From the NCBI GenBank assembly GCA_944324915.1, contig CALUYD010000003.1, forward strand, positions 1 to 64,000: a DNA stretch of 64,000 nucleotides, read 5' to 3'. The notes beneath the pieces were generated by a model, which worked only from the letters and a program-made list of their open reading frames with translations, ran no database searches and was not told the DNA's origin. Below, piece after piece: positions 1 to 64,000 of the stretch; within the stretch, counting starts at the first letter, position 1; every line of letters begins with the position of its first letter. The DNA comes from Candidatus Gastranaerophilales bacterium (lineage in GTDB: Bacteria > Cyanobacteriota > Vampirovibrionia > Gastranaerophilales > Gastranaerophilaceae). A program made the translations under genes and the position numbers.

Positions 1-257
1 CTTGCTAGCAATAGGCATTCAGTTGGCTACTGTGAGTATATCACAAAATTCACTATCGCTTATAATCGTTCATTTACTCAATTACCATAAGATGGCACCG
101 TACGGTTTCAACAAAGGCAATCGAAGAGCTTGCCTTTGTTTTGACACACGGCTTACGCTTTTTGCACAACCGGACTATACTAAAATAATTAAAGTATCTG
201 TACAAATAAAACCGGTCGTTAAATTACATGAGTTTAATGTAAATTCCTTATAAAAAA
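1..257. other. Left-edge region, no gene assigned
   Basis: A + frame is open from the window edge to a stop at 251-253, but it has no ribosome binding site inside the window, its codon use is less A-rich than the neighbours, and its product resembles nothing I know. It could be the 3' end of a gene beginning to the left, or noncoding. The stretch also holds a perfect 10-bp palindrome (97-106) and an 11-bp inverted repeat (110-140). On the minus strand it lies just beyond the tRNA-fMet terminator. Confidence 0.3.
110..143 (+). terminator. Stem-loop with short T-run, possible terminator
   Basis: Arms 110-120 and 130-140 are perfect reverse complements (11 bp) around a 9-base loop, and the right arm runs into TTTT. 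This fits a + strand intrinsic terminator for something upstream of the window, but the T-run is short. It could instead be an RNA hairpin of another kind. Confidence 0.35.
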
Positions 258-274
258 GACCCCTAAGAGGGGTC
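251..274 (-). terminator. Intrinsic terminator of tRNA-fMet
   Basis: Arms GACCCCT (258-264) and AGGGGTC (268-274) form a GC-rich hairpin. On the minus strand it is followed by a run of six T (A-run at 252-257). It lies five bases beyond the tRNA 3' end. Confidence 0.85.
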
Positions 275-279
275 ATAAA

Positions 280-356
<77 letters not shown>

Positions 357-379
357 ATATTTAATTTTCATTGATAACT

Positions 380-409
380 ATATTATGCGCCCTAAATTTA
401 AAAAATCAA
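380..409 (-). promoter_or_regulatory. Promoter of tRNA-fMet
   Basis: Read on the minus strand, TTGATT (404-409) is followed after 18 bp by TAATAT (380-385). Transcription would start near 373, about 17 bases ahead of the mature tRNA. Assigned by position and match to sigma-70 consensus only. Confidence 0.5.
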
Positions 410-467
410 GTACCAAACTAGCAAATAAAAAAATTCAGAAGTTTTGTATAACAAAAACGAGGAAATA

Positions 468-1718
468 ATGAAAATAACAAAAATATCATCAAGTGAGAAA
501 AGACCTTATATACACTCTATTTTAAACACGTATTCCAAAAACTATATCCAAAACTCATACGAAATTCATAACGTACATGCTCCAAACAATCCAAAATATT
601 ATCAGGTTTTTAACAACATAAGTTTTGGCTCAAATGCGCATTTTTATGCAATAACAAAAAGAACAAGTAAAGGCACAAGTGTTGTAATTCAAATTCCAAC
701 AGAAAATGAAGATAGAATAAAACTTGAATTTAGTCCTCAAGAAGCAGGTATTTTTTTAAATGAAAATGACATTATAGACAACAAAATGGTTGAAACTTTT
801 GTCGAGATATACACAAAATTCTACACAGTACAAAAAGAAAAACACGAAGAAGAATCAAAACTTTTAAAAAGAATAATTCAAGAAAGTTCAAAAAATAAAG
901 TTATAGTAATAGATAGAGAAATCGATAATGAAAGCCTAAGAACATTTAAAGGAGTTTCTGAAAATAATTTCATTGAAGCCTATTTATCAAACATACAAGA
1001 CGATTTAAGAAGAAAAGAAATCGCTGAATCATTTCTTGAAAAAAACGAAAAGCGCTATGCGAAATCAATCCATTCAGCTGGAAAAACAGCTCTTTATTTA
1101 ATGCATTTATCTAAAACAAATAATGGTATCGATTTATCAGATTTTGATAAAAAAGCAGAAATAGTTACATCAATAGTTGGTTTTGGTGAATCTTGCGAAG
1201 GTGATTATTTTAAAGAATTAATTGAAAACTCGAAAGATGAAAACGGGAATTTTGATATAGATTTATGTCATAAAATTTCAGAATTATTGCCAACCGTTTA
1301 TTATAGCCCAACTCCAAAAGAAGATATTGAAAATATAGCTCAACGCATTGAATGTTTAAAAGATAAAGACCCCAAAAATTTTGAAAAATCGTACGAAGCA
1401 CTTTTGAATATGGCAGAAATAGGAATAATAAAACTTTCCTTATATTCTGATAATTTTAATCAGTTTTTAAATCTGTTTAACCCTAAAACAGGAGTATTCG
1501 AAGAACAAACAATACCGTTGTTGATTGATTTTACCGATAGTTGCCTTGATTGGTATAGCGATAATGTACAAGAAGTGGATGAAGAAAATGCAACTGAATG
1601 CGCAGAATACATCCAAACAATGGCAAATGAATATTTTTCCCTAATAAGAGATTATCAAACAGGGGAAATAATAGAAAACCCATTAAGTATAGGTGATTTT
1701 TTCAATGCATACACATAA
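468..1718 (+). CDS. Unknown protein with N-terminal ISFG tag
   Basis: The product is 416 aa with no family I recognise. ATG 468 is chosen because GAGGA (459-463) sits just ahead of it; a start at 444 has no such site. Residues 51-54 read ISFG after a polar, Asn/Tyr-rich leader, a tag that recurs in other unknown proteins here. The rest is charged and probably helical (Lys/Glu-rich around 120-200), with no signal peptide or membrane segment. The gene stands alone between tRNA-fMet and the UDP-sugar operon. Function unknown; probably a lineage-specific soluble protein. Confidence 0.8.
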   Translation: MKITKISSSEKRPYIHSILNTYSKNYIQNSYEIHNVHAPNNPKYYQVFNNISFGSNAHFYAITKRTSKGTSVVIQIPTENEDRIKLEFSPQEAGIFLNENDIIDNKMVETFVEIYTKFYTVQKEKHEEESKLLKRIIQESSKNKVIVIDREIDNESLRTFKGVSENNFIEAYLSNIQDDLRRKEIAESFLEKNEKRYAKSIHSAGKTALYLMHLSKTNNGIDLSDFDKKAEIVTSIVGFGESCEGDYFKELIENSKDENGNFDIDLCHKISELLPTVYYSPTPKEDIENIAQRIECLKDKDPKNFEKSYEALLNMAEIGIIKLSLYSDNFNQFLNLFNPKTGVFEEQTIPLLIDFTDSCLDWYSDNVQEVDEENATECAEYIQTMANEYFSLIRDYQTGEIIENPLSIGDFFNAYT

Positions 1719-1765
1719 AACTATGCAAACAAAAAAGTTTATAATAAAATCTATATAGAGGTTTT

Positions 1766-2689
1766 ATGAAAACTATTTTAATAGCAGGAGGCGCAGGGTT
1801 TCTAGGTTCAAACCTATGCAAAAAATTAATTAAAGACAATATTGTAATTTGTCTCGATAATTTAATTACGGGGAATATGGCAAACATAATACCATATTTA
1901 GAAAGCCCTAACTTTAAATTCATTAAACATGACATCATTAATCCAATTGATATTGAAATTGATGAAATATATAATCTAGCATGTCCCGCATCTCCGATAC
2001 ATTACCAAAAAGACCCAATTCATACTCTTAAAAGTTCAGTTTTTGGAATATATAACCTGCTTGAACTTGCAAAAAAATATAATGCAAAAATTCTTCAAGC
2101 ATCAACAAGCGAAGTATATGGAAATCCGCTTGAACATCCGCAAAAAGAAAGCTATTTTGGAAATGTAAACATAAATGGACCCAGAAGCTGTTATGACGAG
2201 GGCAAAAGATGTGCTGAAAGCATTATGTATGAATACAATAAGCAATATAACACGCAAATCAGAATAGCAAGGATATTTAATACATACGGCAAAAATATGC
2301 AAAAAGATGACGGCAGAGTTATCTCAAATTTTATAATTCAGGCGCTAAAAAATGAAGATATAACTATTTATGGAGATGGCTTGCAAACACGCTCTTATTG
2401 TTATGTTGATGATTTAATTGACGGTCTTATAAAATTAATGGCATCAAACATAACAACTCCAACAAACCTTGGAAATCCAATTGAATACACAATTTTAAAA
2501 ACAGCAAAAATAATTATTTCAAAAACAAATTCTCAATCAAAATTAATTTTCAAAAACCTTCCAATAGATGACCCTCAAAAAAGAAAACCTGATATTTCAA
2601 AAGCAAAAAAAGAGCTTAATTGGGAACCCAAAATCAGCCTAAACGAGGGACTTGATAACACAATTTCATATTTCAAGGAGATTATATAG
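1766..2689 (+). CDS. uxs: UDP-glucuronate decarboxylase (UDP-xylose synthase)
   Basis: This short-chain dehydrogenase/epimerase-fold enzyme (307 aa) converts UDP-glucuronate to UDP-xylose with bound NAD. It has the Rossmann motif GGAGFLGS (residues 8-15), ACPASPIHYQ and STSEVYGNP near 110-118, the catalytic YDEGK where epimerases have YxxxK, and the family signatures GPRSCYDEGKR, ARIFNTYG and DDGRV. Length is normal for bacterial UXS. A GAGGT ribosome site precedes ATG 1766. The next gene, UDP-glucose dehydrogenase, begins at the base after the stop and supplies its substrate, so the two form an operon for UDP-xylose. A UDP-glucuronate 4-epimerase is less likely given these signatures. Confidence 0.9.
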   Translation: MKTILIAGGAGFLGSNLCKKLIKDNIVICLDNLITGNMANIIPYLESPNFKFIKHDIINPIDIEIDEIYNLACPASPIHYQKDPIHTLKSSVFGIYNLLELAKKYNAKILQASTSEVYGNPLEHPQKESYFGNVNINGPRSCYDEGKRCAESIMYEYNKQYNTQIRIARIFNTYGKNMQKDDGRVISNFIIQALKNEDITIYGDGLQTRSYCYVDDLIDGLIKLMASNITTPTNLGNPIEYTILKTAKIIISKTNSQSKLIFKNLPIDDPQKRKPDISKAKKELNWEPKISLNEGLDNTISYFKEII

Positions 2690-3973
2690 ATGAATATATG
2701 TGTCTTTGGAATAGGTTATGTTGGGTTATGTGCTTCAGTTTGTCTTGCACAATTAGGTCATAATATTGTTTGCATAGATAAAGACAACAAAAAAATCGAA
2801 AACCTTAAAAATAATATTGTGCCTATTTTTGAGCCAAAATTAAATGAATTGATTTTAAAAAATAAAAATAAATTAATTTTTAAGACAAATTTAGAAAATA
2901 ACGAAAAAAATTTCGATATTTTTATAATAGCAACAGGAACACCAACCCAAAAAAACGGAGAGGTTGATTTATCAGCAATATATAATGTTGCAGATGAAAT
3001 TATTAAAAATTGCAAAAATAATTCAATTATAATCAATAAATCAACCGTACCAATCGGATTTAATAACAAATTACAAGATTATATAAACGCTAAAACTAAT
3101 TTAAAATTAGATGTAATCTCAAACCCTGAATTTTTAAGACAAGGAAGCGCAATAGATGATTTTTTAAATCCGGAGCGAATTATAATTGGATATAAATCTG
3201 ATTTTGCTTTAAAAAAAGTACTTAAAATGTATAAAGCACTAAATTTGAAAGATGAACAAATTATAACAACTGACCTAAATTCTGCTGAAATGATTAAATA
3301 TGCATCAAATTCATTTTTAGCATTAAAGATTTCTTTTATTAATGAAATATCAAAACTTTGCGAAAAAACCAATGCTGATATTGAATATGTTAAAAAAGGA
3401 CTAACAAGTGATTCAAGAATAGGAAAAAAATTCCTAAATTGCGGTATAGGCTTTGGCGGAAGCTGTTTTCCAAAAGATACAAAAGCTCTTGTTAATATTG
3501 CAAATAACTACGATATTGAGCTAAAAACAATTAAAGCAACAATTGAAGCAAACGAAGCTCAAGTTGATTATTTTATTAATAAAATTATTAATTTTTACAA
3601 AGGAAATATAAAAGATAAAACATTTATCCTATTGGGATTATCTTTTAAGCCAAACACTAATGATTTAAGAGAAGCGCCAAGCATTAAAATAATAGATAAA
3701 TTGACTGATTTAAATGCAAATATAATAGCATACGACCCAAAAGCAAAGTATGACAAAGTTAAACAAGTAAATAAAATCAATGATGCATTTAATGACGCAG
3801 ATTGCCTTATTATAGCAACAGAATGGGAAGAATTTAAAAATATAGATGTTGAGTTACTAAAAAAACTCAAAGATAAAGTCATTTTTGACGGTAGAAATAT
3901 ATTTATAAATAGAAATTTAAAAAAATACGGACTAAAATATTATTGTATAGGTAAAAATGAACAACAAAATTAA
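2690..3973 (+). CDS. ugd: UDP-glucose 6-dehydrogenase
   Basis: The enzyme oxidises UDP-glucose to UDP-glucuronate using two NAD+. The 427-aa product has the N-terminal Rossmann motif GIGYVGL (7-13), the STVPIGF segment, and the catalytic-cysteine motif GFGGSCFPKDT near residue 257, followed by the C-terminal UDP-binding domain with GLSFKPNTNDLREAPS. Length is typical. ATG 2690 directly follows the uxs stop, so the two are translationally coupled, and the 3' end overlaps the next gene by 17 bases. It feeds the decarboxylase and probably glycan or LPS assembly. Confidence 0.93.
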   Translation: MNICVFGIGYVGLCASVCLAQLGHNIVCIDKDNKKIENLKNNIVPIFEPKLNELILKNKNKLIFKTNLENNEKNFDIFIIATGTPTQKNGEVDLSAIYNVADEIIKNCKNNSIIINKSTVPIGFNNKLQDYINAKTNLKLDVISNPEFLRQGSAIDDFLNPERIIIGYKSDFALKKVLKMYKALNLKDEQIITTDLNSAEMIKYASNSFLALKISFINEISKLCEKTNADIEYVKKGLTSDSRIGKKFLNCGIGFGGSCFPKDTKALVNIANNYDIELKTIKATIEANEAQVDYFINKIINFYKGNIKDKTFILLGLSFKPNTNDLREAPSIKIIDKLTDLNANIIAYDPKAKYDKVKQVNKINDAFNDADCLIIATEWEEFKNIDVELLKKLKDKVIFDGRNIFINRNLKKYGLKYYCIGKNEQQN

Positions 3974-4562
3974 AACAATATGTGTATTTGCAAGCGCATC
4001 AGATAACATAGATAAAATATATCATAAAGCTGCGTATGAATTAGGAAGCGAAATAGCAAAAAATCACTACGATATCATATATGGCGGTTCAAACTTGGGG
4101 CTTATGGGCGAAGTTACAACAAGCGCAAGGATAAAAGGAAGCGAAGTAACAGGGGTAATGCCTGAAAAACTTTATAATTTAGGAATTCACCCCGGAGAAT
4201 GTTCTAAATTTATACTAACAAAAGGAATGAGAGAAAGAAAAGCCAAAATGGATGAGTTATCTCAAGCCTTAATTACTTTAGCGGGCGGTTTTGGAACATT
4301 GGAAGAATTAAGCGAAATGATTGTACAAAAGCAATTAGGCTATAATAATAAGCCCATAGTAATACTCAATACAAACGGATATTATGATAACTTAATAAAA
4401 TTTTTCGATGAAATCATAGAGCAAAATTTTGCGCCAAAAATTACAAAAAATATTTATTATGTTGCAAAAACGCCCAAAGAAGCTATTGAGTACATTAATT
4501 CATATAATGATATTGATAATGATTATTTAAATGCCAAAATTGGCTCAAAAATCAATCATTAG
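3957..4562 (+). CDS. LOG-family nucleotide phosphoribohydrolase (TIGR00730)
   Basis: This 201-aa Rossmann-fold protein belongs to the LOG/YvdD family, which typically removes ribose 5-phosphate from nucleoside or cytokinin monophosphates. It shows the start pattern IKTICVFASAS, GGSNLGLMGEV near residue 42, the conserved Arg/Lys stretch GMRERKAKM, and GGFGTLEELSEM near residue 106, where the family has PGGxGTxxE. The first residue of that motif is Ala here instead of Pro. The start lies inside ugd (17-base overlap), so it is co-transcribed with the UDP-sugar genes, though the metabolic link is not obvious. Substrate not known. Confidence 0.85.
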   Translation: MNNKIKTICVFASASDNIDKIYHKAAYELGSEIAKNHYDIIYGGSNLGLMGEVTTSARIKGSEVTGVMPEKLYNLGIHPGECSKFILTKGMRERKAKMDELSQALITLAGGFGTLEELSEMIVQKQLGYNNKPIVILNTNGYYDNLIKFFDEIIEQNFAPKITKNIYYVAKTPKEAIEYINSYNDIDNDYLNAKIGSKINH

Positions 4563-4624
4563 TATAATTACAAATTAAAAAATTTATATCATACTATAAA
4601 GTGTAGAAGATGACTTAGGGAAAT

Positions 4625-4957
4625 ATGCTGGATAGAATTTTAGCAAATAATACAGACACCATAAATCAAAGTCAAAGTTTGGATAGAATTAGAGGGCTTG
4701 GAGTTTCTAATCCTTTTGAAGAACAAAACGATGGTTTTTTCATTGACGAATCAAGCATTTCAACTGCTGCACTTGAAAAATACCAAAGAGAATTAGATGT
4801 TAAAACTTTTAGTGATATTTTGTATCAAACAGACGAAAAAGCCTCTAACGAACTTGTTTTAAAACAAGCGTTTGAAGGCATTTTATCAGTAGATGATACA
4901 GATTTTCTATCCGAACTTTTAGACAACGAAGACTTATTAAATGATATTAAAGAATAA
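4625..4957 (+). CDS. Small acidic unknown protein
   Basis: The 110-aa product is acidic and has no recognised domain, membrane segment or cysteines. AGGG lies seven bases ahead of ATG 4625. The N-terminal third is Asn/Gln/Ser-rich, and the last 50 residues look helical with repeated Leu/Asp. Its stop lies inside the start region of the following YkgJ-type gene (17-base overlap), so the two are probably translated together. Function unknown. Confidence 0.65.
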   Translation: MLDRILANNTDTINQSQSLDRIRGLGVSNPFEEQNDGFFIDESSISTAALEKYQRELDVKTFSDILYQTDEKASNELVLKQAFEGILSVDDTDFLSELLDNEDLLNDIKE

Positions 4958-5381
4958 AATATTTGAAAAAATAAAGAAATATTATCATCTAAAGGTCTTA
5001 AAAAGAAAATATTACCGCCTTGGTAAATGCGCCAAGTGCGGTTGTTGTTGCGAAAATATATATGTTAGACACAAAGGTAAAGTAATTCAAACAAAAGAAG
5101 AATTTGAACAAATTAAAAAAACAGACAATTACAGCTTCTATAAACACATTACCCCAATCAACAAAGATGACTTTGGACTTATTTTTTCTTGTGATAAATT
5201 TGACAAAGAAAAAAGACTCTGCAAAGACCACAAACACCGCCCCTCGATTTGCAAAAACTACCCAAGCGAAGAAATATTCTCTTTTGGTGCACAATTACAA
5301 GATAAATGCGGATATTGTTTTACTCCGATAGTTTCTTTTGATGAAGTAATGAAAAAAATATCAAAGAAAACCAAAAACTAA
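4941..5381 (+). CDS. YkgJ-family cysteine-cluster protein
   Basis: The 146-aa protein carries the zinc/iron-chelating cysteine cluster of the YkgJ/CxxCxxCC family: Cys30, Cys33, Cys35-37 early, then C near 91, CKDH..PSICKNYP and C..CGYC toward the end. Such proteins bind a metal or Fe-S centre; their substrate is generally unknown. The basic N-terminus precedes the cluster. It overlaps the upstream small gene by 17 bases and meets folP head-on, sharing the four-base CTAA (5378-5381) as interlocked stop codons. Confidence 0.8.
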   Translation: MILKNKIFEKIKKYYHLKVLKRKYYRLGKCAKCGCCCENIYVRHKGKVIQTKEEFEQIKKTDNYSFYKHITPINKDDFGLIFSCDKFDKEKRLCKDHKHRPSICKNYPSEEIFSFGAQLQDKCGYCFTPIVSFDEVMKKISKKTKN

Positions 5382-6535
5382 TAAGTATAAAGTCTATCGT
5401 TAAATTTTAGCGCTTGACAAGATAATTCAACATTATGCACTCTAACATATTCGATATCATTTTGAATTAACCAACTTGTTGCAAATGCACTTTGAATATC
5501 AGCGTCTTTGGGCTCTTTCGTGTTAATTATATCTTGCATAAAACGTTTTCTTGAAACTCCTGCTAAAACAGCAAAACCAAGCGATTTAAATTCATTTATT
5601 CTTTTTAACAGCGCAAAATTTTGCTCAATTGTCTTAGCAAAACCAAAGCCAACATCAATTATAATATTTTCACGCTTTAATCCTAAATCCATTGCATAGT
5701 GAGTTTTTTCATATAATTCCTGAAAAACATCATCAACAACATTATTATAACCTGTTAAATCATCCATTGTATAAGAATCACCGCGAGAATGCATAATAAC
5801 AAGTTTTTTATCCGCATTTTTGCAGATATTAACAAATTCCGGATTAGCTAAAAAGCTAACATCATTTATAATATCAGCACCGGCGTCAATTGCAGCCTTA
5901 GCACAACCCAATGTCATAGTATCGACACTAATTCCAATATGCGGAAATGCTTGCTTTAGCGCCGTTACAATAGGTACAACTTTTTCAATTTCATATACAA
6001 CACTCACTAAATCAGTTTTTGGTTTTGTTGATTGAGCACCAATATCAATTATATGAGCGCCTTGTTCAATCATATCAATAGCATGATTGATTGCTTTATC
6101 AATTTCAATATATTCACCGCCATCAGAAAAAGAATTTGGTGTTAAATTTAAAATCCCCATTATCTTTGTTCTTGGAGTGTCTTTTTGATTAAATTCTATT
6201 TGCTCAAAAATCGCATTTGATAATTTTGATAAAGAAAAAGGCTGATCTTTGAGTTTTTTTGCAACATTTGTCAATTGTGCAATTGTTCCTGATAAAACAC
6301 AATCAGAAAAACTAACCGAACAATCTATAACCCCACGATTAACTGCGCAATCACAATCGCAAGATAAGGCAGTTTGTTTAATGATTGATGCTTGAGATGG
6401 AGTTACATCAAATATTTTAATAGATAAAAACAAATGTTTTTTAACTGCGTTATTAACATAACTTTCATCAAAGCCAACTGATGAAATTTCTTGATTTATA
6501 AACTTTTTTAAAACTGTTTTTGATAAAAATTGCAT
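5378..6535 (-). CDS. folP: Dihydropteroate synthase with N-terminal extension
   Basis: The enzyme condenses p-aminobenzoate with hydroxymethyldihydropterin diphosphate in folate synthesis. The catalytic TIM barrel starts after about 120 residues, with MGILNLTPNSFSDGG, then DIGAQSTKP, DVSFL and the closing RVHNV. The extension (CDCAVNRGV, then LKDQPFSLSKLSNAI) resembles the one in long DHPS forms of several anaerobes. I chose ATG 6535; an in-frame TTG at 6550 would add five residues, and neither has a good ribosome site. The partner folK lies at 34.5 kb, so the pathway is scattered. Confidence 0.9.
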   Translation of the reverse strand: MQFLSKTVLKKFINQEISSVGFDESYVNNAVKKHLFLSIKIFDVTPSQASIIKQTALSCDCDCAVNRGVIDCSVSFSDCVLSGTIAQLTNVAKKLKDQPFSLSKLSNAIFEQIEFNQKDTPRTKIMGILNLTPNSFSDGGEYIEIDKAINHAIDMIEQGAHIIDIGAQSTKPKTDLVSVVYEIEKVVPIVTALKQAFPHIGISVDTMTLGCAKAAIDAGADIINDVSFLANPEFVNICKNADKKLVIMHSRGDSYTMDDLTGYNNVVDDVFQELYEKTHYAMDLGLKRENIIIDVGFGFAKTIEQNFALLKRINEFKSLGFAVLAGVSRKRFMQDIINTKEPKDADIQSAFATSWLIQNDIEYVRVHNVELSCQALKFNDRLYTY

Positions 6536-6611
6536 TTTTTTGTTTAACAAATATAATAGTATTACATTAATATTAATAGATTAAGCAAAAGATTAAGTCA
6601 AGGAGAATAAA

Positions 6612-6890
6612 ATGGCAAACGCTAAACTTACAATCACAGCTAGAGAAGAAGGTAAAAACCCTCGTCAAATCAGACAAGCAGGCTTCCTACCAGGCTCATT
6701 ATACGGCAAAGGAATTGAAGCAAAAAATATTCAAGTAAACACTCATGAATTTGAAATGGCATACAGAGAAAACCAAGAAGGTACTTGGGAATTAACTTTA
6801 GGCAAAGAAAAATTCAACGCTAAAATTCAAGAATTACAAAAAAACTTTGCAACAAACGAATTACTAAACGTTGAATTTGCTTTAGTATAA
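6612..6890 (+). CDS. rplY: 50S ribosomal protein bL25, short form
   Basis: At 92 aa this matches the short single-domain bL25 (E. coli L25 type) that binds 5S rRNA, without the C-terminal TL5/Ctc domain. Seen are the opening LTITAREEGK, RQIRQAGFLPGSLYGKG, and the beta-strand pattern to LNVEFALV. AAGGAGA lies ahead of ATG 6612. It is transcribed alone, diverging from folP. The codon choice is more C-rich than in neighbouring genes, as expected of a highly expressed protein. Confidence 0.88.
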   Translation: MANAKLTITAREEGKNPRQIRQAGFLPGSLYGKGIEAKNIQVNTHEFEMAYRENQEGTWELTLGKEKFNAKIQELQKNFATNELLNVEFALV

Positions 6891-6894
6891 TTTT

Positions 6895-7182
6895 CTAAAC
6901 AGCTTCATCGTCATCCAAAAATGAAGCTGAAAAAACATCTTGAGAATTTAAAGAATCAATAAAATGATTGTATCTTTCCATTCTCAATTTAAGCCAGCTC
7001 AACATAGAGTCTGAACCAAAAATTTTCACAACACGAATGGGAGCAAAACAGTTTCTGTTCGTGTTGTATTTTTCTTCCATAAATGTTTGGCATTTACAAT
7101 TTAATTCATCAATCAAATCATACAAAGTTTTCAACCACGCACCCTGGACTGACAATTCATCAACTTTAAATTCCAATATCAT
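6895..7182 (-). CDS. Small unknown protein
   Basis: The 95-aa product has no known domain. It is soluble, with one CKC pair near residue 30 and an acidic tail (LDDDEAV). A GGTGGG ribosome site lies four bases before ATG 7182, which supports translation. The stop lies four bases beyond the stop of rplY on the other strand, so the two converge with no terminator between. Function unknown. Confidence 0.6.
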   Translation of the reverse strand: MILEFKVDELSVQGAWLKTLYDLIDELNCKCQTFMEEKYNTNRNCFAPIRVVKIFGSDSMLSWLKLRMERYNHFIDSLNSQDVFSASFLDDDEAV

Positions 7183-7261
7183 AATCCCACCTGCCTTTGC
7201 AACTGTAATTACTTCTTTAATCTAACTTAGTTATAATGTTCCACAAAAATTACTTTTGTAA

Positions 7262-7288
7262 CAAAAAACACTGCTAAATAGCAGTGTT
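7262..7288 (-). terminator. Intrinsic terminator of the 7.3-8.4 kb gene
   Basis: Arms AACACTGCT (7267-7275) and AGCAGTGTT (7280-7288) enclose a 4-base loop. The minus strand continues into a T-run (A-run around 7263-7268). It lies 22 bases past the stop of the minus-strand gene at 7311. Confidence 0.8.
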
Positions 7289-7310
7289 TAGATAATATAT
7301 AATGATAAAA

Positions 7311-8369
7311 CTATTGTCTTACGTATAATTTACATGATGTTTGCTTTAACTTACCATCAAGATTAACAAATGTTCTATCGCTTACCCAAGTATCAAATAT
7401 TTGTCTAACCCTAGCTGTATTTGTCTTTTTATCTTGGTTTATTACAACTTTAGAGCCGTCATTTAAACTAGGTAGCACCATTTCTTTAATAGAACCATCT
7501 TTATTGAATTCAACTCTTGTTTTTGAGTTATCACTTGCCGGTTGAGAAATTTCACAACTAATATAATCCAAGTTTTTTTCATCTCGAACAACTTTGCAAG
7601 TTACAACAAAACCGGAATAATTGTAAGTAACTGTACCGTCATCATTATGCTCAATATCAGTACAATTAGATAAAGTTAAACCATTTGATATAGTATCTAT
7701 AATGTTTTTTGAATTTCCTTCAAAACCATTAATTAGAGTTTTATAAATTCTATAATTTTGTGCTTCTGAAATTAAATCAAGAGCTTCTTGAACATCATTT
7801 GGTCTTGATAATAGATTATGGAAATTATTCTCCATTGACTCAATAATAGCATCAGAATCATCGTCTGATTCCGATAATAAAGACTGTATATCCTCAATTT
7901 CTTCTTCGTCTGCACCCTCTAACATCATGCTTGTTGCAATATCTTGAAGATTATACTCTGCAAAATCTTCTTTTATTCTTTCAATTCTTTTAGCAAAAGC
8001 ATCCATATAACTTTTAAAATCTAATTTAACAAAGACAGGAATTTCTTTTTTAATATCTTCAGGAGGTAAACCTAACATTAAAGCTGAGCTTTTCAAAGAT
8101 AAAAGCGTCATATCAGAAGAAGAAACAGAAAAATCATCAAAATCACCATTTTCTTCATCGGAAAATAATTTTTCAAAATAACCTGTTTTTTCTAATGCGG
8201 CCATACTTTTATTTATCATTGAATTTATATATAACTCAGATGGAAAAGATATGTCAGGGCTATTATTTTGCAAACTTTCATTTGGATTATTTTCTTGAGG
8301 CAACTTTTTATCATTACCTTTAAAATACATAGGTTTTGCATTAATCAAATTCAATGGAGCAATATTCAT
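7311..8369 (-). CDS. Unknown acidic protein with N-terminal FKG motif
   Basis: The 352-aa protein has no signal peptide. Its start (MNIAPLNLINAKPMYFKGN) has the short hydrophobic/polar leader plus F-x-G signature seen in other unknown proteins of this window. A long acidic helical part follows (EGADEEEIEDIQSLLSESD around 150-170). The C-terminal 130 residues read as beta-strands with alternating polar residues (TVTYNYSGFVVTCKVV, then KVVINQDKK), like a repetitive beta-sheet domain. AAAGGA precedes ATG 8369. Monocistronic with its own terminator. Function unknown. Confidence 0.75.
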   Translation of the reverse strand: MNIAPLNLINAKPMYFKGNDKKLPQENNPNESLQNNSPDISFPSELYINSMINKSMAALEKTGYFEKLFSDEENGDFDDFSVSSSDMTLLSLKSSALMLGLPPEDIKKEIPVFVKLDFKSYMDAFAKRIERIKEDFAEYNLQDIATSMMLEGADEEEIEDIQSLLSESDDDSDAIIESMENNFHNLLSRPNDVQEALDLISEAQNYRIYKTLINGFEGNSKNIIDTISNGLTLSNCTDIEHNDDGTVTYNYSGFVVTCKVVRDEKNLDYISCEISQPASDNSKTRVEFNKDGSIKEMVLPSLNDGSKVVINQDKKTNTARVRQIFDTWVSDRTFVNLDGKLKQTSCKLYVRQ

Positions 8370-8448
8370 AAAAAAATTCCTTTCTTAAGTAATGCAATAA
8401 CAAAACAACTGAAGAAAAAAAATTGCCCAAATATGATATTATAAAAAT

Positions 8449-10122
8449 ATGGGATTTAGAAACGAACAAATTAAACAACAAGTTAAAAACATGCCCAAAT
8501 TACCGGGGTGTTATCAATATTTTGACAAAAATAACGAACTAATTTACATAGGAAAAGCAAAAAATTTATATAATCGTGTAAATAGCTATTTTATGGGAGA
8601 TAAAAAAGACTCTCCAAAATTACAGGTAATGGTTCCTCAAATTGAGCGTGTTGAATGTATCGTTGTTAATTCTGAAATTGAAGCATTAATACTAGAAAAT
8701 GAACTAATTAAAAAACATAAACCTAAATATAATATTTTATTAAAAGATGATAAAAAATTCCCATATTTTTTAATCACAAAAGAAGATTATCCAAGAATTA
8801 TAGTTACAAGAAAAGCAAACAAAAACACTCTAAAAGGCAAATATTACGGTCCATATACAGATGCAAGAGCAATGTGGGCTACATTAGAAGTAATTAATAA
8901 ATTATTCCCAATTAAAAAATGTAATACTCCAAAATACAAAACAAGACCTTGCCTATATTATGATATAGGTCAATGTTGCGCACCTTGTCAAAAGAAAATA
9001 TCAACTCAAGAGTATAAAGAAATAATAAAAAATGCAGAATTATTCTTATCAGGAAAAAGAAAAGAATTAATTAAAACACTAAAAAAAGAAATGGAAAAGG
9101 CAAGCTCTAAACAAGAATTTGAAAAAGCACTTTTATATAGAAACAGTATCAATGATATTGAAAAAACACTCGAAAAACAAAGCGTTGTCTTTGAATCTAC
9201 AAGAGCAAACTATGATTATATAGCAACTGCAAATTCTTCAAATTTAATTTGTTTAAGTTTATTACAAATAAGACAGGGGCGCTTAATTAACAAAAAAGAT
9301 TTTTCTTTCACTCAATTACTAAATGAAAATGATGATTATGATGAAATAATTCAAAGTGCTATAAGAGAATATTATACAATGCTAAATGACGAAGAATTGC
9401 CATCAAAAATCATATTATCAGACACATTTGGCGATATTGAATTATATAAAAAATGGCTCTCATTAAGGCTCAAAAAAGAAGTTAATATCATAAAAGCAAC
9501 AACAAAAATAGACAAAGAATTATTATCATTGACTCAAAAAAATGCTAATTTCAACCTTGAATCTCAAAAATTAAAAGAACTTGCAAATATTCAAAATGAT
9601 TACAATGAAGTAGGTTCATACATTCAAGAAAAATTAAAACTCACAAAATTCCCTCACACAATAGAATGTTACGATATTTCACACATTCAAGGAACAAACA
9701 CGGTAGCATCCGGTGTCTATTTTGAAAACGGTCAGCCAAAAAAATCAAAATATAGAAAATATAAACTAAAAACCATTCAAAAAGGCGAAGTTGACGATTT
9801 TAAATCCATGAGAGAAATATTATCAAGAAGATTTAAAAGGATTAAACAAGGTCAAATTGAAGCACCTGATTTAATCATAATTGACGGTGGCAAAGGTCAG
9901 CTTTCTTCTGTTGTACAAATTATGAAAGAATTTGAGCTAAAACTAAATATAGTTTCATTAGCAAAAAGAGAAGAGGAAGTATTTTTGCCTAATAAATCTG
10001 AACCTGTAATATTTGCGCTAAATAGCCCCGCTCTACAATTATTCCAAAGAATAAGAGATGAAGCACACAGATTTGCAATAACATTCCACAGACAATTAAG
10101 AAGCAAGAGTATGCTTGAATAA
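8449..10122 (+). CDS. uvrC: UvrABC excinuclease subunit C, no C-terminal HhH domain
   Basis: UvrC makes both incisions in nucleotide excision repair. The GIY-YIG nuclease is at the N-terminus (residues 18-95, YIGKAKNLYNR with Arg43), a Cys cluster CLYYDIGQCCAPC near 170, a UVR motif around 205-240, and the RNase H-like nuclease with Asp409 (CYDISH), Asp479 (IIDGGKGQ) and His540 (RDEAHRF). The protein stops at residue 557, right after the nuclease, so the (HhH)2 DNA-binding domain of about 50 residues is missing. Only 63 bases separate the stop from tRNA-Cys, and they encode no HhH in any frame. TATTAT ends six bases before the ATG and no ribosome site is visible. uvrB is at 12.8-14.8 kb. Confidence 0.92.
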   Translation: MGFRNEQIKQQVKNMPKLPGCYQYFDKNNELIYIGKAKNLYNRVNSYFMGDKKDSPKLQVMVPQIERVECIVVNSEIEALILENELIKKHKPKYNILLKDDKKFPYFLITKEDYPRIIVTRKANKNTLKGKYYGPYTDARAMWATLEVINKLFPIKKCNTPKYKTRPCLYYDIGQCCAPCQKKISTQEYKEIIKNAELFLSGKRKELIKTLKKEMEKASSKQEFEKALLYRNSINDIEKTLEKQSVVFESTRANYDYIATANSSNLICLSLLQIRQGRLINKKDFSFTQLLNENDDYDEIIQSAIREYYTMLNDEELPSKIILSDTFGDIELYKKWLSLRLKKEVNIIKATTKIDKELLSLTQKNANFNLESQKLKELANIQNDYNEVGSYIQEKLKLTKFPHTIECYDISHIQGTNTVASGVYFENGQPKKSKYRKYKLKTIQKGEVDDFKSMREILSRRFKRIKQGQIEAPDLIIIDGGKGQLSSVVQIMKEFELKLNIVSLAKREEEVFLPNKSEPVIFALNSPALQLFQRIRDEAHRFAITFHRQLRSKSMLE

Positions 10123-10144
10123 GACTTATTAGCTCATCATCTAC

Positions 10145-10172
10145 TTGACAAAAATCATTTATCTAATACCAT
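10145..10172 (+). promoter_or_regulatory. Promoter of tRNA-Cys
   Basis: A consensus TTGACA (10145-10150) is followed after 16 bp by TACCAT (10167-10172). The start of transcription would fall near 10179, about seven bases ahead of the mature tRNA. Confidence 0.55.
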
Positions 10173-10185
10173 AGAATAAGGTCAA

Positions 10186-10256
10186 GGCGACATGGCCAAG
10201 TGGTAAGGCAGGAGCCTGCAAAGCTCTTATCCCCAGTTCGAATCTGGGTGTCGCCT
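10186..10256 (+). tRNA. tRNA-Cys (GCA)
   Basis: This is a 71-nt cloverleaf with acceptor GGCGACA/TGTCGCC, loop CTGCAAA giving anticodon GCA, T-arm CCCAGTTCGAATCTGGG, and discriminator T as usual for Cys. CCA is not encoded, unlike the fMet and Leu tRNAs in this window, so CCA must be added enzymatically. The acceptor arm runs straight into a run of T (10256-10263), which may also stop transcription. Confidence 0.95.
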
Positions 10257-10273
10257 TTTTTTTATTGCAAATT

Positions 10274-11686
10274 TTACATAACGTGCTTCATAATTTCATA
10301 TTCATCATCTTTTACAATTTGAGCAGGATATCCTGCATGATGAATTTTTGGCAACAACCAATCAGCACTATAACTAACTAATTCCGGATTATCATCATCA
10401 GTGTCAACACAAATAAATGTTAATTTTCCGTCCTTATCTTTCTTATAATCAATAACGGTTATTTCATGTCCATTTGTAACTTTATTCGGCTTGCCATCAA
10501 CTTTAGGATCATAATTTTCCCTCAAAGTTGCCCCTGAAGTTTCATTTGTTAATACATAGCCCAAAATAACATCATCACCGGAATCCAGCGTTTGAGTAAT
10601 ATGTTTTGCAATTGTATCTAGAGAACAATTATAGCCTACAAGATTTTGCTCATCATCAACTTGATGATAAACTAATGACGTTATTTCTTTATTTTTTATT
10701 AAAGATTCAACAAATGTTTTTTCTACTTCAATTAAACCTTGAGGATTTTGGTTAAAATCGCCCCCACGAATGTCTGTTAAAGAATCATAAGTATTTTGAG
10801 AACCTAATTTCATAATAGCACTTTGAATTAATACATCAGCTACATTTCTTTCGCCAAAATCCCAATATTTACTTTGAACGCAAGCACGAGCCATAGCACC
10901 ATCATCTAAATCAACCTTAATTTTCATTTTATTAAAGCCATCAAAAGTTTTTTGAGCTTTTAGCAAATTAATTATTTTTAAAGCCTCAAGAGGGTTTTTT
11001 GATATTGATTTTAAATCAATATTTAAATCAAGGCTCATATCTTCACTCGATAATTTTGACACCCAACGAGCAAACTCGGCAGGATAACTATGTGCCATAT
11101 TAACCTCTAAAGATGCAGCAGCACAAGTACCGGATGCAACAACATCCATAGCACTAGGATTATATTTAACAGGGTTATTATTAGGAAGTCTTTTTATAAC
11201 CTCCGCCTTAATATTATCCGGAATATCCCCAAATGTTTGAGTAACATATTTAGGATGACAAATTAAGTCTAACACGTTAGTTATAATGACCGTACTATCC
11301 AAATTATAAGCTCTTTTTGTTGTAGCAATTGAATATAAATTATCTAAGACAGTTGAATTATCATGATTTGATTTAGATAATAATTTTCCTGTTTTTAATA
11401 AATATTCCAACTGTTGAATTGGTGTCATATTTGGAGAATTTTGACTTTTTGGAACATCCTTTAAAACTTCAATTAATTTTGAATATTTAACATATTCGCT
11501 CATTGAAAGAGTTTTATTTTTTTCAAGTTTAGATAACGTAGATATAGGTCTTGACACACCACCAAAGGAAACATCTGAACGACTTTCAGATTTAATAGAA
11601 TTTGTTTTTACACTCTTACCAGAACAATTTTGATTAATTGCTCTTGAATTAGGATAAATAGGACTTAATTTAATTTCCGGTATCAT
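10274..11686 (-). CDS. Candidate papain-like cysteine protease with VSFGG tag
   Basis: The 470-aa protein matches no family I can name. Residues 39-43 read VSFGG within a Ser/Asn-rich leader. Further on, SGTCAAASLE places Cys188 at the head of a small-residue helix, NGHEITVIDY places His407 before a beta-strand, and FICVDTDDD offers Asp428 or Asp430. This Cys...His-strand...Asp order is that of papain-fold (C39-like) proteases or transglutaminases. The reading is inference from motif order only. There is no signal peptide or membrane segment. ATG 11686 lacks a clear ribosome site. Monocistronic, converging with tRNA-Cys. Confidence 0.6.
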   Translation of the reverse strand: MIPEIKLSPIYPNSRAINQNCSGKSVKTNSIKSESRSDVSFGGVSRPISTLSKLEKNKTLSMSEYVKYSKLIEVLKDVPKSQNSPNMTPIQQLEYLLKTGKLLSKSNHDNSTVLDNLYSIATTKRAYNLDSTVIITNVLDLICHPKYVTQTFGDIPDNIKAEVIKRLPNNNPVKYNPSAMDVVASGTCAAASLEVNMAHSYPAEFARWVSKLSSEDMSLDLNIDLKSISKNPLEALKIINLLKAQKTFDGFNKMKIKVDLDDGAMARACVQSKYWDFGERNVADVLIQSAIMKLGSQNTYDSLTDIRGGDFNQNPQGLIEVEKTFVESLIKNKEITSLVYHQVDDEQNLVGYNCSLDTIAKHITQTLDSGDDVILGYVLTNETSGATLRENYDPKVDGKPNKVTNGHEITVIDYKKDKDGKLTFICVDTDDDNPELVSYSADWLLPKIHHAGYPAQIVKDDEYEIMKHVM

Positions 11687-11820
11687 TATCTGTGTTTCAA
11701 TTGCTACGTTATATATTTATAAAAACACGTAAAATAAAAAAAATGTTATTTTTTTTAAATTATATTAACACATTTTGATATTTAATATACAATTTAATTA
11801 TAACAGTTAGCGAGGGCAAA

Positions 11821-12789
11821 ATGATAAATACTCTACAAAATACAGATGTAATTAATGCAATTCACACAATAGATACTGAAATAAACGCACTAAACGAGCT
11901 TAAAACTCTTTTAGATGACAGTCTTACCAAAGCTCTAGATTTAATTGAACAAACAAAAGGAAGAGTTATCGTAACAGGCATGGGAAAATCAGGTCATATT
12001 GGTAAAAAAATTGCAGCATCACTAGCTTCAACAGGCACACCCTCGTTTTTTATGCATCCTGCTGAAGCAAGCCATGGCGACCTTGGAATGGTAACAAATG
12101 ATGATATAATCATTGCAATTTCAAATAGCGGTGAATCAAGAGAATTAATCGACATATTAAATTACTCAAAAAGATTTGGAATTAAATTAATTTCAATAAC
12201 AAAAAATCCTGATAGCTCGCTAGGCAAAGCAGGTGACATTGTATTAAGATTGCCATTATCAAAAGAAGCATGCCCATTAGGTTTAGCTCCAACTTCATCA
12301 ACTACTGCTACATTAGTCTTAGGCGATATTTTAACAGTTGCAATGATTGAGCGCAGAGGCTTTTCAAAAACTCAATTCAACCAAAGACACCCAGGAGGAA
12401 AACTTGGTTCAATTCTTCAAAAAGTAAAAGATATTATGCATACAGGCAACGAAATGCCAATTTTAAAAACAAATGCAACAATTAATGAAATAATACTTGA
12501 AATGACATCAAAAAGATTGGGCTGCGTTGGCTTTGTTAATGAAAACGGTGATTTCTGCGGTATGTTTACAGATGGCGATTTAAGAAGATGCATAAATAAA
12601 GACCTTAAAAACGCAAAAGCAATAGATATAATGACAAAAAATCCAATTACGGCAACAAAAGAGATGTTTGCATCAGAAGCAATTAAAATTTTAAACGAAA
12701 AGAAAATTACCAACCTTTTTGTTGTTGAAGATAATAAAGCAATTGGAGTTATCCATATCCATGATTTATTAAAATCCGGAGTTGCTTAA
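11821..12789 (+). CDS. kdsD: D-arabinose 5-phosphate isomerase (SIS + two CBS)
   Basis: The enzyme interconverts ribulose 5-phosphate and arabinose 5-phosphate, the first step to Kdo of LPS. The N-terminal SIS sugar-isomerase domain has [21 protein letters not shown] (residues 51-71), [12 protein letters not shown] and ISNSGES, and [15 protein letters not shown] is also a family signature. Two CBS domains follow (about 205-320). At 322 aa it has the normal length. GAGGG precedes ATG 11821. It ends head-on with uvrB, sharing TTAA (12786-12789). Presence of KdsD supports an outer membrane with Kdo. Confidence 0.92.
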
Positions 12790-14774
12790 TTAATAAGGCT
12801 TTTAATCTTTTTAATTTCATCTCTTAATTGAATTGCACGCTCAAAATCCAGCAATTTAGCAGCTTTATGCATATCTTTTTCAAGATTATCAAGCAATTTG
12901 CCTAAGTCTTTTGTTTGAACATTTAACTCAACCATTTGCTCTGCTACAACATCTTCAACACTTCGATAACTTTGAACTAATGACAATAAATTATTTTGAA
13001 TAGATTTTTTGACGGTTTTTGGAGTGATATTATTTGCTTTGTTGTATTCCATTTGAATATTTCTGCGTCTTTTTGTTTCTTCAATAGCCACATGCATGGA
13101 ATCCGTTATTTTATCAGCATACATAATAACTCTACCATTAACGTTTCTGGCACTTCTTCCTATGGTTTGAATTAATGATGTTTCGCACCTCAAAAAGCCT
13201 TCTTTATCAGCATCCATAATTGCAACCAAAGAAACTTCGGGAATATCAAGTCCTTCTCTTAAAAGATTTACACCAACGAGAATATCAAATTCGCCTAATC
13301 TTAAATCTCTAAGTATTTCAACGCGCTCAAGAGATTTTACTTCGCTATGCAAATATCTTACTTTCAAACCTTGATTTTGAAGATAATTTGTTAATTCTTC
13401 CGCCATTTTTTTAGTTAGAGTTGTAACTAAAACTCTATCACCTCTTTTTGTTGTTGTTTGAATTTCACCAATTAAATCGCTAACTTGACCAATTGTTGGT
13501 TTAACTTCAATTTCAGGGTCTAAAAGCCCTGTTGGTCTAATTATTTGCTCTACAATTTGCGCAGATTCTTTTTTCTCAAAATCAGATGGTGTTGCACTTA
13601 TAAAGATTTTTTGACCAATTTTTGAGTAAAATTCTTCAAAAGTTAAAGGTCTATTATCTTTAGCGCAAGGCAATCTAAAACCGAAATCAACAAGAACGTC
13701 TTTTCTTGCTCTATCTCCAAAATACATACCTTTTAATTGAGGAATAGTTACATGGGATTCATCAATTACAACTAAAAAATCGTCGCCAAAATAATCTAAT
13801 AAAGTTGCAGGAGGAGTTCCCTCTTTTCTTCTTTCGATAATTCGAGAATAATTTTCAATACCCGAACAATAGCCCATTTCTTTAATCATCTCAATATCAT
13901 AATTAACTCTTTGAGATAATCTTTGAGCTTCAACAATTTTATTTTCGTTTTTTAATTCAACTAATCTATCATTTAACTCTTTTCTAATTAAATCAAGAGT
14001 TTCATCCATTTCTTCATCATAAGATAAATAATGCACAGCTGGATAAATAACAATTTCAGATGGTTTTTCAAGTATTTCCCCTGTTAGAGCGTCTATTCTT
14101 GTGATTGATTCAATTTCATCTCCAAAAAAAGAAATTCTATTTATAACTTTTTCATAACTCGGCATAATTTCAATTACATCGCCACGAGCTCTAAAAGTGG
14201 AGCGTTTTAATTCAACATCATTTCTTTCATAACGAACGCCGACAAGGTAAGTTAATAAATCTTTTCTTGAAATCTCTTGACCTACAACTAAGGTGACTGT
14301 TCCTTTAAAATAATTCTCGGGTAAACCCAAACCATAAATACAAGAAACAGAAGCAACAACAATAACATCATCTCTTTCATAAAGACTTCTTGTAGTATTA
14401 TGTCTTAATCTATCTATTTCATCATTAATGGTTGCCGATTTTTCAATATAAGTATCAGTTCTTGGAATATATGCTTCAGGTTGATAATAATCATAATAAG
14501 AAATAAAATATTCAACCGCATTATTGGGAAAAAGCTCTTTAAATTCATTATATAATTGAGCTGCTAAAGTTTTATTATGAGCAATAACAAGTGTCGGTTT
14601 TTGGACTTTTTCAATTACATTTGCAATAGTAAAAGTTTTCCCAGAACCCGTAACACCTAATAAAGTTTGAGATTGCATGTCAGAATTAATCCCATCAACA
14701 AGAGCCTTAATTGCTTTTGGCTGGTCGCCTGATGGAGTCATATTTGATGCAATTTTAAACAAATTATGCTTCAT
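12786..14774 (-). CDS. uvrB: UvrABC excinuclease subunit B
   Basis: UvrB is the DNA-damage-verifying helicase-like subunit of nucleotide excision repair. The 662-aa product has Walker A GVTGSGKT (residues 40-47), the beta-hairpin region [20 protein letters not shown], Walker B VVIDESH, the motifs [14 protein letters not shown] and QTIGRSARN, and a C-terminal UVR motif ([17 protein letters not shown]) that contacts UvrC. It is complete. No ribosome site is visible, and TAAAAT (14781-14786) ends six bases before the ATG, so the mRNA may be leaderless. Confidence 0.95.
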
Positions 14775-14862
14775 AATTAAATTTTAACATACACAATTTA
14801 CAAATAAGCAATTTTTAATATTCAGTAGTTTTATAGAACCATAAAATAGAAAGGTGTCCAAA

Positions 14863-16374
14863 ATGAGTATTAATTCAATAAGCGGCAATCAAATTACAGG
14901 CGTTAAAAACGACCGAAAAAATTACAAATTCAAAAATATAAAAATCAAAGAAAAAGGACTTGCAAGAACAATATATGCACCACAAAAATTACAATTAGAA
15001 TATTTTCGAAGCATAAGATATAACCCGCGCTCAGCATTTTTACACGACCCAAGAACCAGACAAGCACAAAAACTTGCAACACTAAATACAAATCCTTATA
15101 TATATAACGGTCTAAGATTAACGGGAGAAATAGGCATATCCTGCACAGATTGGGCAGATGAAAGATGTTTTGAATATGAATCACATAAATATCTAAATGA
15201 CAACAACAGAAGAATTAGTGCAAAAGTTATAGATATGTCAATTCCAAATAACAGAGTTAACTTTGAAAAAATTGAAGAAGCTAAATCTCGTATAATATCA
15301 AACTCCGATTTTAGAGCAAAATATAACATTAACGAATACGATTTTAGAAGATATTGCAATGCAGGACTTTTAGAAAGATTTCAATTGCCTGACAAAAAAA
15401 CAGGAGAAATGGTAAGATTAGGAATAATTGACCCAACTACACCTACAAACCAAGCAGGCATTCAAAGATACGAAGCAATCACACCTAAAAAAGGTGAAAT
15501 TTTTAATAGAGTTAATGATGAAAATAATTTAATTTGGAAAGAAAACAAAACTCCAATATACTTAAACTCAAAAGAACTATCTGAACTTGGCTTTGGAAGC
15601 CCAAGACATACAATAGAACTAGTCGAAAAAGGTTATTATAAAGGTGCAGTAAAAACTGCTCGAAATACAAAAGGGCAAACAGTAAAATTAGCATATATCG
15701 ATGTAAACGATATGCGAACAAGACTAAGACTAGAAAAAGAAAGAGATAGATTCTCCCCAACAACAAAAGATATTGCAGATGCATACAATATTGATATATT
15801 TAAAATTGAAGATGCAATAATAGCTGGCGAAATTGATATTATCAAAGAAAAAGTATTTAATACCGACACAAACTATGCAAGAATTAATTTAACTAATCCA
15901 AAAAATGCCGCAGGAATTGACAAGCTACTTTTCGAAAAAAGAATAGAAGAAGAACTTATAAAAGAACAAAAATTAATCAAAAGAAGCATGCAAGGATTAC
16001 GCGCTAAATTATCTTGGCATTTTAGTCCTAAAACAAGAAATGCAGCAGGATACGCTTACGATATGAATGAAAGAATAAAATCAATCGAAAGAGAAGAACA
16101 AGAACTAATTGATACATTTGAAAATCCAAATACAGAATATAGCAAAAAAGAAGAAATAAAAGAAAGACTTAAAGAAGTACAAGCTCAAAAAGATCTTGAA
16201 CTAAGAAGAATATTCAAATATATGTGGACTATCGCAGGAGTAGACGAATATAAACAAGCACATCAAAAAGCAAAAGAAATAATCGAGCTCATAAACACAA
16301 AAGGAATAGAAGCAATCGATGACGAAGAAATTTTGCAAATCTGCTTTGAATATTTGCCTAGCCTAGCTCAATAG
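14863..16374 (+). CDS. Unknown protein with three HTH-like repeats
   Basis: The 503-aa, Lys/Arg/Glu-rich protein has no named family. ATG 14863 is preferred over GTG 14854 because the AAAGG site is correctly spaced only for the former. By eye three similar modules lie at about 147-201, 232-286 and 299-353. Each has a short helix pair ending in (A/E)(G/K)G with a hydrophobic residue, a polar hairpin, then an (R/K)LxxID-like strand and a further helix, like winged-helix DNA-binding units of the excisionase/MerR type. The last 100 residues form a charged coiled coil (IKSIEREEQELIDTF). The repeat reading is inference. It converges with proC (17-base overlap). Confidence 0.6.
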   Translation: MSINSISGNQITGVKNDRKNYKFKNIKIKEKGLARTIYAPQKLQLEYFRSIRYNPRSAFLHDPRTRQAQKLATLNTNPYIYNGLRLTGEIGISCTDWADERCFEYESHKYLNDNNRRISAKVIDMSIPNNRVNFEKIEEAKSRIISNSDFRAKYNINEYDFRRYCNAGLLERFQLPDKKTGEMVRLGIIDPTTPTNQAGIQRYEAITPKKGEIFNRVNDENNLIWKENKTPIYLNSKELSELGFGSPRHTIELVEKGYYKGAVKTARNTKGQTVKLAYIDVNDMRTRLRLEKERDRFSPTTKDIADAYNIDIFKIEDAIIAGEIDIIKEKVFNTDTNYARINLTNPKNAAGIDKLLFEKRIEEELIKEQKLIKRSMQGLRAKLSWHFSPKTRNAAGYAYDMNERIKSIEREEQELIDTFENPNTEYSKKEEIKERLKEVQAQKDLELRRIFKYMWTIAGVDEYKQAHQKAKEIIELINTKGIEAIDDEEILQICFEYLPSLAQ

Positions 16375-17173
16375 CTTTTTTCATAGTATCATGAATTGTT
16401 TTATCTAAAATTTCTTCAATATCAGAATTATTCAATACATTATTTCCAACCTCGGTGCAACCGCCCGGGGTTGTAACATTTTTAATTAGTTTTTCAATAT
16501 CATAATCATTTTCAAACACCATTTCAGCACTACCCAATGCAGTTTGAGTTGACAACAGCAAGGCATCATTTTTATTTAAACCAAGTTTTGTAGCGGAATT
16601 TGCCATAAGCTCAATTATTTTGAAATAAAATGCAGGGCCTGAACCTGATAGAGCAGTAATAATATCTATTTTATCTTCTGTTGTTTTAATAACTTTGCCG
16701 CAATTTGACATCAAATTAAAAGCAAAATCTAATTCATCATCAGATATATCTTGATTAGCACAAATTGCACTCATCCCTTTTTGTACAAGTGCCGGAGTAT
16801 TTGGCATAATTCGAATTACTTTTGCATTTTTGATATATTTTAAATATTTTTGTATTTTAACTCCCGCCAAAATAGATAAAATTAGATGATTGTTATAGAA
16901 TTCCTTCATTTCAGACAAAACTTCGCCAACAACAAAAGGCTTAACCGCAAGTAAAATAACGTCACAATATTCCATTAATTCTTTTATTGAATATGCTTCA
17001 CGAAAACCGTATTCACGACATAAAGCACCTGAATGCTCCATATTAACATCATAAACACAAATATCATCAGCTGATAAAAACTTGTGTCGGCTAATTCCGC
17101 CCAAGATTGCACTAGCCATTTTTCCACAACCAATTACACCTAACTTAACATCATCTTTAACAAATGCGCACAT
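16358..17173 (-). CDS. proC: Pyrroline-5-carboxylate reductase
   Basis: The enzyme makes the last step of proline synthesis, reducing pyrroline-5-carboxylate with NAD(P)H. The 271-aa product shows GVIGCGKMASAILGG (residues 12-26), the AVKPFV loop, RIMPNTPALVQKGMSA, and the C-terminal signature TALSGSGPAF followed by VTTPGGCTEVG. The length is standard. An AGGTG site precedes ATG 17173. It diverges from rpmH, sharing a 99-base intergenic region, and its 3' end overlaps the convergent HTH-repeat gene. Confidence 0.93.
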   Translation of the reverse strand: MCAFVKDDVKLGVIGCGKMASAILGGISRHKFLSADDICVYDVNMEHSGALCREYGFREAYSIKELMEYCDVILLAVKPFVVGEVLSEMKEFYNNHLILSILAGVKIQKYLKYIKNAKVIRIMPNTPALVQKGMSAICANQDISDDELDFAFNLMSNCGKVIKTTEDKIDIITALSGSGPAFYFKIIELMANSATKLGLNKNDALLLSTQTALGSAEMVFENDYDIEKLIKNVTTPGGCTEVGNNVLNNSDIEEILDKTIHDTMKKAIELG

Positions 17174-17177
17174 ATTC

Positions 17178-17206
17178 TTGACACCTCATTTTGTCTAATA
17201 TAGTAT
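17178..17206 (+). promoter_or_regulatory. Promoter for rpmH-rnpA
   Basis: TTGACA (17178-17183) is separated by 17 bp from TAGTAT (17201-17206). Transcription would begin near 17213 with a leader of about 60 bases. The -35 box lies next to the start of divergent proC, so the two genes may interfere with each other. Assigned by consensus only. Confidence 0.5.
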
Positions 17207-17272
17207 AGTAAATACCGATATTGATATAAAAGTCAAGAACTTATTAAAACGTAATCACAAGGAGAAAATAAA

Positions 17273-17425
17273 ATGCGTCGTACTTTAGAAGGTACTAAAA
17301 GAAAAAGACAAAACGTAAGCGGTTTTAGAGCTAGAATGGCTACAAAAAACGGCAGACGAGTAATCAATGCAAGACGTGCAAAAGGTCGTCATAAAGTAGC
17401 AATCACAGCTAAGAACCGTGCTTAA
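17273..17425 (+). CDS. rpmH: 50S ribosomal protein bL34
   Basis: The 50-aa, highly basic product begins [13 protein letters not shown] and contains the family pattern GFRARM.T..GR.VI..RR.KGR. The MRRTLEGT opening is the form seen in cyanobacteria, in place of MKRTFQPS. AAGGAG sits ahead of ATG 17273. The next gene, rnpA, starts inside its last codons, the usual rpmH-rnpA pairing. Confidence 0.95.
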
Positions 17426-17786
17426 GAAAGAAAACAGACTTAAAAAAAGAAGCTCTTACGCTGCAACATATAACAACAACAATATCTTTAAAAATGACTT
17501 AATAGTAGCGTATGTAGGAAAAACAAAAACAGACAAAAACTGCCCCACTAAGGTAGGTTTTGTTGTTTCTAAAAAAATACACAAAAGAGCCACCAAAAGA
17601 AACAGAATTAAAAGACTAATGAGAGAAAATATTCGTCTTATGATAAAAAATTCCGAATTAGTCGAGATAAATAACTACCAAAGTCTGATATTTGTAGCTA
17701 AAAAAAATATATTATACAAAAATTTTGAAGAAATTCGTAACACAATCTTAATATTGATGGATAAAATAGCAAATAAAAATATTTAG
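17418..17786 (+). CDS. rnpA: Ribonuclease P protein component
   Basis: The basic 122-aa protein assists the RNase P ribozyme in trimming tRNA 5' ends. It shows the family signature [22 protein letters not shown] (about residues 42-63). The start is GTG 17418, overlapping rpmH by eight bases, so translation is probably coupled. yidD and yidC, which usually follow, are not here; the next gene is a P-loop kinase. Confidence 0.93.
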
Positions 17787-17805
17787 AATTATTATATAAA
17801 CTACA

Positions 17806-18669
17806 ATGGACACATTAGTTAAAAATTTATTAGAATCTCAATCAAAAGAAAAAATTCAAAAGCCTAACTGTCAAACAAGAACAGGCCGAAGCCTACTTGC
17901 GTTTTATCTTCAAACAAAATTTAAACAAATCATCAACCACGACAAAAAATCAGACAAACAATTAATTGTAAGCTATAAAAACAGTTTTCTTGATGATTTT
18001 ACAAACAGATTAATAAATAGACCCAACGACAGAATTTTAATCGCTTTAAGCGGAGAATCCGCAAGCGGTAAATCGACTATTTGCAAGCAAATTACAAAAT
18101 GCATAGAAGAATTAAATCTGCCAATTACAATATTGACGGCAGATAATTATTTTAATGATATATCTGAATTAATTAAAAAACACGGCAACTTTGACCTTTT
18201 AAGAGATGCCGGATATGATGTGGATGCGCCGGATAATTTTTATTTAGATTTACTTAGAGAAGATGTACTAAAATTACAAAAAGGAATTGATATTTTAGCT
18301 CCCCAATATCTTGTAAACGGAACAGGAATATCAAAACCAAAATCAATTCCTGTAAAATCTCAAAAAATTATCATAGTTGAAGGTATGTGCTCAATATATG
18401 ATAAAGTTCAAGATATTTTTGACATAAAAATTTACATAGATTTAAATGAAGAAGAAAGAAAAAGACGTTTTCTAAATCGTGCAATATCAAGAAATCAGGA
18501 CCACGAAAACGCTCTTAAGCATTGGGATTATATTCAAAAAGCAGGTAAAAAATATATTCAACCGGCAAAAGAAAAATGTGAAATTATAATAAACGGTGAA
18601 TGTGATTTAAATTATTTTGCACACATGGTTGAATATATAAACTTAATTACAAACAATTTTCATGAATAA
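17806..18669 (+). CDS. Uridine kinase / phosphoribulokinase-like P-loop kinase
   Basis: The 287-aa protein has a basic leader of about 75 residues, then Walker A GESASGKST (83-91), TADNYFND where uridine kinases have the DxFY loop, DAPDNFYLDLL, a strand-Glu IIIVEGMCSIYDK, and the lid RRFLNRAISRNQ. This order fits the uridine kinase/PRK family, which phosphorylates nucleosides or pentose phosphates. The long N-terminal part is unusual for Udk. It follows rnpA by 19 bases with no ribosome site visible. Substrate uncertain. Confidence 0.75.
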   Translation: MDTLVKNLLESQSKEKIQKPNCQTRTGRSLLAFYLQTKFKQIINHDKKSDKQLIVSYKNSFLDDFTNRLINRPNDRILIALSGESASGKSTICKQITKCIEELNLPITILTADNYFNDISELIKKHGNFDLLRDAGYDVDAPDNFYLDLLREDVLKLQKGIDILAPQYLVNGTGISKPKSIPVKSQKIIIVEGMCSIYDKVQDIFDIKIYIDLNEEERKRRFLNRAISRNQDHENALKHWDYIQKAGKKYIQPAKEKCEIIINGECDLNYFAHMVEYINLITNNFHE

Positions 18670-18831
18670 TTTACATACCTAGATTAACTTTTCGCAAGAG
18701 TTTTCAGATAATGTAAACTTTTGTAACAACTTTTGTTATTCTTGAAATTATATCTCGAATATATACTTTATATATATAGGATACAAGGGTCGTAGTATCT
18801 CATGTATAGACAGTAAAACAAGGTAACAAAA

Positions 18832-19299
18832 ATGGGCTGGGTAACATTAGCAGCAAGAAAACAATCCCTAAGACTCGCAATGAGTAACCTTGAAATGCGC
18901 GATTTACAAATAAGTCGCACATTAAGGAGTACTCAACGTACCATGGCCTATGAACAATCAATCATCAAAAACAATAAAGCTGTTGAACTTAGAGATATTA
19001 AAGAAACTTACGAAGAAGTAAGAGATGCAAGACCTGAAGACATGCAAAGTGAAGAATACAGCGAATGGTATATGGAATACCAGGCTGCAAAAGAAGATTA
19101 CGAAGCACAAAGATTAGAAATAACCGAAATGTACGACGATCAACTTGCAATGCTTGAAGAAGAAGCATCTGACGAAGAAGCAATGCTACAACAAGAACAA
19201 ACAACTGTTGAAGCTCAACTAGAAGCAATGCAAGCTGAATATGATGTTGTAAAAGAACAAATCAGCACAGAAATTGAACAATCAACAATAAAACTATAA
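18832..19299 (+). CDS. Coiled-coil unknown protein
   Basis: The 155-aa protein is almost wholly helical and acidic. Residues 1-50 are basic (RKQSLRLAMSNLEMRD), then a Glu/Met/Gln-rich coiled coil runs to the end (EAQRLEITEMYDDQLAMLEEE). There is no signal peptide or cysteine. AAGGT precedes ATG 18832. The 162-base upstream gap is AT-rich and probably contains its promoter. It could be a structural or cytoskeletal protein, or an export chaperone; nothing fixes the role. It ends five bases from the convergent kinase. Confidence 0.65.
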   Translation: MGWVTLAARKQSLRLAMSNLEMRDLQISRTLRSTQRTMAYEQSIIKNNKAVELRDIKETYEEVRDARPEDMQSEEYSEWYMEYQAAKEDYEAQRLEITEMYDDQLAMLEEEASDEEAMLQQEQTTVEAQLEAMQAEYDVVKEQISTEIEQSTIKL

Positions 19300-19304
19300 T
19301 AAAA

Positions 19305-19826
19305 TTATAAACCAATAAATTCGAAAAACTTTTTCAAAACTATATCAGCATTATCGACCAATGCTGGATAGTCAGAATTGTTTTCAACAACTATATTCCA
19401 ATCGGAATAATTATCCAATGCAGTCTCGGTATCATCGTCTGCATTAATCAAAACGCCTCTTTTAGCACGATTTTCAACGGAGGACTCTACCCGAACCAAA
19501 AAAGCACCCCTAGACTTAAAAAAATCTAACTCATGTTCAACTCGAACATCAGGAACAATAATACAATCCATATTTGCAAGATTTTTTAACCAATAATCAT
19601 CATCTTGCGCACGACCCCAATTACCTAATTCAATAAGACCTGTCCTATACAAATGTTTTTCAGATTCAATCTCGTCAAAAGTTAAATTATTTCTCCTACC
19701 AAATTCCAACTTAATAGCATCGCCAATACCAATTCTTTTAAAATTTGGCAACTTCCCTAAAAGAATTTTAGCTAACGTATCTTTACCGCTATATTGCTTA
19801 CCTGAAATAACAATAATCTTGTTCAT
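19305..19826 (-). CDS. P-loop nucleotide kinase-like (dNMP kinase type)
   Basis: The product, 173 aa from ATG 19826, begins MNKIIVISGKQYSGKDTLAK, a Walker A of the GKxxxGKD type found in phage deoxynucleotide monophosphate kinases and dephospho-CoA kinase relatives. Later IIVPDVRVEHELDFFKSRG gives the PDVR.xxE motif of the same group. The start is set by TATAAT (minus strand, 19833-19838) ending exactly six bases ahead of this ATG, with no ribosome site. An earlier ATG at 19844 would lie upstream of the promoter. Substrate unknown. Confidence 0.7.
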   Translation of the reverse strand: MNKIIVISGKQYSGKDTLAKILLGKLPNFKRIGIGDAIKLEFGRRNNLTFDEIESEKHLYRTGLIELGNWGRAQDDDYWLKNLANMDCIIVPDVRVEHELDFFKSRGAFLVRVESSVENRAKRGVLINADDDTETALDNYSDWNIVVENNSDYPALVDNADIVLKKFFEFIGL

Positions 19827-19977
19827 ACAAAGATTATAAAACATAAATAAAATAAATATGTTAAGTTTTTTTAAATTGTTATATACTAAAAAGCAATCGG
19901 ATACTGAAAAAATTTTTATTAAATATAAGGGGAAAATTAAAGTTTACAATCTCAACCAATAAGAAAAGGGGAATTTT

Positions 19978-20202
19978 ATGGGTAAATCAAGTTGTGTCTT
20001 AAAAAAAGACAATGCCACAATTTACGGCTTAGGTCTTTGCGAATATTTAAAAACAAGGGATATAAGGCAAAAATTAGCCTTGTACAGATTAGAAAACAGT
20101 CTTATTTCAGAAATAGAGGACAAAAATAAATATAAAATCTTAGAAAAAGAGTTCAATAAAGAACCACTGAAAAAGAATAAAAAAATTATAAAACTGCAAT
20201 AA
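19978..20202 (+). CDS. Small basic unknown protein
   Basis: The 74-aa product has an excellent ribosome site (AAGGGGA) and its own terminator just past the stop, which argues that it is a real gene. The start MGKSSCVLKKDNATIYGLG is followed by a helical, Lys/Glu-rich part. No domain is recognised. Possibly a small regulator or cofactor binder, without evidence for either. Confidence 0.6.
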   Translation: MGKSSCVLKKDNATIYGLGLCEYLKTRDIRQKLALYRLENSLISEIEDKNKYKILEKEFNKEPLKKNKKIIKLQ

Positions 20203-20227
20203 AAAACGAGGCTAATGCCTCGTTTTT
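20201..20227. terminator. Bidirectional intrinsic terminator
   Basis: Arms AACGAGGC (20205-20212) and GCCTCGTT (20217-20224) around the loop TAAT are flanked by A-run and T-run, so the hairpin can stop transcription from both sides: the small gene on + and the EF-hand gene on -. Confidence 0.85.
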
Positions 20228-20229
20228 AG

Positions 20230-20763
20230 CTAAAATACTTTATCTTCAGATTTATCAGATGAGCTGGTTGAATCAGTATTTGTTTCATAAAACATAGACA
20301 TTTTAGTAGGATCAATTTTAGGATATTTTTCTTTTACATCCTTAATTTGCTCGTTAATTCTATAAGCATTAATCTCGCTTTGAGTAACTCTACCGTCATG
20401 ATTTGAGTCAATTTCATTAAAATTAGATAATACAGTATCTAAAAGACTTGACATACCGGAACTTCCGCTTGCACATAACTGAGATAGCTCGTTATATGTC
20501 ATACCTTGTGTTTGCAATTTGGTAACATAATTATTTACATCTTCAGTACCGATTTTACCGTCACCATCTAAATCCATTTGATTAAAATTAGTCATCATAT
20601 AACTTCTAAAAGTTTGATTAACATTGTACTTAATAGCATCATCGGACGGATTTAAAAGATTTTCCAATGTTAAACCATCAGAACCGTTGAGCATTAGTAA
20701 ATAATTTGCGTTTAAACCTGAAATTGCGCTTGTAAATAAGCTGGAACCTAATAAATTTGCCAT
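20230..20763 (-). CDS. EF-hand calcium-binding protein
   Basis: The 177-aa protein carries two canonical EF-hand loops: residues 64-75 (D-x-D-x-D-G-K, closing with Asp instead of Glu) and 119-130 (D-x-N-x-D-G-R, closing with Glu130). Each is flanked by helices, so it probably binds Ca2+. The start (MANLLGSSLFTSAISGLNANYL) is mildly hydrophobic but not a clear signal peptide. GAGGT precedes ATG 20763. The partner is unknown. Similar two-hand proteins occur as single genes in many bacteria. Confidence 0.8.
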   Translation of the reverse strand: MANLLGSSLFTSAISGLNANYLLMLNGSDGLTLENLLNPSDDAIKYNVNQTFRSYMMTNFNQMDLDGDGKIGTEDVNNYVTKLQTQGMTYNELSQLCASGSSGMSSLLDTVLSNFNEIDSNHDGRVTQSEINAYRINEQIKDVKEKYPKIDPTKMSMFYETNTDSTSSSDKSEDKVF

Positions 20764-20844
20764 AAATAATACCTCTTTTTTTTAAATATTAATTATTTTT
20801 TTAAAAAAGTAAAACCTCAATATGTATGAAAATTTATAAATTTT

Positions 20845-20873
20845 TTGCTCAAAAATAGAAAAACTGATAAAAT
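20845..20873 (+). promoter_or_regulatory. Promoter for leaderless GT-C gene
   Basis: TTGCTC (20845-20850), a 17-bp spacer and TAAAAT (20868-20873) end six bases before ATG 20880. The transcript would start at or next to the start codon. The same form occurs at 27830 and 63735. Confidence 0.7.
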
Positions 20874-20879
20874 CGCACA

Positions 20880-22685
20880 ATGAAATTTATAAAAAAATAC
20901 GGCATTTTTATATTAATAATTATACTCACAATATTTCTAAGATTAAATATCGATACTTTTATCTATGGCTTAAATTATGATGAATTTGCAATAATTTCGC
21001 TTGCAAAATTAAATTTTACAGAAATGCTAAAGGCAATATCAAAAGAAGATTATCATGCGCCTTTATATTACATTTTCTGCCACATTTTATTAAAGTTGCC
21101 AAATAGTTTTTTAGCTTTAAGATTAGCTAATATTTTATTTTCAACAATTAATGCTGTATTTTTCTATAAAATCGGAAAAATCCTACTAAACAAACGCTTT
21201 GGGCTTTTAATGGGACTATTTTTTGCAATTAATCATCTACAAATTACAACAGCAAATTTTATAAAGTATTACTGCTTAAATATACTTTTAATTACATTAT
21301 CAATTTATTTTTTACTTAACTACATAAAATATGATAAATATAAAATCGGTCTTATAATAATAAATTTTCTAATTCCGCTTAGTTTTACATACGGAATAGT
21401 TTTTGTAATTATTGAATATTTAACTATATTACACCTAAAATCAAAAAAAGAAACACTAAAACTCTGGATTAGCTCATTATCAAGTTTTATTTTATACTTA
21501 CCTATTTTATTAACTCAAACAAAATCAGCCCTAGGCTCAATCATAAGCCCTCATAGTAACTCTCCTGCAATTTCTTTTTTTGGATTTTATGCATTTTTAA
21601 ATGATTATTTTTCACCATTGACAAACTATTCATGCAATACTGAAACACTGGAAAGTATGGGATTATTGGTTGGATTTTTAAAAAATTTATCCAAAGGAGA
21701 GATAGATTATCTATCAATTATAATTTTTATTTTATTTTCGCTAATTCCTGTAATAATAGGTCTTTTAGGTATATTTTTAGCTCTAAAAAAGAAAAATAAT
21801 GAAATTAAAATTCTATCCATAATATCTTTTTTATATTTTATTTTTGCAATAGTTGTTATATCTTTAAAAATAAATGGTTTTGTACCGCTTTATATTTATC
21901 CAAGCGGAATAATATTAATAATTTTGAGCCTATACGGATTATTTAAATTAAAAAATAAAATTAAGTATGTTCTTATAGGATATTTAATTTTAGCGCAATT
22001 ATTGGTATCTAACGTATATCCCAAAGAAAAAAGAATAAAACCAACTAAACATTTTACAAATTTAGATTATGTAATTGAAAAAATTAATCCGAATACTCCG
22101 ATAATTATGTTTGAAGGAGCAAGATTTGCAAAATATTATTACAAAGATAAAAATATAATCCCTATTGATTATGATGAATTATCAGGCACACATGGCGAAA
22201 TTGTTATTAAAAATATTTATAATACTAATTCTATTGAAGAATTAAAAACAATCATCAAAAACAATAAAAAACCCCAAAATATTGAAAAATATTGCAGCAA
22301 AAATATTTTTAATAAAACAAAAAAATCTAATGAATTAATTTTAATTTATAATTCAAATGAAACAGAGTTTATTTTAAATAAATACAAGCTAAATAAAAAA
22401 ATCGAAAACAACCTTTCAAATTCAACAATTTCCTATCAATTAGAAAAAAATCACAAAAAAATATCCCAAAGTGAATTTGGAAAAATATTACAAAGCTATA
22501 CAACAGAAAAAATAATCAATGAAATAGAAAAAAAATATAAACCAAGCAAAATTGAGCAATATTTACCAATACCATTAAAAAATTATCAAAAATACTCTCA
22601 ATTAATACAAATCGAAACATCAATAACCGATTATATGAAAAAACCTTTGATGGGATGGATAATTGTAACATATCAAAAACAATAG
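20880..22685 (+). CDS. GT-C membrane glycosyltransferase (GT39/ArnT-like)
   Basis: The 601-aa protein has about ten membrane helices in the first 375 residues and a soluble C-terminal part of about 220. The first loop after helix 1 carries YDEFAI and then DYHAPLYY, the acidic-plus-(H/D)xPLYY pattern of PMT/ArnT-type transferases that take sugars from polyprenyl phosphate. It probably moves a sugar to a lipid, glycan or protein on the outer face of the inner membrane; acceptor unknown. No ribosome site is present; the promoter abuts the ATG. fusA follows after 81 bases. Confidence 0.8.
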   Translation: MKFIKKYGIFILIIILTIFLRLNIDTFIYGLNYDEFAIISLAKLNFTEMLKAISKEDYHAPLYYIFCHILLKLPNSFLALRLANILFSTINAVFFYKIGKILLNKRFGLLMGLFFAINHLQITTANFIKYYCLNILLITLSIYFLLNYIKYDKYKIGLIIINFLIPLSFTYGIVFVIIEYLTILHLKSKKETLKLWISSLSSFILYLPILLTQTKSALGSIISPHSNSPAISFFGFYAFLNDYFSPLTNYSCNTETLESMGLLVGFLKNLSKGEIDYLSIIIFILFSLIPVIIGLLGIFLALKKKNNEIKILSIISFLYFIFAIVVISLKINGFVPLYIYPSGIILIILSLYGLFKLKNKIKYVLIGYLILAQLLVSNVYPKEKRIKPTKHFTNLDYVIEKINPNTPIIMFEGARFAKYYYKDKNIIPIDYDELSGTHGEIVIKNIYNTNSIEELKTIIKNNKKPQNIEKYCSKNIFNKTKKSNELILIYNSNETEFILNKYKLNKKIENNLSNSTISYQLEKNHKKISQSEFGKILQSYTTEKIINEIEKKYKPSKIEQYLPIPLKNYQKYSQLIQIETSITDYMKKPLMGWIIVTYQKQ

Positions 22686-22766
22686 CTTTAATTTGCTTGC
22701 CATGGTGTATGTTTGTGCGAGAATTAAAATATTAGAATAGATACAATTTTAGAAAAGGAAATTAAT

Positions 22767-24854
22767 ATGCCAAGAAAAACTCCATTGGAAAAAATCCGCA
22801 ATATTGGTATTGCTGCGCATATTGACGCAGGTAAAACTACCACAACTGAGCGTATTTTGTTCTATACAGGTAAAACTCACAAAATCGGTGAAACTCACGA
22901 AGGTGCTGCTGTTACCGACTTTATGGAACAAGAAAGAGAAAGAGGTATCACAATCCAATCAGCAGCCGTTACTGCTTCTTGGAGAGGACACCAAATCAAC
23001 ATCATCGACACCCCCGGTCACGTTGACTTTACAATCGAAGTTGAACGTTCATTACGTGTATTAGACGGTGTTGTTGCTGTATTTTGCGCAGTTGGTGGTG
23101 TACAATCTCAATCTGAAACAGTTTGGAGACAAGCTAACAGATATGAAGTACCTCGTATGGTATTCGTTAACAAAATGGATAGAACAGGTGCTGATTTTTA
23201 CAGAGTTGTTGACCAATTAAGAACAAGATTAAACGCAAACGCTATACCAATTCAACTTCCAATTGGAGCTGAAGATAATTTTACAGGTATTGTTGATTTA
23301 TTCGAAATGAAAGCTCATATCTACACTAATGACCTAGGAACAGATATCGAAGTAACCGACATTCCTGCTGATTTAGTTGAAAAAGCTCAACAATACAGAG
23401 ATGAAATGGTTGAAGCAATCGCAGGTGAAGATGATGTATTAATGGAAAAATTCTTTGAAGATCCTTCAACTATTACAGTTCCTGAATTAAAAGCAGCGCT
23501 AAGAAAAGCTGTTTGCGATAACAAAATCGTTCCTGTATGCTGCGGTACAGCATTCAAAAACAAAGGTGTACAACTTCTATTAGACAACGTTGTTGACTAT
23601 ATGCCATCTCCTGTTGACGTAAAAGCTATTGATGGTGAATTAGAAGACGGTACAAAAACAGAAAGACACTCATCAGATTCTGAACCATTTGCAGCTTTAG
23701 CATTCAAAGTTATGACAGACCCATTTGTTGGACGTTTAACTTTCATGAGAATATATTCTGGTTCAATTTCTTCAGGTTCTTACGTATTAAATGCTACAAA
23801 CGGCAAAAAAGAACGTATCTCAAGATTGGTTCGTATGTACGCTGATCAACGTATTGAAGAAAATGAAATCTTTGCCGGTGACATCTGTGCAGCAGTTGGT
23901 TTAAAAGACACAACAACAGGTGATACACTATGTGATGAAAAAGCTCCTATTATCCTAGAAAAAATGAGCTTCCCAGAGCCTGTTATCTCTGTTGCTATTG
24001 AACCAAAAACAAAAGCTGACCAAGATAAAATGGGTATTGCTCTACAAAAACTTGCAGAAGAAGATCCATCATTCAGAGTTAAATCAGACACTGAAACAGG
24101 TCAAACAATTATCTCCGGTATGGGTGAATTACACTTAGATATCATCGTTGACCGTATGTTAAGAGAGTTCAAAGTTGAAGCTAACATTGGTAAACCTCAA
24201 GTTGCTTATCGTGAAACAATCAGAGGTACAGCCGATCAAGATTCTAAATTCATCCGTCAATCAGGTGGTAAAGGTCAATATGGTCACGTTAAAATTAAAA
24301 TCAGCCCTGCTGGCGAAAACGAAGGCTTTGTATTCGAAAACAAAATCGTTGGTGGTGCTATTCCTAAAGAATATATCGAACCTGCAAGAAAAGGTATGGA
24401 AGAAGCTCTTGAAGGCGGTATATTAGCCGGATATCCTATGATTGACGTAAAAGTAGAACTATACGATGGTTCATTCCACGAAGTTGACTCTTCTGAAATG
24501 GCATTCAAAATCGCTGGTTCTATGGCAATCAAAGAAGGTACTAAAAAAGCTCAACCTTGCATACTTGAGCCTATGATGAAAGTTGAAATCGAAATCCCTG
24601 AAGAATTTACAGGTACAATCATTGGTGACATTTCAAGACGTCGTGGTAGAGTTGAAGGTCAAGAACCATTAGGAAACACAGGAAATGTTATCGTTAGAGG
24701 TATCGTTCCTCTTGCTAACATGTTCGGTTATGCTACTGACTTGCGTTCAAATACACAAGGTCGTGGTACATTCTCTATGGAATTCAAATGCTACGAACAA
24801 GTTCCTGCAAATATCGAAAAAGAAATCATTTCTAAAGCAGGCACTAACGAATAA
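22767..24854 (+). CDS. fusA: Elongation factor G
   Basis: The GTPase drives ribosomal translocation. The 695-aa product has the G1 motif [15 protein letters not shown] (residues 17-31), the switch segment [29 protein letters not shown] and the domain IV-V signatures ([18 protein letters not shown]). It is full length. AAAGGAAA precedes ATG 22767. Codon use is visibly richer in GGT, GAC and ATC than in the neighbours, as in highly expressed genes. It stands alone, not in an rpsL-rpsG-fusA-tuf operon. Confidence 0.97.
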
Positions 24855-24870
24855 TAAAAATATAGAATTA

Positions 24871-24899
24871 ATGAGCGCCCAAAAGGCGCTCATTTTTTT
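24871..24899 (+). terminator. Intrinsic terminator of fusA
   Basis: Arms ATGAGCGCC (24871-24879) and GGCGCTCAT (24885-24893) are followed by a run of seven T. It lies 16 bases past the fusA stop. Confidence 0.9.
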
Positions 24900-24905
24900 G
24901 CAAAT

Positions 24906-24925
24906 AAAAAGGCGCATATCGCGCC
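24906..24925 (-). terminator. Intrinsic terminator of the 25.0-25.2 kb gene
   Basis: GGCGC (24911-24915) and GCGCC (24921-24925) form a short hairpin that on the minus strand is followed by five T. It stands 51 bases beyond the stop of the minus-strand gene. Confidence 0.6.
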
Positions 24926-24976
24926 AAAGTAAACCTACCTATATTCCCCCATTTCAGATAAATAATTAACTATCCA

Positions 24977-25240
24977 TTAATTATTTATAATATTTGTTAT
25001 AAATGAAACAACATCTGAAAAACTTTCTCTAACAAAATCTTTAGCCAAAGTTTTTAATGATGTGTTATCAAAACTGTCGAACACATACTGAATTGGATCT
25101 TCAGTAGCTTTAAAACGACATCTAATATTTCTGTTATCAATTTCATTTAAATTAGATCTCAATTTTTCCGAATTATCAACCACTTCAAAAGGATTGAATG
25201 TTTCTTCCATTAAGTTTGTTCTTTTTTGAAATCTAGCCAT
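24977..25240 (-). CDS. Small unknown protein
   Basis: The 87-aa product is soluble with no recognised domain. It has a polar first half (LRSNLNEIDNRNIRCRF) and a helical end (DFVRESFSDVVSFITNIINN). GAGAGA lies before ATG 25240, and a minus-strand terminator follows. It diverges from the sigma-factor operon across a gap of about 60 bases to the nearest promoter. Function unknown. Confidence 0.6.
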   Translation of the reverse strand: MARFQKRTNLMEETFNPFEVVDNSEKLRSNLNEIDNRNIRCRFKATEDPIQYVFDSFDNTSLKTLAKDFVRESFSDVVSFITNIINN

Positions 25241-25303
25241 TTTTTAATCTCTCTCTTGATATATCTCTTTGATATATTAATAAAGTAAAATTTATTCAAA
25301 AAA

Positions 25304-25333
25304 TTGCCTTTTTTTATTTATAAAATATATACT
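25304..25333 (+). promoter_or_regulatory. Possible promoter of the sigma-factor operon
   Basis: TTGCCT (25304-25309), an 18-bp spacer and TATACT (25328-25333) would start transcription near 25340, leaving a leader of about 117 bases before ATG 25457. An autoregulated ECF promoter could also lie within that leader; I see none clearly. Confidence 0.4.
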
Positions 25334-25456
25334 AAAAATACAAAAAAGCTCAAAACCCTTATAAATACAGAATTACAAATATTAAGAAATATTAAGAAAA
25401 TAAATGAACCATATAGAGATTTTGCCGTTATAATATATGTAGATAAGGATAATACA

Positions 25457-25687
25457 ATGGATAAACTAACAAATTTATTACAAGAAGCAAAACCTTTATA
25501 CAAACAAAGGAAAAGAAGAAAAACTATTGCAAAAATGGTTTTATCTCTAACTTTACCTGTAATATTTTTAAGCAGTATATGTCAAATCTATACACAAGGA
25601 AATGACATATATTTATCATTAGATAATCATACGTTGCAATATGAATTAAGTGAAGATGAATTTGGGTTATCAGGATTAAATAATTGA
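25457..25687 (+). CDS. Short single-pass membrane protein, candidate anti-sigma factor
   Basis: ATG 25457 is chosen because AAGGAT (25445-25450) is well spaced; an open frame extends further upstream without a ribosome site. The 76-aa product has a basic cytoplasmic N-terminus of about 24 residues (PLYKQRKRRKTIAK), one membrane helix (about 25-45), and an acidic outer tail. Its stop interlocks with the TTG start of the ECF sigma gene (4-base overlap). This position and topology suit a minimal membrane-bound sigma regulator, but it has no known anti-sigma domain. Inference. Confidence 0.6.
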   Translation: MDKLTNLLQEAKPLYKQRKRRKTIAKMVLSLTLPVIFLSSICQIYTQGNDIYLSLDNHTLQYELSEDEFGLSGLNN

Positions 25688-26184
25688 AAAAAATATTAAG
25701 CGAACATAGCTATAAAATAAAACAAATAATAAAAAATTTTACGGGGGAATTTAACGAAGATTTAGAACAAGAAGTCTACATAAAGACTTTTAAAAATCTC
25801 GATAAATATAAAGAACAAAATAAATTCTCTCAATGGATTTGCACAATTGCAGCAAATCTATGCAGAGATTATTTAAGAAGCGCAAAATTTAAAAATCAAA
25901 ATCTGACAACATACGATAATGATGAACTAAATAATATATCAACGCAAAAAACGCCTGAAATTGAATATGGTCTAAAAGAAAGACAAAAAATAGTATTAAA
26001 AGAAGTAAATGCTCTTCCTAAAAAAATGAAAGAAGCAATAATATTATATGAATTTGAAAATTATTCCTATGAAAAAATTGCTCAAAAGCTAAAAATTCCT
26101 GAAGGCACAGTAAAATCAAGAATAAACAATGCAAGAAAAATTCTAAAAGATAGACTTAGTTTCTTAATGAAAGAGGAAAACTAA
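25684..26184 (+). CDS. ECF-type RNA polymerase sigma factor
   Basis: The 166-aa product has region 2 (EDLEQEVYIKTFKNLDKYKEQNKFSQWICTIA pattern, residues 20-55, including the -10-binding helix and LCRDYLR) and region 4 (LPKKMKEAIILYEFENYSYEKIAQKL, then PEGTVKSRINNARK, residues 105-150), without regions 1 or 3. It should direct a small stress regulon. The start is TTG 25684 with AGGA eight bases ahead. It is coupled to the membrane protein upstream and the periplasmic protein downstream. Confidence 0.9.
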   Translation: MKKILSEHSYKIKQIIKNFTGEFNEDLEQEVYIKTFKNLDKYKEQNKFSQWICTIAANLCRDYLRSAKFKNQNLTTYDNDELNNISTQKTPEIEYGLKERQKIVLKEVNALPKKMKEAIILYEFENYSYEKIAQKLKIPEGTVKSRINNARKILKDRLSFLMKEEN

Positions 26185-26648
26185 TGACAAAAAAACTTTT
26201 AACAATATCAACAATACTTTTGCTCAGCTTTTCATTTGTGTATGCTAATGAAAATCCTCAAAATGAGATAAAATGCACTTGTCAAAACCAAAAGCAAAGA
26301 AATATTGACGATTTCTTAAATGAAAAACTTCAATTAAGCGAGGAACAAAAAGCTCAATTAAAAGAAAACAGAATAAAATTCAGAAAAGAAATGAAGCAAA
26401 TAATTGAAGAAATGGAAGTTTTACACAGTCAAATCAAAGATAAATACAAAACTACCTCATCAAAAATGCAAGCAAACATTGAAACTGCACCAATGAAAGC
26501 AAAATTAGTTACCCTAAAACAAAAAGCAGATAAATTAAAACGCAAAAACAGAGAAAATTTTGAAAAAATCCTAACAAAAGAACAAAAAATAAAATTTGAA
26601 AACATCAAAAAGGATTTTGCAACAAAACGCAAAAAACACAAACCTTAA
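26184..26648 (+). CDS. Periplasmic Spy/CpxP-like helical protein
   Basis: The 154-aa product has a signal peptide (about residues 1-21, ending SFVYA-NE), then CTCQNQ and a long Lys/Glu helix pair. LQLSEEQKAQLKENR and LTKEQKIKFENIKK are the LTxxQ-type motifs of Spy/CpxP and heavy-metal-resistance sensors. Such proteins bind misfolded protein or metal and modulate an envelope stress response. The start overlaps the sigma stop by one base (TAATG), so it belongs to the same operon. It meets the next gene head-on over TTAA. Confidence 0.8.
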   Translation: MTKKLLTISTILLLSFSFVYANENPQNEIKCTCQNQKQRNIDDFLNEKLQLSEEQKAQLKENRIKFRKEMKQIIEEMEVLHSQIKDKYKTTSSKMQANIETAPMKAKLVTLKQKADKLKRKNRENFEKILTKEQKIKFENIKKDFATKRKKHKP

Positions 26649-27799
26649 CTGTAATGATAGTAGATTTTTCCATTCTTATTAACAATTCCAACCATATTAT
26701 TTAATTTATTAATATCAACATCATTCACATCTAATCTAAACTTTGAATTTGGAACATATTTAATTAAATAAGATTGACCTTGGGCTAATTCATCAAGCCC
26801 TAATATATCGATTATATGATTTCCTCTTACATTATAAGGAAAACCTAGACTTTCAATTAATTTTCGAGTTTTATCTTCAATTACAACTACTTTTTGACTT
26901 GAATCCCCTGAAGGCATAATTTTGCTCATTAAATTTAATTTTTTTAATTCGGCAATTTTTTGTGCTAATTCACTTTCGCTTAATTTTATTAGTGCATTTG
27001 GATTATCAACAACAACCCCGGAAGCATTTCTTGCGCTTTTTTCGCAAAATTCATCCAATGTATCATCAAATCCGCCACATAAAACTTTAATATCTTCTAA
27101 TTCCTTATCAGATAGAGGCTCTGTTAATCTAATTTCATCAGATACATTTTCTGAAATTTTTTTAGAACCTGCACCGGAATTTAAACTTTGAGAAACTTCA
27201 TCTAATGGATTTACTTGAGGTTTTATTTGCTCGACAGAAGAAGAACCAGCAGAAACACCAGCTCCTTTTGATGATTTTTTTCTATTGAATAATTTTCTTT
27301 TTGCCTTAGGTTTTTCAACAGTATCAGAAACTTCAGCAGCAATCGATGATACATCATCTTTTAATTTGGTATCTTTTGCATCATCCCTAAAAAGCTGATT
27401 TAAATTATCTCTAATTCCTTCAAAAAAGCCTTTTTTTGGTGTATCAACATTTTCTGGCTCTATTGAATTAAAATGTTTATCTTTAAAATTTCTAAGTGAA
27501 TCAAATGCGGAATCAAAAATTTTCTTAACTTTTGCAGAATTTTTATACAATAAAGTACCTGCCGCAACTATACCCAAACCTGCAACTGCAACTTTTATAA
27601 TATTTCCAAAATTAATTTTTTTCTTCTGTTTTTCTTCGTTTTTTGGAGTAGTTCTTCTAAAAGTATCAATACTTCCGGCGTTACCTGTATTAATATAATT
27701 AATAAGAGAACCGTTCATGCCCAACACTCTTTGACCACACAAGTCAGTTGTGGACATTAAATTCGAATTTGTACTATTAATGTTTAATCCTCGGTTCAT
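26645..27799 (-). CDS. Membrane-anchored unknown protein
   Basis: The 384-aa protein opens with a polar, Asn-rich leader of about 65 residues, then KKINFGN and one membrane helix (about 69-88, VAVAGLGIVAAGTLLY). A Lys/Asp-rich linker (80-220) leads to a more ordered C-terminal part (from about 230; ELEDIKVLCGGFDDTLDEF). The INFG sequence resembles the tag in other unknown proteins here. No enzyme motif is seen. It converges with the sigma operon over TTAA and is divergent from the GT-C gene, whose -35 box lies 31 bases away. Confidence 0.65.
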   Translation of the reverse strand: MNRGLNINSTNSNLMSTTDLCGQRVLGMNGSLINYINTGNAGSIDTFRRTTPKNEEKQKKKINFGNIIKVAVAGLGIVAAGTLLYKNSAKVKKIFDSAFDSLRNFKDKHFNSIEPENVDTPKKGFFEGIRDNLNQLFRDDAKDTKLKDDVSSIAAEVSDTVEKPKAKRKLFNRKKSSKGAGVSAGSSSVEQIKPQVNPLDEVSQSLNSGAGSKKISENVSDEIRLTEPLSDKELEDIKVLCGGFDDTLDEFCEKSARNASGVVVDNPNALIKLSESELAQKIAELKKLNLMSKIMPSGDSSQKVVVIEDKTRKLIESLGFPYNVRGNHIIDILGLDELAQGQSYLIKYVPNSKFRLDVNDVDINKLNNMVGIVNKNGKIYYHYS

Positions 27800-27829
27800 A
27801 AATTAATAAAGTATTTTTTTATGAAAAAA

Positions 27830-27858
27830 TTGCCAAACTCTATCCTATTTGATATAAA
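27830..27858 (+). promoter_or_regulatory. Promoter for leaderless GT-C gene
   Basis: TTGCCA (27830-27835), a 17-bp spacer and TATAAA (27853-27858) end six bases before ATG 27865, the same geometry as at 20845 and 63735. Confidence 0.7.
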
Positions 27859-27864
27859 AAAACT

Positions 27865-29445
27865 ATGACCGACAAAAAAAATATTTTAATTATAACAATT
27901 TTATTTATTTTAATTAGCATATTTTTCTATTTAAAAACAGGAAATTTTCTAATTGATTTTTCAAGAGAATCATACATTCCATATCAACTAAAAGAAGATA
28001 AAACATTAATAAAAGATATATTTCTAATATACGGTGCATTTGGCTATATAATAAATTCAATATTGTATTCAATTAAAATAAATTTAAACCTTTTAATTAT
28101 TGAAGCACATATTATTTCATATTTAATTTGTATTTTATTTTACTTTATTTTAAATAAATTTTTCGCAAAAAAACTCTCATGTGTGCTAACAATAATATTT
28201 TTACTCACAAGCATATTTTCAAATTCAACATTTTCATTTGTTTTACCATATTCATATTCTACCCTTTGGGGTGTTTTTGGTGCATATTTAGCATTATTCA
28301 GCCTTCTTTATTCAAAAAATAAACTTTTATTTTTATCATTAGGGCTAATATTTGTATCAAAAATAGAATATTTTATACCTATTTTTTTAATAAGCATTTT
28401 TTATTTAATATATAGAAAAGAAAAATTCACTAAAGATTGGCTATTTATTCTTATATTTCCGAGTTTTTGCTTAATTTATTTTTTAATAAATAAAATTGAA
28501 TTTATTGATATTCAAAAAAACTTTTTTTATATAAAAGAAATGCTAAAAAGTAAATCATTAACCTATTTATACAAAGGTCTTGGATGTTATTTTAACTTTG
28601 ATTATTTTAAATATAATTTATTGCTAACTATAAAAACATTTTTTATATTTTTAATTTCATTTATACTATACAAATTTAAAAAACCAATTTGCTCTTATAT
28701 TGCATTAATAATATTGCTTTGCTTTATAAATACAAATTTTGCATTTAATTTAGCAGGTTTTTTAGCAATTATTTTAACTATATTAAATATTAGAAAAAAA
28801 TCTATAACAAAAGAAGAAATATTACTTTTTGCATTTTCAATAACCCTATGCTCAAAATCAATTTTTGCCATAAATTCTCTAAACTATGCCAATTTTGGGT
28901 ATTGCTTGATAATTTATTATATTTATCTTCAAATACAAAAAAATATTGATAAAAAATGGCTGATAAATTCTTTAATTTTAGTTTTCATACTTAATTTTAT
29001 GGGAAATTTGGGATATTTTTTAACCAACAAAAAAGAAAAATTTAAAACTGTAATCGGAAATCTTTATATAAATAAAAATGAAATAAAACTTTTTAAATCA
29101 ACAAACAAATTTATTGAAAAAAATATAAAGCAAAATGAAACTTTTATAGTTTTACCTGAAGGACAAATTTTTAATTTAATACATAAAAAACCCTATAATT
29201 ACTATAATTCAACTTTTACACCTTTGGATTTTGAAACATTTAAAGAAGAAAATATAATAAAAAATCTGCAAAAAAATAAAACAGACTATATTATTTTTTA
29301 TCCCAGAAACACGCAAGATTACGGCAAAAATACAATTTGCTATGATTATGCAGTTGATTTTTGCAAATATATAATAGATAATTATAGACAAGTCGCAAAT
29401 ATAAAAGACGGTAATAACGTATTAATTTTTAAGATAAAAAAATGA
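27865..29445 (+). CDS. GT-C type membrane glycosyltransferase
   Basis: The 526-aa protein has about eleven membrane helices. After helix 1 it carries DFSRESYIPYQL and KDIFLIYGAFGYIIN, matching the D-x-x-R-E...Y-P and YGP-like pattern of bacterial GT-C polyprenyl-phosphate-sugar transferases. The soluble C-terminus (about 400-526) resembles the tail of the 20.9 kb protein in composition. It likely acts in surface glycan assembly; donor and acceptor are unknown. No ribosome site is present. Its stop overlaps rimO by four bases (ATGA). Confidence 0.75.
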   Translation: MTDKKNILIITILFILISIFFYLKTGNFLIDFSRESYIPYQLKEDKTLIKDIFLIYGAFGYIINSILYSIKINLNLLIIEAHIISYLICILFYFILNKFFAKKLSCVLTIIFLLTSIFSNSTFSFVLPYSYSTLWGVFGAYLALFSLLYSKNKLLFLSLGLIFVSKIEYFIPIFLISIFYLIYRKEKFTKDWLFILIFPSFCLIYFLINKIEFIDIQKNFFYIKEMLKSKSLTYLYKGLGCYFNFDYFKYNLLLTIKTFFIFLISFILYKFKKPICSYIALIILLCFINTNFAFNLAGFLAIILTILNIRKKSITKEEILLFAFSITLCSKSIFAINSLNYANFGYCLIIYYIYLQIQKNIDKKWLINSLILVFILNFMGNLGYFLTNKKEKFKTVIGNLYINKNEIKLFKSTNKFIEKNIKQNETFIVLPEGQIFNLIHKKPYNYYNSTFTPLDFETFKEENIIKNLQKNKTDYIIFYPRNTQDYGKNTICYDYAVDFCKYIIDNYRQVANIKDGNNVLIFKIKK

Positions 29446-30746
29446 AAAACAAAGAAACAATTGGAATATTACAGTTTGGCTGTGCAAAAAATCTTGTAGA
29501 TATGGAATTAATGCTTGGTTTATTAACCAAAAATGGCTATAAATATAGCCTTAATCCTGATGATAAAAACATAAAAACAGTCATAATAAACACTTGTTCG
29601 TTCATATCTGACGCAGAAAAAGAAAGTGTAGCATCAATCATAGATATGATTAACAAAGGCAAAAGAGTTATAATTACAGGATGTTTAGCACAAAAACATC
29701 CTGAAGAATTACCAAAATTACTCCCTGAAGTAAAAGGTTTTTTGGGAACTTGCGAATACGATAAAATCATTGAAGCAATTGAGAATAAATCATATACAAA
29801 TATATCTAAAGAACCTGATTATTGCTATCGTGAAGACATTAAAAGAGAACAGATAACAGTTGGATCTTCAAGCTATATAAAAATTGCAGAAGGTTGTTAT
29901 TATAACTGCGGATATTGTGTCATTCCAAAACTTAGAGGTAAATATAAATCAAGAAAAATGGAATGCATAATTGAAGAAGCAAAAGAGCTAGCAAATAAAG
30001 GTGTTAGTGAAATTATATTAATCGCACAAGACACAACAAGCTACGGTCTTGATTTATATAAAAAACCAATGCTTGCAACTCTTTTGACTGAATTAAATAA
30101 AATAGAAAATTTAAATTGGATAAGAGTAATGTATGCTTATCCGACTAATTTCAATGATGAATTAATGGATGCAATAAATAATTTAGATAAAGTCGTTAAA
30201 TATATCGATATACCGCTTCAACATTCTCATATCGACGTTTTAAAGAGAATGAAGCGCCCGGCAATAGATCATAGAAAATTTATTAAAAAATTAAGAAAAA
30301 AAATAAAAAATGTATCAATAAGAACAACTTTTATTGTGGGCTACCCCGGAGAAACAGAAAAAGAATACCAAGATTTATACAATTTCATAGAAGAAATGGA
30401 ATTTGATAAAGTTGGTGTTTTTGAATATTCAAGAGAAAAAAACACTTATGCATATTCTCTAAAACCGCAAATTAAAGCAAATATAAAGAAAAAGAGAAAA
30501 AATGCATTGATGAAATTGCAAAAAAATATTTCAAAAAAAATAAATAAAAATTGGCATAATAAAAAAATTCAATGTATAATAGAAGAGATACATTCTGATG
30601 GCAAAATTGTTGCAAGAAGCTACAAAGACGCCCCTGAAGTGGATGGATTAGTATATATCAAAAGTGATGAATATTTAACACCGGGCGATATTGTCGATGT
30701 AAAAATAACAAAATCAACCCACTATGATATGTACGGTACAGTATAG
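29442..30746 (+). CDS. rimO: Ribosomal protein S12 methylthiotransferase
   Basis: This radical-SAM enzyme adds a methylthio group to a conserved Asp of uS12. The 434-aa product has the N-terminal UPF0004 domain with FGCAKNLVDMELM (residues 9-21, the RimO rather than MiaB form), NTCSFISDAEKES and GCLAQKHPEELP, the SAM-cluster motif GCYYNCGYCVIP near 148-158, and a C-terminal TRAM domain. Length is normal. It is translationally coupled to the GT-C gene, an unrelated function. Confidence 0.93.
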   Translation: MKNKETIGILQFGCAKNLVDMELMLGLLTKNGYKYSLNPDDKNIKTVIINTCSFISDAEKESVASIIDMINKGKRVIITGCLAQKHPEELPKLLPEVKGFLGTCEYDKIIEAIENKSYTNISKEPDYCYREDIKREQITVGSSSYIKIAEGCYYNCGYCVIPKLRGKYKSRKMECIIEEAKELANKGVSEIILIAQDTTSYGLDLYKKPMLATLLTELNKIENLNWIRVMYAYPTNFNDELMDAINNLDKVVKYIDIPLQHSHIDVLKRMKRPAIDHRKFIKKLRKKIKNVSIRTTFIVGYPGETEKEYQDLYNFIEEMEFDKVGVFEYSREKNTYAYSLKPQIKANIKKKRKNALMKLQKNISKKINKNWHNKKIQCIIEEIHSDGKIVARSYKDAPEVDGLVYIKSDEYLTPGDIVDVKITKSTHYDMYGTV

Positions 30747-30774
30747 AATATAAAATATAAAATCTGGAATTAAC

Positions 30775-31173
30775 ATGCAAAAAAATAAAGATAAAAAAAT
30801 AATGGATACATCAATTGCTATCCTACCTATAAGTTCTATTGCTTCAGCGCTTAATGTTCACCAAAGAACACTAAGAATTTATGATAACGAAGGAATACTA
30901 TCTCCTAAAAGGACAGATAAAAATAGACGCAATTATAGTTTGGATGATTTAGAAAAAGCCAAATTAATATTATTTCTTACAAGAAATTTAGCTCTAAATT
31001 TAGCCGGTGTTAAAATTATTTTTGCAATGCTTGAAAAAAATAAAGTTAAGCCTGCTGATTATTTAAGCTACATTGAAAAAATCGCAAAAGAAGCAGGAAT
31101 TGACACTGAAAAACAAGAAAATAATATAGAAAAAACATCCAAAAGAGGAAGAAAACCTAAAGCTGACAAATAG
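30775..31173 (+). CDS. MerR-family regulator, HspR-like
   Basis: The 132-aa protein has an N-terminal winged HTH: ILPISSIASALNVHQRTLRIYDNEGILSPKRTDKNRRNYSLDDLEK (about 17-61). The single-helix EG(I/L)LxPxRT and RNYS pattern matches HspR, the heat-shock repressor, more than metal-sensing MerR; no metal-binding cysteines are present. The C-terminus is Lys-rich (KRGRKPKAD, AT-hook-like). GGAA precedes ATG 30775. It follows rimO by 28 bases and overlaps lipA head-on by 17. Confidence 0.8.
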   Translation: MQKNKDKKIMDTSIAILPISSIASALNVHQRTLRIYDNEGILSPKRTDKNRRNYSLDDLEKAKLILFLTRNLALNLAGVKIIFAMLEKNKVKPADYLSYIEKIAKEAGIDTEKQENNIEKTSKRGRKPKADK

Positions 31174-32035
31174 CTTCATAGGCTTCTTTAGCTTTATATG
31201 AACTTCTTGCCAAGGGTGCAACGATAGGATAAATATTAGTATTTTCTTTTATAAATTCTTCAATTTTACTATATTCATCCAAAGTATAGTATTTTTTAAC
31301 TTCGAGATGCTTTTTTGATGGTCTAATATATTGACCAATAGTCAAAATATCAAGTTTTACGCTATTTAAATCCAAAATTAATTGCTTAATTTCATCAAAA
31401 CTTTCGCCCAATCCTAGCATAAAACCAGATTTTGTAATCATTCCTTTTGTTTTCATATAATTTAAAACATCTAAAGTGCAATCATAATCCGCCATTTGAC
31501 GAGCAATAGGATAAAGTCTTTTAATTGTTTCAATATTATGATTAAAAACATCGGGTCTTGCTTCAACAATTCTATCCAGTGCAATTTTATCCCCTTTAAA
31601 ATCAGGGGTTAAAACCTCAATTTTAACATCATCATTTAATTTTCTTATTAACTCTATTGTATTTTTATAATGAATAGAGCCATAGTCATTATTTTTCTTT
31701 AAGTCATCTCTTGTAACAGAAGTTATAACGCAATATTTTAAACCTAATTCTAAAACCGCTTGAGCTACATGCATAGGTTCATCTAAATCAATTCCCAAAG
31801 GAGTTTTTTGTGAAATATTACAAAAAGCGCAATTTCTTGTGCAAGTATCCCCTAAAATAAGAAAAGTAGCTGTTTTAGACGAATAACACTCGCATTTATT
31901 TGGACATCTGGCACCATCGCAAACGGTATTTAAATTATTTTTTAATAAAACTTTTCTTACTTGTTTATAATTTTCATTATCTAATGAAGCAATTTTTGTC
32001 TTTAAATATTGAGGTAATCTTAAATTATTGTCCAT
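31157..32035 (-). CDS. lipA: Lipoyl synthase
   Basis: This radical-SAM enzyme inserts two sulfurs into protein-bound octanoate. The 292-aa product shows the auxiliary-cluster motif CDGARCPNKCECY (about 38-50), the SAM-cluster motif CTRNCAFC (about 65-72), and the terminal RSSY (APLARSSYKA). It overlaps the lpdA stop by 11 bases and so is the second gene of a lipoate operon. lipB/lplA and lipoyl-bearing proteins are not in the window. Confidence 0.95.
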   Translation of the reverse strand: MDNNLRLPQYLKTKIASLDNENYKQVRKVLLKNNLNTVCDGARCPNKCECYSSKTATFLILGDTCTRNCAFCNISQKTPLGIDLDEPMHVAQAVLELGLKYCVITSVTRDDLKKNNDYGSIHYKNTIELIRKLNDDVKIEVLTPDFKGDKIALDRIVEARPDVFNHNIETIKRLYPIARQMADYDCTLDVLNYMKTKGMITKSGFMLGLGESFDEIKQLILDLNSVKLDILTIGQYIRPSKKHLEVKKYYTLDEYSKIEEFIKENTNIYPIVAPLARSSYKAKEAYEAICQL

Positions 32036-33341
32036 TTTTTACAACCTCTAGAACAGCTTCTGAAAAACTTGGGTGAGGAAAAATCATATCCTCTATTTCA
32101 TCAAGAGGGATTTTTCTATCTATTAAAATATTAAATATAGAAATTAGAGCGCTTGCCTCTTTTGAAACAACGTGAGCCCCAACAATAACATTATCTTTAA
32201 TTATTATCTTAACCAAACCATCATTAGCATTATCACACCAAGATTTTGCCAAAGAAGAAATCAATAATTTCTTGATTATATAGCCATCCTCACCTTGTAT
32301 ATCTTGTTCTCTTAATCCGACGGATGCAATTTCAGGAGTTATATAAATAACGCTAGGACAAGGCTTTTTAACAATCGATTTATCAAATAATATTTTATTC
32401 ATAATTGAATGAGCTTGATATGAAGCGTTGTGAGCTAACATAGTGCTGCCTAAAGCATCACCTGCAACAAATAAATTATCAATTTCGCATGTACCATTTT
32501 GTTCGGGTTTTAATATAAATTCTTCAGCGCATCCATTAATCACAATTTTAGGCAAGATAGGCTTTCTACCTACTGCAACCAAAATACAATCCACATCAAA
32601 AGCACTTTGCGAATTTAAAATAACTAAATCATCCGAAACGCTTGTTATATAATCATTTTTATAATATTCAATTTTTGATTGTTTTAATATTCGCTCTATT
32701 CTTTTTTGCAAATCAACATCTAAATTAGGCGCAAGAAAAGGAGCTTTTTCAATTATTTTTACACTGCAACCAAAAGATGATAAAATTTTTGCCCATTCTA
32801 AACCAATAGCGCCGCTTCCCACTATTGCAATTCTAGATGGTAATTTTTGCATATTAAATAAATCATCTGACGAAACAACAAATTCGCCATCAAAAGGCAA
32901 ACCAGGAAGTTCTATTGGGCAAGAGCCTGTTGCAATAATGATATTTTTGGCTTCATACAAATTATCATCAGCATATATCTCGATATTATCGTAATTTATA
33001 GTTAATTCAGCTTGGGCTCTAACTATATCAATCTTTTTTGATAATGTTGAATTAAGTAATTTATTAAATTTATTTACTATTTCAATTTTTCTATCTAATA
33101 TGTTTTGCCAATTATAATCAGGCGCAGAAAAAACATTAATTCCAAGTTTAGAACAGTCTTTTATTTCATCATATAAATTTGCTGAATGTAATATTGCTTT
33201 AGTTGGAATACATCCCATATTTAAGCATGTTCCGCCTATTTCACCTTTTTCAAAGGCAATGACTTTTAAACCATTTTTTAAAGCTATATTTATCGCTTCT
33301 AAACCTGCTACTCCAAGACCTATGACAGCTAAATCGTACAT
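32025..33341 (-). CDS. lpdA: Dihydrolipoyl dehydrogenase
   Basis: This FAD enzyme reoxidises dihydrolipoyl groups for 2-oxoacid dehydrogenase or glycine cleavage complexes. The 438-aa product has GLGVAGLEAA-like FAD site (residues 8-17), the redox pair GGTCLNMGCIPTK (Cys39, Cys44), the NAD site GSGAIGLEWAK, GDALGSTMLAH and the C-terminal base HPSFSEAV. It is somewhat short. TGGAGA precedes ATG 33341. lipA follows in the same operon. Confidence 0.92.
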   Translation of the reverse strand: MYDLAVIGLGVAGLEAINIALKNGLKVIAFEKGEIGGTCLNMGCIPTKAILHSANLYDEIKDCSKLGINVFSAPDYNWQNILDRKIEIVNKFNKLLNSTLSKKIDIVRAQAELTINYDNIEIYADDNLYEAKNIIIATGSCPIELPGLPFDGEFVVSSDDLFNMQKLPSRIAIVGSGAIGLEWAKILSSFGCSVKIIEKAPFLAPNLDVDLQKRIERILKQSKIEYYKNDYITSVSDDLVILNSQSAFDVDCILVAVGRKPILPKIVINGCAEEFILKPEQNGTCEIDNLFVAGDALGSTMLAHNASYQAHSIMNKILFDKSIVKKPCPSVIYITPEIASVGLREQDIQGEDGYIIKKLLISSLAKSWCDNANDGLVKIIIKDNVIVGAHVVSKEASALISIFNILIDRKIPLDEIEDMIFPHPSFSEAVLEVVKNGQ

Positions 33342-33354
33342 ATTTTCTCCATTT

Positions 33355-34473
33355 TTATTTATTTATTATAGAATATACTACATCATTTGCAACCACATAA
33401 GCACTTGACCAGCAATTCTGTAAATTAAATCCTCCGCAAAAGCCGTCAATATCTAATATTTCTCCGCAAAACCAAAGATTATCAGATACTTTAGATTTAC
33501 AATTTTTATCTAAAGAATTTAATTCAACTCCGCCGCTATTAACAATTTCACCCAAATTAGAGTTAGAAATAACATCTAAATTTAAAACCGAGTAACTTAT
33601 TAATTTTTCTTTTGAAACTTCGCAACATTTTTTATTATAATCATCAACTATTGCAAAAGCTAAAGATTTTGGAATTAATTTTGAAACTAAATTTCCTATT
33701 GATTTTTTAGGATTTTCCTTAATTAAAGAATATAAATCATCTATATTAAATAATCTTATTGAAATTGAATAAGGAAAAGGTTTATCAACATTAATTGAAG
33801 ACAATTTAAAAGCCAAGGGTCCTGATATACCGTCATTTGTAAATACAAAAGCGCCGTCTAGAGAATTTACACTAACCCCTTTTGGGTAAATAAAATTATC
33901 AATTTTAAGAGCACAGAGTGCTTTTTTAAAAGGTTTAAAAGGTTGATTAAAACTTTTTATAAGATTTTGCGTACCCCTTGAACCGCAAGCAAGAATTATT
34001 CTATCGAATTTTTCTAAATCTTTCTTATCTTTAATATCCTTATTTTCTAATTTTACATTTTTATATCTAAAAAGCGCAGTTAATAATTTGTCTTTAACAT
34101 CTTTTGCACTATTTGATTTTGGAAAAATTCGACCGTCATCTTGAATGTATGTATCAATACCTAATGATTTAAAAAAATCCAAAGAATCAAAACTAAAATG
34201 ACGAGAAAACAAAGAATATAAAAATTTTTCACCTCTTGGATAATTTGAAGCAAACTCTTTTATATCAGAAATAGAATTAGTTATATTACATCTTCCGCCA
34301 CCTGTCACTAAAAGCGTTCTAAGAGCTTGAGATTTATCAAATATAGTTAAAAAATAATTATTAAAATTACGCTCTTGAAACTTTTTTAAAATATTTAATG
34401 CGCAATATATACCAGAAGGACCAGCACCAACAATGGCAATTTTAAATATTTTATCTTGGCAAAACTGTTCCAT
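33355..34473 (-). CDS. HI0933/BaiN-family flavoprotein
   Basis: The product, 372 aa from ATG 34473, belongs to the HI0933-like NAD(P)/FAD-dependent oxidoreductases. It shows VGAGPSGIYCALNIL at the start, the family signature GGGRCNITNS near residue 60, and the closing FCGEILDIDGFCGGFNLQNCWSSAY. Reported members act on varied substrates (bile acids, aminoacetone), and none is implied here. GGAGG lies 12 bases before the chosen ATG. The start lies inside folK (23-base overlap), and lpdA follows 13 bases beyond its stop, so folK, this gene, lpdA and lipA may form one operon. Confidence 0.82.
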   Translation of the reverse strand: MEQFCQDKIFKIAIVGAGPSGIYCALNILKKFQERNFNNYFLTIFDKSQALRTLLVTGGGRCNITNSISDIKEFASNYPRGEKFLYSLFSRHFSFDSLDFFKSLGIDTYIQDDGRIFPKSNSAKDVKDKLLTALFRYKNVKLENKDIKDKKDLEKFDRIILACGSRGTQNLIKSFNQPFKPFKKALCALKIDNFIYPKGVSVNSLDGAFVFTNDGISGPLAFKLSSINVDKPFPYSISIRLFNIDDLYSLIKENPKKSIGNLVSKLIPKSLAFAIVDDYNKKCCEVSKEKLISYSVLNLDVISNSNLGEIVNSGGVELNSLDKNCKSKVSDNLWFCGEILDIDGFCGGFNLQNCWSSAYVVANDVVYSIINK

Positions 34474-34957
34474 ATAAATAAACATCCTCCGGATTAGAAA
34501 GCTCATCATACAATTCAGATATAGTTTTCTTAAATACAGGATGAACTAAATCAGATTTAACTTCTAACATTGGAACTAAAACAAAAGCCCTAAGATGCAT
34601 AAAAGGGTGCGGAACAATAAGATTTTTAGATGAAATCACCAAATCATCATACATTAAAATATCGATATCAATAGCCCTTTGTGACCATTTTTCATTTTCT
34701 TTTCTTATTCTTCCTAATTGAACCTCGATATTTTGGCAATATTGAAGCAATTCCTGAGGAGAATAATCCGTATCAATTGCGAGCGCCGCATTTATAAACC
34801 ATTCTTGATTTTTATTACCCCAAGGCTCTGTTTCATAAAAAGATGATGTTTTAACAATTTTTATTTTATCGGACATAGATAGCGTTGCAACCGCTTGCTG
34901 TATATTTGACAGTCTATCGCCAAGATTAGAACCTATGGATAAAAAAACTCGTGACAT
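34451..34957 (-). CDS. folK: Hydroxymethyl-dihydropterin pyrophosphokinase
   Basis: HPPK transfers pyrophosphate from ATP to hydroxymethyldihydropterin in folate synthesis. The 168-aa product opens FLSIGSNLGDR, with SSFYETEPWG (about 38-47), GRIRKENEKWSQRAIDIDILMYDD (the signature with catalytic acidic residues) and VPHPFMHLRAFVLVPM. AAAGGA precedes ATG 34957. It heads a minus-strand run of four genes and diverges from ftsH. Confidence 0.95.
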   Translation of the reverse strand: MSRVFLSIGSNLGDRLSNIQQAVATLSMSDKIKIVKTSSFYETEPWGNKNQEWFINAALAIDTDYSPQELLQYCQNIEVQLGRIRKENEKWSQRAIDIDILMYDDLVISSKNLIVPHPFMHLRAFVLVPMLEVKSDLVHPVFKKTISELYDELSNPEDVYLYGTVLPR

Positions 34958-35041
34958 TATTAATTATTCCTTTAGTATATTATACATTTTATAATTATTT
35001 TGATATAATATCAATAAGTATTTAGTATTTTAGAGGAGCTT

Positions 35042-36937
35042 ATGAATAAAAATCAATCTATCGGAATTTATTTGCTTATCGGTGTATTTTTAATTGCAGC
35101 CTTGTCTGTTGCGTTTAAAGGTCCTAATACATCAACAAGCGAGATTTCATACACTCAATTTTTAAACAAAGTCCAAATGGGCTCAATTGAAAGCGTGTAT
35201 ATTGCAAAAGATACAATAACCGCAATTCCAAAAAATCAAGAAGTAAAAAAAGAAGCACCTAAAAATCAAAACACTCCAAACTCTCTTGGTTTTGGAAATT
35301 TAGAGCAAACAACTCCAAAGGTACAATTTAGAGTTCAAATTCCTGAAGGTGATAAAGATTTATACGAGCTTCTTAAAAATAAAAATGTAGAAATACAAGT
35401 TGCAAAACCACAAGACGGCTCTTGGATGAGTATGATGGGTTCAGTAATAATTCCTATAATATTTATTGCAATAATGATAATTCTAATATTAAAAGGAATT
35501 CAACAAACAGGCTCATCTGCACTTAATTTTGGTAAATCAAAAGCAAAACTTTTAGCTGATGACAAAATTAAGATAACATTCAAAGACGTTGCAGGTATAG
35601 ATGAAGAACGCCAAGAACTTGAAGAAATAGTTGATTTTCTAAAAAATAGCGAAAAATATACTAAATTAGGAGCAAAAATACCAAAAGGCGTGCTTTTAGT
35701 AGGCGCTCCTGGTACAGGTAAAACTCTTATGGCTAAAGCAGTTGCAGGCGAAGCCGGAGTTCCATTCTTTTCAATTTCCGGTTCAGATTTCGTTGAAATG
35801 TTCGTAGGTGTAGGTGCAAGTCGTGTAAGAGATTTATTTGAACAAGCAAAAAAACACCAACCATGTATGATTTTTATTGATGAAATCGATGCAGTAGGTC
35901 GCCAAAGAGGAGCAGGCATGGGCGGTGGTCATGATGAACGTGAACAAACACTAAACCAATTGCTTGTTGAAATGGATGGATTTGATGAAAACACAAATAT
36001 AATCGTAATTGCAGCAACAAATAGACCTGATATTTTAGATAGCGCTCTACTTCGTCCGGGCAGATTTGATAGACAAATCTATGTTAATGAGCCTGATGTA
36101 AAAGGCAGAGAAGAAATCTTAAATGTTCATGCAAAAAATAAGAAATTAGCTTCAGACGTTGACCTTAAGGCTCTAGCTAAAAGAGTACCGGGTTTTACAG
36201 GTGCCGATTTAAAAAATCTTTTAAATGAAGCGGCGCTTTTAGCTGCAAGAAATGACGAAGAATCAATTTCAATGAATGATATTGATAAATCAATTGATAG
36301 AGTTATAGCAGGTATCGAGAAAAAATCGACCGTTTTAACTCAAGAAGATAAAGAAAGAACAAGCTATCATGAAGCAGGTCATGCTGTAATTTTAAAAATG
36401 CTTGAAGATTGCGAAGAAGTACAAAAAATCTCAATTATTCCAAGAGGAAGAGCGTTGGGTCTTACTTGGTACACACCAAAAGACGATTCAAAACATCAAA
36501 CAAAAAGAAAACTTTTAGCTCATATAACAGACCTTTTAGGCGGTCGTGTAGCAGAAGAACTTGTATATGGCGACAACATTTCAACAGGCGCTTCAAATGA
36601 TATGCAAAGAGCAACAAAACTAGCAAGAAATATGGTAGCTCAATGGGGTATGAGTGAAAAAATGGGTAGTATGACTTATGGTCAACCAAATGAACATGTG
36701 TTTATGGGTCGTGATTTTGGTCAAACTAAGGATTATTCTGAACAAGTTGCCTATGAATTAGATAAAGAAGTTAAAAGAATAATTGATGAAAAATATGCTT
36801 TAGCAAAACAAATTCTAACAGAAAACAGAGATATTCTAAACGAGCTTGCAGCTTCTCTTTTAGAACATGAAACAATTAACGCTGAAGAATTTGATGAAAT
36901 AATTGAAAAAGTAAAACAAAGAAGAGAAAATAAATAA
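35042..36937 (+). CDS. ftsH: ATP-dependent zinc metalloprotease FtsH
   Basis: This membrane-bound AAA+ protease degrades damaged membrane and regulatory proteins. The 631-aa product has two membrane helices (about 8-26 and 132-153) enclosing a periplasmic domain, Walker A GAPGTGKT (221-228), Walker [17 protein letters not shown], the second region of homology with RPGRFDRQI, and zinc site HEAGH (443-447). GAGGAG precedes ATG 35042. A TATAAT at 35004-35009 is the likely -10, giving a leader of about 25 bases. Confidence 0.97.
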
Positions 36938-36970
36938 TAAAAAAGACCTCATAAACTGAGGTCTTTTTTT
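36938..36970. terminator. Bidirectional intrinsic terminator
   Basis: AGACCTCA (36944-36951) and TGAGGTCT (36957-36964) form a hairpin flanked by an A-run and a T-run. It serves ftsH on + and the zinc-ribbon gene on -, whose stop codon lies at its right edge. Confidence 0.88.
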
Positions 36971-38918
36971 AATCATCATTGTCATCTGTCGGAGGTTCTA
37001 TTTTTTGCTCCGGCACAGTTAATAATTCTTGCTCTAGTTCAACTTTTTCATCCATTTCTTTTAATTTAGGCATGATATTTGGAGTATATTTTTCAGTTTC
37101 ATTTTGAGCATTCATTTGAGTTTGTTTATCATATTGAGCATAAGATTCTTGAGGATTTTGTTCTACTTTATGACCGCGTGTTCTAATTGTAAAAGTGTAT
37201 GCAGGAGATTGTTCGCTTATTTCTTGAGAATTATTCTTTGAACTTCCAAAAGAAATAACAACATCAGAGTTAGAATTAACACTGAACATATTAGGCAAAG
37301 CAAGATTTCCAATTTTTCCTTGAATGGATGATAGTGAATAATCACTCCAGCCTTGAGAATATCTTGATAGGATTATATAGTTTGCTTGCGCGTTATCTTT
37401 TTCAATAATTATATTGTAGCTTGGAAATGAATCAATATTAATTACTTCAATTCCGGGGAACAAAGATGTTATATCAACATGATTTAAATTATAAAGATTA
37501 AAAGTTTTACCGTTGAAAGTAACTTTTGAAACAGATAATTTATCATTATTATATAAATATAATCCACCTGAAATTAAATACATTTTAGAATACTTTAATA
37601 TATTTAATTCTTGCAGAGGAGAAAAAGCGCTATTATATATGGAAACATTATTATTATCATCAGGTTCACTTATAACATATTGACTTGAATCTAATTGAAT
37701 TTGAGGATTATATTTTGACCATTTTCCATTTCTTAAATCATAAACATAAGCCAAAGATAAATCAGTATTTTTATCAGTAAAAATATTTTTTCTTAATTGG
37801 ACAAAAATATCTTCAAGTACACTATTTTTAAAGCTATCCATGAAATTATCCTCATCAAAACTTTTATAAGGATAATCGTTTTTAAAATTTTCCTCGCTAT
37901 AAGCTATTTTTTTATCTAAATAACTCATAATTAAAGGTCTAAAATTAGAATTTTTATTTTTATTTATAAAATCAACATAGGCATTTTTAAATTCTTTCTT
38001 CATTTCTCTTGTTGTAGTTGCATAAATTGAAGGAGTAAAGATGAATTTTCTAAAGTCATAATACATTTCTTTTTCAATGATATCTTTCAAATATTCATTT
38101 TGAACGGTTGAATATAATTTTTCAAAATCAGCAATTTTATTTGCTAATTGTTTTGGTTCAATTATTAAATCCAAATCAAGAGCAACAGGATAATTGTATT
38201 TTGCCTTTAGTGAAATATATTTTTTATAATCGTTAGATAAATAACTTTCATAATGTTTTTTTATAAATTTATAATCAGGATATAAATAAATCTCACCTTT
38301 ATTACAAAATACTTTAAGAGAATTATTTTTAAATAACTTATTTAAATGTTTGCAACAATTTCTATAACCTACATTTTTAGCACATTCAAAAATAGAATCA
38401 TTATCATATTTTTCATTTAAAATATTTGGCATTTTATTTAATTCGGTTAAATAAGCGCTAAAAATTTGTTCTTTTTTTTCTTGAGAATCAGAAGAATTTT
38501 TAAAATATATCAATAAAAATCTCTCAACTTGAGATAAATTTTGAGATAAACTCTTATAGCTTGAAGGTTCTTTTAATAAAGGTATTTGCGATGGATTATG
38601 AATATAATTTTTAAACTGTAAAACCTCTTTATGATTGTTATATTTTTCTAAAACAAAAAACATTACAAAACAAAGCGCGCAAAGCATTACAATAAAAAAT
38701 ATTGCAACTTGCACCATTGAATTATCAAAAATCTTTTTAGCATTTTGAGAATGAAAACTTACTTTTTGATTTTTAGGAGCAGTTTTTTCGATATTAAAAT
38801 TCTCAATCGTTGAATTTATATTTTGGTTATCATCATCATTAATTTTATTGCCGCATCTTGAACAAAAGATGTCTTCTTCGCCGTATTCATAACCGCAATG
38901 TTTACACTTTTTTGCCAT
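36969..38918 (-). CDS. Zinc-ribbon membrane protein, large extracytoplasmic part
   Basis: The 649-aa protein starts with a zinc ribbon (Cys5, Cys8, Cys19, Cys22), then a polar linker, one membrane helix (about 70-90) and some 550 residues predicted outside. The outer part is Asn/Lys/Tyr-rich with no recognised domain; the last 60 residues are Gln/Glu/Pro-rich. This layout (cytoplasmic zinc ribbon, helix, large outer domain) is common in bacterial zinc-ribbon proteins of unknown role. It is last in a three-gene operon, three bases after a flavin oxidoreductase. Confidence 0.75.
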   Translation of the reverse strand: MAKKCKHCGYEYGEEDIFCSRCGNKINDDDNQNINSTIENFNIEKTAPKNQKVSFHSQNAKKIFDNSMVQVAIFFIVMLCALCFVMFFVLEKYNNHKEVLQFKNYIHNPSQIPLLKEPSSYKSLSQNLSQVERFLLIYFKNSSDSQEKKEQIFSAYLTELNKMPNILNEKYDNDSIFECAKNVGYRNCCKHLNKLFKNNSLKVFCNKGEIYLYPDYKFIKKHYESYLSNDYKKYISLKAKYNYPVALDLDLIIEPKQLANKIADFEKLYSTVQNEYLKDIIEKEMYYDFRKFIFTPSIYATTTREMKKEFKNAYVDFINKNKNSNFRPLIMSYLDKKIAYSEENFKNDYPYKSFDEDNFMDSFKNSVLEDIFVQLRKNIFTDKNTDLSLAYVYDLRNGKWSKYNPQIQLDSSQYVISEPDDNNNVSIYNSAFSPLQELNILKYSKMYLISGGLYLYNNDKLSVSKVTFNGKTFNLYNLNHVDITSLFPGIEVINIDSFPSYNIIIEKDNAQANYIILSRYSQGWSDYSLSSIQGKIGNLALPNMFSVNSNSDVVISFGSSKNNSQEISEQSPAYTFTIRTRGHKVEQNPQESYAQYDKQTQMNAQNETEKYTPNIMPKLKEMDEKVELEQELLTVPEQKIEPPTDDNDD

Positions 38919-38921
38919 ATT

Positions 38922-40421
38922 TTATCCATTTTCAATAATATCTCTTGCTATATTTATACCACAAACCATGGCTTCATCCATATTATTGTATTTATGTTGA
39001 CCATTTCTGCCAATTAAATATAAATTTGAATATCTCATTAAATGATTTTTAATTTTATCAATATTTTTATATGTACCGCAATATACAGGATAAGCATACT
39101 TCTGTCTTACAACAAAAGAATCAATAATATCTTTTTTATCAAATAAATTAAATTTCTCAGCTTCAGATGAAGCAAGTTCAATGATTTCTTTATCCGTCTT
39201 AGACCAAAAATCATCGCCCTCATTTGCAAAATATTCCAAAGAAACCAAATATTTCTTATCAAATTGCCTAACTAAATATGGAGACCAATTGTTCATTATC
39301 TGCATACGTGCAACAATAGCCTCTTTTTGCTGAATATAAATCCAACAATCAGGAGTAATATTATTAACTGTTTTATAATTTGTATTATTTTTAATTTTAA
39401 AATCATCCAAATAAAAACTAACAAGAATATAATCTCGATAAGGCAAATTAAGCGCATCTTGTTTAATATCATAAGGAGCATCAACTCCTTTAATTAAATC
39501 TTTTATAGGAATTGATGAAATAGCATATTGCGCAGGTATTTCTTCAATATTTCCCAATTCATTTTTATATCTTACGCTTAAGATTTTATTATCATGACAA
39601 TTAAAATCGACAAATTCAGAGTTTAGAATTATTTTTCCACCCTTTTTAACGATATAATCTGCCATTAACCCCCATAATTGAGAGCAACCAAATTTAGGAT
39701 AATAAAATTCATCAATTAAAGAGGTTTCTTTTTTAAACTTTAAAAATTTAAAACCAGATAAAATTGAATTAAGCACAGTCTTTAATAAAGATAATTTTCT
39801 TATTCTTTGATGACCCCATTCACAAGGCATTTTTGAAGCATCAATTCCCCATACTTTTTTAGTGTAATCTTTGAAAAATATGCTATATAAAACTTCGCCA
39901 AAGCGATTTATCATAAAATCTTCAAGAGTAATTTCTTTTCTTTTAAAAATAAGGCTTTTAAAATAGCTCAAACCTGCTTTAAATGAAGTAATTATGCCTA
40001 ATTTTAAAAAAGTATCAAATGAAATTTTTAGCGGATATGGGAAAAATTTTGAATTATATATTATGCTTGAAAATCTTTTTCTAATTAGCATAACATCATC
40101 TATTTCAGAGGGGTTTAAACCATTTTTTGGATAGATATTATCTCTTTTTGATAAAATATCATCAATTGATTTTTCACCTTGAATTTTTAAAAATTTAAAC
40201 CAAATAGATTTAACATATTCATCATTTGTATAAAGTCTATGACCGCCAATATCAACACCTAAACCATCTTTATAAACTGTTCTTGATAACCCCCCTACAC
40301 AAGGAAGTTTTTCGATTATAACAGGCTTAATTGACGACTTTTCAATTAATTCATAAGCACAAGCTAATCCTGATGGACCTGCGCCGATAATTAGTGCTAT
40401 GTTGTTATTTGAATTATCCAT
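38922..40421 (-). CDS. FAD-dependent oxidoreductase (amine oxidase / UDP-Gal mutase-like)
   Basis: The 499-aa protein has the FAD motif IIGAGPSGLACAYEL (residues 11-25), then GGLSRTV and DIGGHRLYT as in COG1232-type enzymes and UDP-galactopyranose mutase relatives. The C-terminal FAD contact is NLYLIGRNGQHKYNNMDEAM, a form common in oxidoreductases of polysaccharide clusters. It may modify a nucleotide-sugar or lipid-linked sugar, or a carotenoid-like substrate; unproven. It sits two bases after a secreted-protein gene and three before the zinc-ribbon gene. Confidence 0.78.
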   Translation of the reverse strand: MDNSNNNIALIIGAGPSGLACAYELIEKSSIKPVIIEKLPCVGGLSRTVYKDGLGVDIGGHRLYTNDEYVKSIWFKFLKIQGEKSIDDILSKRDNIYPKNGLNPSEIDDVMLIRKRFSSIIYNSKFFPYPLKISFDTFLKLGIITSFKAGLSYFKSLIFKRKEITLEDFMINRFGEVLYSIFFKDYTKKVWGIDASKMPCEWGHQRIRKLSLLKTVLNSILSGFKFLKFKKETSLIDEFYYPKFGCSQLWGLMADYIVKKGGKIILNSEFVDFNCHDNKILSVRYKNELGNIEEIPAQYAISSIPIKDLIKGVDAPYDIKQDALNLPYRDYILVSFYLDDFKIKNNTNYKTVNNITPDCWIYIQQKEAIVARMQIMNNWSPYLVRQFDKKYLVSLEYFANEGDDFWSKTDKEIIELASSEAEKFNLFDKKDIIDSFVVRQKYAYPVYCGTYKNIDKIKNHLMRYSNLYLIGRNGQHKYNNMDEAMVCGINIARDIIENG

Positions 40422-40423
40422 AA

Positions 40424-40822
40424 TTAAAACGTAATTTGCGGTTTATTTTTATCATTGATTATTTGTTTAACTTTTTTATATGCTGCATAAGCCCTTGATT
40501 CATAAGTTACAGGTTCAAGATTTCTTGTCATTTTTAAAGTGATATTTTGATAATCACCACCTAGCTGCTCATATCTTGAGGGTTTATAATAATTAATTCT
40601 TGCACTAAAAGGGTAAGACTTTTGAGATTGCATAGTAACAACAATACTTTCAGAAGGTGAAGTATCAACTTTTATATTGTAAAAATAATAACCGTTATAT
40701 TCTTTAATACTATCAGCATCTAAATATACAATGCTACCACTTTTGCTTTGAACTAAAACCCAATTTATTGCAAAAACAGGACTAATTAACAAAGAAAATA
40801 AAACTAAAAATATTTTTTTCAT
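40424..40822 (-). CDS. Small exported protein, surface-adhesin-E-like
   Basis: The 132-aa product has a signal peptide (residues 1-18, MKKIFLVLFSLLISPVFA). The mature part has alternating strands with WVLVQSKSGSIVYLDADSI near its start and a Tyr/Lys-rich end, resembling the small beta-domain proteins called surface-adhesin E or DUF4468-like. AGGAGA precedes ATG 40822. It is first of a three-gene operon. Role unknown. Confidence 0.7.
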   Translation of the reverse strand: MKKIFLVLFSLLISPVFAINWVLVQSKSGSIVYLDADSIKEYNGYYFYNIKVDTSPSESIVVTMQSQKSYPFSARINYYKPSRYEQLGGDYQNITLKMTRNLEPVTYESRAYAAYKKVKQIINDKNKPQITF

Positions 40823-40911
40823 AAAAATCTCCTAATAATAATTTTATAATTCAAAAAAGATTTTGCAAAAAAGTTTAAAAAAAGTTATAATTCACAAACA
40901 AAAGGGGAATT

Positions 40912-41898
40912 ATGAACAATTATTTTATTATCGGGATAATAAGTTTTTTGGTTGGTTTTGTATTATCGAGTATTATTTTTAAAAAGAAAAATAATGATAT
41001 AGCATTATTTACAATGCTAAATGACTTTAAAAACTCGATTGATGAATATAAAAATCAAACAGTAATTAACACAAAAGAAATTAATAACGCAATTAAGACA
41101 GCGTCTGACTTAACAAAAATTTTAACAACAAACCAAAACTTAAAAGGACAATTCGGCGAAGATTGCCTTGAAGCAATTTTAAAAACTTGTTATCCAAATG
41201 AAAATATTAATTACATAAAACAATATCAAACACAAAACGAAGAAAATAAAGATATTAAACCTGATTATTTAATCAAATTACCAAATGATAAAACGATATT
41301 AATAGATTGCAAATTAAACTTAGAAAAATATATCGAATACAAAGAAAATGATAATATAGAGCTAAATTCGCAAAAGAAAAACGAATTTATAAAAGATTTA
41401 AATTCAACAATTAATCTGCTTTCAAATAAAAAATACGAAACAGCAAAAGATATATCACAAGCAGGATTTATCTTGATGTATATTCCGCTCGAGCCTGTAC
41501 TAACTACAATTTACACAGATAAAGATTTTCTTAGCGTCATCAAAAATGCAAATGAGAAAAATATTATTATTGTAGGCAACTCATCAGTATTAACAACAAT
41601 AAGACTAACAAAACTATTATGGGCGCAAAATGCACAAAAAGAAAACTTAGATAAAATAATTAATATAGCTCAAAATATCTATGAATATATTTCAATTCAT
41701 ACCCAAAACCTATACAAAATAAAGGTTTTAATGGAAGAAAATTATCAAAATTTTAATAAAGAATATGAAAAATTAGCTCAAAATAATAAACTTTTCAAGC
41801 TAACTGAAGAATTAAGAGAATATGGAATTCAAACAAATTCAAAAAAACAAGGCAAAAAATTAAACGAAATAAAAATACATCAAGATTTCCTAAATTAA
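40912..41898 (+). CDS. rmuC: DNA recombination protein RmuC homologue
   Basis: The 328-aa protein has an N-terminal membrane helix (about 4-23), a short coiled region, then the RmuC nuclease-like core with GQFGEDCLEAIL (near 80), KPDYLIKLPNDKTILIDCKLNLEKY and SSVLTTIRLTKLLWAQ. RmuC limits recombination at inverted repeats in E. coli. It is shorter than the usual 400-500 aa because the coiled-coil part is reduced. AGGGGA precedes ATG 40912. Confidence 0.88.
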   Translation: MNNYFIIGIISFLVGFVLSSIIFKKKNNDIALFTMLNDFKNSIDEYKNQTVINTKEINNAIKTASDLTKILTTNQNLKGQFGEDCLEAILKTCYPNENINYIKQYQTQNEENKDIKPDYLIKLPNDKTILIDCKLNLEKYIEYKENDNIELNSQKKNEFIKDLNSTINLLSNKKYETAKDISQAGFILMYIPLEPVLTTIYTDKDFLSVIKNANEKNIIIVGNSSVLTTIRLTKLLWAQNAQKENLDKIINIAQNIYEYISIHTQNLYKIKVLMEENYQNFNKEYEKLAQNNKLFKLTEELREYGIQTNSKKQGKKLNEIKIHQDFLN

Positions 41899-41933
41899 AA
41901 ATTAACTTATGTAAAATTTTTCTCATACTTTAG

Positions 41934-41962
41934 TATAATATCCTCCATTTAGAGGATATTAT
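41934..41962 (+). promoter_or_regulatory. Inverted repeat overlapping -10 box and ribosome site
   Basis: TATAAT (41934-41939) is a perfect -10 box without a good -35. A perfect 11-bp inverted repeat (41935-41945 and 41952-41962, 6-base loop) covers it and, on the RNA, pairs CCTC with the only GAGG ahead of ATG 41970. It could act as a DNA operator or as an RNA hairpin that hides the ribosome site. If transcription starts around 41946 the left arm is not transcribed, which favours the operator reading unless an upstream promoter is used. Confidence 0.5.
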
Positions 41963-41969
41963 TAAATAT

Positions 41970-42179
41970 ATGGAAATAGTCAAATTGCTAAAGGATTACG
42001 CAAAAACCCCTCTTGAAAAGGAATTGAGCGATTATTTTACCCAAGAGCTTGATTCTACTATTTGTTGTGAAAAAATCAAAAATAAAAACTTTATGATTCA
42101 ATATATTCAACCAATAAATAATTTCATTATCCACACAACAGCACTCCCCGGAACAAGTGCAAGAAGAATGCTTTATTAG
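41970..42179 (+). CDS. Small unknown protein behind a hairpin
   Basis: The 69-aa product has no recognised domain; it has one CC pair (ICCEK near 31) and a C-terminal [11 protein letters not shown]. The strong -10 box and GAGG upstream support expression, though the ribosome site is 13 bases from ATG and lies in an inverted repeat. It meets rnhA head-on over TTAG (42176-42179). Function unknown. Confidence 0.55.
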
Positions 42180-42664
42180 TTTGAATTAAATCCATGGTCT
42201 ATTTCAAGAGTGCTTTTACTTCTTGCTTCAACCGCTAATTTATCGCACAAATTATTAAATTCATTTTGCGCATGACCTTTAACCCAGATAAATTCAATAT
42301 CATGAGGCTTCATTGCAATAATCAATTTTTCCCATAAATCAATATTTTTCACAGGATTTTTAGTGTTCAATTTCCAATTTTTTTCTTGCCATGAATCAAG
42401 CCATTTTTGATTTATAGCATCAATTACATATTTTGAATCTGAATATAATTTAATATTACAAGCGGTTTTTAGCGAATTTAGAGCATCTATTACTGCTAAT
42501 AATTCCATTCTATTATTTGTAGTAAGTTCAAAACCTCTTGCAAATTCTTTCTTTACAATATTTCCATCTGATTTTTTATATATTAAAACAACGCCGTAAC
42601 CACCTTTACCAGGGTTATTTGCGCAAGCTCCATCCGTATAAATTGAAACATTGGGTTTTTTCAT
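42176..42664 (-). CDS. rnhA: Ribonuclease HI
   Basis: The enzyme cleaves RNA in RNA-DNA hybrids. The 162-aa product shows all four acidic active-site residues in order: [40 protein letters not shown] and NNLCDKLA, plus the HAQNE catalytic His. The basic handle ([13 protein letters not shown]) is present. No ribosome site is seen; on the minus strand TATAAT (42671-42676) ends six bases before the ATG. Confidence 0.95.
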
Positions 42665-42771
42665 AAATCAATTATAACATAAAAACATTTCTTAATAAGT
42701 TATATACAACAAGCCATGTTTATGTTTGAATGAAATTTGCGACTATACCGTTTAAGGATTGAGAGGCACAA

Positions 42772-43812
42772 ATGATTATAGTTATGGAGCATGACGCAAC
42801 AGAAGAACAACTTGATCGTGTAGTTAAATACGTTGAAACAAGAGGTCTTAAAACACAAGTAAATCATGGTACACAATTAAATGTTGTAGCAGTAATTGGC
42901 GATAAATCAGGTTTAAATACCGAAAATATAGCAGCGCTTGACGGCGTTAGAGAAGTTAAAAAAATACAAGAAGCATACAAATTAGTATCTCGTGAAACAC
43001 ATCCTGAAGATACAGTTATAACATTTTCAAACGGAGTTAAAATCGGCGGTTTAGAACGTCCTGTTTTGATGGTTGGACCATGCTCTGTTGAAAAAGATTA
43101 CGAAGGTTTATTAAAAGTTGCAACAGCAGCAAAAGAAATGGGTTGCCAATTCTTAAGAGGTGGCGCTTTCAAGCCAAGAACAAGCCCTTATGATTTTCAA
43201 GGACTAGAAGAAAAAGGCTTGCAATATTTAGCGAAAGCAAGCAAACAAACAGGACTTTTGGTTGTAACTGAAGTAATGGATACAATGGATATTTCTCTTT
43301 TGTGTCAATATGCTGATGTGCTGCAAGTTGGCGCAAGAAATATGCAAAACTTTAAACTTTTAAAAGCACTAGGAAGAATTAAAAAACCCGTTATGATTAA
43401 AAGAGGACCTGCTGCAACTATAAAAGAATTACTTTTAGCGGCAGAATACGTTTTAGCGAACGGAAATCCTAATGTAATTCTTTGCGAAAGAGGAATTAGG
43501 GGTTTTGATAGTCAATATTCAAGAAACGTTCTTGATATTGCAGCAGTTCCTATTATAAGAAAATATTCACATCTTCCTGTAATAGTTGACCCATCCCATG
43601 GAACAGGAAAAAGATATTTAATAGAACCAATGGGAAAAGCAGCGCTTGTTGCAGGAGCACATGGTCTTATGTATGAAGTTCATCATGACCCTGATAATGC
43701 TATGTGTGACGGTGCTCAAAGCTTAAATCTTGAACAATTCAAAGAAGTGACAAAATCATTAAACAAACTAATCGGAAGAATAGACTACGACAACAAAATG
43801 GCTAAGGTGTAA
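42772..43812 (+). CDS. aroF: 3-Deoxy-7-phosphoheptulonate (DAHP) synthase
   Basis: The enzyme commits erythrose 4-phosphate and PEP to aromatic synthesis. The 346-aa product has an N-terminal ferredoxin-like regulatory domain (about 1-70, [13 protein letters not shown]) as in Thermotoga-type DAHP synthases, then the barrel with [42 protein letters not shown] and DPSHGTG. The regulatory domain suggests feedback control by an aromatic amino acid. GAGG precedes ATG 42772. glyQ begins one base after its stop. Confidence 0.93.
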
Positions 43813-43813
43813 A

Positions 43814-44689
43814 ATGGCATTAACTTTTCAAGAATTAATTTTAAATTTATCAAAATATTGGTCAGATAACGGTTGTGTTATTCAGCAACCTTATGATATT
43901 GAAAAAGGTGCAAGCACAATGAATCCTGCTACTTTTTTAAGAGCGTTAGGTCCGGAACCATTTAACTGTGCTATGGTTGAACCTTGCAGACGTCCAACTG
44001 ACGCTAGATACGGAGAAAACCCAAACAGATTAGGTCATTATTTTCAATATCAAGTTATACTTAAACCAAATCCGGATAATGCTCAAGATTTATACTTAAA
44101 CTCTCTAAGCGCAATGGGTGTAGATTTAGAGCGCCATGATGTAAGATTTGTTGAAGATAATTGGGAATCACCAACTTTGGGTGCTGCCGGTGTTGGCTGG
44201 GAAGTTTGGCTTGATGGTATGGAAATTACACAATTTACATACTTTCAACAAGTTGGCGGACTTGAAGTTAAGCCCGTAGTTTTAGAAATCACATACGGTT
44301 TAGAGCGTATTGCAATGTATTTACAAAATGTTGATAGCGTATTCGATATTAAATGGAACAATGAACTAAAATACGGTGATATATACTTACAAAATGAAAT
44401 TGAACAATCAAAATATAATTTCGAATATTCAACTCCTGAAAATTTATTCAAACTGTTTGATTTAGCGTCTGATGAAGCAAATAAATGCATGGAAGCAGGC
44501 ATAGTATTACCTGCATACGATTGGGTTTTAAAATGCTCTCACACATTTAACCTATTAGACGCTAGGGGAGTTATATCAAAAGACGAAAGAATTAACTACA
44601 TTAACAGAGTAAGAACCCTAGCTGCAAATGTAGCTAAATTATATGTGGAACAAAGAGAAAAACTAGGTTTTCCTCTTATTAAGAAATAA
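43814..44689 (+). CDS. glyQ: Glycyl-tRNA synthetase alpha subunit
   Basis: This is the catalytic subunit of the bacterial alpha2-beta2 GlyRS. The 291-aa product shows [42 protein letters not shown] and [18 protein letters not shown] motifs. It is full length. The beta subunit gene glyS, often adjacent, is absent; amino-acid permeases follow instead. It is co-transcribed with aroF. Confidence 0.96.
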
Positions 44690-44698
44690 GGAAGAAGC

Positions 44699-46291
44699 AT
44701 GACACAAAACAACAATGGGGATTTCACACCCAATTTCGAAGAAAAAGCCGAAGTAAGTATGATTTCAAAATTTGTTAAAAATTTACTCACACTAAAAAAT
44801 CCGGATAGTATGCTGGAACAAGCAAAAAAAGGCGGACTTAAAAAAACACTTGGCGCGTTTGATTTAATTATATTAGGCGTTGGAGCAATAATAGGAAGCG
44901 GAATTTTTACAGTTGTAGGTCTTGCAGCTAAAGGTTCAGCTGAATCCTTAGGTGCGGGTCCGGGGCTTGTTGTTTCAATGGTTTTAGCTTCACTTGCTTG
45001 CATATTTTCAGCACTTTGTTACAGTGAATTTGCTTCAATGATACCTGTTGCAGGTAGTGCATATTTATACACATACGCAACAATGGGTGAATTTATGGCT
45101 TGGCTTATCGGCTGGGTTTTAATGCTTGAATATTTAGTTGGCTACATTGCAGTTGTAAGCGCTTGGAGCGGATACTTTATGCAATTTATAAAAGGTTTTA
45201 GCTTTTTGCCTCAATGGTTAACAAATCCTCCAATTTACTTAATTCATGATTATTCAACAGTAGTTCATGAATTAACAACAAAAGGAATAGATCCAAACTC
45301 TGTTATACCACATTTTATGGGTGTTCCTATTTGTGTAAATGTACCCGGAATTTTAATTACATTATTTATAATAGCAACTCTTATAAAAGGCATCCAAGAA
45401 TCAAAAAATATGGCAGGCATCATGGTTGCAATTAAATTGGGTGTTGTAGCCTTATTTATATTAACAGGCATGTTCTATATACGCCCTGAAAATTGGACAC
45501 CATTTGCACCAAATGGAATGAGCGGAATTTTTATGGGTGCATTTATCATATTTTTTGCATACATTGGTTTCGATGCCATTGCAACAGCAGCAGAAGAAAC
45601 AAAAAATCCGCAAAAAAATCTTCCAATAGGAATTATCGGCTCACTTGCCGTTTGTACAATAATATATGTACTTGTTGCCCTTGTTTTAACAGGGGTTGTA
45701 CCAATTTCTCAAATTGATGTACAAGCACCAATTGCAAGCGCTATGAAAATGGTAGGACAAGATTGGGTAGCAGGATTAATTTCAATAGGTGCCCTAACAG
45801 GTTTAACTTCAGTGCTTTTAGTCCTTATGCTTGCAGGAACAAGAATACTTTATGCGATGAGCAGAGATAATTTCTTGCCTTCAGTATTCCAAAAATTACA
45901 CCCAAAATTCAAAACACCGCATGTTCTAACAATAACAGTTGGCGCAATATGTTTAATAGGTTCATTGTTGCTAAATATCTCAACAGCAGCGGAATTATGT
46001 AATTTTGGAACATTTGCTTCATTTATCATTGTTTGTGTAGCGGTTTTAATCCTAAGAAAAACAGATCCTAACAGGCCAAGACCATTCAAAGTTCCATTTT
46101 CTCCATTTTTACCGATTATGGGGATAGTTTGTTGCAGCGGTCTTATGATTTACTCAATGCAATTTTTAAAAACTTCAAGAATATTGTTTCCTGTTTGGGT
46201 AATTTTAGGAATAGCATTCTATTTTTCATACAGTTACAGACAACAAAGAAAAGCTCAAAATATAAATGCCAATGAGGAAAATAATGTTTAA
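44699..46291 (+). CDS. APC-superfamily amino acid permease (first of two)
   Basis: The 530-aa protein has about twelve membrane helices after a 50-residue cytoplasmic leader. GVGAIIGSGIF (near 64) is the substrate-binding unwound-helix motif of APC cationic amino acid transporters, and FFAYIGFDAIATAAEETKNP the conserved helix 6/loop motif. A GGAAG site precedes ATG 44699. The next gene is a close paralogue overlapping by eight bases. Substrate not determinable; cationic or neutral amino acids are likely. Confidence 0.88.
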   Translation: MTQNNNGDFTPNFEEKAEVSMISKFVKNLLTLKNPDSMLEQAKKGGLKKTLGAFDLIILGVGAIIGSGIFTVVGLAAKGSAESLGAGPGLVVSMVLASLACIFSALCYSEFASMIPVAGSAYLYTYATMGEFMAWLIGWVLMLEYLVGYIAVVSAWSGYFMQFIKGFSFLPQWLTNPPIYLIHDYSTVVHELTTKGIDPNSVIPHFMGVPICVNVPGILITLFIIATLIKGIQESKNMAGIMVAIKLGVVALFILTGMFYIRPENWTPFAPNGMSGIFMGAFIIFFAYIGFDAIATAAEETKNPQKNLPIGIIGSLAVCTIIYVLVALVLTGVVPISQIDVQAPIASAMKMVGQDWVAGLISIGALTGLTSVLLVLMLAGTRILYAMSRDNFLPSVFQKLHPKFKTPHVLTITVGAICLIGSLLLNISTAAELCNFGTFASFIIVCVAVLILRKTDPNRPRPFKVPFSPFLPIMGIVCCSGLMIYSMQFLKTSRILFPVWVILGIAFYFSYSYRQQRKAQNINANEENNV

Positions 46292-47786
46292 AAAAATCAT
46301 ATCAAACTTATTGACAAGAAAAACTACTCAACAACTTTTAGAAAGAGCTCGTAGCGGTTCACTCAAAAAAACACTAAATGCTTTTGATTTGTTTGTAATC
46401 GGAATTGGCGCTGTTGTTGGAACAGGCATTCTAACAATCATAGGAACAGCTATACAAGGAGGTCCCGAAAGTCTGGGAGCAGGGCCTGCAATTATTATAT
46501 CAATGGTTTTAGCAGCTCTTGCTTGTGTTTTTAGTGCATTATGTTATAGCGAAGTTGCTTCAATAATTCCTGTATCAGGAAGTGTTTACACATATTGCTA
46601 TGCAACATTAGGCGAATTTGCGGCTTGGATTGTAGGCTGGGTTTTAATGTTAAATTATGTAATAGGAAATATTACAGTAGCAAGCTCTTGGTGCGGATAT
46701 TTAACACAACTTTTAAAGGGCTTTTCTCAATATTTACCTAGCTTTATTACAAATTGCCCAATTTGGCTAAGGTCAGATGTTCGCTCAATTTATCATATGT
46801 GTGATAAATATGGAATTGATATACATGACAAAATCCCATTTTTGTTTGATAAAATACCTTTTGCAATCAACTTGCCTGTTATAGTACTAACAATATTATC
46901 AACATTGATTTTAATAAAAGGCATTAAAGAATCAACAAGATTTGCAACAATTATGGTAGGACTAAATCTTTTTATGATTATTTCTTTTATAGTTGTTGGT
47001 GCGTTTTATGTAAAACCTGAAAATTGGGTACCATTTGCACCAAACGGCATGAGCGGTATCATAATGGGCGCATTTATTATATTTTTTGCATACATTGGTT
47101 TTGATGCAGTATCAACTGCAGCAGAAGAAACAAAAAACCCACAAAAAGATTTACCTATTGCGATTTTAGGAACTTTAATATTCTGCACAGTGCTATATAT
47201 CTTTGTTGCACTTGTCTTAACAGGTATTGTTCCAATTGATCAAATAAATTCATCAGCTCCTATTGCAGCGGCTCTTACACTGATTAAAAAAGATTTTCTG
47301 GCTGGATTTATATCAGTTGCAGCAGTTTGCGCTTTGGCGTCAGTATTTTTAATTTGCCAACTAGCCTCAACAAGAATACTTTACGCAATGAGCAGAGATA
47401 AATTTTTACCGAAAATTTTAAGAGCAATTCACAAAAAACACAGAACTCCGCACATTATGACTTGGATTGTAGGTCTAGTTATAATAATTTGTAGTTTATT
47501 TATGGATTTAAATATTTCTGCCGAATTATGCAACTACGGGACATTCACATCATTCATTGCAATATGTATAGCAGTAATTATATTGAGAAAAACAGAACCA
47601 AATATAAAAAGACCGTTCAAAGTTCCATTTGTGCCGTTATTTCCAATTTTAGGAATAATAGCATGTCTTGGTCTTATGATATATTCTCTAAAACAACTCA
47701 CAACAAGCACCGTAATGTTCCCTTTATGGGTAATTATCGGAGCTATAATCTATTTTACATTTAGCTACAAAAATTTGAGAAATTAA
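46284..47786 (+). CDS. APC-superfamily amino acid permease (second of two)
   Basis: The product is 500 aa from ATG 46284, preferred over 46266 because GAGG (46274-46277) fits it. It is a paralogue of the upstream permease: both share SLGAGP, CYSE(F/V)ASxIPV, FAPNGMSGI and YIGFDA blocks. The unwound-helix motif differs (GIGAVVGTGIL against GVGAIIGSGIF), so specificities may differ. They look like products of a tandem duplication. It converges with the fliT-like gene over TTAA (47783-47786). Confidence 0.87.
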   Translation: MFKKIISNLLTRKTTQQLLERARSGSLKKTLNAFDLFVIGIGAVVGTGILTIIGTAIQGGPESLGAGPAIIISMVLAALACVFSALCYSEVASIIPVSGSVYTYCYATLGEFAAWIVGWVLMLNYVIGNITVASSWCGYLTQLLKGFSQYLPSFITNCPIWLRSDVRSIYHMCDKYGIDIHDKIPFLFDKIPFAINLPVIVLTILSTLILIKGIKESTRFATIMVGLNLFMIISFIVVGAFYVKPENWVPFAPNGMSGIIMGAFIIFFAYIGFDAVSTAAEETKNPQKDLPIAILGTLIFCTVLYIFVALVLTGIVPIDQINSSAPIAAALTLIKKDFLAGFISVAAVCALASVFLICQLASTRILYAMSRDKFLPKILRAIHKKHRTPHIMTWIVGLVIIICSLFMDLNISAELCNYGTFTSFIAICIAVIILRKTEPNIKRPFKVPFVPLFPILGIIACLGLMIYSLKQLTTSTVMFPLWVIIGAIIYFTFSYKNLRN

Positions 47787-48163
47787 AATTCGTCTTTAAT
47801 ATCAAATGTTGAAACAGTATTTAAAGTTGTAGGCTCATAAGTATTTAAGATTTTTTTAGCCTTTTTTATATTGGTCAATTTATTAAAAAAATCCTCTTTA
47901 ATACTTTTTACAAGCTCAATATTTTGCTTTTCTAATTCAACTAAACGATTTCTTAAAGACATCAACTCTTTATTGTCTTTAATTTCTTTTAATCTTGGTT
48001 TTTCAAAAAATATAATTTGTCTAATAAGTGCTTCTTTTTCTTGTATTGCAATATCAACACTATCCCAATCATCCGCCTCAATTAAAGAGCGAACATAAGC
48101 ATTGGATTTAAAAAATTTATCGTAAAGCAATTTTAAATGATTATAATCAGCAATACTTAGCAT
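47783..48163 (-). CDS. FliT/FlgN-like flagellar chaperone
   Basis: The 126-aa protein is a helical bundle by composition (repeated charged/hydrophobic heptads; DVSIDWDS-like centre DDWDSVDIAIQEKEALIRQI near 31-50), the size and character of FliT and FlgN chaperones. Sequence alone is not diagnostic, but it directly follows fliS (one-base overlap), where fliT is usual. It would bind filament-cap protein or hook-filament proteins before export. FliT is inferred from context. Confidence 0.6.
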   Translation of the reverse strand: MLSIADYNHLKLLYDKFFKSNAYVRSLIEADDWDSVDIAIQEKEALIRQIIFFEKPRLKEIKDNKELMSLRNRLVELEKQNIELVKSIKEDFFNKLTNIKKAKKILNTYEPTTLNTVSTFDIKDEF

Positions 48164-48627
48164 TAGTCCTCATCATCCTCGTCATCGTCTTCATCTTCTT
48201 CATCATCATAATTATCATAATAATCAATATGTTTAATTGATTGCTCTTGAGCTTCTTTTTGAGCAAGAACAATTGCTTGCTCCCATGTAGCTTTAAGACT
48301 TTTTAAATATTTTAATACCTCATCAATAGGCTCCATCTGTCTTTTCATATTTGCCTGAACAAGACGTCTTATAAAATACTCATAAAGACTTGTTAAATTC
48401 TCTGCTAACTGAGGTGCAACTTCTCTATCAAGGGAATTAATAAATTCTTGAATAATATTTTGAGCCCCAATCAGATTATTATGAATAGCCTCATATTCCT
48501 TGTTGTTCATTGCAACTTTTGCTTTATTTAAGAACTGAATTGCACCATCATACAGCATAATTAAAATTTGCTCTCTAGATGCTGTTTCAATGCTTGATTT
48601 TTGATACTGCTTTACGTATTGATTCAT
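48163..48627 (-). CDS. fliS: Flagellin export chaperone FliS with acidic tail
   Basis: FliS keeps flagellin unpolymerised before export. The 154-aa product shows YQKSSIETASREQILIMLYDGAIQFLNKA (about 8-36), NNLIGAQNIIQEF and LYEYFIRRLVQAN, the family core. It then carries a tail beyond about residue 140 made almost only of Asp and Glu, which typical FliS (about 130 aa) lacks. It lies between flaG-like and fliT-like genes with no spacing. Flagellin itself is not in the window. Confidence 0.9.
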   Translation of the reverse strand: MNQYVKQYQKSSIETASREQILIMLYDGAIQFLNKAKVAMNNKEYEAIHNNLIGAQNIIQEFINSLDREVAPQLAENLTSLYEYFIRRLVQANMKRQMEPIDEVLKYLKSLKATWEQAIVLAQKEAQEQSIKHIDYYDNYDDEEDEDDDEDDED

Positions 48628-49053
48628 TTAAAATTTCCTGTTTACAATGCTTCCTTGAGAATTAGACAAAAAACCAACATATTTAGATAACTCATCTGCG
48701 TCTATTTTTTGCACAACAACTGATGTGGACTTTTCAATAATTAATATATTATTAGAATTTTCATCTAATTTCAATATATAATTTCCGCTATCCGATAAAT
48801 TATATTTAACTATTTCTTCGTCATTTTCATCAGATTCTTTGTTTGAATCTTCATCATCTGAATCATAGTGTCTTGCAAGTTCGGGGTCATCATGGTCTTT
48901 TTCTTTATCCGGATCAACTTTTTGACTATTGGATAAACCATCTACAATTTTATGCTCAGAGCCAACATTAAACCTTACCGGATTATTTAATTCCGCTGAA
49001 TTATTCTCCGGTGTAATTCTAAGCTGATTTATAGAAATTCCATCTAAACCCAT
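48628..49053 (-). CDS. FlaG-like protein
   Basis: ATG 49053 is chosen for its GAGGT site; an in-frame TTG at 49077 has none. The 141-aa product has a polar, strongly acidic centre (DDPELARHYDSDDEDSNKE) and a C-terminal beta-type domain of about 50 residues (LDENSNNILIIEKSTSVVVQKIDADEL) matching FlaG, in which strands with VxQIP are followed by a helix. FlaG affects filament length. The acidic insert is unusual. It precedes fliS by no spacing. FlaG identity is from domain pattern and context. Confidence 0.65.
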   Translation of the reverse strand: MGLDGISINQLRITPENNSAELNNPVRFNVGSEHKIVDGLSNSQKVDPDKEKDHDDPELARHYDSDDEDSNKESDENDEEIVKYNLSDSGNYILKLDENSNNILIIEKSTSVVVQKIDADELSKYVGFLSNSQGSIVNRKF

Positions 49054-49160
49054 AGAAACCTCAAAAATATTATACAATATTTCACATAGGGTTTAATAAA
49101 TCATATAATGTATTTATACTTATTAAATAATTCTATATAATTAAGATTGGAGAAACATGT

Positions 49161-49913
49161 ATGCAAAAAATATCTGATTTATTTATTCAAAACATTAAAA
49201 ACTTTCCAATCTGGGTTAAACAAGTTATTACAAAAGAAATTTTTGATGACTTAAATAAAAAATTGGAAGAATTTAGCGAACTTGCAGAAGTAAATGACCT
49301 ATTTCAATATATGTGCCCTAAAGTAACTTTTAAAGGCAAACAAGAATTGCAAGAAAAAATGTTAGGTTTATCAGAAGGTTATTACATATTTCTTCAAGAA
49401 TTATTGGATGAAAACAATATTTTTGAAATAACAATCAAAAACAGCTGGACTCTTGCAGATAGTGCAAAAATATTTTGCAGATTGTGCGAAATGGAATACA
49501 TTACAATTCCTGATTATTATACAAATAAAAATGTAGCAATAGCTCAATTTATTGCAGGCAAATTAAAAACAGGCGAATTTTTAAAAAGAATAAATAAAAT
49601 TACAACTATTCAATTAGAACAAGCAATACGCTACCAAAAAGAATTAAATGACGAAGGACGTCATATAAAAATGGCAAGTATTCTAATTAAACTAGGCTTC
49701 ATAACAGACAAGGGTCTGGATAGTTTGCTTTTATTAAAAGAAGAAGCAAGAAAAAGACTACCTATCAATATAGGCTACATTTCAACAAAAATGCCCACAA
49801 AAGAAGAGGAAGAAAGCCAGATTGCAAGAATGCAAAAAGAAATTTCACGTCTTGAAAATGAAAATTTAATAATGAAAAAACGTCTAAAAAAACTTCTTAA
49901 TATAAATGAATAA
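49161..49913 (+). CDS. MshEN-like domain protein with coiled-coil tail
   Basis: The 250-aa protein has a helical N-terminal part, then KITTIQLEQAIRYQKEL and MASILIKLGFITDKGLDSLLL (about 150-195), which resemble the paired loops of the MshEN (GspE N-terminal) domain that binds c-di-GMP in some ATPases. The tail (215-250) is a coiled coil (EISRLENENLIMKKRLKKLL). GGAGA precedes the ATG. There is no ATPase part. It could be a c-di-GMP-linked adaptor for pilus or flagellum; unproven. Confidence 0.55.
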   Translation: MQKISDLFIQNIKNFPIWVKQVITKEIFDDLNKKLEEFSELAEVNDLFQYMCPKVTFKGKQELQEKMLGLSEGYYIFLQELLDENNIFEITIKNSWTLADSAKIFCRLCEMEYITIPDYYTNKNVAIAQFIAGKLKTGEFLKRINKITTIQLEQAIRYQKELNDEGRHIKMASILIKLGFITDKGLDSLLLLKEEARKRLPINIGYISTKMPTKEEEESQIARMQKEISRLENENLIMKKRLKKLLNINE

Positions 49914-49986
49914 AAGTTGTTAAATATTCTTACGATAATTCAAATAAATTATTTTAAAAAAAATAATTTAAAGATAAAATAATTGT

Positions 49987-50439
49987 ATGGCAAATTCTAA
50001 TTACATGAATTTAAAAACAAGAATACAAAAACAACAAAAAAAGAAAATCAGAAAAATTAAATTTTATCATTCTTTTTTAACAATTGTGCTTTTATTATGC
50101 GTAATTCAGATAGGATATAGCGCATTATTGAATTTGGCTAAAATTGTTGTATATCAAACAAAAATAATTAAAGCACAAGAGCTCCATGCTCAAGCGCAAA
50201 ATAGAAACAAATATCTAAAAAGTGAAATTAAAAACTTTAATTCAATGAATAAAGTTGAATCAATCGCAAGAAATAACCTTAAAATGGCTGCAAAAGACGA
50301 GGTTTTAATTATAATCAATCAACCTGCACAAGAAACAACACAAACCAAAAAAATGCCGGAAAACGGTTTTACAAAATTTCTTGAAACATTTTCATCAAAA
50401 TTCAATAAAGATGTGTCGTCTGAAAAATTTTCAGAATAA
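49987..50439 (+). CDS. Septum-formation initiator (DivIC/FtsB/FtsL-like)
   Basis: The 150-aa protein has a basic N-terminus (KTRIQKQQKKKIRKIKF), one membrane helix (about 31-53), a coiled coil (55-85) and the segment KVESIARNNLKMAAKDEVLIII, the IAR..LGMVxPxE-like closing motif of DivIC/FtsB. These proteins form the FtsQLB divisome bridge. TAAAAT ends six bases before the ATG and there is no ribosome site. The tail after 115 is low-complexity. Confidence 0.75.
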   Translation: MANSNYMNLKTRIQKQQKKKIRKIKFYHSFLTIVLLLCVIQIGYSALLNLAKIVVYQTKIIKAQELHAQAQNRNKYLKSEIKNFNSMNKVESIARNNLKMAAKDEVLIIINQPAQETTQTKKMPENGFTKFLETFSSKFNKDVSSEKFSE

Positions 50440-50583
50440 TTATTTTACAACACGCATAATTTTAGTATTATCGCAAATATGAGCAATTGCAGCTAAAGCG
50501 AGTCTTCTTCTCTTATACATACCTTTCAGTATAAGCTCATTACAGTTTATGTAATTTTTAGGTTTAGCCACTGCTTTAAACAT
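50440..50583 (-). CDS. 47-aa basic unknown protein
   Basis: The minus strand reads ATG at 50583 to TAA at 50440: 47 residues, basic (MFKAVAKPKNYINCNELILK, then GMYKRRRLALAAIAHICDNT and a short basic end). A GGTG lies six bases before the ATG. The stop abuts that of the convergent DivIC-like gene. Composition (KRRRLALAAIAHI) is protein-like, not random, and looks amphipathic. Too small for me to assign a family; RNA-binding or membrane-contact roles are possible. It could also be a chance frame. Confidence 0.5.
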   Translation of the reverse strand: MFKAVAKPKNYINCNELILKGMYKRRRLALAAIAHICDNTKIMRVVK

Positions 50584-50687
50584 ATTTACACCATATATTC
50601 CGTATAATTTTTATATCGGCAAAAGCAAAAAATACTTTAGAGTATTATTAAAAATTATTAAGTCAAATATTTTTAAATTTTTAGTTG

Positions 50688-50693
50688 TATAAT
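50688..50693 (+). promoter_or_regulatory. -10 box abutting trmFO
   Basis: TATAAT preceded by TTG (an extended form) ends six bases ahead of ATG 50700. No convincing -35 box is seen. It explains the absence of a ribosome site. Confidence 0.55.
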
Positions 50694-50699
50694 ATATTT

Positions 50700-52037
50700 A
50701 TGACTAACAAAGTAAGGGTTATAGGGGCAGGACTTGCAGGTTCAGAGGCTGCAATTTATCTATCCAACAAAGGATATGTTGTAGATTTAATTGAGATGCG
50801 CCCAAAATATACAACAGGAGCTCACACAAGCGATTATCCTGCTGAATTAGTTTGCTCAAATAGCCTTGGTTCATCTGATATTCTATCTGCTTCAGGATTA
50901 TTAAAACAAGAAGCACTAATATTAGGTTCAACACTATTTAAAATAGCACAAAAATGTGCAGTACCATCCGGAAACTCTTTATCTGTCGATAGATTTGGCT
51001 TTTGCAAAGAAATCAAAGAAATTATAGATTCAAAACCAAATATCAATATAATAAATGAAAAATATGAAAAAATAGACCCTGATATACCAACAATTATAGC
51101 AACAGGGCCATTAAGCGCAAAAGAATTAGCGCAAGATATAAAAGAAAATTTTGGTGAGGAAAATTTTCATTTTTTTGATGCCATAGCACCAATAATAGAA
51201 AAAGATACAATCAATTTCGACAAGGCTTTTTGGGCATCAAGATGGGATAAAGGAAGCGCTGATTTTATCAATTGCCCAATGAACAAAGAAGAATATGAAA
51301 ATTTTTATAATATACTAATAAATGCACAAAAAGCACCCCTGCACGACTTTGAAGCACAATTTTTTGAAGGATGTATGCCAATAGAGGTTATGGCATCAAG
51401 AGGAATTGATACTCTGCGTTTTGGACCTATGAAGCCTGTTGGATTATTTGATAAAAGAATTAAAACAGAATTCAAGAAAAATCAATTCTACGCAGTAGTT
51501 CAACTAAGACAGGATGATAAACTTGCAAATTTATATAATTTAGTAGGTTTTCAAACAAATCTAAAATGGGGAGAACAAAAAAGATTAATTCAAGCTATAC
51601 CGGGGCTCGAAAACGCCTCAATCATTAGATATGGAGTTATGCATGCAAATACTTTTATTAACTCGCCTAAAATTTTAAATAAATCACTTAACACTAAAAA
51701 ATATGAAAATATATTTTTTGCAGGTCAATTAACAGGGGTTGAGGGATATTGCGAAAGCATTTCAACAGGATTATTTGCAGCAATCAACTTAGATAGATTT
51801 TTAAAACAAAAAGAATTAATTACCCTTGATAACACAACAATGCTTGGTGCTTTAATTGATTATATAACCTTTGAAAATCATAAAAAACTACAACCGATTA
51901 ATTCTAATTGGGGAATTGTAAAAGAGCTTAATGAAGATAAAAAGAAATTAAAAAAAGATAAAAATTTAAAAAACCAACTTCGCTCATCAAGAGCACTTGA
52001 AGAAATAAAAAGAATAAAAGAAATTATAGAGGAATAA
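50700..52037 (+). CDS. trmFO: Folate-dependent tRNA U54 methyltransferase TrmFO
   Basis: This flavoenzyme methylates U54 of tRNA using methylenetetrahydrofolate. The product, 445 aa from ATG 50700, has GAGLAGSEAAIYLS (about 8-21), IEMRPKYTTGAHTSDYPAELVCSNSLGS (with the family's conserved Cys) and the C-terminal GQLTGVEGYCESISTGL. ATG 50700 lies six bases past TATAAT; a TTG at 50685 lies upstream of that box and cannot be the start. Two bases separate it from pepA. Confidence 0.94.
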   Translation: MTNKVRVIGAGLAGSEAAIYLSNKGYVVDLIEMRPKYTTGAHTSDYPAELVCSNSLGSSDILSASGLLKQEALILGSTLFKIAQKCAVPSGNSLSVDRFGFCKEIKEIIDSKPNINIINEKYEKIDPDIPTIIATGPLSAKELAQDIKENFGEENFHFFDAIAPIIEKDTINFDKAFWASRWDKGSADFINCPMNKEEYENFYNILINAQKAPLHDFEAQFFEGCMPIEVMASRGIDTLRFGPMKPVGLFDKRIKTEFKKNQFYAVVQLRQDDKLANLYNLVGFQTNLKWGEQKRLIQAIPGLENASIIRYGVMHANTFINSPKILNKSLNTKKYENIFFAGQLTGVEGYCESISTGLFAAINLDRFLKQKELITLDNTTMLGALIDYITFENHKKLQPINSNWGIVKELNEDKKKLKKDKNLKNQLRSSRALEEIKRIKEIIEE

Positions 52038-52039
52038 CT

Positions 52040-53527
52040 ATGAGATTTTTAACCAAAAAAATTGATGAAAATAATTCAGACATAACAGTAACTTACATTT
52101 TTGAAAATTGCAAAAACGATAGTGAACTTTATAAATATTTAAACGAACAAACAAATGGCGAATTAGAAAAACAAATATATCAATATAAAACAATAAAAGG
52201 AGGGCTTTCAGAAACTTATAAGTTTTCAATAAATGAAAATAAAAAAATAATAGTAGTTGGGTTAGGCAAAAAAGAAAATCTAACAAGATTAAAATTTTCG
52301 CAAGCAATTGCAAGCGCTGCAAGATGTGCAAAAACAATGACAGACGCAAAAACAATAGGCTTTGAATTAATAGAAAATAAAAATGAATGCGATTGCAATT
52401 ATTCAAATTTTGATAAAGCTGACGCTGCAAAAATAATTTTTAGCTCAGCAAGAATAGGCTTATATTCTTTTGATAAATACATTCAAGATAGAAAAAGTTC
52501 AATTGAAACAATAGAAATCCTAGATAACGAAATAGATTCAAAAATCGAATATGGAGCTCAAATAGGGGCTTATACATCTTATGCTATGAAATTTGCAAAA
52601 GACTTGGTAAATGAATCAGCTCAAATTGTAACACCGAATTATGTAGCTCAAATCGCACAAGAAATAGCAAAAGAACACAATTTGGATATAAAAATTTACG
52701 ACAAAAAACAAATAAAAGAATTGGGAATGAATGCATTTTTAGCAGTAGGTCAAGGAAGTGTTAACGAGCCAAAATTTGTGCATTTAACATATAAACCTAA
52801 ACAACAACCGAGAAAAAAAATAGCACTTATTGGTAAAGGTATCACTTTTGATGCTGGCGGGCTTGATATAAAACCTGCCACATCTATGCTTAATATGAAA
52901 AATGATATGACAGGTGCTGCAAGTGTTTTAGGGATAATCCAAGCAATAGCAAAAATAGAAGCAGATGTCGAACTTCACGTCATAAGTGCATTATGCGAAA
53001 ACATGCCATCTGGAAGCGCATACAAACAAGGTGATGTATTAACTGCAAAAAACGGAAAAACAATAGAAGTAGATAACACCGATGCTGAAGGTAGAATTAC
53101 TTTGGCTGACGCGCTATGTTATGCAGATACATTAAATGTAGATGAAGTTATCGATATTGCTACGCTTACAGGAGCAGTAATAGTATCACTTGGAACAAAT
53201 ATAACAGGTGTTATGGGAAATAATCAAAAACAAATAGATAAATTTATCGAAACATCCAAAAAATCATGCGAAAATACTTGGCAAATGCCAATATTAGATG
53301 AATTAAGAGAAAATCTAAAGTCCGATATAGCAGATATGAAAAATACAGGTGGAAGAAACGCTGGAACTTCAACTGCTGCTTGGTTTTTGTCAAACTTCAC
53401 AAAATCTGGCTCATGGCTTCATATAGATATTGCAGGTACAGCTATGGCGGATAAACTGAATAAAGAAACACAATCGGGCCCATCCGGCGTTATGATAAGA
53501 ACATTAATTAACTACATTGTGTCATAG
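52040..53527 (+). CDS. pepA: Leucyl aminopeptidase (M17)
   Basis: This di-metal cytosolic aminopeptidase removes N-terminal residues. The 495-aa product has the M17 core GKGITFDAGGLDIKP (near 268), MKNDMTGAASV, and the signature NTDAEGRITLADAL with metal and bicarbonate ligands. The N-terminal half is the usual variable domain. GAGGAA precedes ATG 52040. It is co-transcribed with trmFO, and a secreted small-protein gene follows 22 bases later. Confidence 0.95.
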   Translation: MRFLTKKIDENNSDITVTYIFENCKNDSELYKYLNEQTNGELEKQIYQYKTIKGGLSETYKFSINENKKIIVVGLGKKENLTRLKFSQAIASAARCAKTMTDAKTIGFELIENKNECDCNYSNFDKADAAKIIFSSARIGLYSFDKYIQDRKSSIETIEILDNEIDSKIEYGAQIGAYTSYAMKFAKDLVNESAQIVTPNYVAQIAQEIAKEHNLDIKIYDKKQIKELGMNAFLAVGQGSVNEPKFVHLTYKPKQQPRKKIALIGKGITFDAGGLDIKPATSMLNMKNDMTGAASVLGIIQAIAKIEADVELHVISALCENMPSGSAYKQGDVLTAKNGKTIEVDNTDAEGRITLADALCYADTLNVDEVIDIATLTGAVIVSLGTNITGVMGNNQKQIDKFIETSKKSCENTWQMPILDELRENLKSDIADMKNTGGRNAGTSTAAWFLSNFTKSGSWLHIDIAGTAMADKLNKETQSGPSGVMIRTLINYIVS

Positions 53528-53549
53528 CAAAAAAAGAAAGCGAGGAAAG

Positions 53550-53834
53550 ATGAAAAAATTATTCTCAACAGTTGCACTTTTAACAATTTTATCAATGTCA
53601 GCTCCTGTATTTGCAGGAACTCACGGCGTAGATGGACAAGTATCAGGAAGAAGCGTAGGTGCTGCAATTTGTTCATTATTAATTTGGCCGGGAATTGGTC
53701 AAGCAATAAATGATCAATCAGCTGAAAAAAATGTAACTCACGCAGTATTAGGTTTAACAGGCATATTTAGATTATGGTCATTCTACGATGCTATTATAGA
53801 TAGACAAGGCGGAGTTTGGCATAACAGAATATAA
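53550..53834 (+). CDS. Small exported membrane protein
   Basis: ATG 53550 is chosen for its GCGAGGAA site. The 94-aa product has a signal peptide (about 1-22, ending PVFA-GTHG), then two short hydrophobic stretches (SVGAAICSLLIWPGIGQAI and HAVLGLTGIFRLWSFYDAI) around a polar NDQSAEKN turn. It looks like a small envelope protein with a helical hairpin. No family is named. It shares a terminator right after it, so it ends the trmFO-pepA unit. Confidence 0.7.
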   Translation: MKKLFSTVALLTILSMSAPVFAGTHGVDGQVSGRSVGAAICSLLIWPGIGQAINDQSAEKNVTHAVLGLTGIFRLWSFYDAIIDRQGGVWHNRI

Positions 53835-53840
53835 TACATA

Positions 53841-53864
53841 AAGCGAGGATAACCTCGCTTTTTA
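53841..53864 (+). terminator. Intrinsic terminator
   Basis: AAGCGAGG (53841-53848) and CCTCGCTT (53853-53860) around ATAA, followed by a T-run. It closes the trmFO-pepA-small protein unit. Confidence 0.88.
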
Positions 53865-53874
53865 TTTAACAACA

Positions 53875-53900
53875 AAAAACTCCGCATTTGCGGAGTTTTT
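53875..53900. terminator. Bidirectional intrinsic terminator
   Basis: AAAAACTCCGC (53875-53885) and GCGGAGTTTTT (53890-53900) form a perfect 11-bp hairpin. It ends the minus-strand HEAT gene 23 bases beyond its stop and could also back up the + strand terminator. Confidence 0.85.
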
Positions 53901-53922
53901 AATAATAACATTTAATTATATA

Positions 53923-54777
53923 TTAAAAGAAACTTGGTTTTTTAACTGCTTGAGCGCCTTGCATAGCTTCCCAATTTGCAGCCATAATCTTTTTGAATGA
54001 TTTAAGAGCTGTATCTTCAAGTTCACCAAGTTCTTCGGCATTAATAATCAATTCTCTTAATGGTAATAAAGCTCTTTGATCTCTAAGAACACCAAGAGCA
54101 GCAGCAGCACCTGCACGAACTAAATCATTTTCTTTTTCGTTTTTCATTACTTCGATTAAAGCAGGAACAGCTTTTTTATCGTTTAATTTGCCTAATGAAG
54201 TTACAGCATAAATTCTAACATTTACCCATTCATCATTTAACATACCGATGATTTTGTCAACGCATTTTGGGTTGCCGATTTCACCAAGTGCGCGAGTTGC
54301 ATCACAACGAACATTAACTTTTTCATGATCCAAAGATTCAATTAAAGCATCTGTTGCAACATCACCAATTTCAATTAATGCTTCAGTAGCAGTAATACAA
54401 ACTTGCGGGTTTTCATCGTTTAGAGCTTCAACAAGTGGTTCTACGACAATTTCACCACCTAAACGACCTAAAGCACGAGCTGCACGAACACGAACGTCAA
54501 CGTTTCTGTCTAAACGTAGTGACTCGATTAATGGTTCTGTTGCATTAACATCACCAAGTTCACCTAAAGCACGAGCTGCATATAAACGAACTGAACCGTT
54601 TTTATCATTTTTTAATACATCTATCAAAGGTTCAACCGCAGAGAAATCACCCATTTCTCCAAGAATTCTAGCTGCGTTGTATCTAACTTTTTCAGAATTT
54701 GAAGTTTTTAAATCTTTAACTAATTCATCAAAGGATTTTTTAGCAGTTTTTTTGCGATTGTTCACACTGATTGTCAT
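53923..54777 (-). CDS. HEAT-repeat protein (PBS-lyase type)
   Basis: ATG 54777 is chosen for its GGAGG site. The 284-aa product consists of about seven 31-residue HEAT repeats with the RxxAARALGELGDxxAVEPLIxxL consensus, the type first described in phycobilisome bilin lyases (E/F) and now known in many bacteria. It begins with a basic segment (NNRKKTAKKSF) and ends in a helical cap. It is probably a protein-binding scaffold. In a putative cyanobacterial relative the lyase-type repeat is notable, but no lyase activity is implied. Confidence 0.85.
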   Translation of the reverse strand: MTISVNNRKKTAKKSFDELVKDLKTSNSEKVRYNAARILGEMGDFSAVEPLIDVLKNDKNGSVRLYAARALGELGDVNATEPLIESLRLDRNVDVRVRAARALGRLGGEIVVEPLVEALNDENPQVCITATEALIEIGDVATDALIESLDHEKVNVRCDATRALGEIGNPKCVDKIIGMLNDEWVNVRIYAVTSLGKLNDKKAVPALIEVMKNEKENDLVRAGAAAALGVLRDQRALLPLRELIINAEELGELEDTALKSFKKIMAANWEAMQGAQAVKKPSFF

Positions 54778-55179
54778 TGATTTCCTCCAATAACATTTAC
54801 ACACTATTACCTATATATTTATAAAAACTATTTTTTTAAAATAATTGCCTTTTTGTTGTTAATGATTAATTTATGTGAAGTTATATATTATTTTATGTTA
54901 TATTTAACTAATTATCTTTCGTGCACATTGCTTGACAATAATAGCATTTTTTTTGACATTTGTCTTACATTATTTAGTTTAGATGATGTTTTTTTATAAT
55001 TATTTTAGTAAAGATAATGAACATTTAGTGTTATTTAGAAATTTTAAATTAACTTTTCTTAACAAAAAATATCACTTTTTTTATATTTATGCATACGATT
55101 AAAATTTAGCATGATAATTCAAATTATAAATTAGCCTTAGAGTATTTCAAAAGGATTATAATTATAACAAACAAGATTG
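54778..55179. other. AT-rich intergenic stretch
   Basis: About 400 bases very rich in A and T, with several TTGACA-like hexamers (for example near 54931 and 54949) but none at a convincing distance from a -10 box. It must contain the promoter of the HEAT gene on the minus strand. No coding frame or hairpin with a T-run is seen. Confidence 0.5.
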
Positions 55180-55218
55180 AAGTCGGGCAATAAAAAACTC
55201 TCCATATAGGAGAGTTAA
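55180..55218. repeat. Direct repeat copy A (terminator hairpin)
   Basis: These 39 bases are identical to 55354-55392. They contain the hairpin AACTCTCC/GGAGAGTT (55196-55203, 55209-55216) with an A-run on its left, so on the minus strand it is a terminator copy. Beyond the identical part, GCCAGACTTGA (55232-55242) also recurs in the T-arm of tRNA-Leu (55404-55414). Confidence 0.85.
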
Positions 55219-55353
55219 ATGCTACTCTATCGCCAGACTTGACGAATGTTGTTTGTGAGCTAGGGCGAACAACTAACAACATTCGATACCGCAAAGCGGT
55301 AAACCATAGGTCTTAGCTTTTGCTTTTGCAAAAGTTTAGAGCTATGTAAGTGA
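55219..55353. other. Structured noncoding element between direct repeats
   Basis: This 135-base stretch holds a perfect 11-bp inverted repeat (55243-55253 and 55275-55285, 21-base loop), the hairpin ACCGC-AAA-GCGGT (55288-55300) and the palindrome CTTTTGCAAAAG (55323-55334). On the minus strand it would end in terminator copy A. It includes a decayed piece of tRNA-Leu T-arm. It could be an RNA gene, a mobile-element or attachment-site remnant, or tRNA-processing debris. No promoter is evident. Confidence 0.5.
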
Positions 55354-55392
55354 AAGTCGGGCAATAAAAAACTCTCCATATAGGAGAGTTAA
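55354..55392 (-). repeat. Direct repeat copy B, terminator of tRNA-Leu
   Basis: Identical to 55180-55218. The hairpin (55370-55377 and 55383-55390) lies directly past the tRNA CCA end and is followed on the minus strand by six T. It is the working terminator for tRNA-Leu. Confidence 0.85.
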
Positions 55393-55482
55393 TGGTGCCC
55401 TGGGCCAGACTTGAACTGGCACGAAGTTATTAGCCTCATCGGATTTTAAGTCCGACGTGTCTACCGATTCCACCACCAGGGC
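55393..55482 (-). tRNA. tRNA-Leu (TAA)
   Basis: A 90-nt class II tRNA on the minus strand: acceptor GCCCTGG/CCAGGGC, anticodon loop CTTAAAA giving TAA, a long variable arm (GAGGCTAATAACTTC), T-arm with GTTCAAGTC, and an encoded CCA (55393-55395). Confidence 0.95.
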
Positions 55483-55547
55483 ATTTATAAAATTTTCAAA
55501 TATTACAAACTTTGCTTGTTAATCTTACAATAAAAAAATTCTATTGT

Positions 55548-55754
55548 CTAGTTATTTTTTTCTAAAATTTCATTCATAGCGTCAACCATCTCGTCAACGT
55601 CTATCCCATGCACTTTTGCGCCTGCTTCTAAATTTTCAAATCTGGCAGCAGCACATCCAATACAGCCCATGCCATATTTTGCAAAAACTTCTAAAGTTTC
55701 AGGATGTTTAACAACTATATCCATTATGCCCATATCTTTTGTGATTTTTTCCAT
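55548..55754 (-). CDS. DUF1858 domain protein
   Basis: The 68-aa product matches the small DUF1858 domain: ITKDMGIMDIVVKHPETLEVFAKYGMGCIGCAAARFENLEAGAK, with the conserved CxGCxxA pair. These domains are linked to redox or hybrid-cluster-like biology and often occur alone. AAGG precedes ATG 55754. Downstream lies tRNA-Leu; upstream, across 142 bases with no evident gene, the DUF151 gene, both on the same strand. Confidence 0.88.
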   Translation of the reverse strand: MEKITKDMGIMDIVVKHPETLEVFAKYGMGCIGCAAARFENLEAGAKVHGIDVDEMVDAMNEILEKNN

Positions 55755-55896
55755 AATTCCTTGCCTTTTTTTAGTTTTACATTAATAAAATACCATGGAA
55801 AATAAAAATAATTCAACTTTTTATTCAATAGGATTAAAAACGCTAAATAGATACCTTATAAAACAAAGTTATGCCTTTAACCCTAAAGCATGGAAT

Positions 55897-56409
55897 TTAT
55901 TGATCAGATTCAAAATTTTTCTTGAGCAATTTCTCAAAATCAGATGGTTTAACATCCTTGATAAAATCTTTAAATTCTGCGGTTTCTTGCTCATCTTTTT
56001 CAACATCAGTTGATACAAGTCCTGTTGCTAGGACATTTGTTGTAACAAATATCGGAACATCTGCACGAAGTGCTATTGCAATAGCATCAGACGGTCTTGA
56101 ATCAATTTCAATTTCTTTTTGTAAATCAGAATTAAACATGATAATTGATGCAAAATATGTTTGATCATCGACATCGTTAATTTCAACTCTAACAATTTCA
56201 AAACCTGTTTTTTGTGCAATTTGCGTAAATAAATCATGCGTCATTGGTCTTGTTGAAGGAATATTTTCGATTTTTCTGATTATTGCACTTGCTTCTGCTG
56301 AACCTATCCAAATAGGCAATGCTTTTCTATTTTCTATATCATTTAAAACAACGATGGGCGAGCCTGTTCTGGTATCAAGTGCTATACCCATAACTTTCAT
56401 TTCAATCAT
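55897..56409 (-). CDS. Bifunctional-nuclease (DUF151) family protein
   Basis: The 170-aa product has the BFN core: GIALDTRTGSPIVVLNDIENRKALPIWIGSAEASAI (about 8-43), RPMTHDLF and RPSDAIAIALR. Plant and bacterial relatives have nuclease activity or unknown roles, and cyanobacteria carry them widely. The last 40 residues are acidic and Lys-rich. GGAG precedes ATG 56409. Role here unknown. Confidence 0.88.
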   Translation of the reverse strand: MIEMKVMGIALDTRTGSPIVVLNDIENRKALPIWIGSAEASAIIRKIENIPSTRPMTHDLFTQIAQKTGFEIVRVEINDVDDQTYFASIIMFNSDLQKEIEIDSRPSDAIAIALRADVPIFVTTNVLATGLVSTDVEKDEQETAEFKDFIKDVKPSDFEKLLKKNFESDQ

Positions 56410-56524
56410 GGTAATCTCCTTTAATGTTTCTATTGTAACATCAATATAAAGATAAATTTACAAATATTTAAACTATTTTTTAAAAAATTATACTATAATA
56501 TAAAATGAAAAAGAGGAGAGGTAG

Positions 56525-58174
56525 ATGAAAAGCGTTAATATATTATCTTTTTTAGATCAAAAAACTCGTGAGCTTGAAAACTGTGTAGCACTTGGAACAA
56601 GAACAAATCTCGGCTGGTCAGAATTAACCTATAAAGGACTAAGTGTTCTATCAGAAAAAGTTGGAAGCTATTTAATTTCACTTGGCATGAATAAAACTGA
56701 TAAAGCAGCTATAATTTCAGAATCAATGCCTGAGTTTGGCGCAGTAATATTTGGCTCATTTCTTGCAGGTGTGACAATAGTACCTCTCGATGTAAAATTA
56801 ACAATCCATGAATACACACATATTCTTACAGATTGTTTGCCAAAAGTTATTTTTACATCAGAAACATATCTTGAAACAGCAAAAAAAATAAAAGAAGTAG
56901 TTCCATCAATTGAAAATATAGTAATAATTGACAGCAAAAAAACAAACGATGAATATACAAACTTATATGCAATAGAAGCAAATCCAGAGCAAAAATGGCG
57001 TCATCAAAGACTTGATAAGACTGCTATGATTGTATATACATCAGGAACAACAGGAAACCCAAAAGGCGTTGAAATTACATATAGAAATATTTTAAGCCAA
57101 GTTAATTCAATAGGAAAATGCTTTGATATAGGTCCTAGTGATTCAACACTTTCATTTTTACCAATGAACCATCTGTATGAAATTTCTGTTGGTTTTATGT
57201 CATTTTTAAACAAAGGTGCTTCAATTTATTACTCCCACAGCTTAAAACCTAAAGACATCATGTCTGTTATGAACACTAAAAAGATTTCTTTTATGGCAAC
57301 TGTTCCATCATTCTTAAAGCTGTTAAAATCAACACTTGAAGCAGAAATAAGACAATATGGACCTTTCAAAAAAAGTTTCTATAATTTAAAATATGCAATT
57401 GCAAGCACATTAAAAAATGACTTCATTTCAAAATTATTCTTTAGAGAATTAAGAATGAAATTTGGTCCAAAATTTAAGTTCTTCTTATCAGGAGGAGCTC
57501 CCTTAGAGCATGAAGTTGGAAGATTTTTTGAAACAATTGGTGTAACTATATATGAAGCGTACGGACTGTCAGAAGCAAGCCCTGTTGTTTCAGTAAACAG
57601 ACCAAAATATAGAAGACTAGGTTCAGTAGGTAAAGCGCTACCGGATGTAAAAGTTAGAGTAGATAGCAAAACTCAAGAGCTTCAAGTTATGGGTGAAAAT
57701 GTCATGAAAGGCTACTACAATAAACCCGAAATGACAAAAGAAGCATTTACGCAAGACGGCTGGCTTAAAACAGGCGATATAGCAAAAATATCTAAACATG
57801 GATTTATCTACATTACAGGCAGATTGAAAAACATGATTGTTTTATCAGGCGGTAAAAAGGTATTTCCGGAAGAAGTTGAAGCGGTTTTATCAAAAAGCGC
57901 ATTAATTGAAGAAGTATTAGTGTATTCAGAAAAAAGAAAAACAGGTTCAAAACAAGGAAGCGAAGAAATAGTTGCTAAAATCTACCCAGGCAAAAAAGCA
58001 GTAGAAGAACACTCAAAAGAAGAATTAGAAAAACTTGTTCGCTCCGAAGTTAAAAGATTGTCGCTTGAATTATCACAATACAAACGCCCGACAAATATAG
58101 AAGTATCTTTTGAACCACTGCCAAGAACAGGTATTTCAAAGATTTCAAGAAAAGCAGTAGTTGCAACAAAATAA
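56525..58174 (+). CDS. AMP-dependent acyl-CoA / acyl-ACP synthetase
   Basis: The 549-aa ANL-family enzyme activates fatty or other carboxylic acids with ATP. It shows the P-loop-like MIVYTSGTTGNPKGVEITY (near 170), LSFLPMNHLYE, YEAYGLSEASPVVS (A5 motif), GWLKTGDIAKISKHGFIYITGRLKNMIVLSGGKKVFPEEVE (A7-A8) and TGISKISRKAV, where the catalytic Lys is expected. Overall it is like long-chain acyl-CoA synthetases (FadD/AAS). GAGAGG precedes ATG 56525. Chain length of substrate unknown. Confidence 0.88.
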   Translation: MKSVNILSFLDQKTRELENCVALGTRTNLGWSELTYKGLSVLSEKVGSYLISLGMNKTDKAAIISESMPEFGAVIFGSFLAGVTIVPLDVKLTIHEYTHILTDCLPKVIFTSETYLETAKKIKEVVPSIENIVIIDSKKTNDEYTNLYAIEANPEQKWRHQRLDKTAMIVYTSGTTGNPKGVEITYRNILSQVNSIGKCFDIGPSDSTLSFLPMNHLYEISVGFMSFLNKGASIYYSHSLKPKDIMSVMNTKKISFMATVPSFLKLLKSTLEAEIRQYGPFKKSFYNLKYAIASTLKNDFISKLFFRELRMKFGPKFKFFLSGGAPLEHEVGRFFETIGVTIYEAYGLSEASPVVSVNRPKYRRLGSVGKALPDVKVRVDSKTQELQVMGENVMKGYYNKPEMTKEAFTQDGWLKTGDIAKISKHGFIYITGRLKNMIVLSGGKKVFPEEVEAVLSKSALIEEVLVYSEKRKTGSKQGSEEIVAKIYPGKKAVEEHSKEELEKLVRSEVKRLSLELSQYKRPTNIEVSFEPLPRTGISKISRKAVVATK

Positions 58175-58201
58175 AAAAGGCTCTTAATAGAGCCTTTTTT
58201 A
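58173..58201. terminator. Bidirectional intrinsic terminator
   Basis: AAAAAAGGCTCT (58173-58184) and AGAGCCTTTTTT (58189-58200) around TAAT. It serves the acyl-CoA synthetase on + and the flavodiiron gene on -. Confidence 0.9.
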
Positions 58202-58216
58202 ATAACAATTATTTAA

Positions 58217-59422
58217 TTATTTTAAATCATTTACAATTTCAGAAGCCAATTTTTCAAGTTCTGAAATTTGATTTTCTTTAAGTGTTGATTTTATTGTTAA
58301 TTTATCTTCGATAAATTTTACATCTTTTAAATTCTCTAATGTCTTTTTAATATTATCACCACAATTGCAAGCCCAAGAGCCATTTTCAATAATAGCAAAA
58401 GTGCGATTTTGTAAATTGTGAGCTACAATATCAGATAAAAACTGTTCCATTTTGACAAAAATACAGTTATTATATGTAGGAGATGCAAGAACAATATGAG
58501 AATACTTAAATGCATCAGATAAAATATAAGAATAATGAGTCATAGATACATCATACATTTTTATATTTTTAACACCCTTTTTAGCTAATTCAAAAGCTAA
58601 TATTTCAGCGCTATTTTGAGTTCCGCCGTATACACTAGCATATGCTATTAAAACAGAATTTAATTCAGGAGTATAGCTTGCCCATTTTGAATAATATTCA
58701 ACAATATTAGAAATATTTTCTTTTAAAATTAAACCATGCAAAGGGCAAATTGTTTTAATTTCAAGATTTTTAGCTTTATTTAAAAGCATATTTACTTGAG
58801 TGCCGTATTTACCTACGATATTTGAATAATATCTTCTATATTCATCAATTTTTGAAGCAAAATCTACTTCGCAATCAAAAATATTTCCATTCAACGCACC
58901 AAATGAACCAAATGCATCTGCTGAAAATATAATTTTATCTGTTTTATCGTAAGTTACCATTACTTCAGGCCAATGAACCATAGGCGCCATCATAAAAGTT
59001 AGCTCATGTTTTCCTGTTGATAAAACATCCCCTTCTTTTACAACAACGAAATTATTTTCAATATCAAAATCAAAATCAAAAAATTGAAATAACATTTGTT
59101 TTGCTTTTTGAGAACAAACAATTTTAATATTTTTATATTTTTCAATAACTTCTTTAATTAATGCGCTATGATCGGGTTCAAGATGATTAATTACTAAATA
59201 ATCAAGATTTTTGCCGTCAAGTCCTGCTTCCAGATTTTCAAAAAATTGCTCAAAACAATGTTTATCAACTGTATCAAATAAAACAGTTTTTTCATCCTTT
59301 AAAAGATAAGAATTATAACTAACCCCCTCAGGTACAGGATAAACTGCCTCAAATAACGATAATTTTCTATCTGAAACACCAAGATATATTAAATCCGAAG
59401 TAATATTTTGAATATTTTTCAT
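58217..59422 (-). CDS. Flavodiiron protein (A-type flavoprotein)
   Basis: ATG 59422 follows AAGGAGG; an in-frame ATG at 59482 has no site and would overlap sbcC. The 401-aa protein reduces O2 and/or NO at a diiron centre. The metallo-lactamase-like domain carries NHLEPDHSA (H-x-E-x-D-H), APMVHWPEVM, SADAFGSFG and CPLHGLI as iron ligands; the flavodoxin domain follows (SVLIAYASVYGGTQN). It has no fused rubredoxin or reductase, so electrons come from separate partners. Suits an anaerobe coping with O2 or NO. Confidence 0.93.
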   Translation of the reverse strand: MKNIQNITSDLIYLGVSDRKLSLFEAVYPVPEGVSYNSYLLKDEKTVLFDTVDKHCFEQFFENLEAGLDGKNLDYLVINHLEPDHSALIKEVIEKYKNIKIVCSQKAKQMLFQFFDFDFDIENNFVVVKEGDVLSTGKHELTFMMAPMVHWPEVMVTYDKTDKIIFSADAFGSFGALNGNIFDCEVDFASKIDEYRRYYSNIVGKYGTQVNMLLNKAKNLEIKTICPLHGLILKENISNIVEYYSKWASYTPELNSVLIAYASVYGGTQNSAEILAFELAKKGVKNIKMYDVSMTHYSYILSDAFKYSHIVLASPTYNNCIFVKMEQFLSDIVAHNLQNRTFAIIENGSWACNCGDNIKKTLENLKDVKFIEDKLTIKSTLKENQISELEKLASEIVNDLK

Positions 59423-59453
59423 ATCATCCTCCTTGAAAAATTCTAACATAAAA

Positions 59454-62012
59454 TTAAAATTTAATTTCAAGTTTTGAACCAAATTCGCTTTTAGTAGTTA
59501 TAATCTGATTTTCAACTTTTGATTTTAAATCATCAATATGAGAAATAATTCCAATCAATCGATTTTGAGATAAAGCAAAAATCACATCCATTGCAAGCTC
59601 CAGCGATTCGCTATCCAAAGAACCAAAACCCTCATCAATAAATAATGAATCCATATTCATAGCGCCAGACATATTTGAAATACAATCAGATAAACCTAAA
59701 GCTAAAGCCAAAGATGCTTTAAAAGATTCGCCTCCGGATAGAGTTTTAGTACTTCTTTTTTTAAATGTATGAAAATCCATAACCTCAATATCTAAAGCAT
59801 TTTTTGATTGATAAGAAGTAATATCTTTTTTTCTCATTAATTGAAATTGATTTTGAGTCATTATTTTAAGCCTTTTATTTGCTTCAAATAAAACCATATC
59901 AAGATAATACCCTTGAATATATTGTTCAAAAGTTATTTTTTGCTTACTTATAAGATTTCCATTAGCACAATCGGATAAAATCTTATAATCCGAATAAGAC
60001 TTTGCGATTTGATTGAATTTTTTATATTTTTCTTTGATTAATAAAATAGTTTTTTCATTAATTGCTTTTCTAATTGAAATTTGATTAATATTTTCATTTA
60101 ATTGCAAAAGTTTTTGTGCAATTTCATCTTGCAATTTAACTATTTCATCATATTTTTGAATAAAAACATCACAATATTCATTTAATTGATTATCAATTAA
60201 TAAAATATTAGATTTTATACTATCAATTTTTTTTGATAAATCAATATAATTTGTTTCAATATCATTAATTTCTGTCTTTAATTTTTCTAATTTATGAGAT
60301 AAATCACCAAATTCTTTTTTAATTTTTTCTTCATCTAGTGCTTCAATATCTTTGTTAAAAGCAGAAATTTTAGCATTGTTTGCCTTGATATTAGAAAAAA
60401 TATCTAAAATATTATTAAATTTTAAGTCGATTTCATTTTCTAATTTTTCAATATATTCTTCATAATTAATTTTTATAAAATCATCTAAAATCAAAGCGCA
60501 AGAAGCATTATACCTAGATAAAATTTTATTAAAATCTTTAGTTAAAATATCTAATTTTTCTTTTAGCAGTGAACATTTTTTGGATTTTTCAAAAGCCTCT
60601 TTATTAATTAAATCAGCTTCATTTTTTAAATTATCAACATTTTCTTTAGTTAAATTTTCACACGATAACAAAGCAGGATTAGGATGAGATAAAGCTCCGC
60701 AAACAGGACAAGGTTTTCCATCTTCTAATGTACTTGCAATAATCCCTGCTTGAATATTTAAATATTTTAAAAACGCATTTTGATATTCATTATTTTTTTC
60801 AAGAACAAGTTTTTGTAGTTCATTTAACTTTTTTTGCTCTGTTTCTAATTCATTATTTATTTCTTTAATATTAAAATAGAAACTTTTTATATAATTTATA
60901 ATCACGTATAAAAGCGCAAAATAACTTTCTTCAAAAGATGAAAAAATAGCACTTAATTCTTTTTCATAAGATAAATTAATATCTTTTAATTTATTAATTT
61001 CAAGAATTTTTTTATAATCATCTTGCACCTTTTGAAGCCTTATAGCTAGATTTTCAAGCTCTTTTTTCTTTTTATCCAGATTTAAATATTGTTTTTGAAC
61101 AATTAAAAACTGAGGTTCATTTTTTTCTAAATCCGAAATTAAAGTTTGCTTTTGATTTTGAAGATTAATCTTATTTTGAATTTTTATAAATTCTTCATGC
61201 AAAACTTTAATTTGATTATCAAAATCATTAACAACATTTTGGATTTTTATAATTTCTTCGTTATCAGAGCTATTTTGTTTTTCTAATAGATTTAACATTG
61301 AATTTAAATCATCAAAACAAGCATTCTCAAGATATTTTTCTTTTAAATCTTTAATCTCATCAAAAATTGGAATAATATCAAAAATATGCTGTAATAAAGA
61401 ACTTTTACAATTTTCGTATTCATTTTTATAAAAAGCTGTTTTTTCTTTTAATTTATCTTGAAATTTAGAATAATCCCAAGTTTTAAAAATATTTCTAAAA
61501 ATTTCTGCTCTATTTTGAGTATCAGAATTTAACAACTTTAAAAATTCACCTTGCGCTAAAAGTGCAATTTGAGAAAATTGAGAAAGATTAACCCCTAAAA
61601 GATTAACAATATAATCATCAACATCTTTAACTTTTTCAATTATTTTGCCGTCAGGTAAATAAAGTTGCGCTTTTGATTGTTCAACAACAAAACCTTCTTT
61701 TCTTTGTTTTTTTCGCTCATAAGAAGGATATCTTATTATTTTATATTTTTCATCATTAAACAAAAATTCAAATTCGACATAACTTTCAATATTATCATTT
61801 GCATAATGACTTTTCAGCGTTGAATTACCACGATTAGAACCTGATGAAGAATTAAATAATGCAAAACAAATTGCATCGAATATTGTAGTTTTGCCTGAGC
61901 CTGTAACGCCTGAAATTAAATAAATATTTGCTCTTCCGAGCTTTTCAAAAGGAATTTCAACTTTATTTAAAAAAGGTCCAAAAGCCTGCATAGTTAGTTT
62001 AAGGGGTCTCAT
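59454..62012 (-). CDS. sbcC: Exonuclease SbcC
   Basis: This SMC-like ATPase pairs with SbcD to process DNA hairpins and blocked ends. The 852-aa product has Walker [16 protein letters not shown] (about 34-48), a long coiled coil with a zinc hook CPVCGA in the middle, and the C-terminal ABC signature LSGGESFKASLALALGLSD and Walker B SLFIDEGFGSLD. The length is shorter than E. coli SbcC (1048) through a shorter coil. Its start overlaps the sbcD stop by 14 bases. Confidence 0.95.
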   Translation of the reverse strand: MRPLKLTMQAFGPFLNKVEIPFEKLGRANIYLISGVTGSGKTTIFDAICFALFNSSSGSNRGNSTLKSHYANDNIESYVEFEFLFNDEKYKIIRYPSYERKKQRKEGFVVEQSKAQLYLPDGKIIEKVKDVDDYIVNLLGVNLSQFSQIALLAQGEFLKLLNSDTQNRAEIFRNIFKTWDYSKFQDKLKEKTAFYKNEYENCKSSLLQHIFDIIPIFDEIKDLKEKYLENACFDDLNSMLNLLEKQNSSDNEEIIKIQNVVNDFDNQIKVLHEEFIKIQNKINLQNQKQTLISDLEKNEPQFLIVQKQYLNLDKKKKELENLAIRLQKVQDDYKKILEINKLKDINLSYEKELSAIFSSFEESYFALLYVIINYIKSFYFNIKEINNELETEQKKLNELQKLVLEKNNEYQNAFLKYLNIQAGIIASTLEDGKPCPVCGALSHPNPALLSCENLTKENVDNLKNEADLINKEAFEKSKKCSLLKEKLDILTKDFNKILSRYNASCALILDDFIKINYEEYIEKLENEIDLKFNNILDIFSNIKANNAKISAFNKDIEALDEEKIKKEFGDLSHKLEKLKTEINDIETNYIDLSKKIDSIKSNILLIDNQLNEYCDVFIQKYDEIVKLQDEIAQKLLQLNENINQISIRKAINEKTILLIKEKYKKFNQIAKSYSDYKILSDCANGNLISKQKITFEQYIQGYYLDMVLFEANKRLKIMTQNQFQLMRKKDITSYQSKNALDIEVMDFHTFKKRSTKTLSGGESFKASLALALGLSDCISNMSGAMNMDSLFIDEGFGSLDSESLELAMDVIFALSQNRLIGIISHIDDLKSKVENQIITTKSEFGSKLEIKF

Positions 62013-63132
62013 TATTAATTTCCCCCATTAATTTTTTAACAATATTTTCTCTATCAGATGATAAATCATCACCCATTTTTAATTTATAAAAATCACAAAA
62101 ATGTTCAAACATTGTCTTATTAGAATCAACATCAAAAGAAATATTTTCATCAAGTGAGCGAGTAAAAGTATTATCAAATTCCAAAAGCATAATATTTGGA
62201 TATATCAAGGATAATTTCTTTTTAGCATCAAGAACATATTCATCTTCTAAAATAAAATGAATATAATCATCAGTTTTTATTGTCTTATAAAATTTTTCAT
62301 CCAGAAAATCGTCGATTTTTCCTCTATATTCTCTCATTTCATGTAAAAAATTTATAGGGAAAAATTCAAGCTCGATTTCATTTTTTCCTTTTATATTTAA
62401 AACAGTGAATTTTTTATTTTGGTTAATTTCTGAAAATGAATATTTTAAAATCGAACCTGAGTATCTAATTTTATCACTTGAGCATTTTTGAGCACAATGA
62501 AGATGACCTAACGCACAATAGTCAAATTTCTCAAAAATCTTATAAGATACTTCATCAATTCCACCAACTGATTTTTGTTCGCTTTGAGATATTAAAGGTG
62601 GATTTGAGCCAATTACAAATTGATGTGCAATAATAATATTTACTTTATTCTCATCCAACTTTATATCATTCACAACAAGGCTAATAGCGTCATTGTAATT
62701 TACTATTTTAGAATTTTCATAATATTTTCTAACCAAAGCAGGATACAAATAAGGCATTAAATATATCTCAATATCATCATTTAAAGATATCGATTGAATT
62801 TTACCGTCATAACTTTGAGATATATAAATATCTGATGTTTTAAGCAAATTGGATAAATATGCCAATCTATCCATATTATCATGATTGCCTGAAATTATAA
62901 AAACTTTTACAGATAAAAAATTAAGCTCTTTTAAAAATAAATCAAATAATTCTAACGCTGAAACGCTAGGAATAGCTTTATCAAAAACATCTCCGGCAAT
63001 TAGCACAGCTTCGATTTTTTCTTTTTTAATTAAATCCAAAGCCTGATTTAGCACAAATTTTTGCTCATTGAGCATGCAAAAATCATTAACTTTTTTACCT
63101 ATGTGTAAATCTGCTAAATGAAGAATTTTCAT
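61999..63132 (-). CDS. sbcD: Exonuclease SbcD
   Basis: The Mre11-type nuclease subunit of SbcCD. The 377-aa product has all phosphoesterase motifs: ADLHIGK (residues 7-13), GDVFDK (about 47-52), GNHDN (about 82-86), IIAHQFV and GHLH. The C-terminal part is the capping domain. No ribosome site is seen before ATG 63132; a TTGACA lies on the minus strand at 63158-63163 but no well-spaced -10 box. It heads the sbcD-sbcC operon. Confidence 0.95.
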   Translation of the reverse strand: MKILHLADLHIGKKVNDFCMLNEQKFVLNQALDLIKKEKIEAVLIAGDVFDKAIPSVSALELFDLFLKELNFLSVKVFIISGNHDNMDRLAYLSNLLKTSDIYISQSYDGKIQSISLNDDIEIYLMPYLYPALVRKYYENSKIVNYNDAISLVVNDIKLDENKVNIIIAHQFVIGSNPPLISQSEQKSVGGIDEVSYKIFEKFDYCALGHLHCAQKCSSDKIRYSGSILKYSFSEINQNKKFTVLNIKGKNEIELEFFPINFLHEMREYRGKIDDFLDEKFYKTIKTDDYIHFILEDEYVLDAKKKLSLIYPNIMLLEFDNTFTRSLDENISFDVDSNKTMFEHFCDFYKLKMGDDLSSDRENIVKKLMGEINNETP

Positions 63133-63291
63133 ATATTTATTTAATCATCAAAATGACTGTCAAACAAGAAAAATAAGTGTTTAAAATACTATATTTAGTT
63201 TTGTAATACTTTAAATATATTATAGAAAAATATGTAAAAATTTGTTAAAATAATAATGTAGATTGTGTTATAAAAACGAAAAGAGAAGAGT

Positions 63292-63720
63292 ATGAGAATT
63301 CCACCTATTGAATGTTTGGGGCATTTTGTCGTACGAAAAAACAAGATGGCTAATCTTAAAAAAGAATTGCCATTTCCTCCTATTCAAAAAGATACGGTGT
63401 CGTTCAACTCATCAAAGGCTTCCTATTTAAGAAAATACAACACACTACCTGATGAAATAAAAAAAATACTTACTCCAAAAGATGCTATTGACATGTTTCA
63501 AAACATGGAGCAAATCCAAAAAGGAATGACAGAGGGTATCAAAATTGGTCAAGGCGATGATTCAAGCGTCTATGAAAATCCTTGGCTTGATGGCTATTAT
63601 ATTATGATTGTGCAGACTCCTAAAAAACAGATACAAACAGTTTACTCAAGATACCCTCTTGGTGATTCCGTATGGGAAGATGAAAAAGATAACTCGCTTC
63701 AAATCATAAAAAGAGCGTAA
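63292..63720 (+). CDS. Small unknown protein with VSF tag
   Basis: The 142-aa product has a 32-residue polar leader, then DTVSFNSSKASYLRKYNTLPDEIKKIL, the (I/V)SF type of tag with Asn for Gly. A helical middle (AIDMFQNMEQIQKGM) is followed by Tyr/Trp-rich strands (YENPWLDGYYIMIVQTPKK). AGAAGAG precedes ATG 63292. No family recognised; related to the other tagged proteins only by the tag. Confidence 0.65.
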   Translation: MRIPPIECLGHFVVRKNKMANLKKELPFPPIQKDTVSFNSSKASYLRKYNTLPDEIKKILTPKDAIDMFQNMEQIQKGMTEGIKIGQGDDSSVYENPWLDGYYIMIVQTPKKQIQTVYSRYPLGDSVWEDEKDNSLQIIKRA

Positions 63721-63734
63721 AATACTTAACATTT

Positions 63735-63763
63735 TTGCATTTTAAATCATACAAATATATACT
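63735..63763 (+). promoter_or_regulatory. Promoter for leaderless GT-C gene
   Basis: TTGCAT (63735-63740), a 17-bp spacer and TATACT (63758-63763) end six bases before ATG 63770, as at 20845 and 27830. Confidence 0.7.
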
Positions 63764-63769
63764 TTGAAT

Positions 63770-64000
63770 ATGAAAACAAAAAACAATTCAAAATATATAT
63801 TGTATGCCATTCTTTTTATTATATTTGTTTCAATCAGACTTAATTATCTGTCTTCATTTCAAGAAATTGAAAATATAAGTTTCAAAAGTCTTGCTATTTC
63901 AAACTGCACCTGGCCTTTTGGAATTATAAAAGAAACAATTATAAATGATACTTTTCTTCCAAGCTATTATCTAATAATAGGTCTTTTGAAAAATGAGATA
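63770..64000 (+). CDS. GT-C membrane glycosyltransferase, 5' end only
   Basis: The first 77 codons run open to the window edge. After a basic start (MKTKNNSKY) there is one membrane helix (about 10-27), then a loop with EIENISFKSLAI and TWPFGIIKETIINDTFLPSYYLI, comparable to the E...ND.H(P)PLYY loop after helix 1 of GT39-type transferases and to the 20.9 kb protein. It therefore looks like a third GT-C enzyme; the short evidence leaves some doubt. No ribosome site is present; the promoter abuts the ATG. Confidence 0.65.
   Translation, partial: MKTKNNSKYILYAILFIIFVSIRLNYLSSFQEIENISFKSLAISNCTWPFGIIKETIINDTFLPSYYLIIGLLKNEI

Follow-up and report, generated by a model that had tools for sequence, protein, structure and literature searches.

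The window, by which we mean the whole 64,000-nucleotide stretch of Candidatus Gastranaerophilales bacterium DNA (genome G000) that was analysed, carries a tRNA-Leu(TAA) gene on the minus strand at 55393–55482 (ARAGORN; Rfam RF00005, 60.6 bits). The gene is intact, with an encoded CCA and a restored 3' end. Read along the minus strand, it (55482–55393) is followed by a terminator plus 9 nt (55392–55354), a 111-bp hairpin-rich stretch (55353–55243), a copy of part of the tRNA T-arm (55242–55232), a decayed acceptor end (55231–55219) and a second 39-bp terminator block (55218–55180). The inserted DNA amounts to about 150 bp and contains no gene, and thus no integrase of its own.

A first-pass annotation had described a 39-bp repeat that recurs 174 bp away, and it is present as described: an exact 39-nt direct repeat lies at 55180–55218 and 55354–55392 with a spacing of 174, its two minus-strand copies being 100% identical. 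The proximal copy (55354–55392) joins an intrinsic terminator to the left end of the inserted element. Its terminator, TTAACTCTCC-TATAT-GGAGAGTTTTTTATTGCCCGACTT on the minus strand, is canonical, with the hairpin AACTCTCC/GGAGAGTT followed by T6. The repeat closes with 9 nt, GCCCGACTT (55354–55362, minus strand), that match the T-arm sequence AAGTCTGGC of the tRNA in inverted form at 8/9 positions; they are part of the element and not of the native terminator. Because both copies of the 39-bp repeat carry GCCCGACTT, the locus looks like the leftover of a former array of at least two units.

Between the copies, the inverted repeat, hairpin and palindrome pointed out earlier are real and resolve into three minus-strand hairpins. 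Hairpin 1 (55305–55346; CATAG...CTTTTGC AAAA GCAAAAG...CTATG) and the small hairpin 2 (55287–55301; TACCGC TTT GCGGTA) were defined by folding and alignment. Hairpin 3 (55243–55285), which abuts the displaced tRNA end, was recognised from an inverted repeat with 14-nt arms (55243–55256 and 55272–55285, 93% complementary) and from a weak match to a family model, R1; it resembles hairpin H2 of the sister family described below. Its apex reads TTGT-TC-GC-CCTA-GC-TC-ACAA, and the TC/TC internal loop is present in most H2 hairpins of that family. The 174-nt unit as a whole folds at -64.5 kcal/mol, compared with -34.3 +/- 4.3 in shuffled sequences (z = -7.0).

The right junction of the element is the displaced T-arm copy TCAAGTCTGGC (55232–55242, minus strand), identical to 11 nt of the tRNA T-loop and T-stem. 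It is followed by GATAGAGTAGCAT (55219–55231, minus strand) where the intact gene has CCAGGGCACCAT, so that both the T-arm copy and the degraded acceptor end noted beside the distal repeat are indeed there. The distal copy of the repeat (55180–55218, minus strand) again consists of the terminator and GCCCGACTT, and the DNA beyond it is, by alignment, ordinary intergenic sequence that is also found in relatives with an empty site. When the window and the interval 55000–55600 were searched against Rfam at a low threshold, the tRNA alone reached its gathering score. Weak matches to AaHKsRNA82, SpF41 and Phe_leader fell far under theirs and were rejected as terminator look-alikes.

Occupied and empty sites in related genomes

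Homologous elements were sought in 97 genomes and were found behind the same tRNA in three congeneric Gastranaerophilales genomes, namely G008, G001 and G013. The element of G008 is 88% identical to the window copy and has most of the decayed acceptor in common, with near-identical decay; this shared presence and decay also fit vertical inheritance after one old insertion. The elements of G001 and G013 are 77–78% identical to the window copy, and both still have, as the displaced copy, an undamaged 3' end of the tRNA with acceptor and CCA, TCAAGTCTGGCCCAGGGCACCA, followed by a terminator. Among G000, G008 and G001, the aligned window hairpins differ by double substitutions. For example, the outer stem of hairpin 1 reads CGCAG/CTGCG in G001, a set of double changes, and hairpin 2 reads ACCTG/CAGGT, with the changes compensated.

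In four other genomes (G002, G003, G020 and G023) the site is empty, and the tRNA is followed directly by its terminator and conserved intergenic DNA. From the first bases onward, the DNA past the distal copy in G013 is 91% identical to what immediately follows the tRNA at the empty site of G003; the interior of the element has no match above background at the empty sites (alignment). Tandem units may continue beyond the assembled sequence, since the contigs of G001 and G013 end inside the repeat with an overlap of about 75–77 bp, which suggests further copies. With regard to the tRNA gene itself, CCA is encoded in some species of the genus and not in others (loci L018–L047), and all four element-bearing genomes fall in the CCA-encoding group. 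One further congeneric metagenome-assembled genome, G016, has the same sequence as the window upstream of its tRNA-Leu (L031, contig C7), and this contig, which stops right behind the tRNA, is likely to be contamination or to come from a strain of the window's species.

The strain comparison proposed in the first-pass annotation yields both states, and, taken together, they give the classical picture of a tRNA attachment-site duplication and support the reading that had been suspected: intact duplications occur in G001 and G013, the site is empty in four genomes, and comparable elements lie behind many other tRNAs. The other reading in the same annotation, in which a second tRNA had decayed and become a structured RNA gene, is not supported, as the tRNA 3' end alone is duplicated and the inserted DNA is absent from the empty sites. 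Transfer RNA 3' ends are common attachment sites at which insertion leaves direct repeats, such as the 44-bp tRNA-Arg repeat of SSV1 (PMC3293823). The same background would also suit a larger tRNA-Leu prophage or genomic island that has lost its genes, integrase included, and has left behind attL, attR and a short internal piece, a reading on which the other tRNAs of the genome bear directly.

Recurrence behind other stable-RNA genes

A total of 41 tRNAs were located in G000, of which 36 had enough downstream sequence and 32 could serve as upstream controls. The criterion was an exact copy of at least 11 nt from the last 32 nt of the tRNA itself, within 800 bp. Such a copy lies downstream of nine of the 36 tRNAs (Val, Phe, Arg-TCT, Arg-ACG, Leu-TAA in the window, Leu-TAG, Ser, His and Leu-GAG) and upstream of none of the 32; two further controls, the opposite strand and the 5' half of the tRNA, each gave 1/36. 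Most copies are 100–230 bp away. The spacing at tRNA-His is 730 bp, long enough for a small gene; this unit (L179, contig C14) closes with 15 nt copied from the 3' end of tRNA-His and apparently has a small ORF on the opposite strand. An inverted T-arm copy directly behind the terminator is stronger at tRNAs with a displaced 3' end (Mann–Whitney p = 0.0006, 10 vs 27).

Direct evidence that modules move between tRNAs is given by tRNA-Val (contig C5) and tRNA-Leu-TAG (C6) of G000, which are followed by the same unrelated non-coding module joined to an H2 hairpin. A second tRNA-Val(TAC) in this genome (L171, contig C31, positions 9–84) has a hairpin element of another type. Behind it, at 308–3765, are McrB-like and McrC-like genes of 732 and 419 aa, judged by sequence alone, so that hairpin elements and larger defence islands appear to share tRNA sites.

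The sister family was reached through hairpin 3. Its 22-nt core in the window, TTGTTCGCCNTAGCTCACAAAC, recurs next to tRNA-Arg in G006, and a version with 2 mismatches is present in G012; the G012 element belongs to a family of about 100 bp with two conserved hairpins, H1 and H2. BLAST detected this H1-H2 family in 36 of 383 genomes. With a covariance model, 55 genomes out of 382 in the class were positive, and 54 of the 55 belong to the bacterial family of the window; a genome has up to 10 copies. The family often forms tandem arrays of constant unit (164, 156, 237, 173, 160 and 159 bp), the lengths of which are uncertain because the genomes are fragmented, apparently short-read metagenome assemblies. 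The hosts are Val, Leu, Met, Pro, Arg, Tyr and Gly tRNAs, 5S rRNA and RNase P RNA. Of the 86 copies examined, 49 are found downstream of a tRNA, no more than 700 bp from its 3' end, 45 of these 49 in the same orientation and mostly 46–60 bp away; reverse-oriented copies occur at Arg, Gly and Tyr tRNAs. RNase P RNA and 5S rRNA each have two copies next to them, and the remainder are at contig ends or in other intergenic DNA. At the right junction, 33 of the 40 duplications that could be measured open with the TC that stands at the base of the T-stem; they involve Val, Leu, Met and Pro tRNAs, whose acceptor sequences are unrelated.

The window element itself appears to be an outlier that is weakly related to H1-H2 by sequence. 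With 14.7 bits (E = 0.18), its match to the family model R1 is the best in the window and coincides with the element, but it is weak and not significant over 64 kb. The element resembles the family in its architecture, in having TC at its right junction and in the TC/TC internal loop. Searches of phage and plasmid collections gave no match for the H1-H2 core and, for the window query, matches to tRNA genes alone; pattern searches of IMG/VR returned none or one unrelated coding match.

Some members of the sister family have other surroundings. In G241 (contig C5, L071/L242), a 295-aa ORF lies between two H1 hairpins that are spaced 1409 bp from each other, an arrangement that looks like a gene cassette framed by two sites; by eye, its product is possibly ADP-ribosyltransferase-like. 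In G027, G026 and G015 (L103, L104 and L101), H1-H2 copies lie away from any tRNA. They are part of extended non-coding DNA between genes, which is rich in GC, full of hairpins and marked by a repeated motif similar to AAGTTCGCCCTGCGAACTAAG; this may represent a broader family of folded repeats.

The first-pass annotation had held that its reading would fall if no similar element stood beside other tRNAs, and similar elements stand behind many. This recurrence also makes the remnant of a larger island unlikely. A phage-type integrase near tRNA-Met and the McrBC-like pair behind tRNA-Val in G000 do speak for such islands, but independent deletions would not yield the same size, hairpin architecture and junction at many tRNAs, tandem units of 120–240 bp recur, the folds are kept by covariation, and spacings that could bear cargo are exceptional (730 bp at tRNA-His, 1409 bp at L071). 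Duplication of the tRNA 3' end and terminator by replication slippage or template switching, with no mobile element, could account for the perfect tandem units at tRNA-Phe, Arg-ACG and Ser in G000, and fold-back copying could generate the inverted copy of the T-arm that adjoins a terminator hairpin. Yet the modules H1, H2 and X occur at different tRNAs and in different species, beyond the reach of local copying. Moreover, at tRNA-Leu-TAG in two species (L080 and L086) the proximal, element-borne terminator is exactly shared, whereas the distal, presumably native, terminators differ. Such copying is decidedly improbable as the origin of the elements, but may be the cause of array expansion.

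Covariation of the hairpins and candidate recombinases

In 27 aligned H1-H2 cores, 90.5% of cells are paired and 126 are double-changed, compared with a shuffled mean of 39.8. The covariation score is 0.423 against 0.179 in shuffled alignments; none of 500 shuffles reaches it, and the signal is lost with slid structures. G.T makes up 1.2% of the pairs, as opposed to 6.1% in the acceptor stems of the G000 tRNAs (p = 7e-5; this value, like that for covariation, is optimistic because the copies are related and the counts not independent). The H1-H2 helices have 9 G.T pairs and 17 A.C mismatches, and the tRNA acceptor stems have 16 and 2. Selection on RNA would allow G.U and not A.C, and the counts therefore suggest that the hairpins are selected as folded DNA rather than as RNA. 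The direction of the result is clear despite the kinship of the copies.

It is on these counts that the RNA-gene reading of the element was rejected. A structured non-coding RNA gene, or a processed tRNA-linked leader, kept by selection and multiplied by local duplication, would go well with the very stable fold, the terminators on both sides, the covariation and the tRNA orientation kept in 45 of 49 copies. Besides pairing unlike that of the tRNA control, however, it would have to accommodate the reverse-oriented copies at Arg, Gly and Tyr tRNAs, the lack of a matching Rfam family, and the fact that most relatives do without the element to no evident consequence; we consider it very improbable. 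Double changes that bypass G.T intermediates could also come from palindrome correction, a point in favour of copying by slippage or template switching.

Candidate mobilising enzymes were sought, and three classes were set aside after none was found in G000. No integron integrase IntI (TIGR02249) exceeded the cut-off in 27 genomes of the genus; a Y1 transposase (PF01797) was absent from G000 and present in 1 of the 27; and no reverse transcriptase (PF00078) was found in G000, G001 or G013. The tyrosine recombinases of G000 are a genus-wide Xer-like pair, one protein beside a type I restriction gene, and the phage-type integrase near tRNA-Met, which is cut by the end of contig C32. This integrase was dropped as an evident source of the elements because the nearby tRNA-Met has no duplicated 3' end. 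In G013, G014, G016 and G021, the Xer-like pair are the only two PF00589 proteins; among these genomes, G013 has the intact tRNA-Leu duplication, and G014 and G021 have elements of the family. Gene-less inserts, missing mobilisers and element-bearing genomes with the Xer-like pair alone lead us to the working inference that the elements are moved in trans, the mover being either Xer or a recombinase that has since disappeared.

Proposed history and relation to known systems

We consider the segment to be an old insertion of a gene-less, hairpin-bearing integrative element of about 150 bp into the 3' end of tRNA-Leu(TAA), moved in trans, with a probability of about 0.75; the window copy is decayed and probably an immobile relic. 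The element brings the inverted T-arm copy and the three hairpins; on one side of it the 3' end of the tRNA is left intact, and on the other stands a displaced, partial 3' end with the terminator. A recombinase supplied in trans would have linked the hairpin at the end of the element to the target gene's T-arm. This recombinase probably recognises folded DNA, single-stranded or cruciform, in which case one kind of element could use stable-RNA genes that are unrelated in sequence. Arrays would then have arisen by repeated insertion or unequal recombination and decayed, and part of the structure, including the perfect 39-bp repeat, may stem from later gene conversion. A more specific version, in which DNA hairpins act as attachment sites, the T-arm (along with the 3' hairpins of 5S rRNA and RNase P RNA) as chromosomal acceptor, and the reaction is integron-like and possibly catalysed by the host Xer proteins, is put forward only tentatively.

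The interest of the locus lies in its setting. About a quarter of the tRNA genes in one small genome bear hairpin-rich, mostly gene-less insertions. Ordinary integrases usually recognise one tRNA sequence, and a single hairpin family at unrelated stable-RNA genes, with a junction set by T-arm position, is hard to explain by them. If folded DNA does guide the recombination, the principle known from integrons and CTXphi would extend to a new class of acceptor and open a route to cassette arrays behind essential RNA genes. The hairpin arrays are probably also the cause of part of the breaks that these metagenome assemblies show at tRNAs. This group of folded-DNA elements behind the tRNAs of G000 and many relatives seems to be undescribed; no account of such elements in Gastranaerophilales was found in the open-access literature, which is no proof of novelty.

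Among known systems, tRNA-targeting elements (SSV1, genomic islands, IMEs and CIMEs) are alike in inserting at the 3' end, with an intact tRNA on one side, a displaced fragment on the other, and empty sites in relatives. The flanking 3'-end repeat of tRNA-site-specific elements is found here as well, partial in the window (11 nt plus terminator) and intact in G001 and G013. The present elements differ in their size of about 150 bp, in having neither integrase nor other gene, in their multiple tandem units, and in that one hairpin family serves many unrelated tRNAs as well as 5S rRNA and RNase P RNA. Tycheposons are likewise associated with tRNAs and integrate recurrently behind many of them, but they are of kilobase scale and carry a tyrosine recombinase and cargo, unlike the small, gene-less window element.

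REP/BIME sequences and IS200/IS605-derived palindromic MITEs are also short, palindromic, non-coding repeats in many copies. They are set apart by the fixed junction with tRNA genes and the 3'-end duplication seen here, and by the absence of a Y1 transposase from G000 and from 26 of the 27 genus genomes. Integron attC sites and CALINs share with them conserved imperfect hairpins, fixed internal loops, covarying stems, tandem repeats and a junction near the hairpin base. The units described here are instead mostly gene-less and anchored to stable-RNA genes, no IntI rises above the cut-off in 27 genomes of the genus, and the R' box GTTRRRY is absent from the recombination point, the right end being AAGCA-TC or similar. 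Finally, in some element-bearing genomes Xer-like proteins are the sole tyrosine recombinases found, which recalls the elements that exploit Xer. CTXphi, with its folded single-stranded attP, is a precedent for XerC acting on a folded hairpin; integration here is at stable-RNA genes rather than dif, and a role for Xer in moving these elements would be conjectural.
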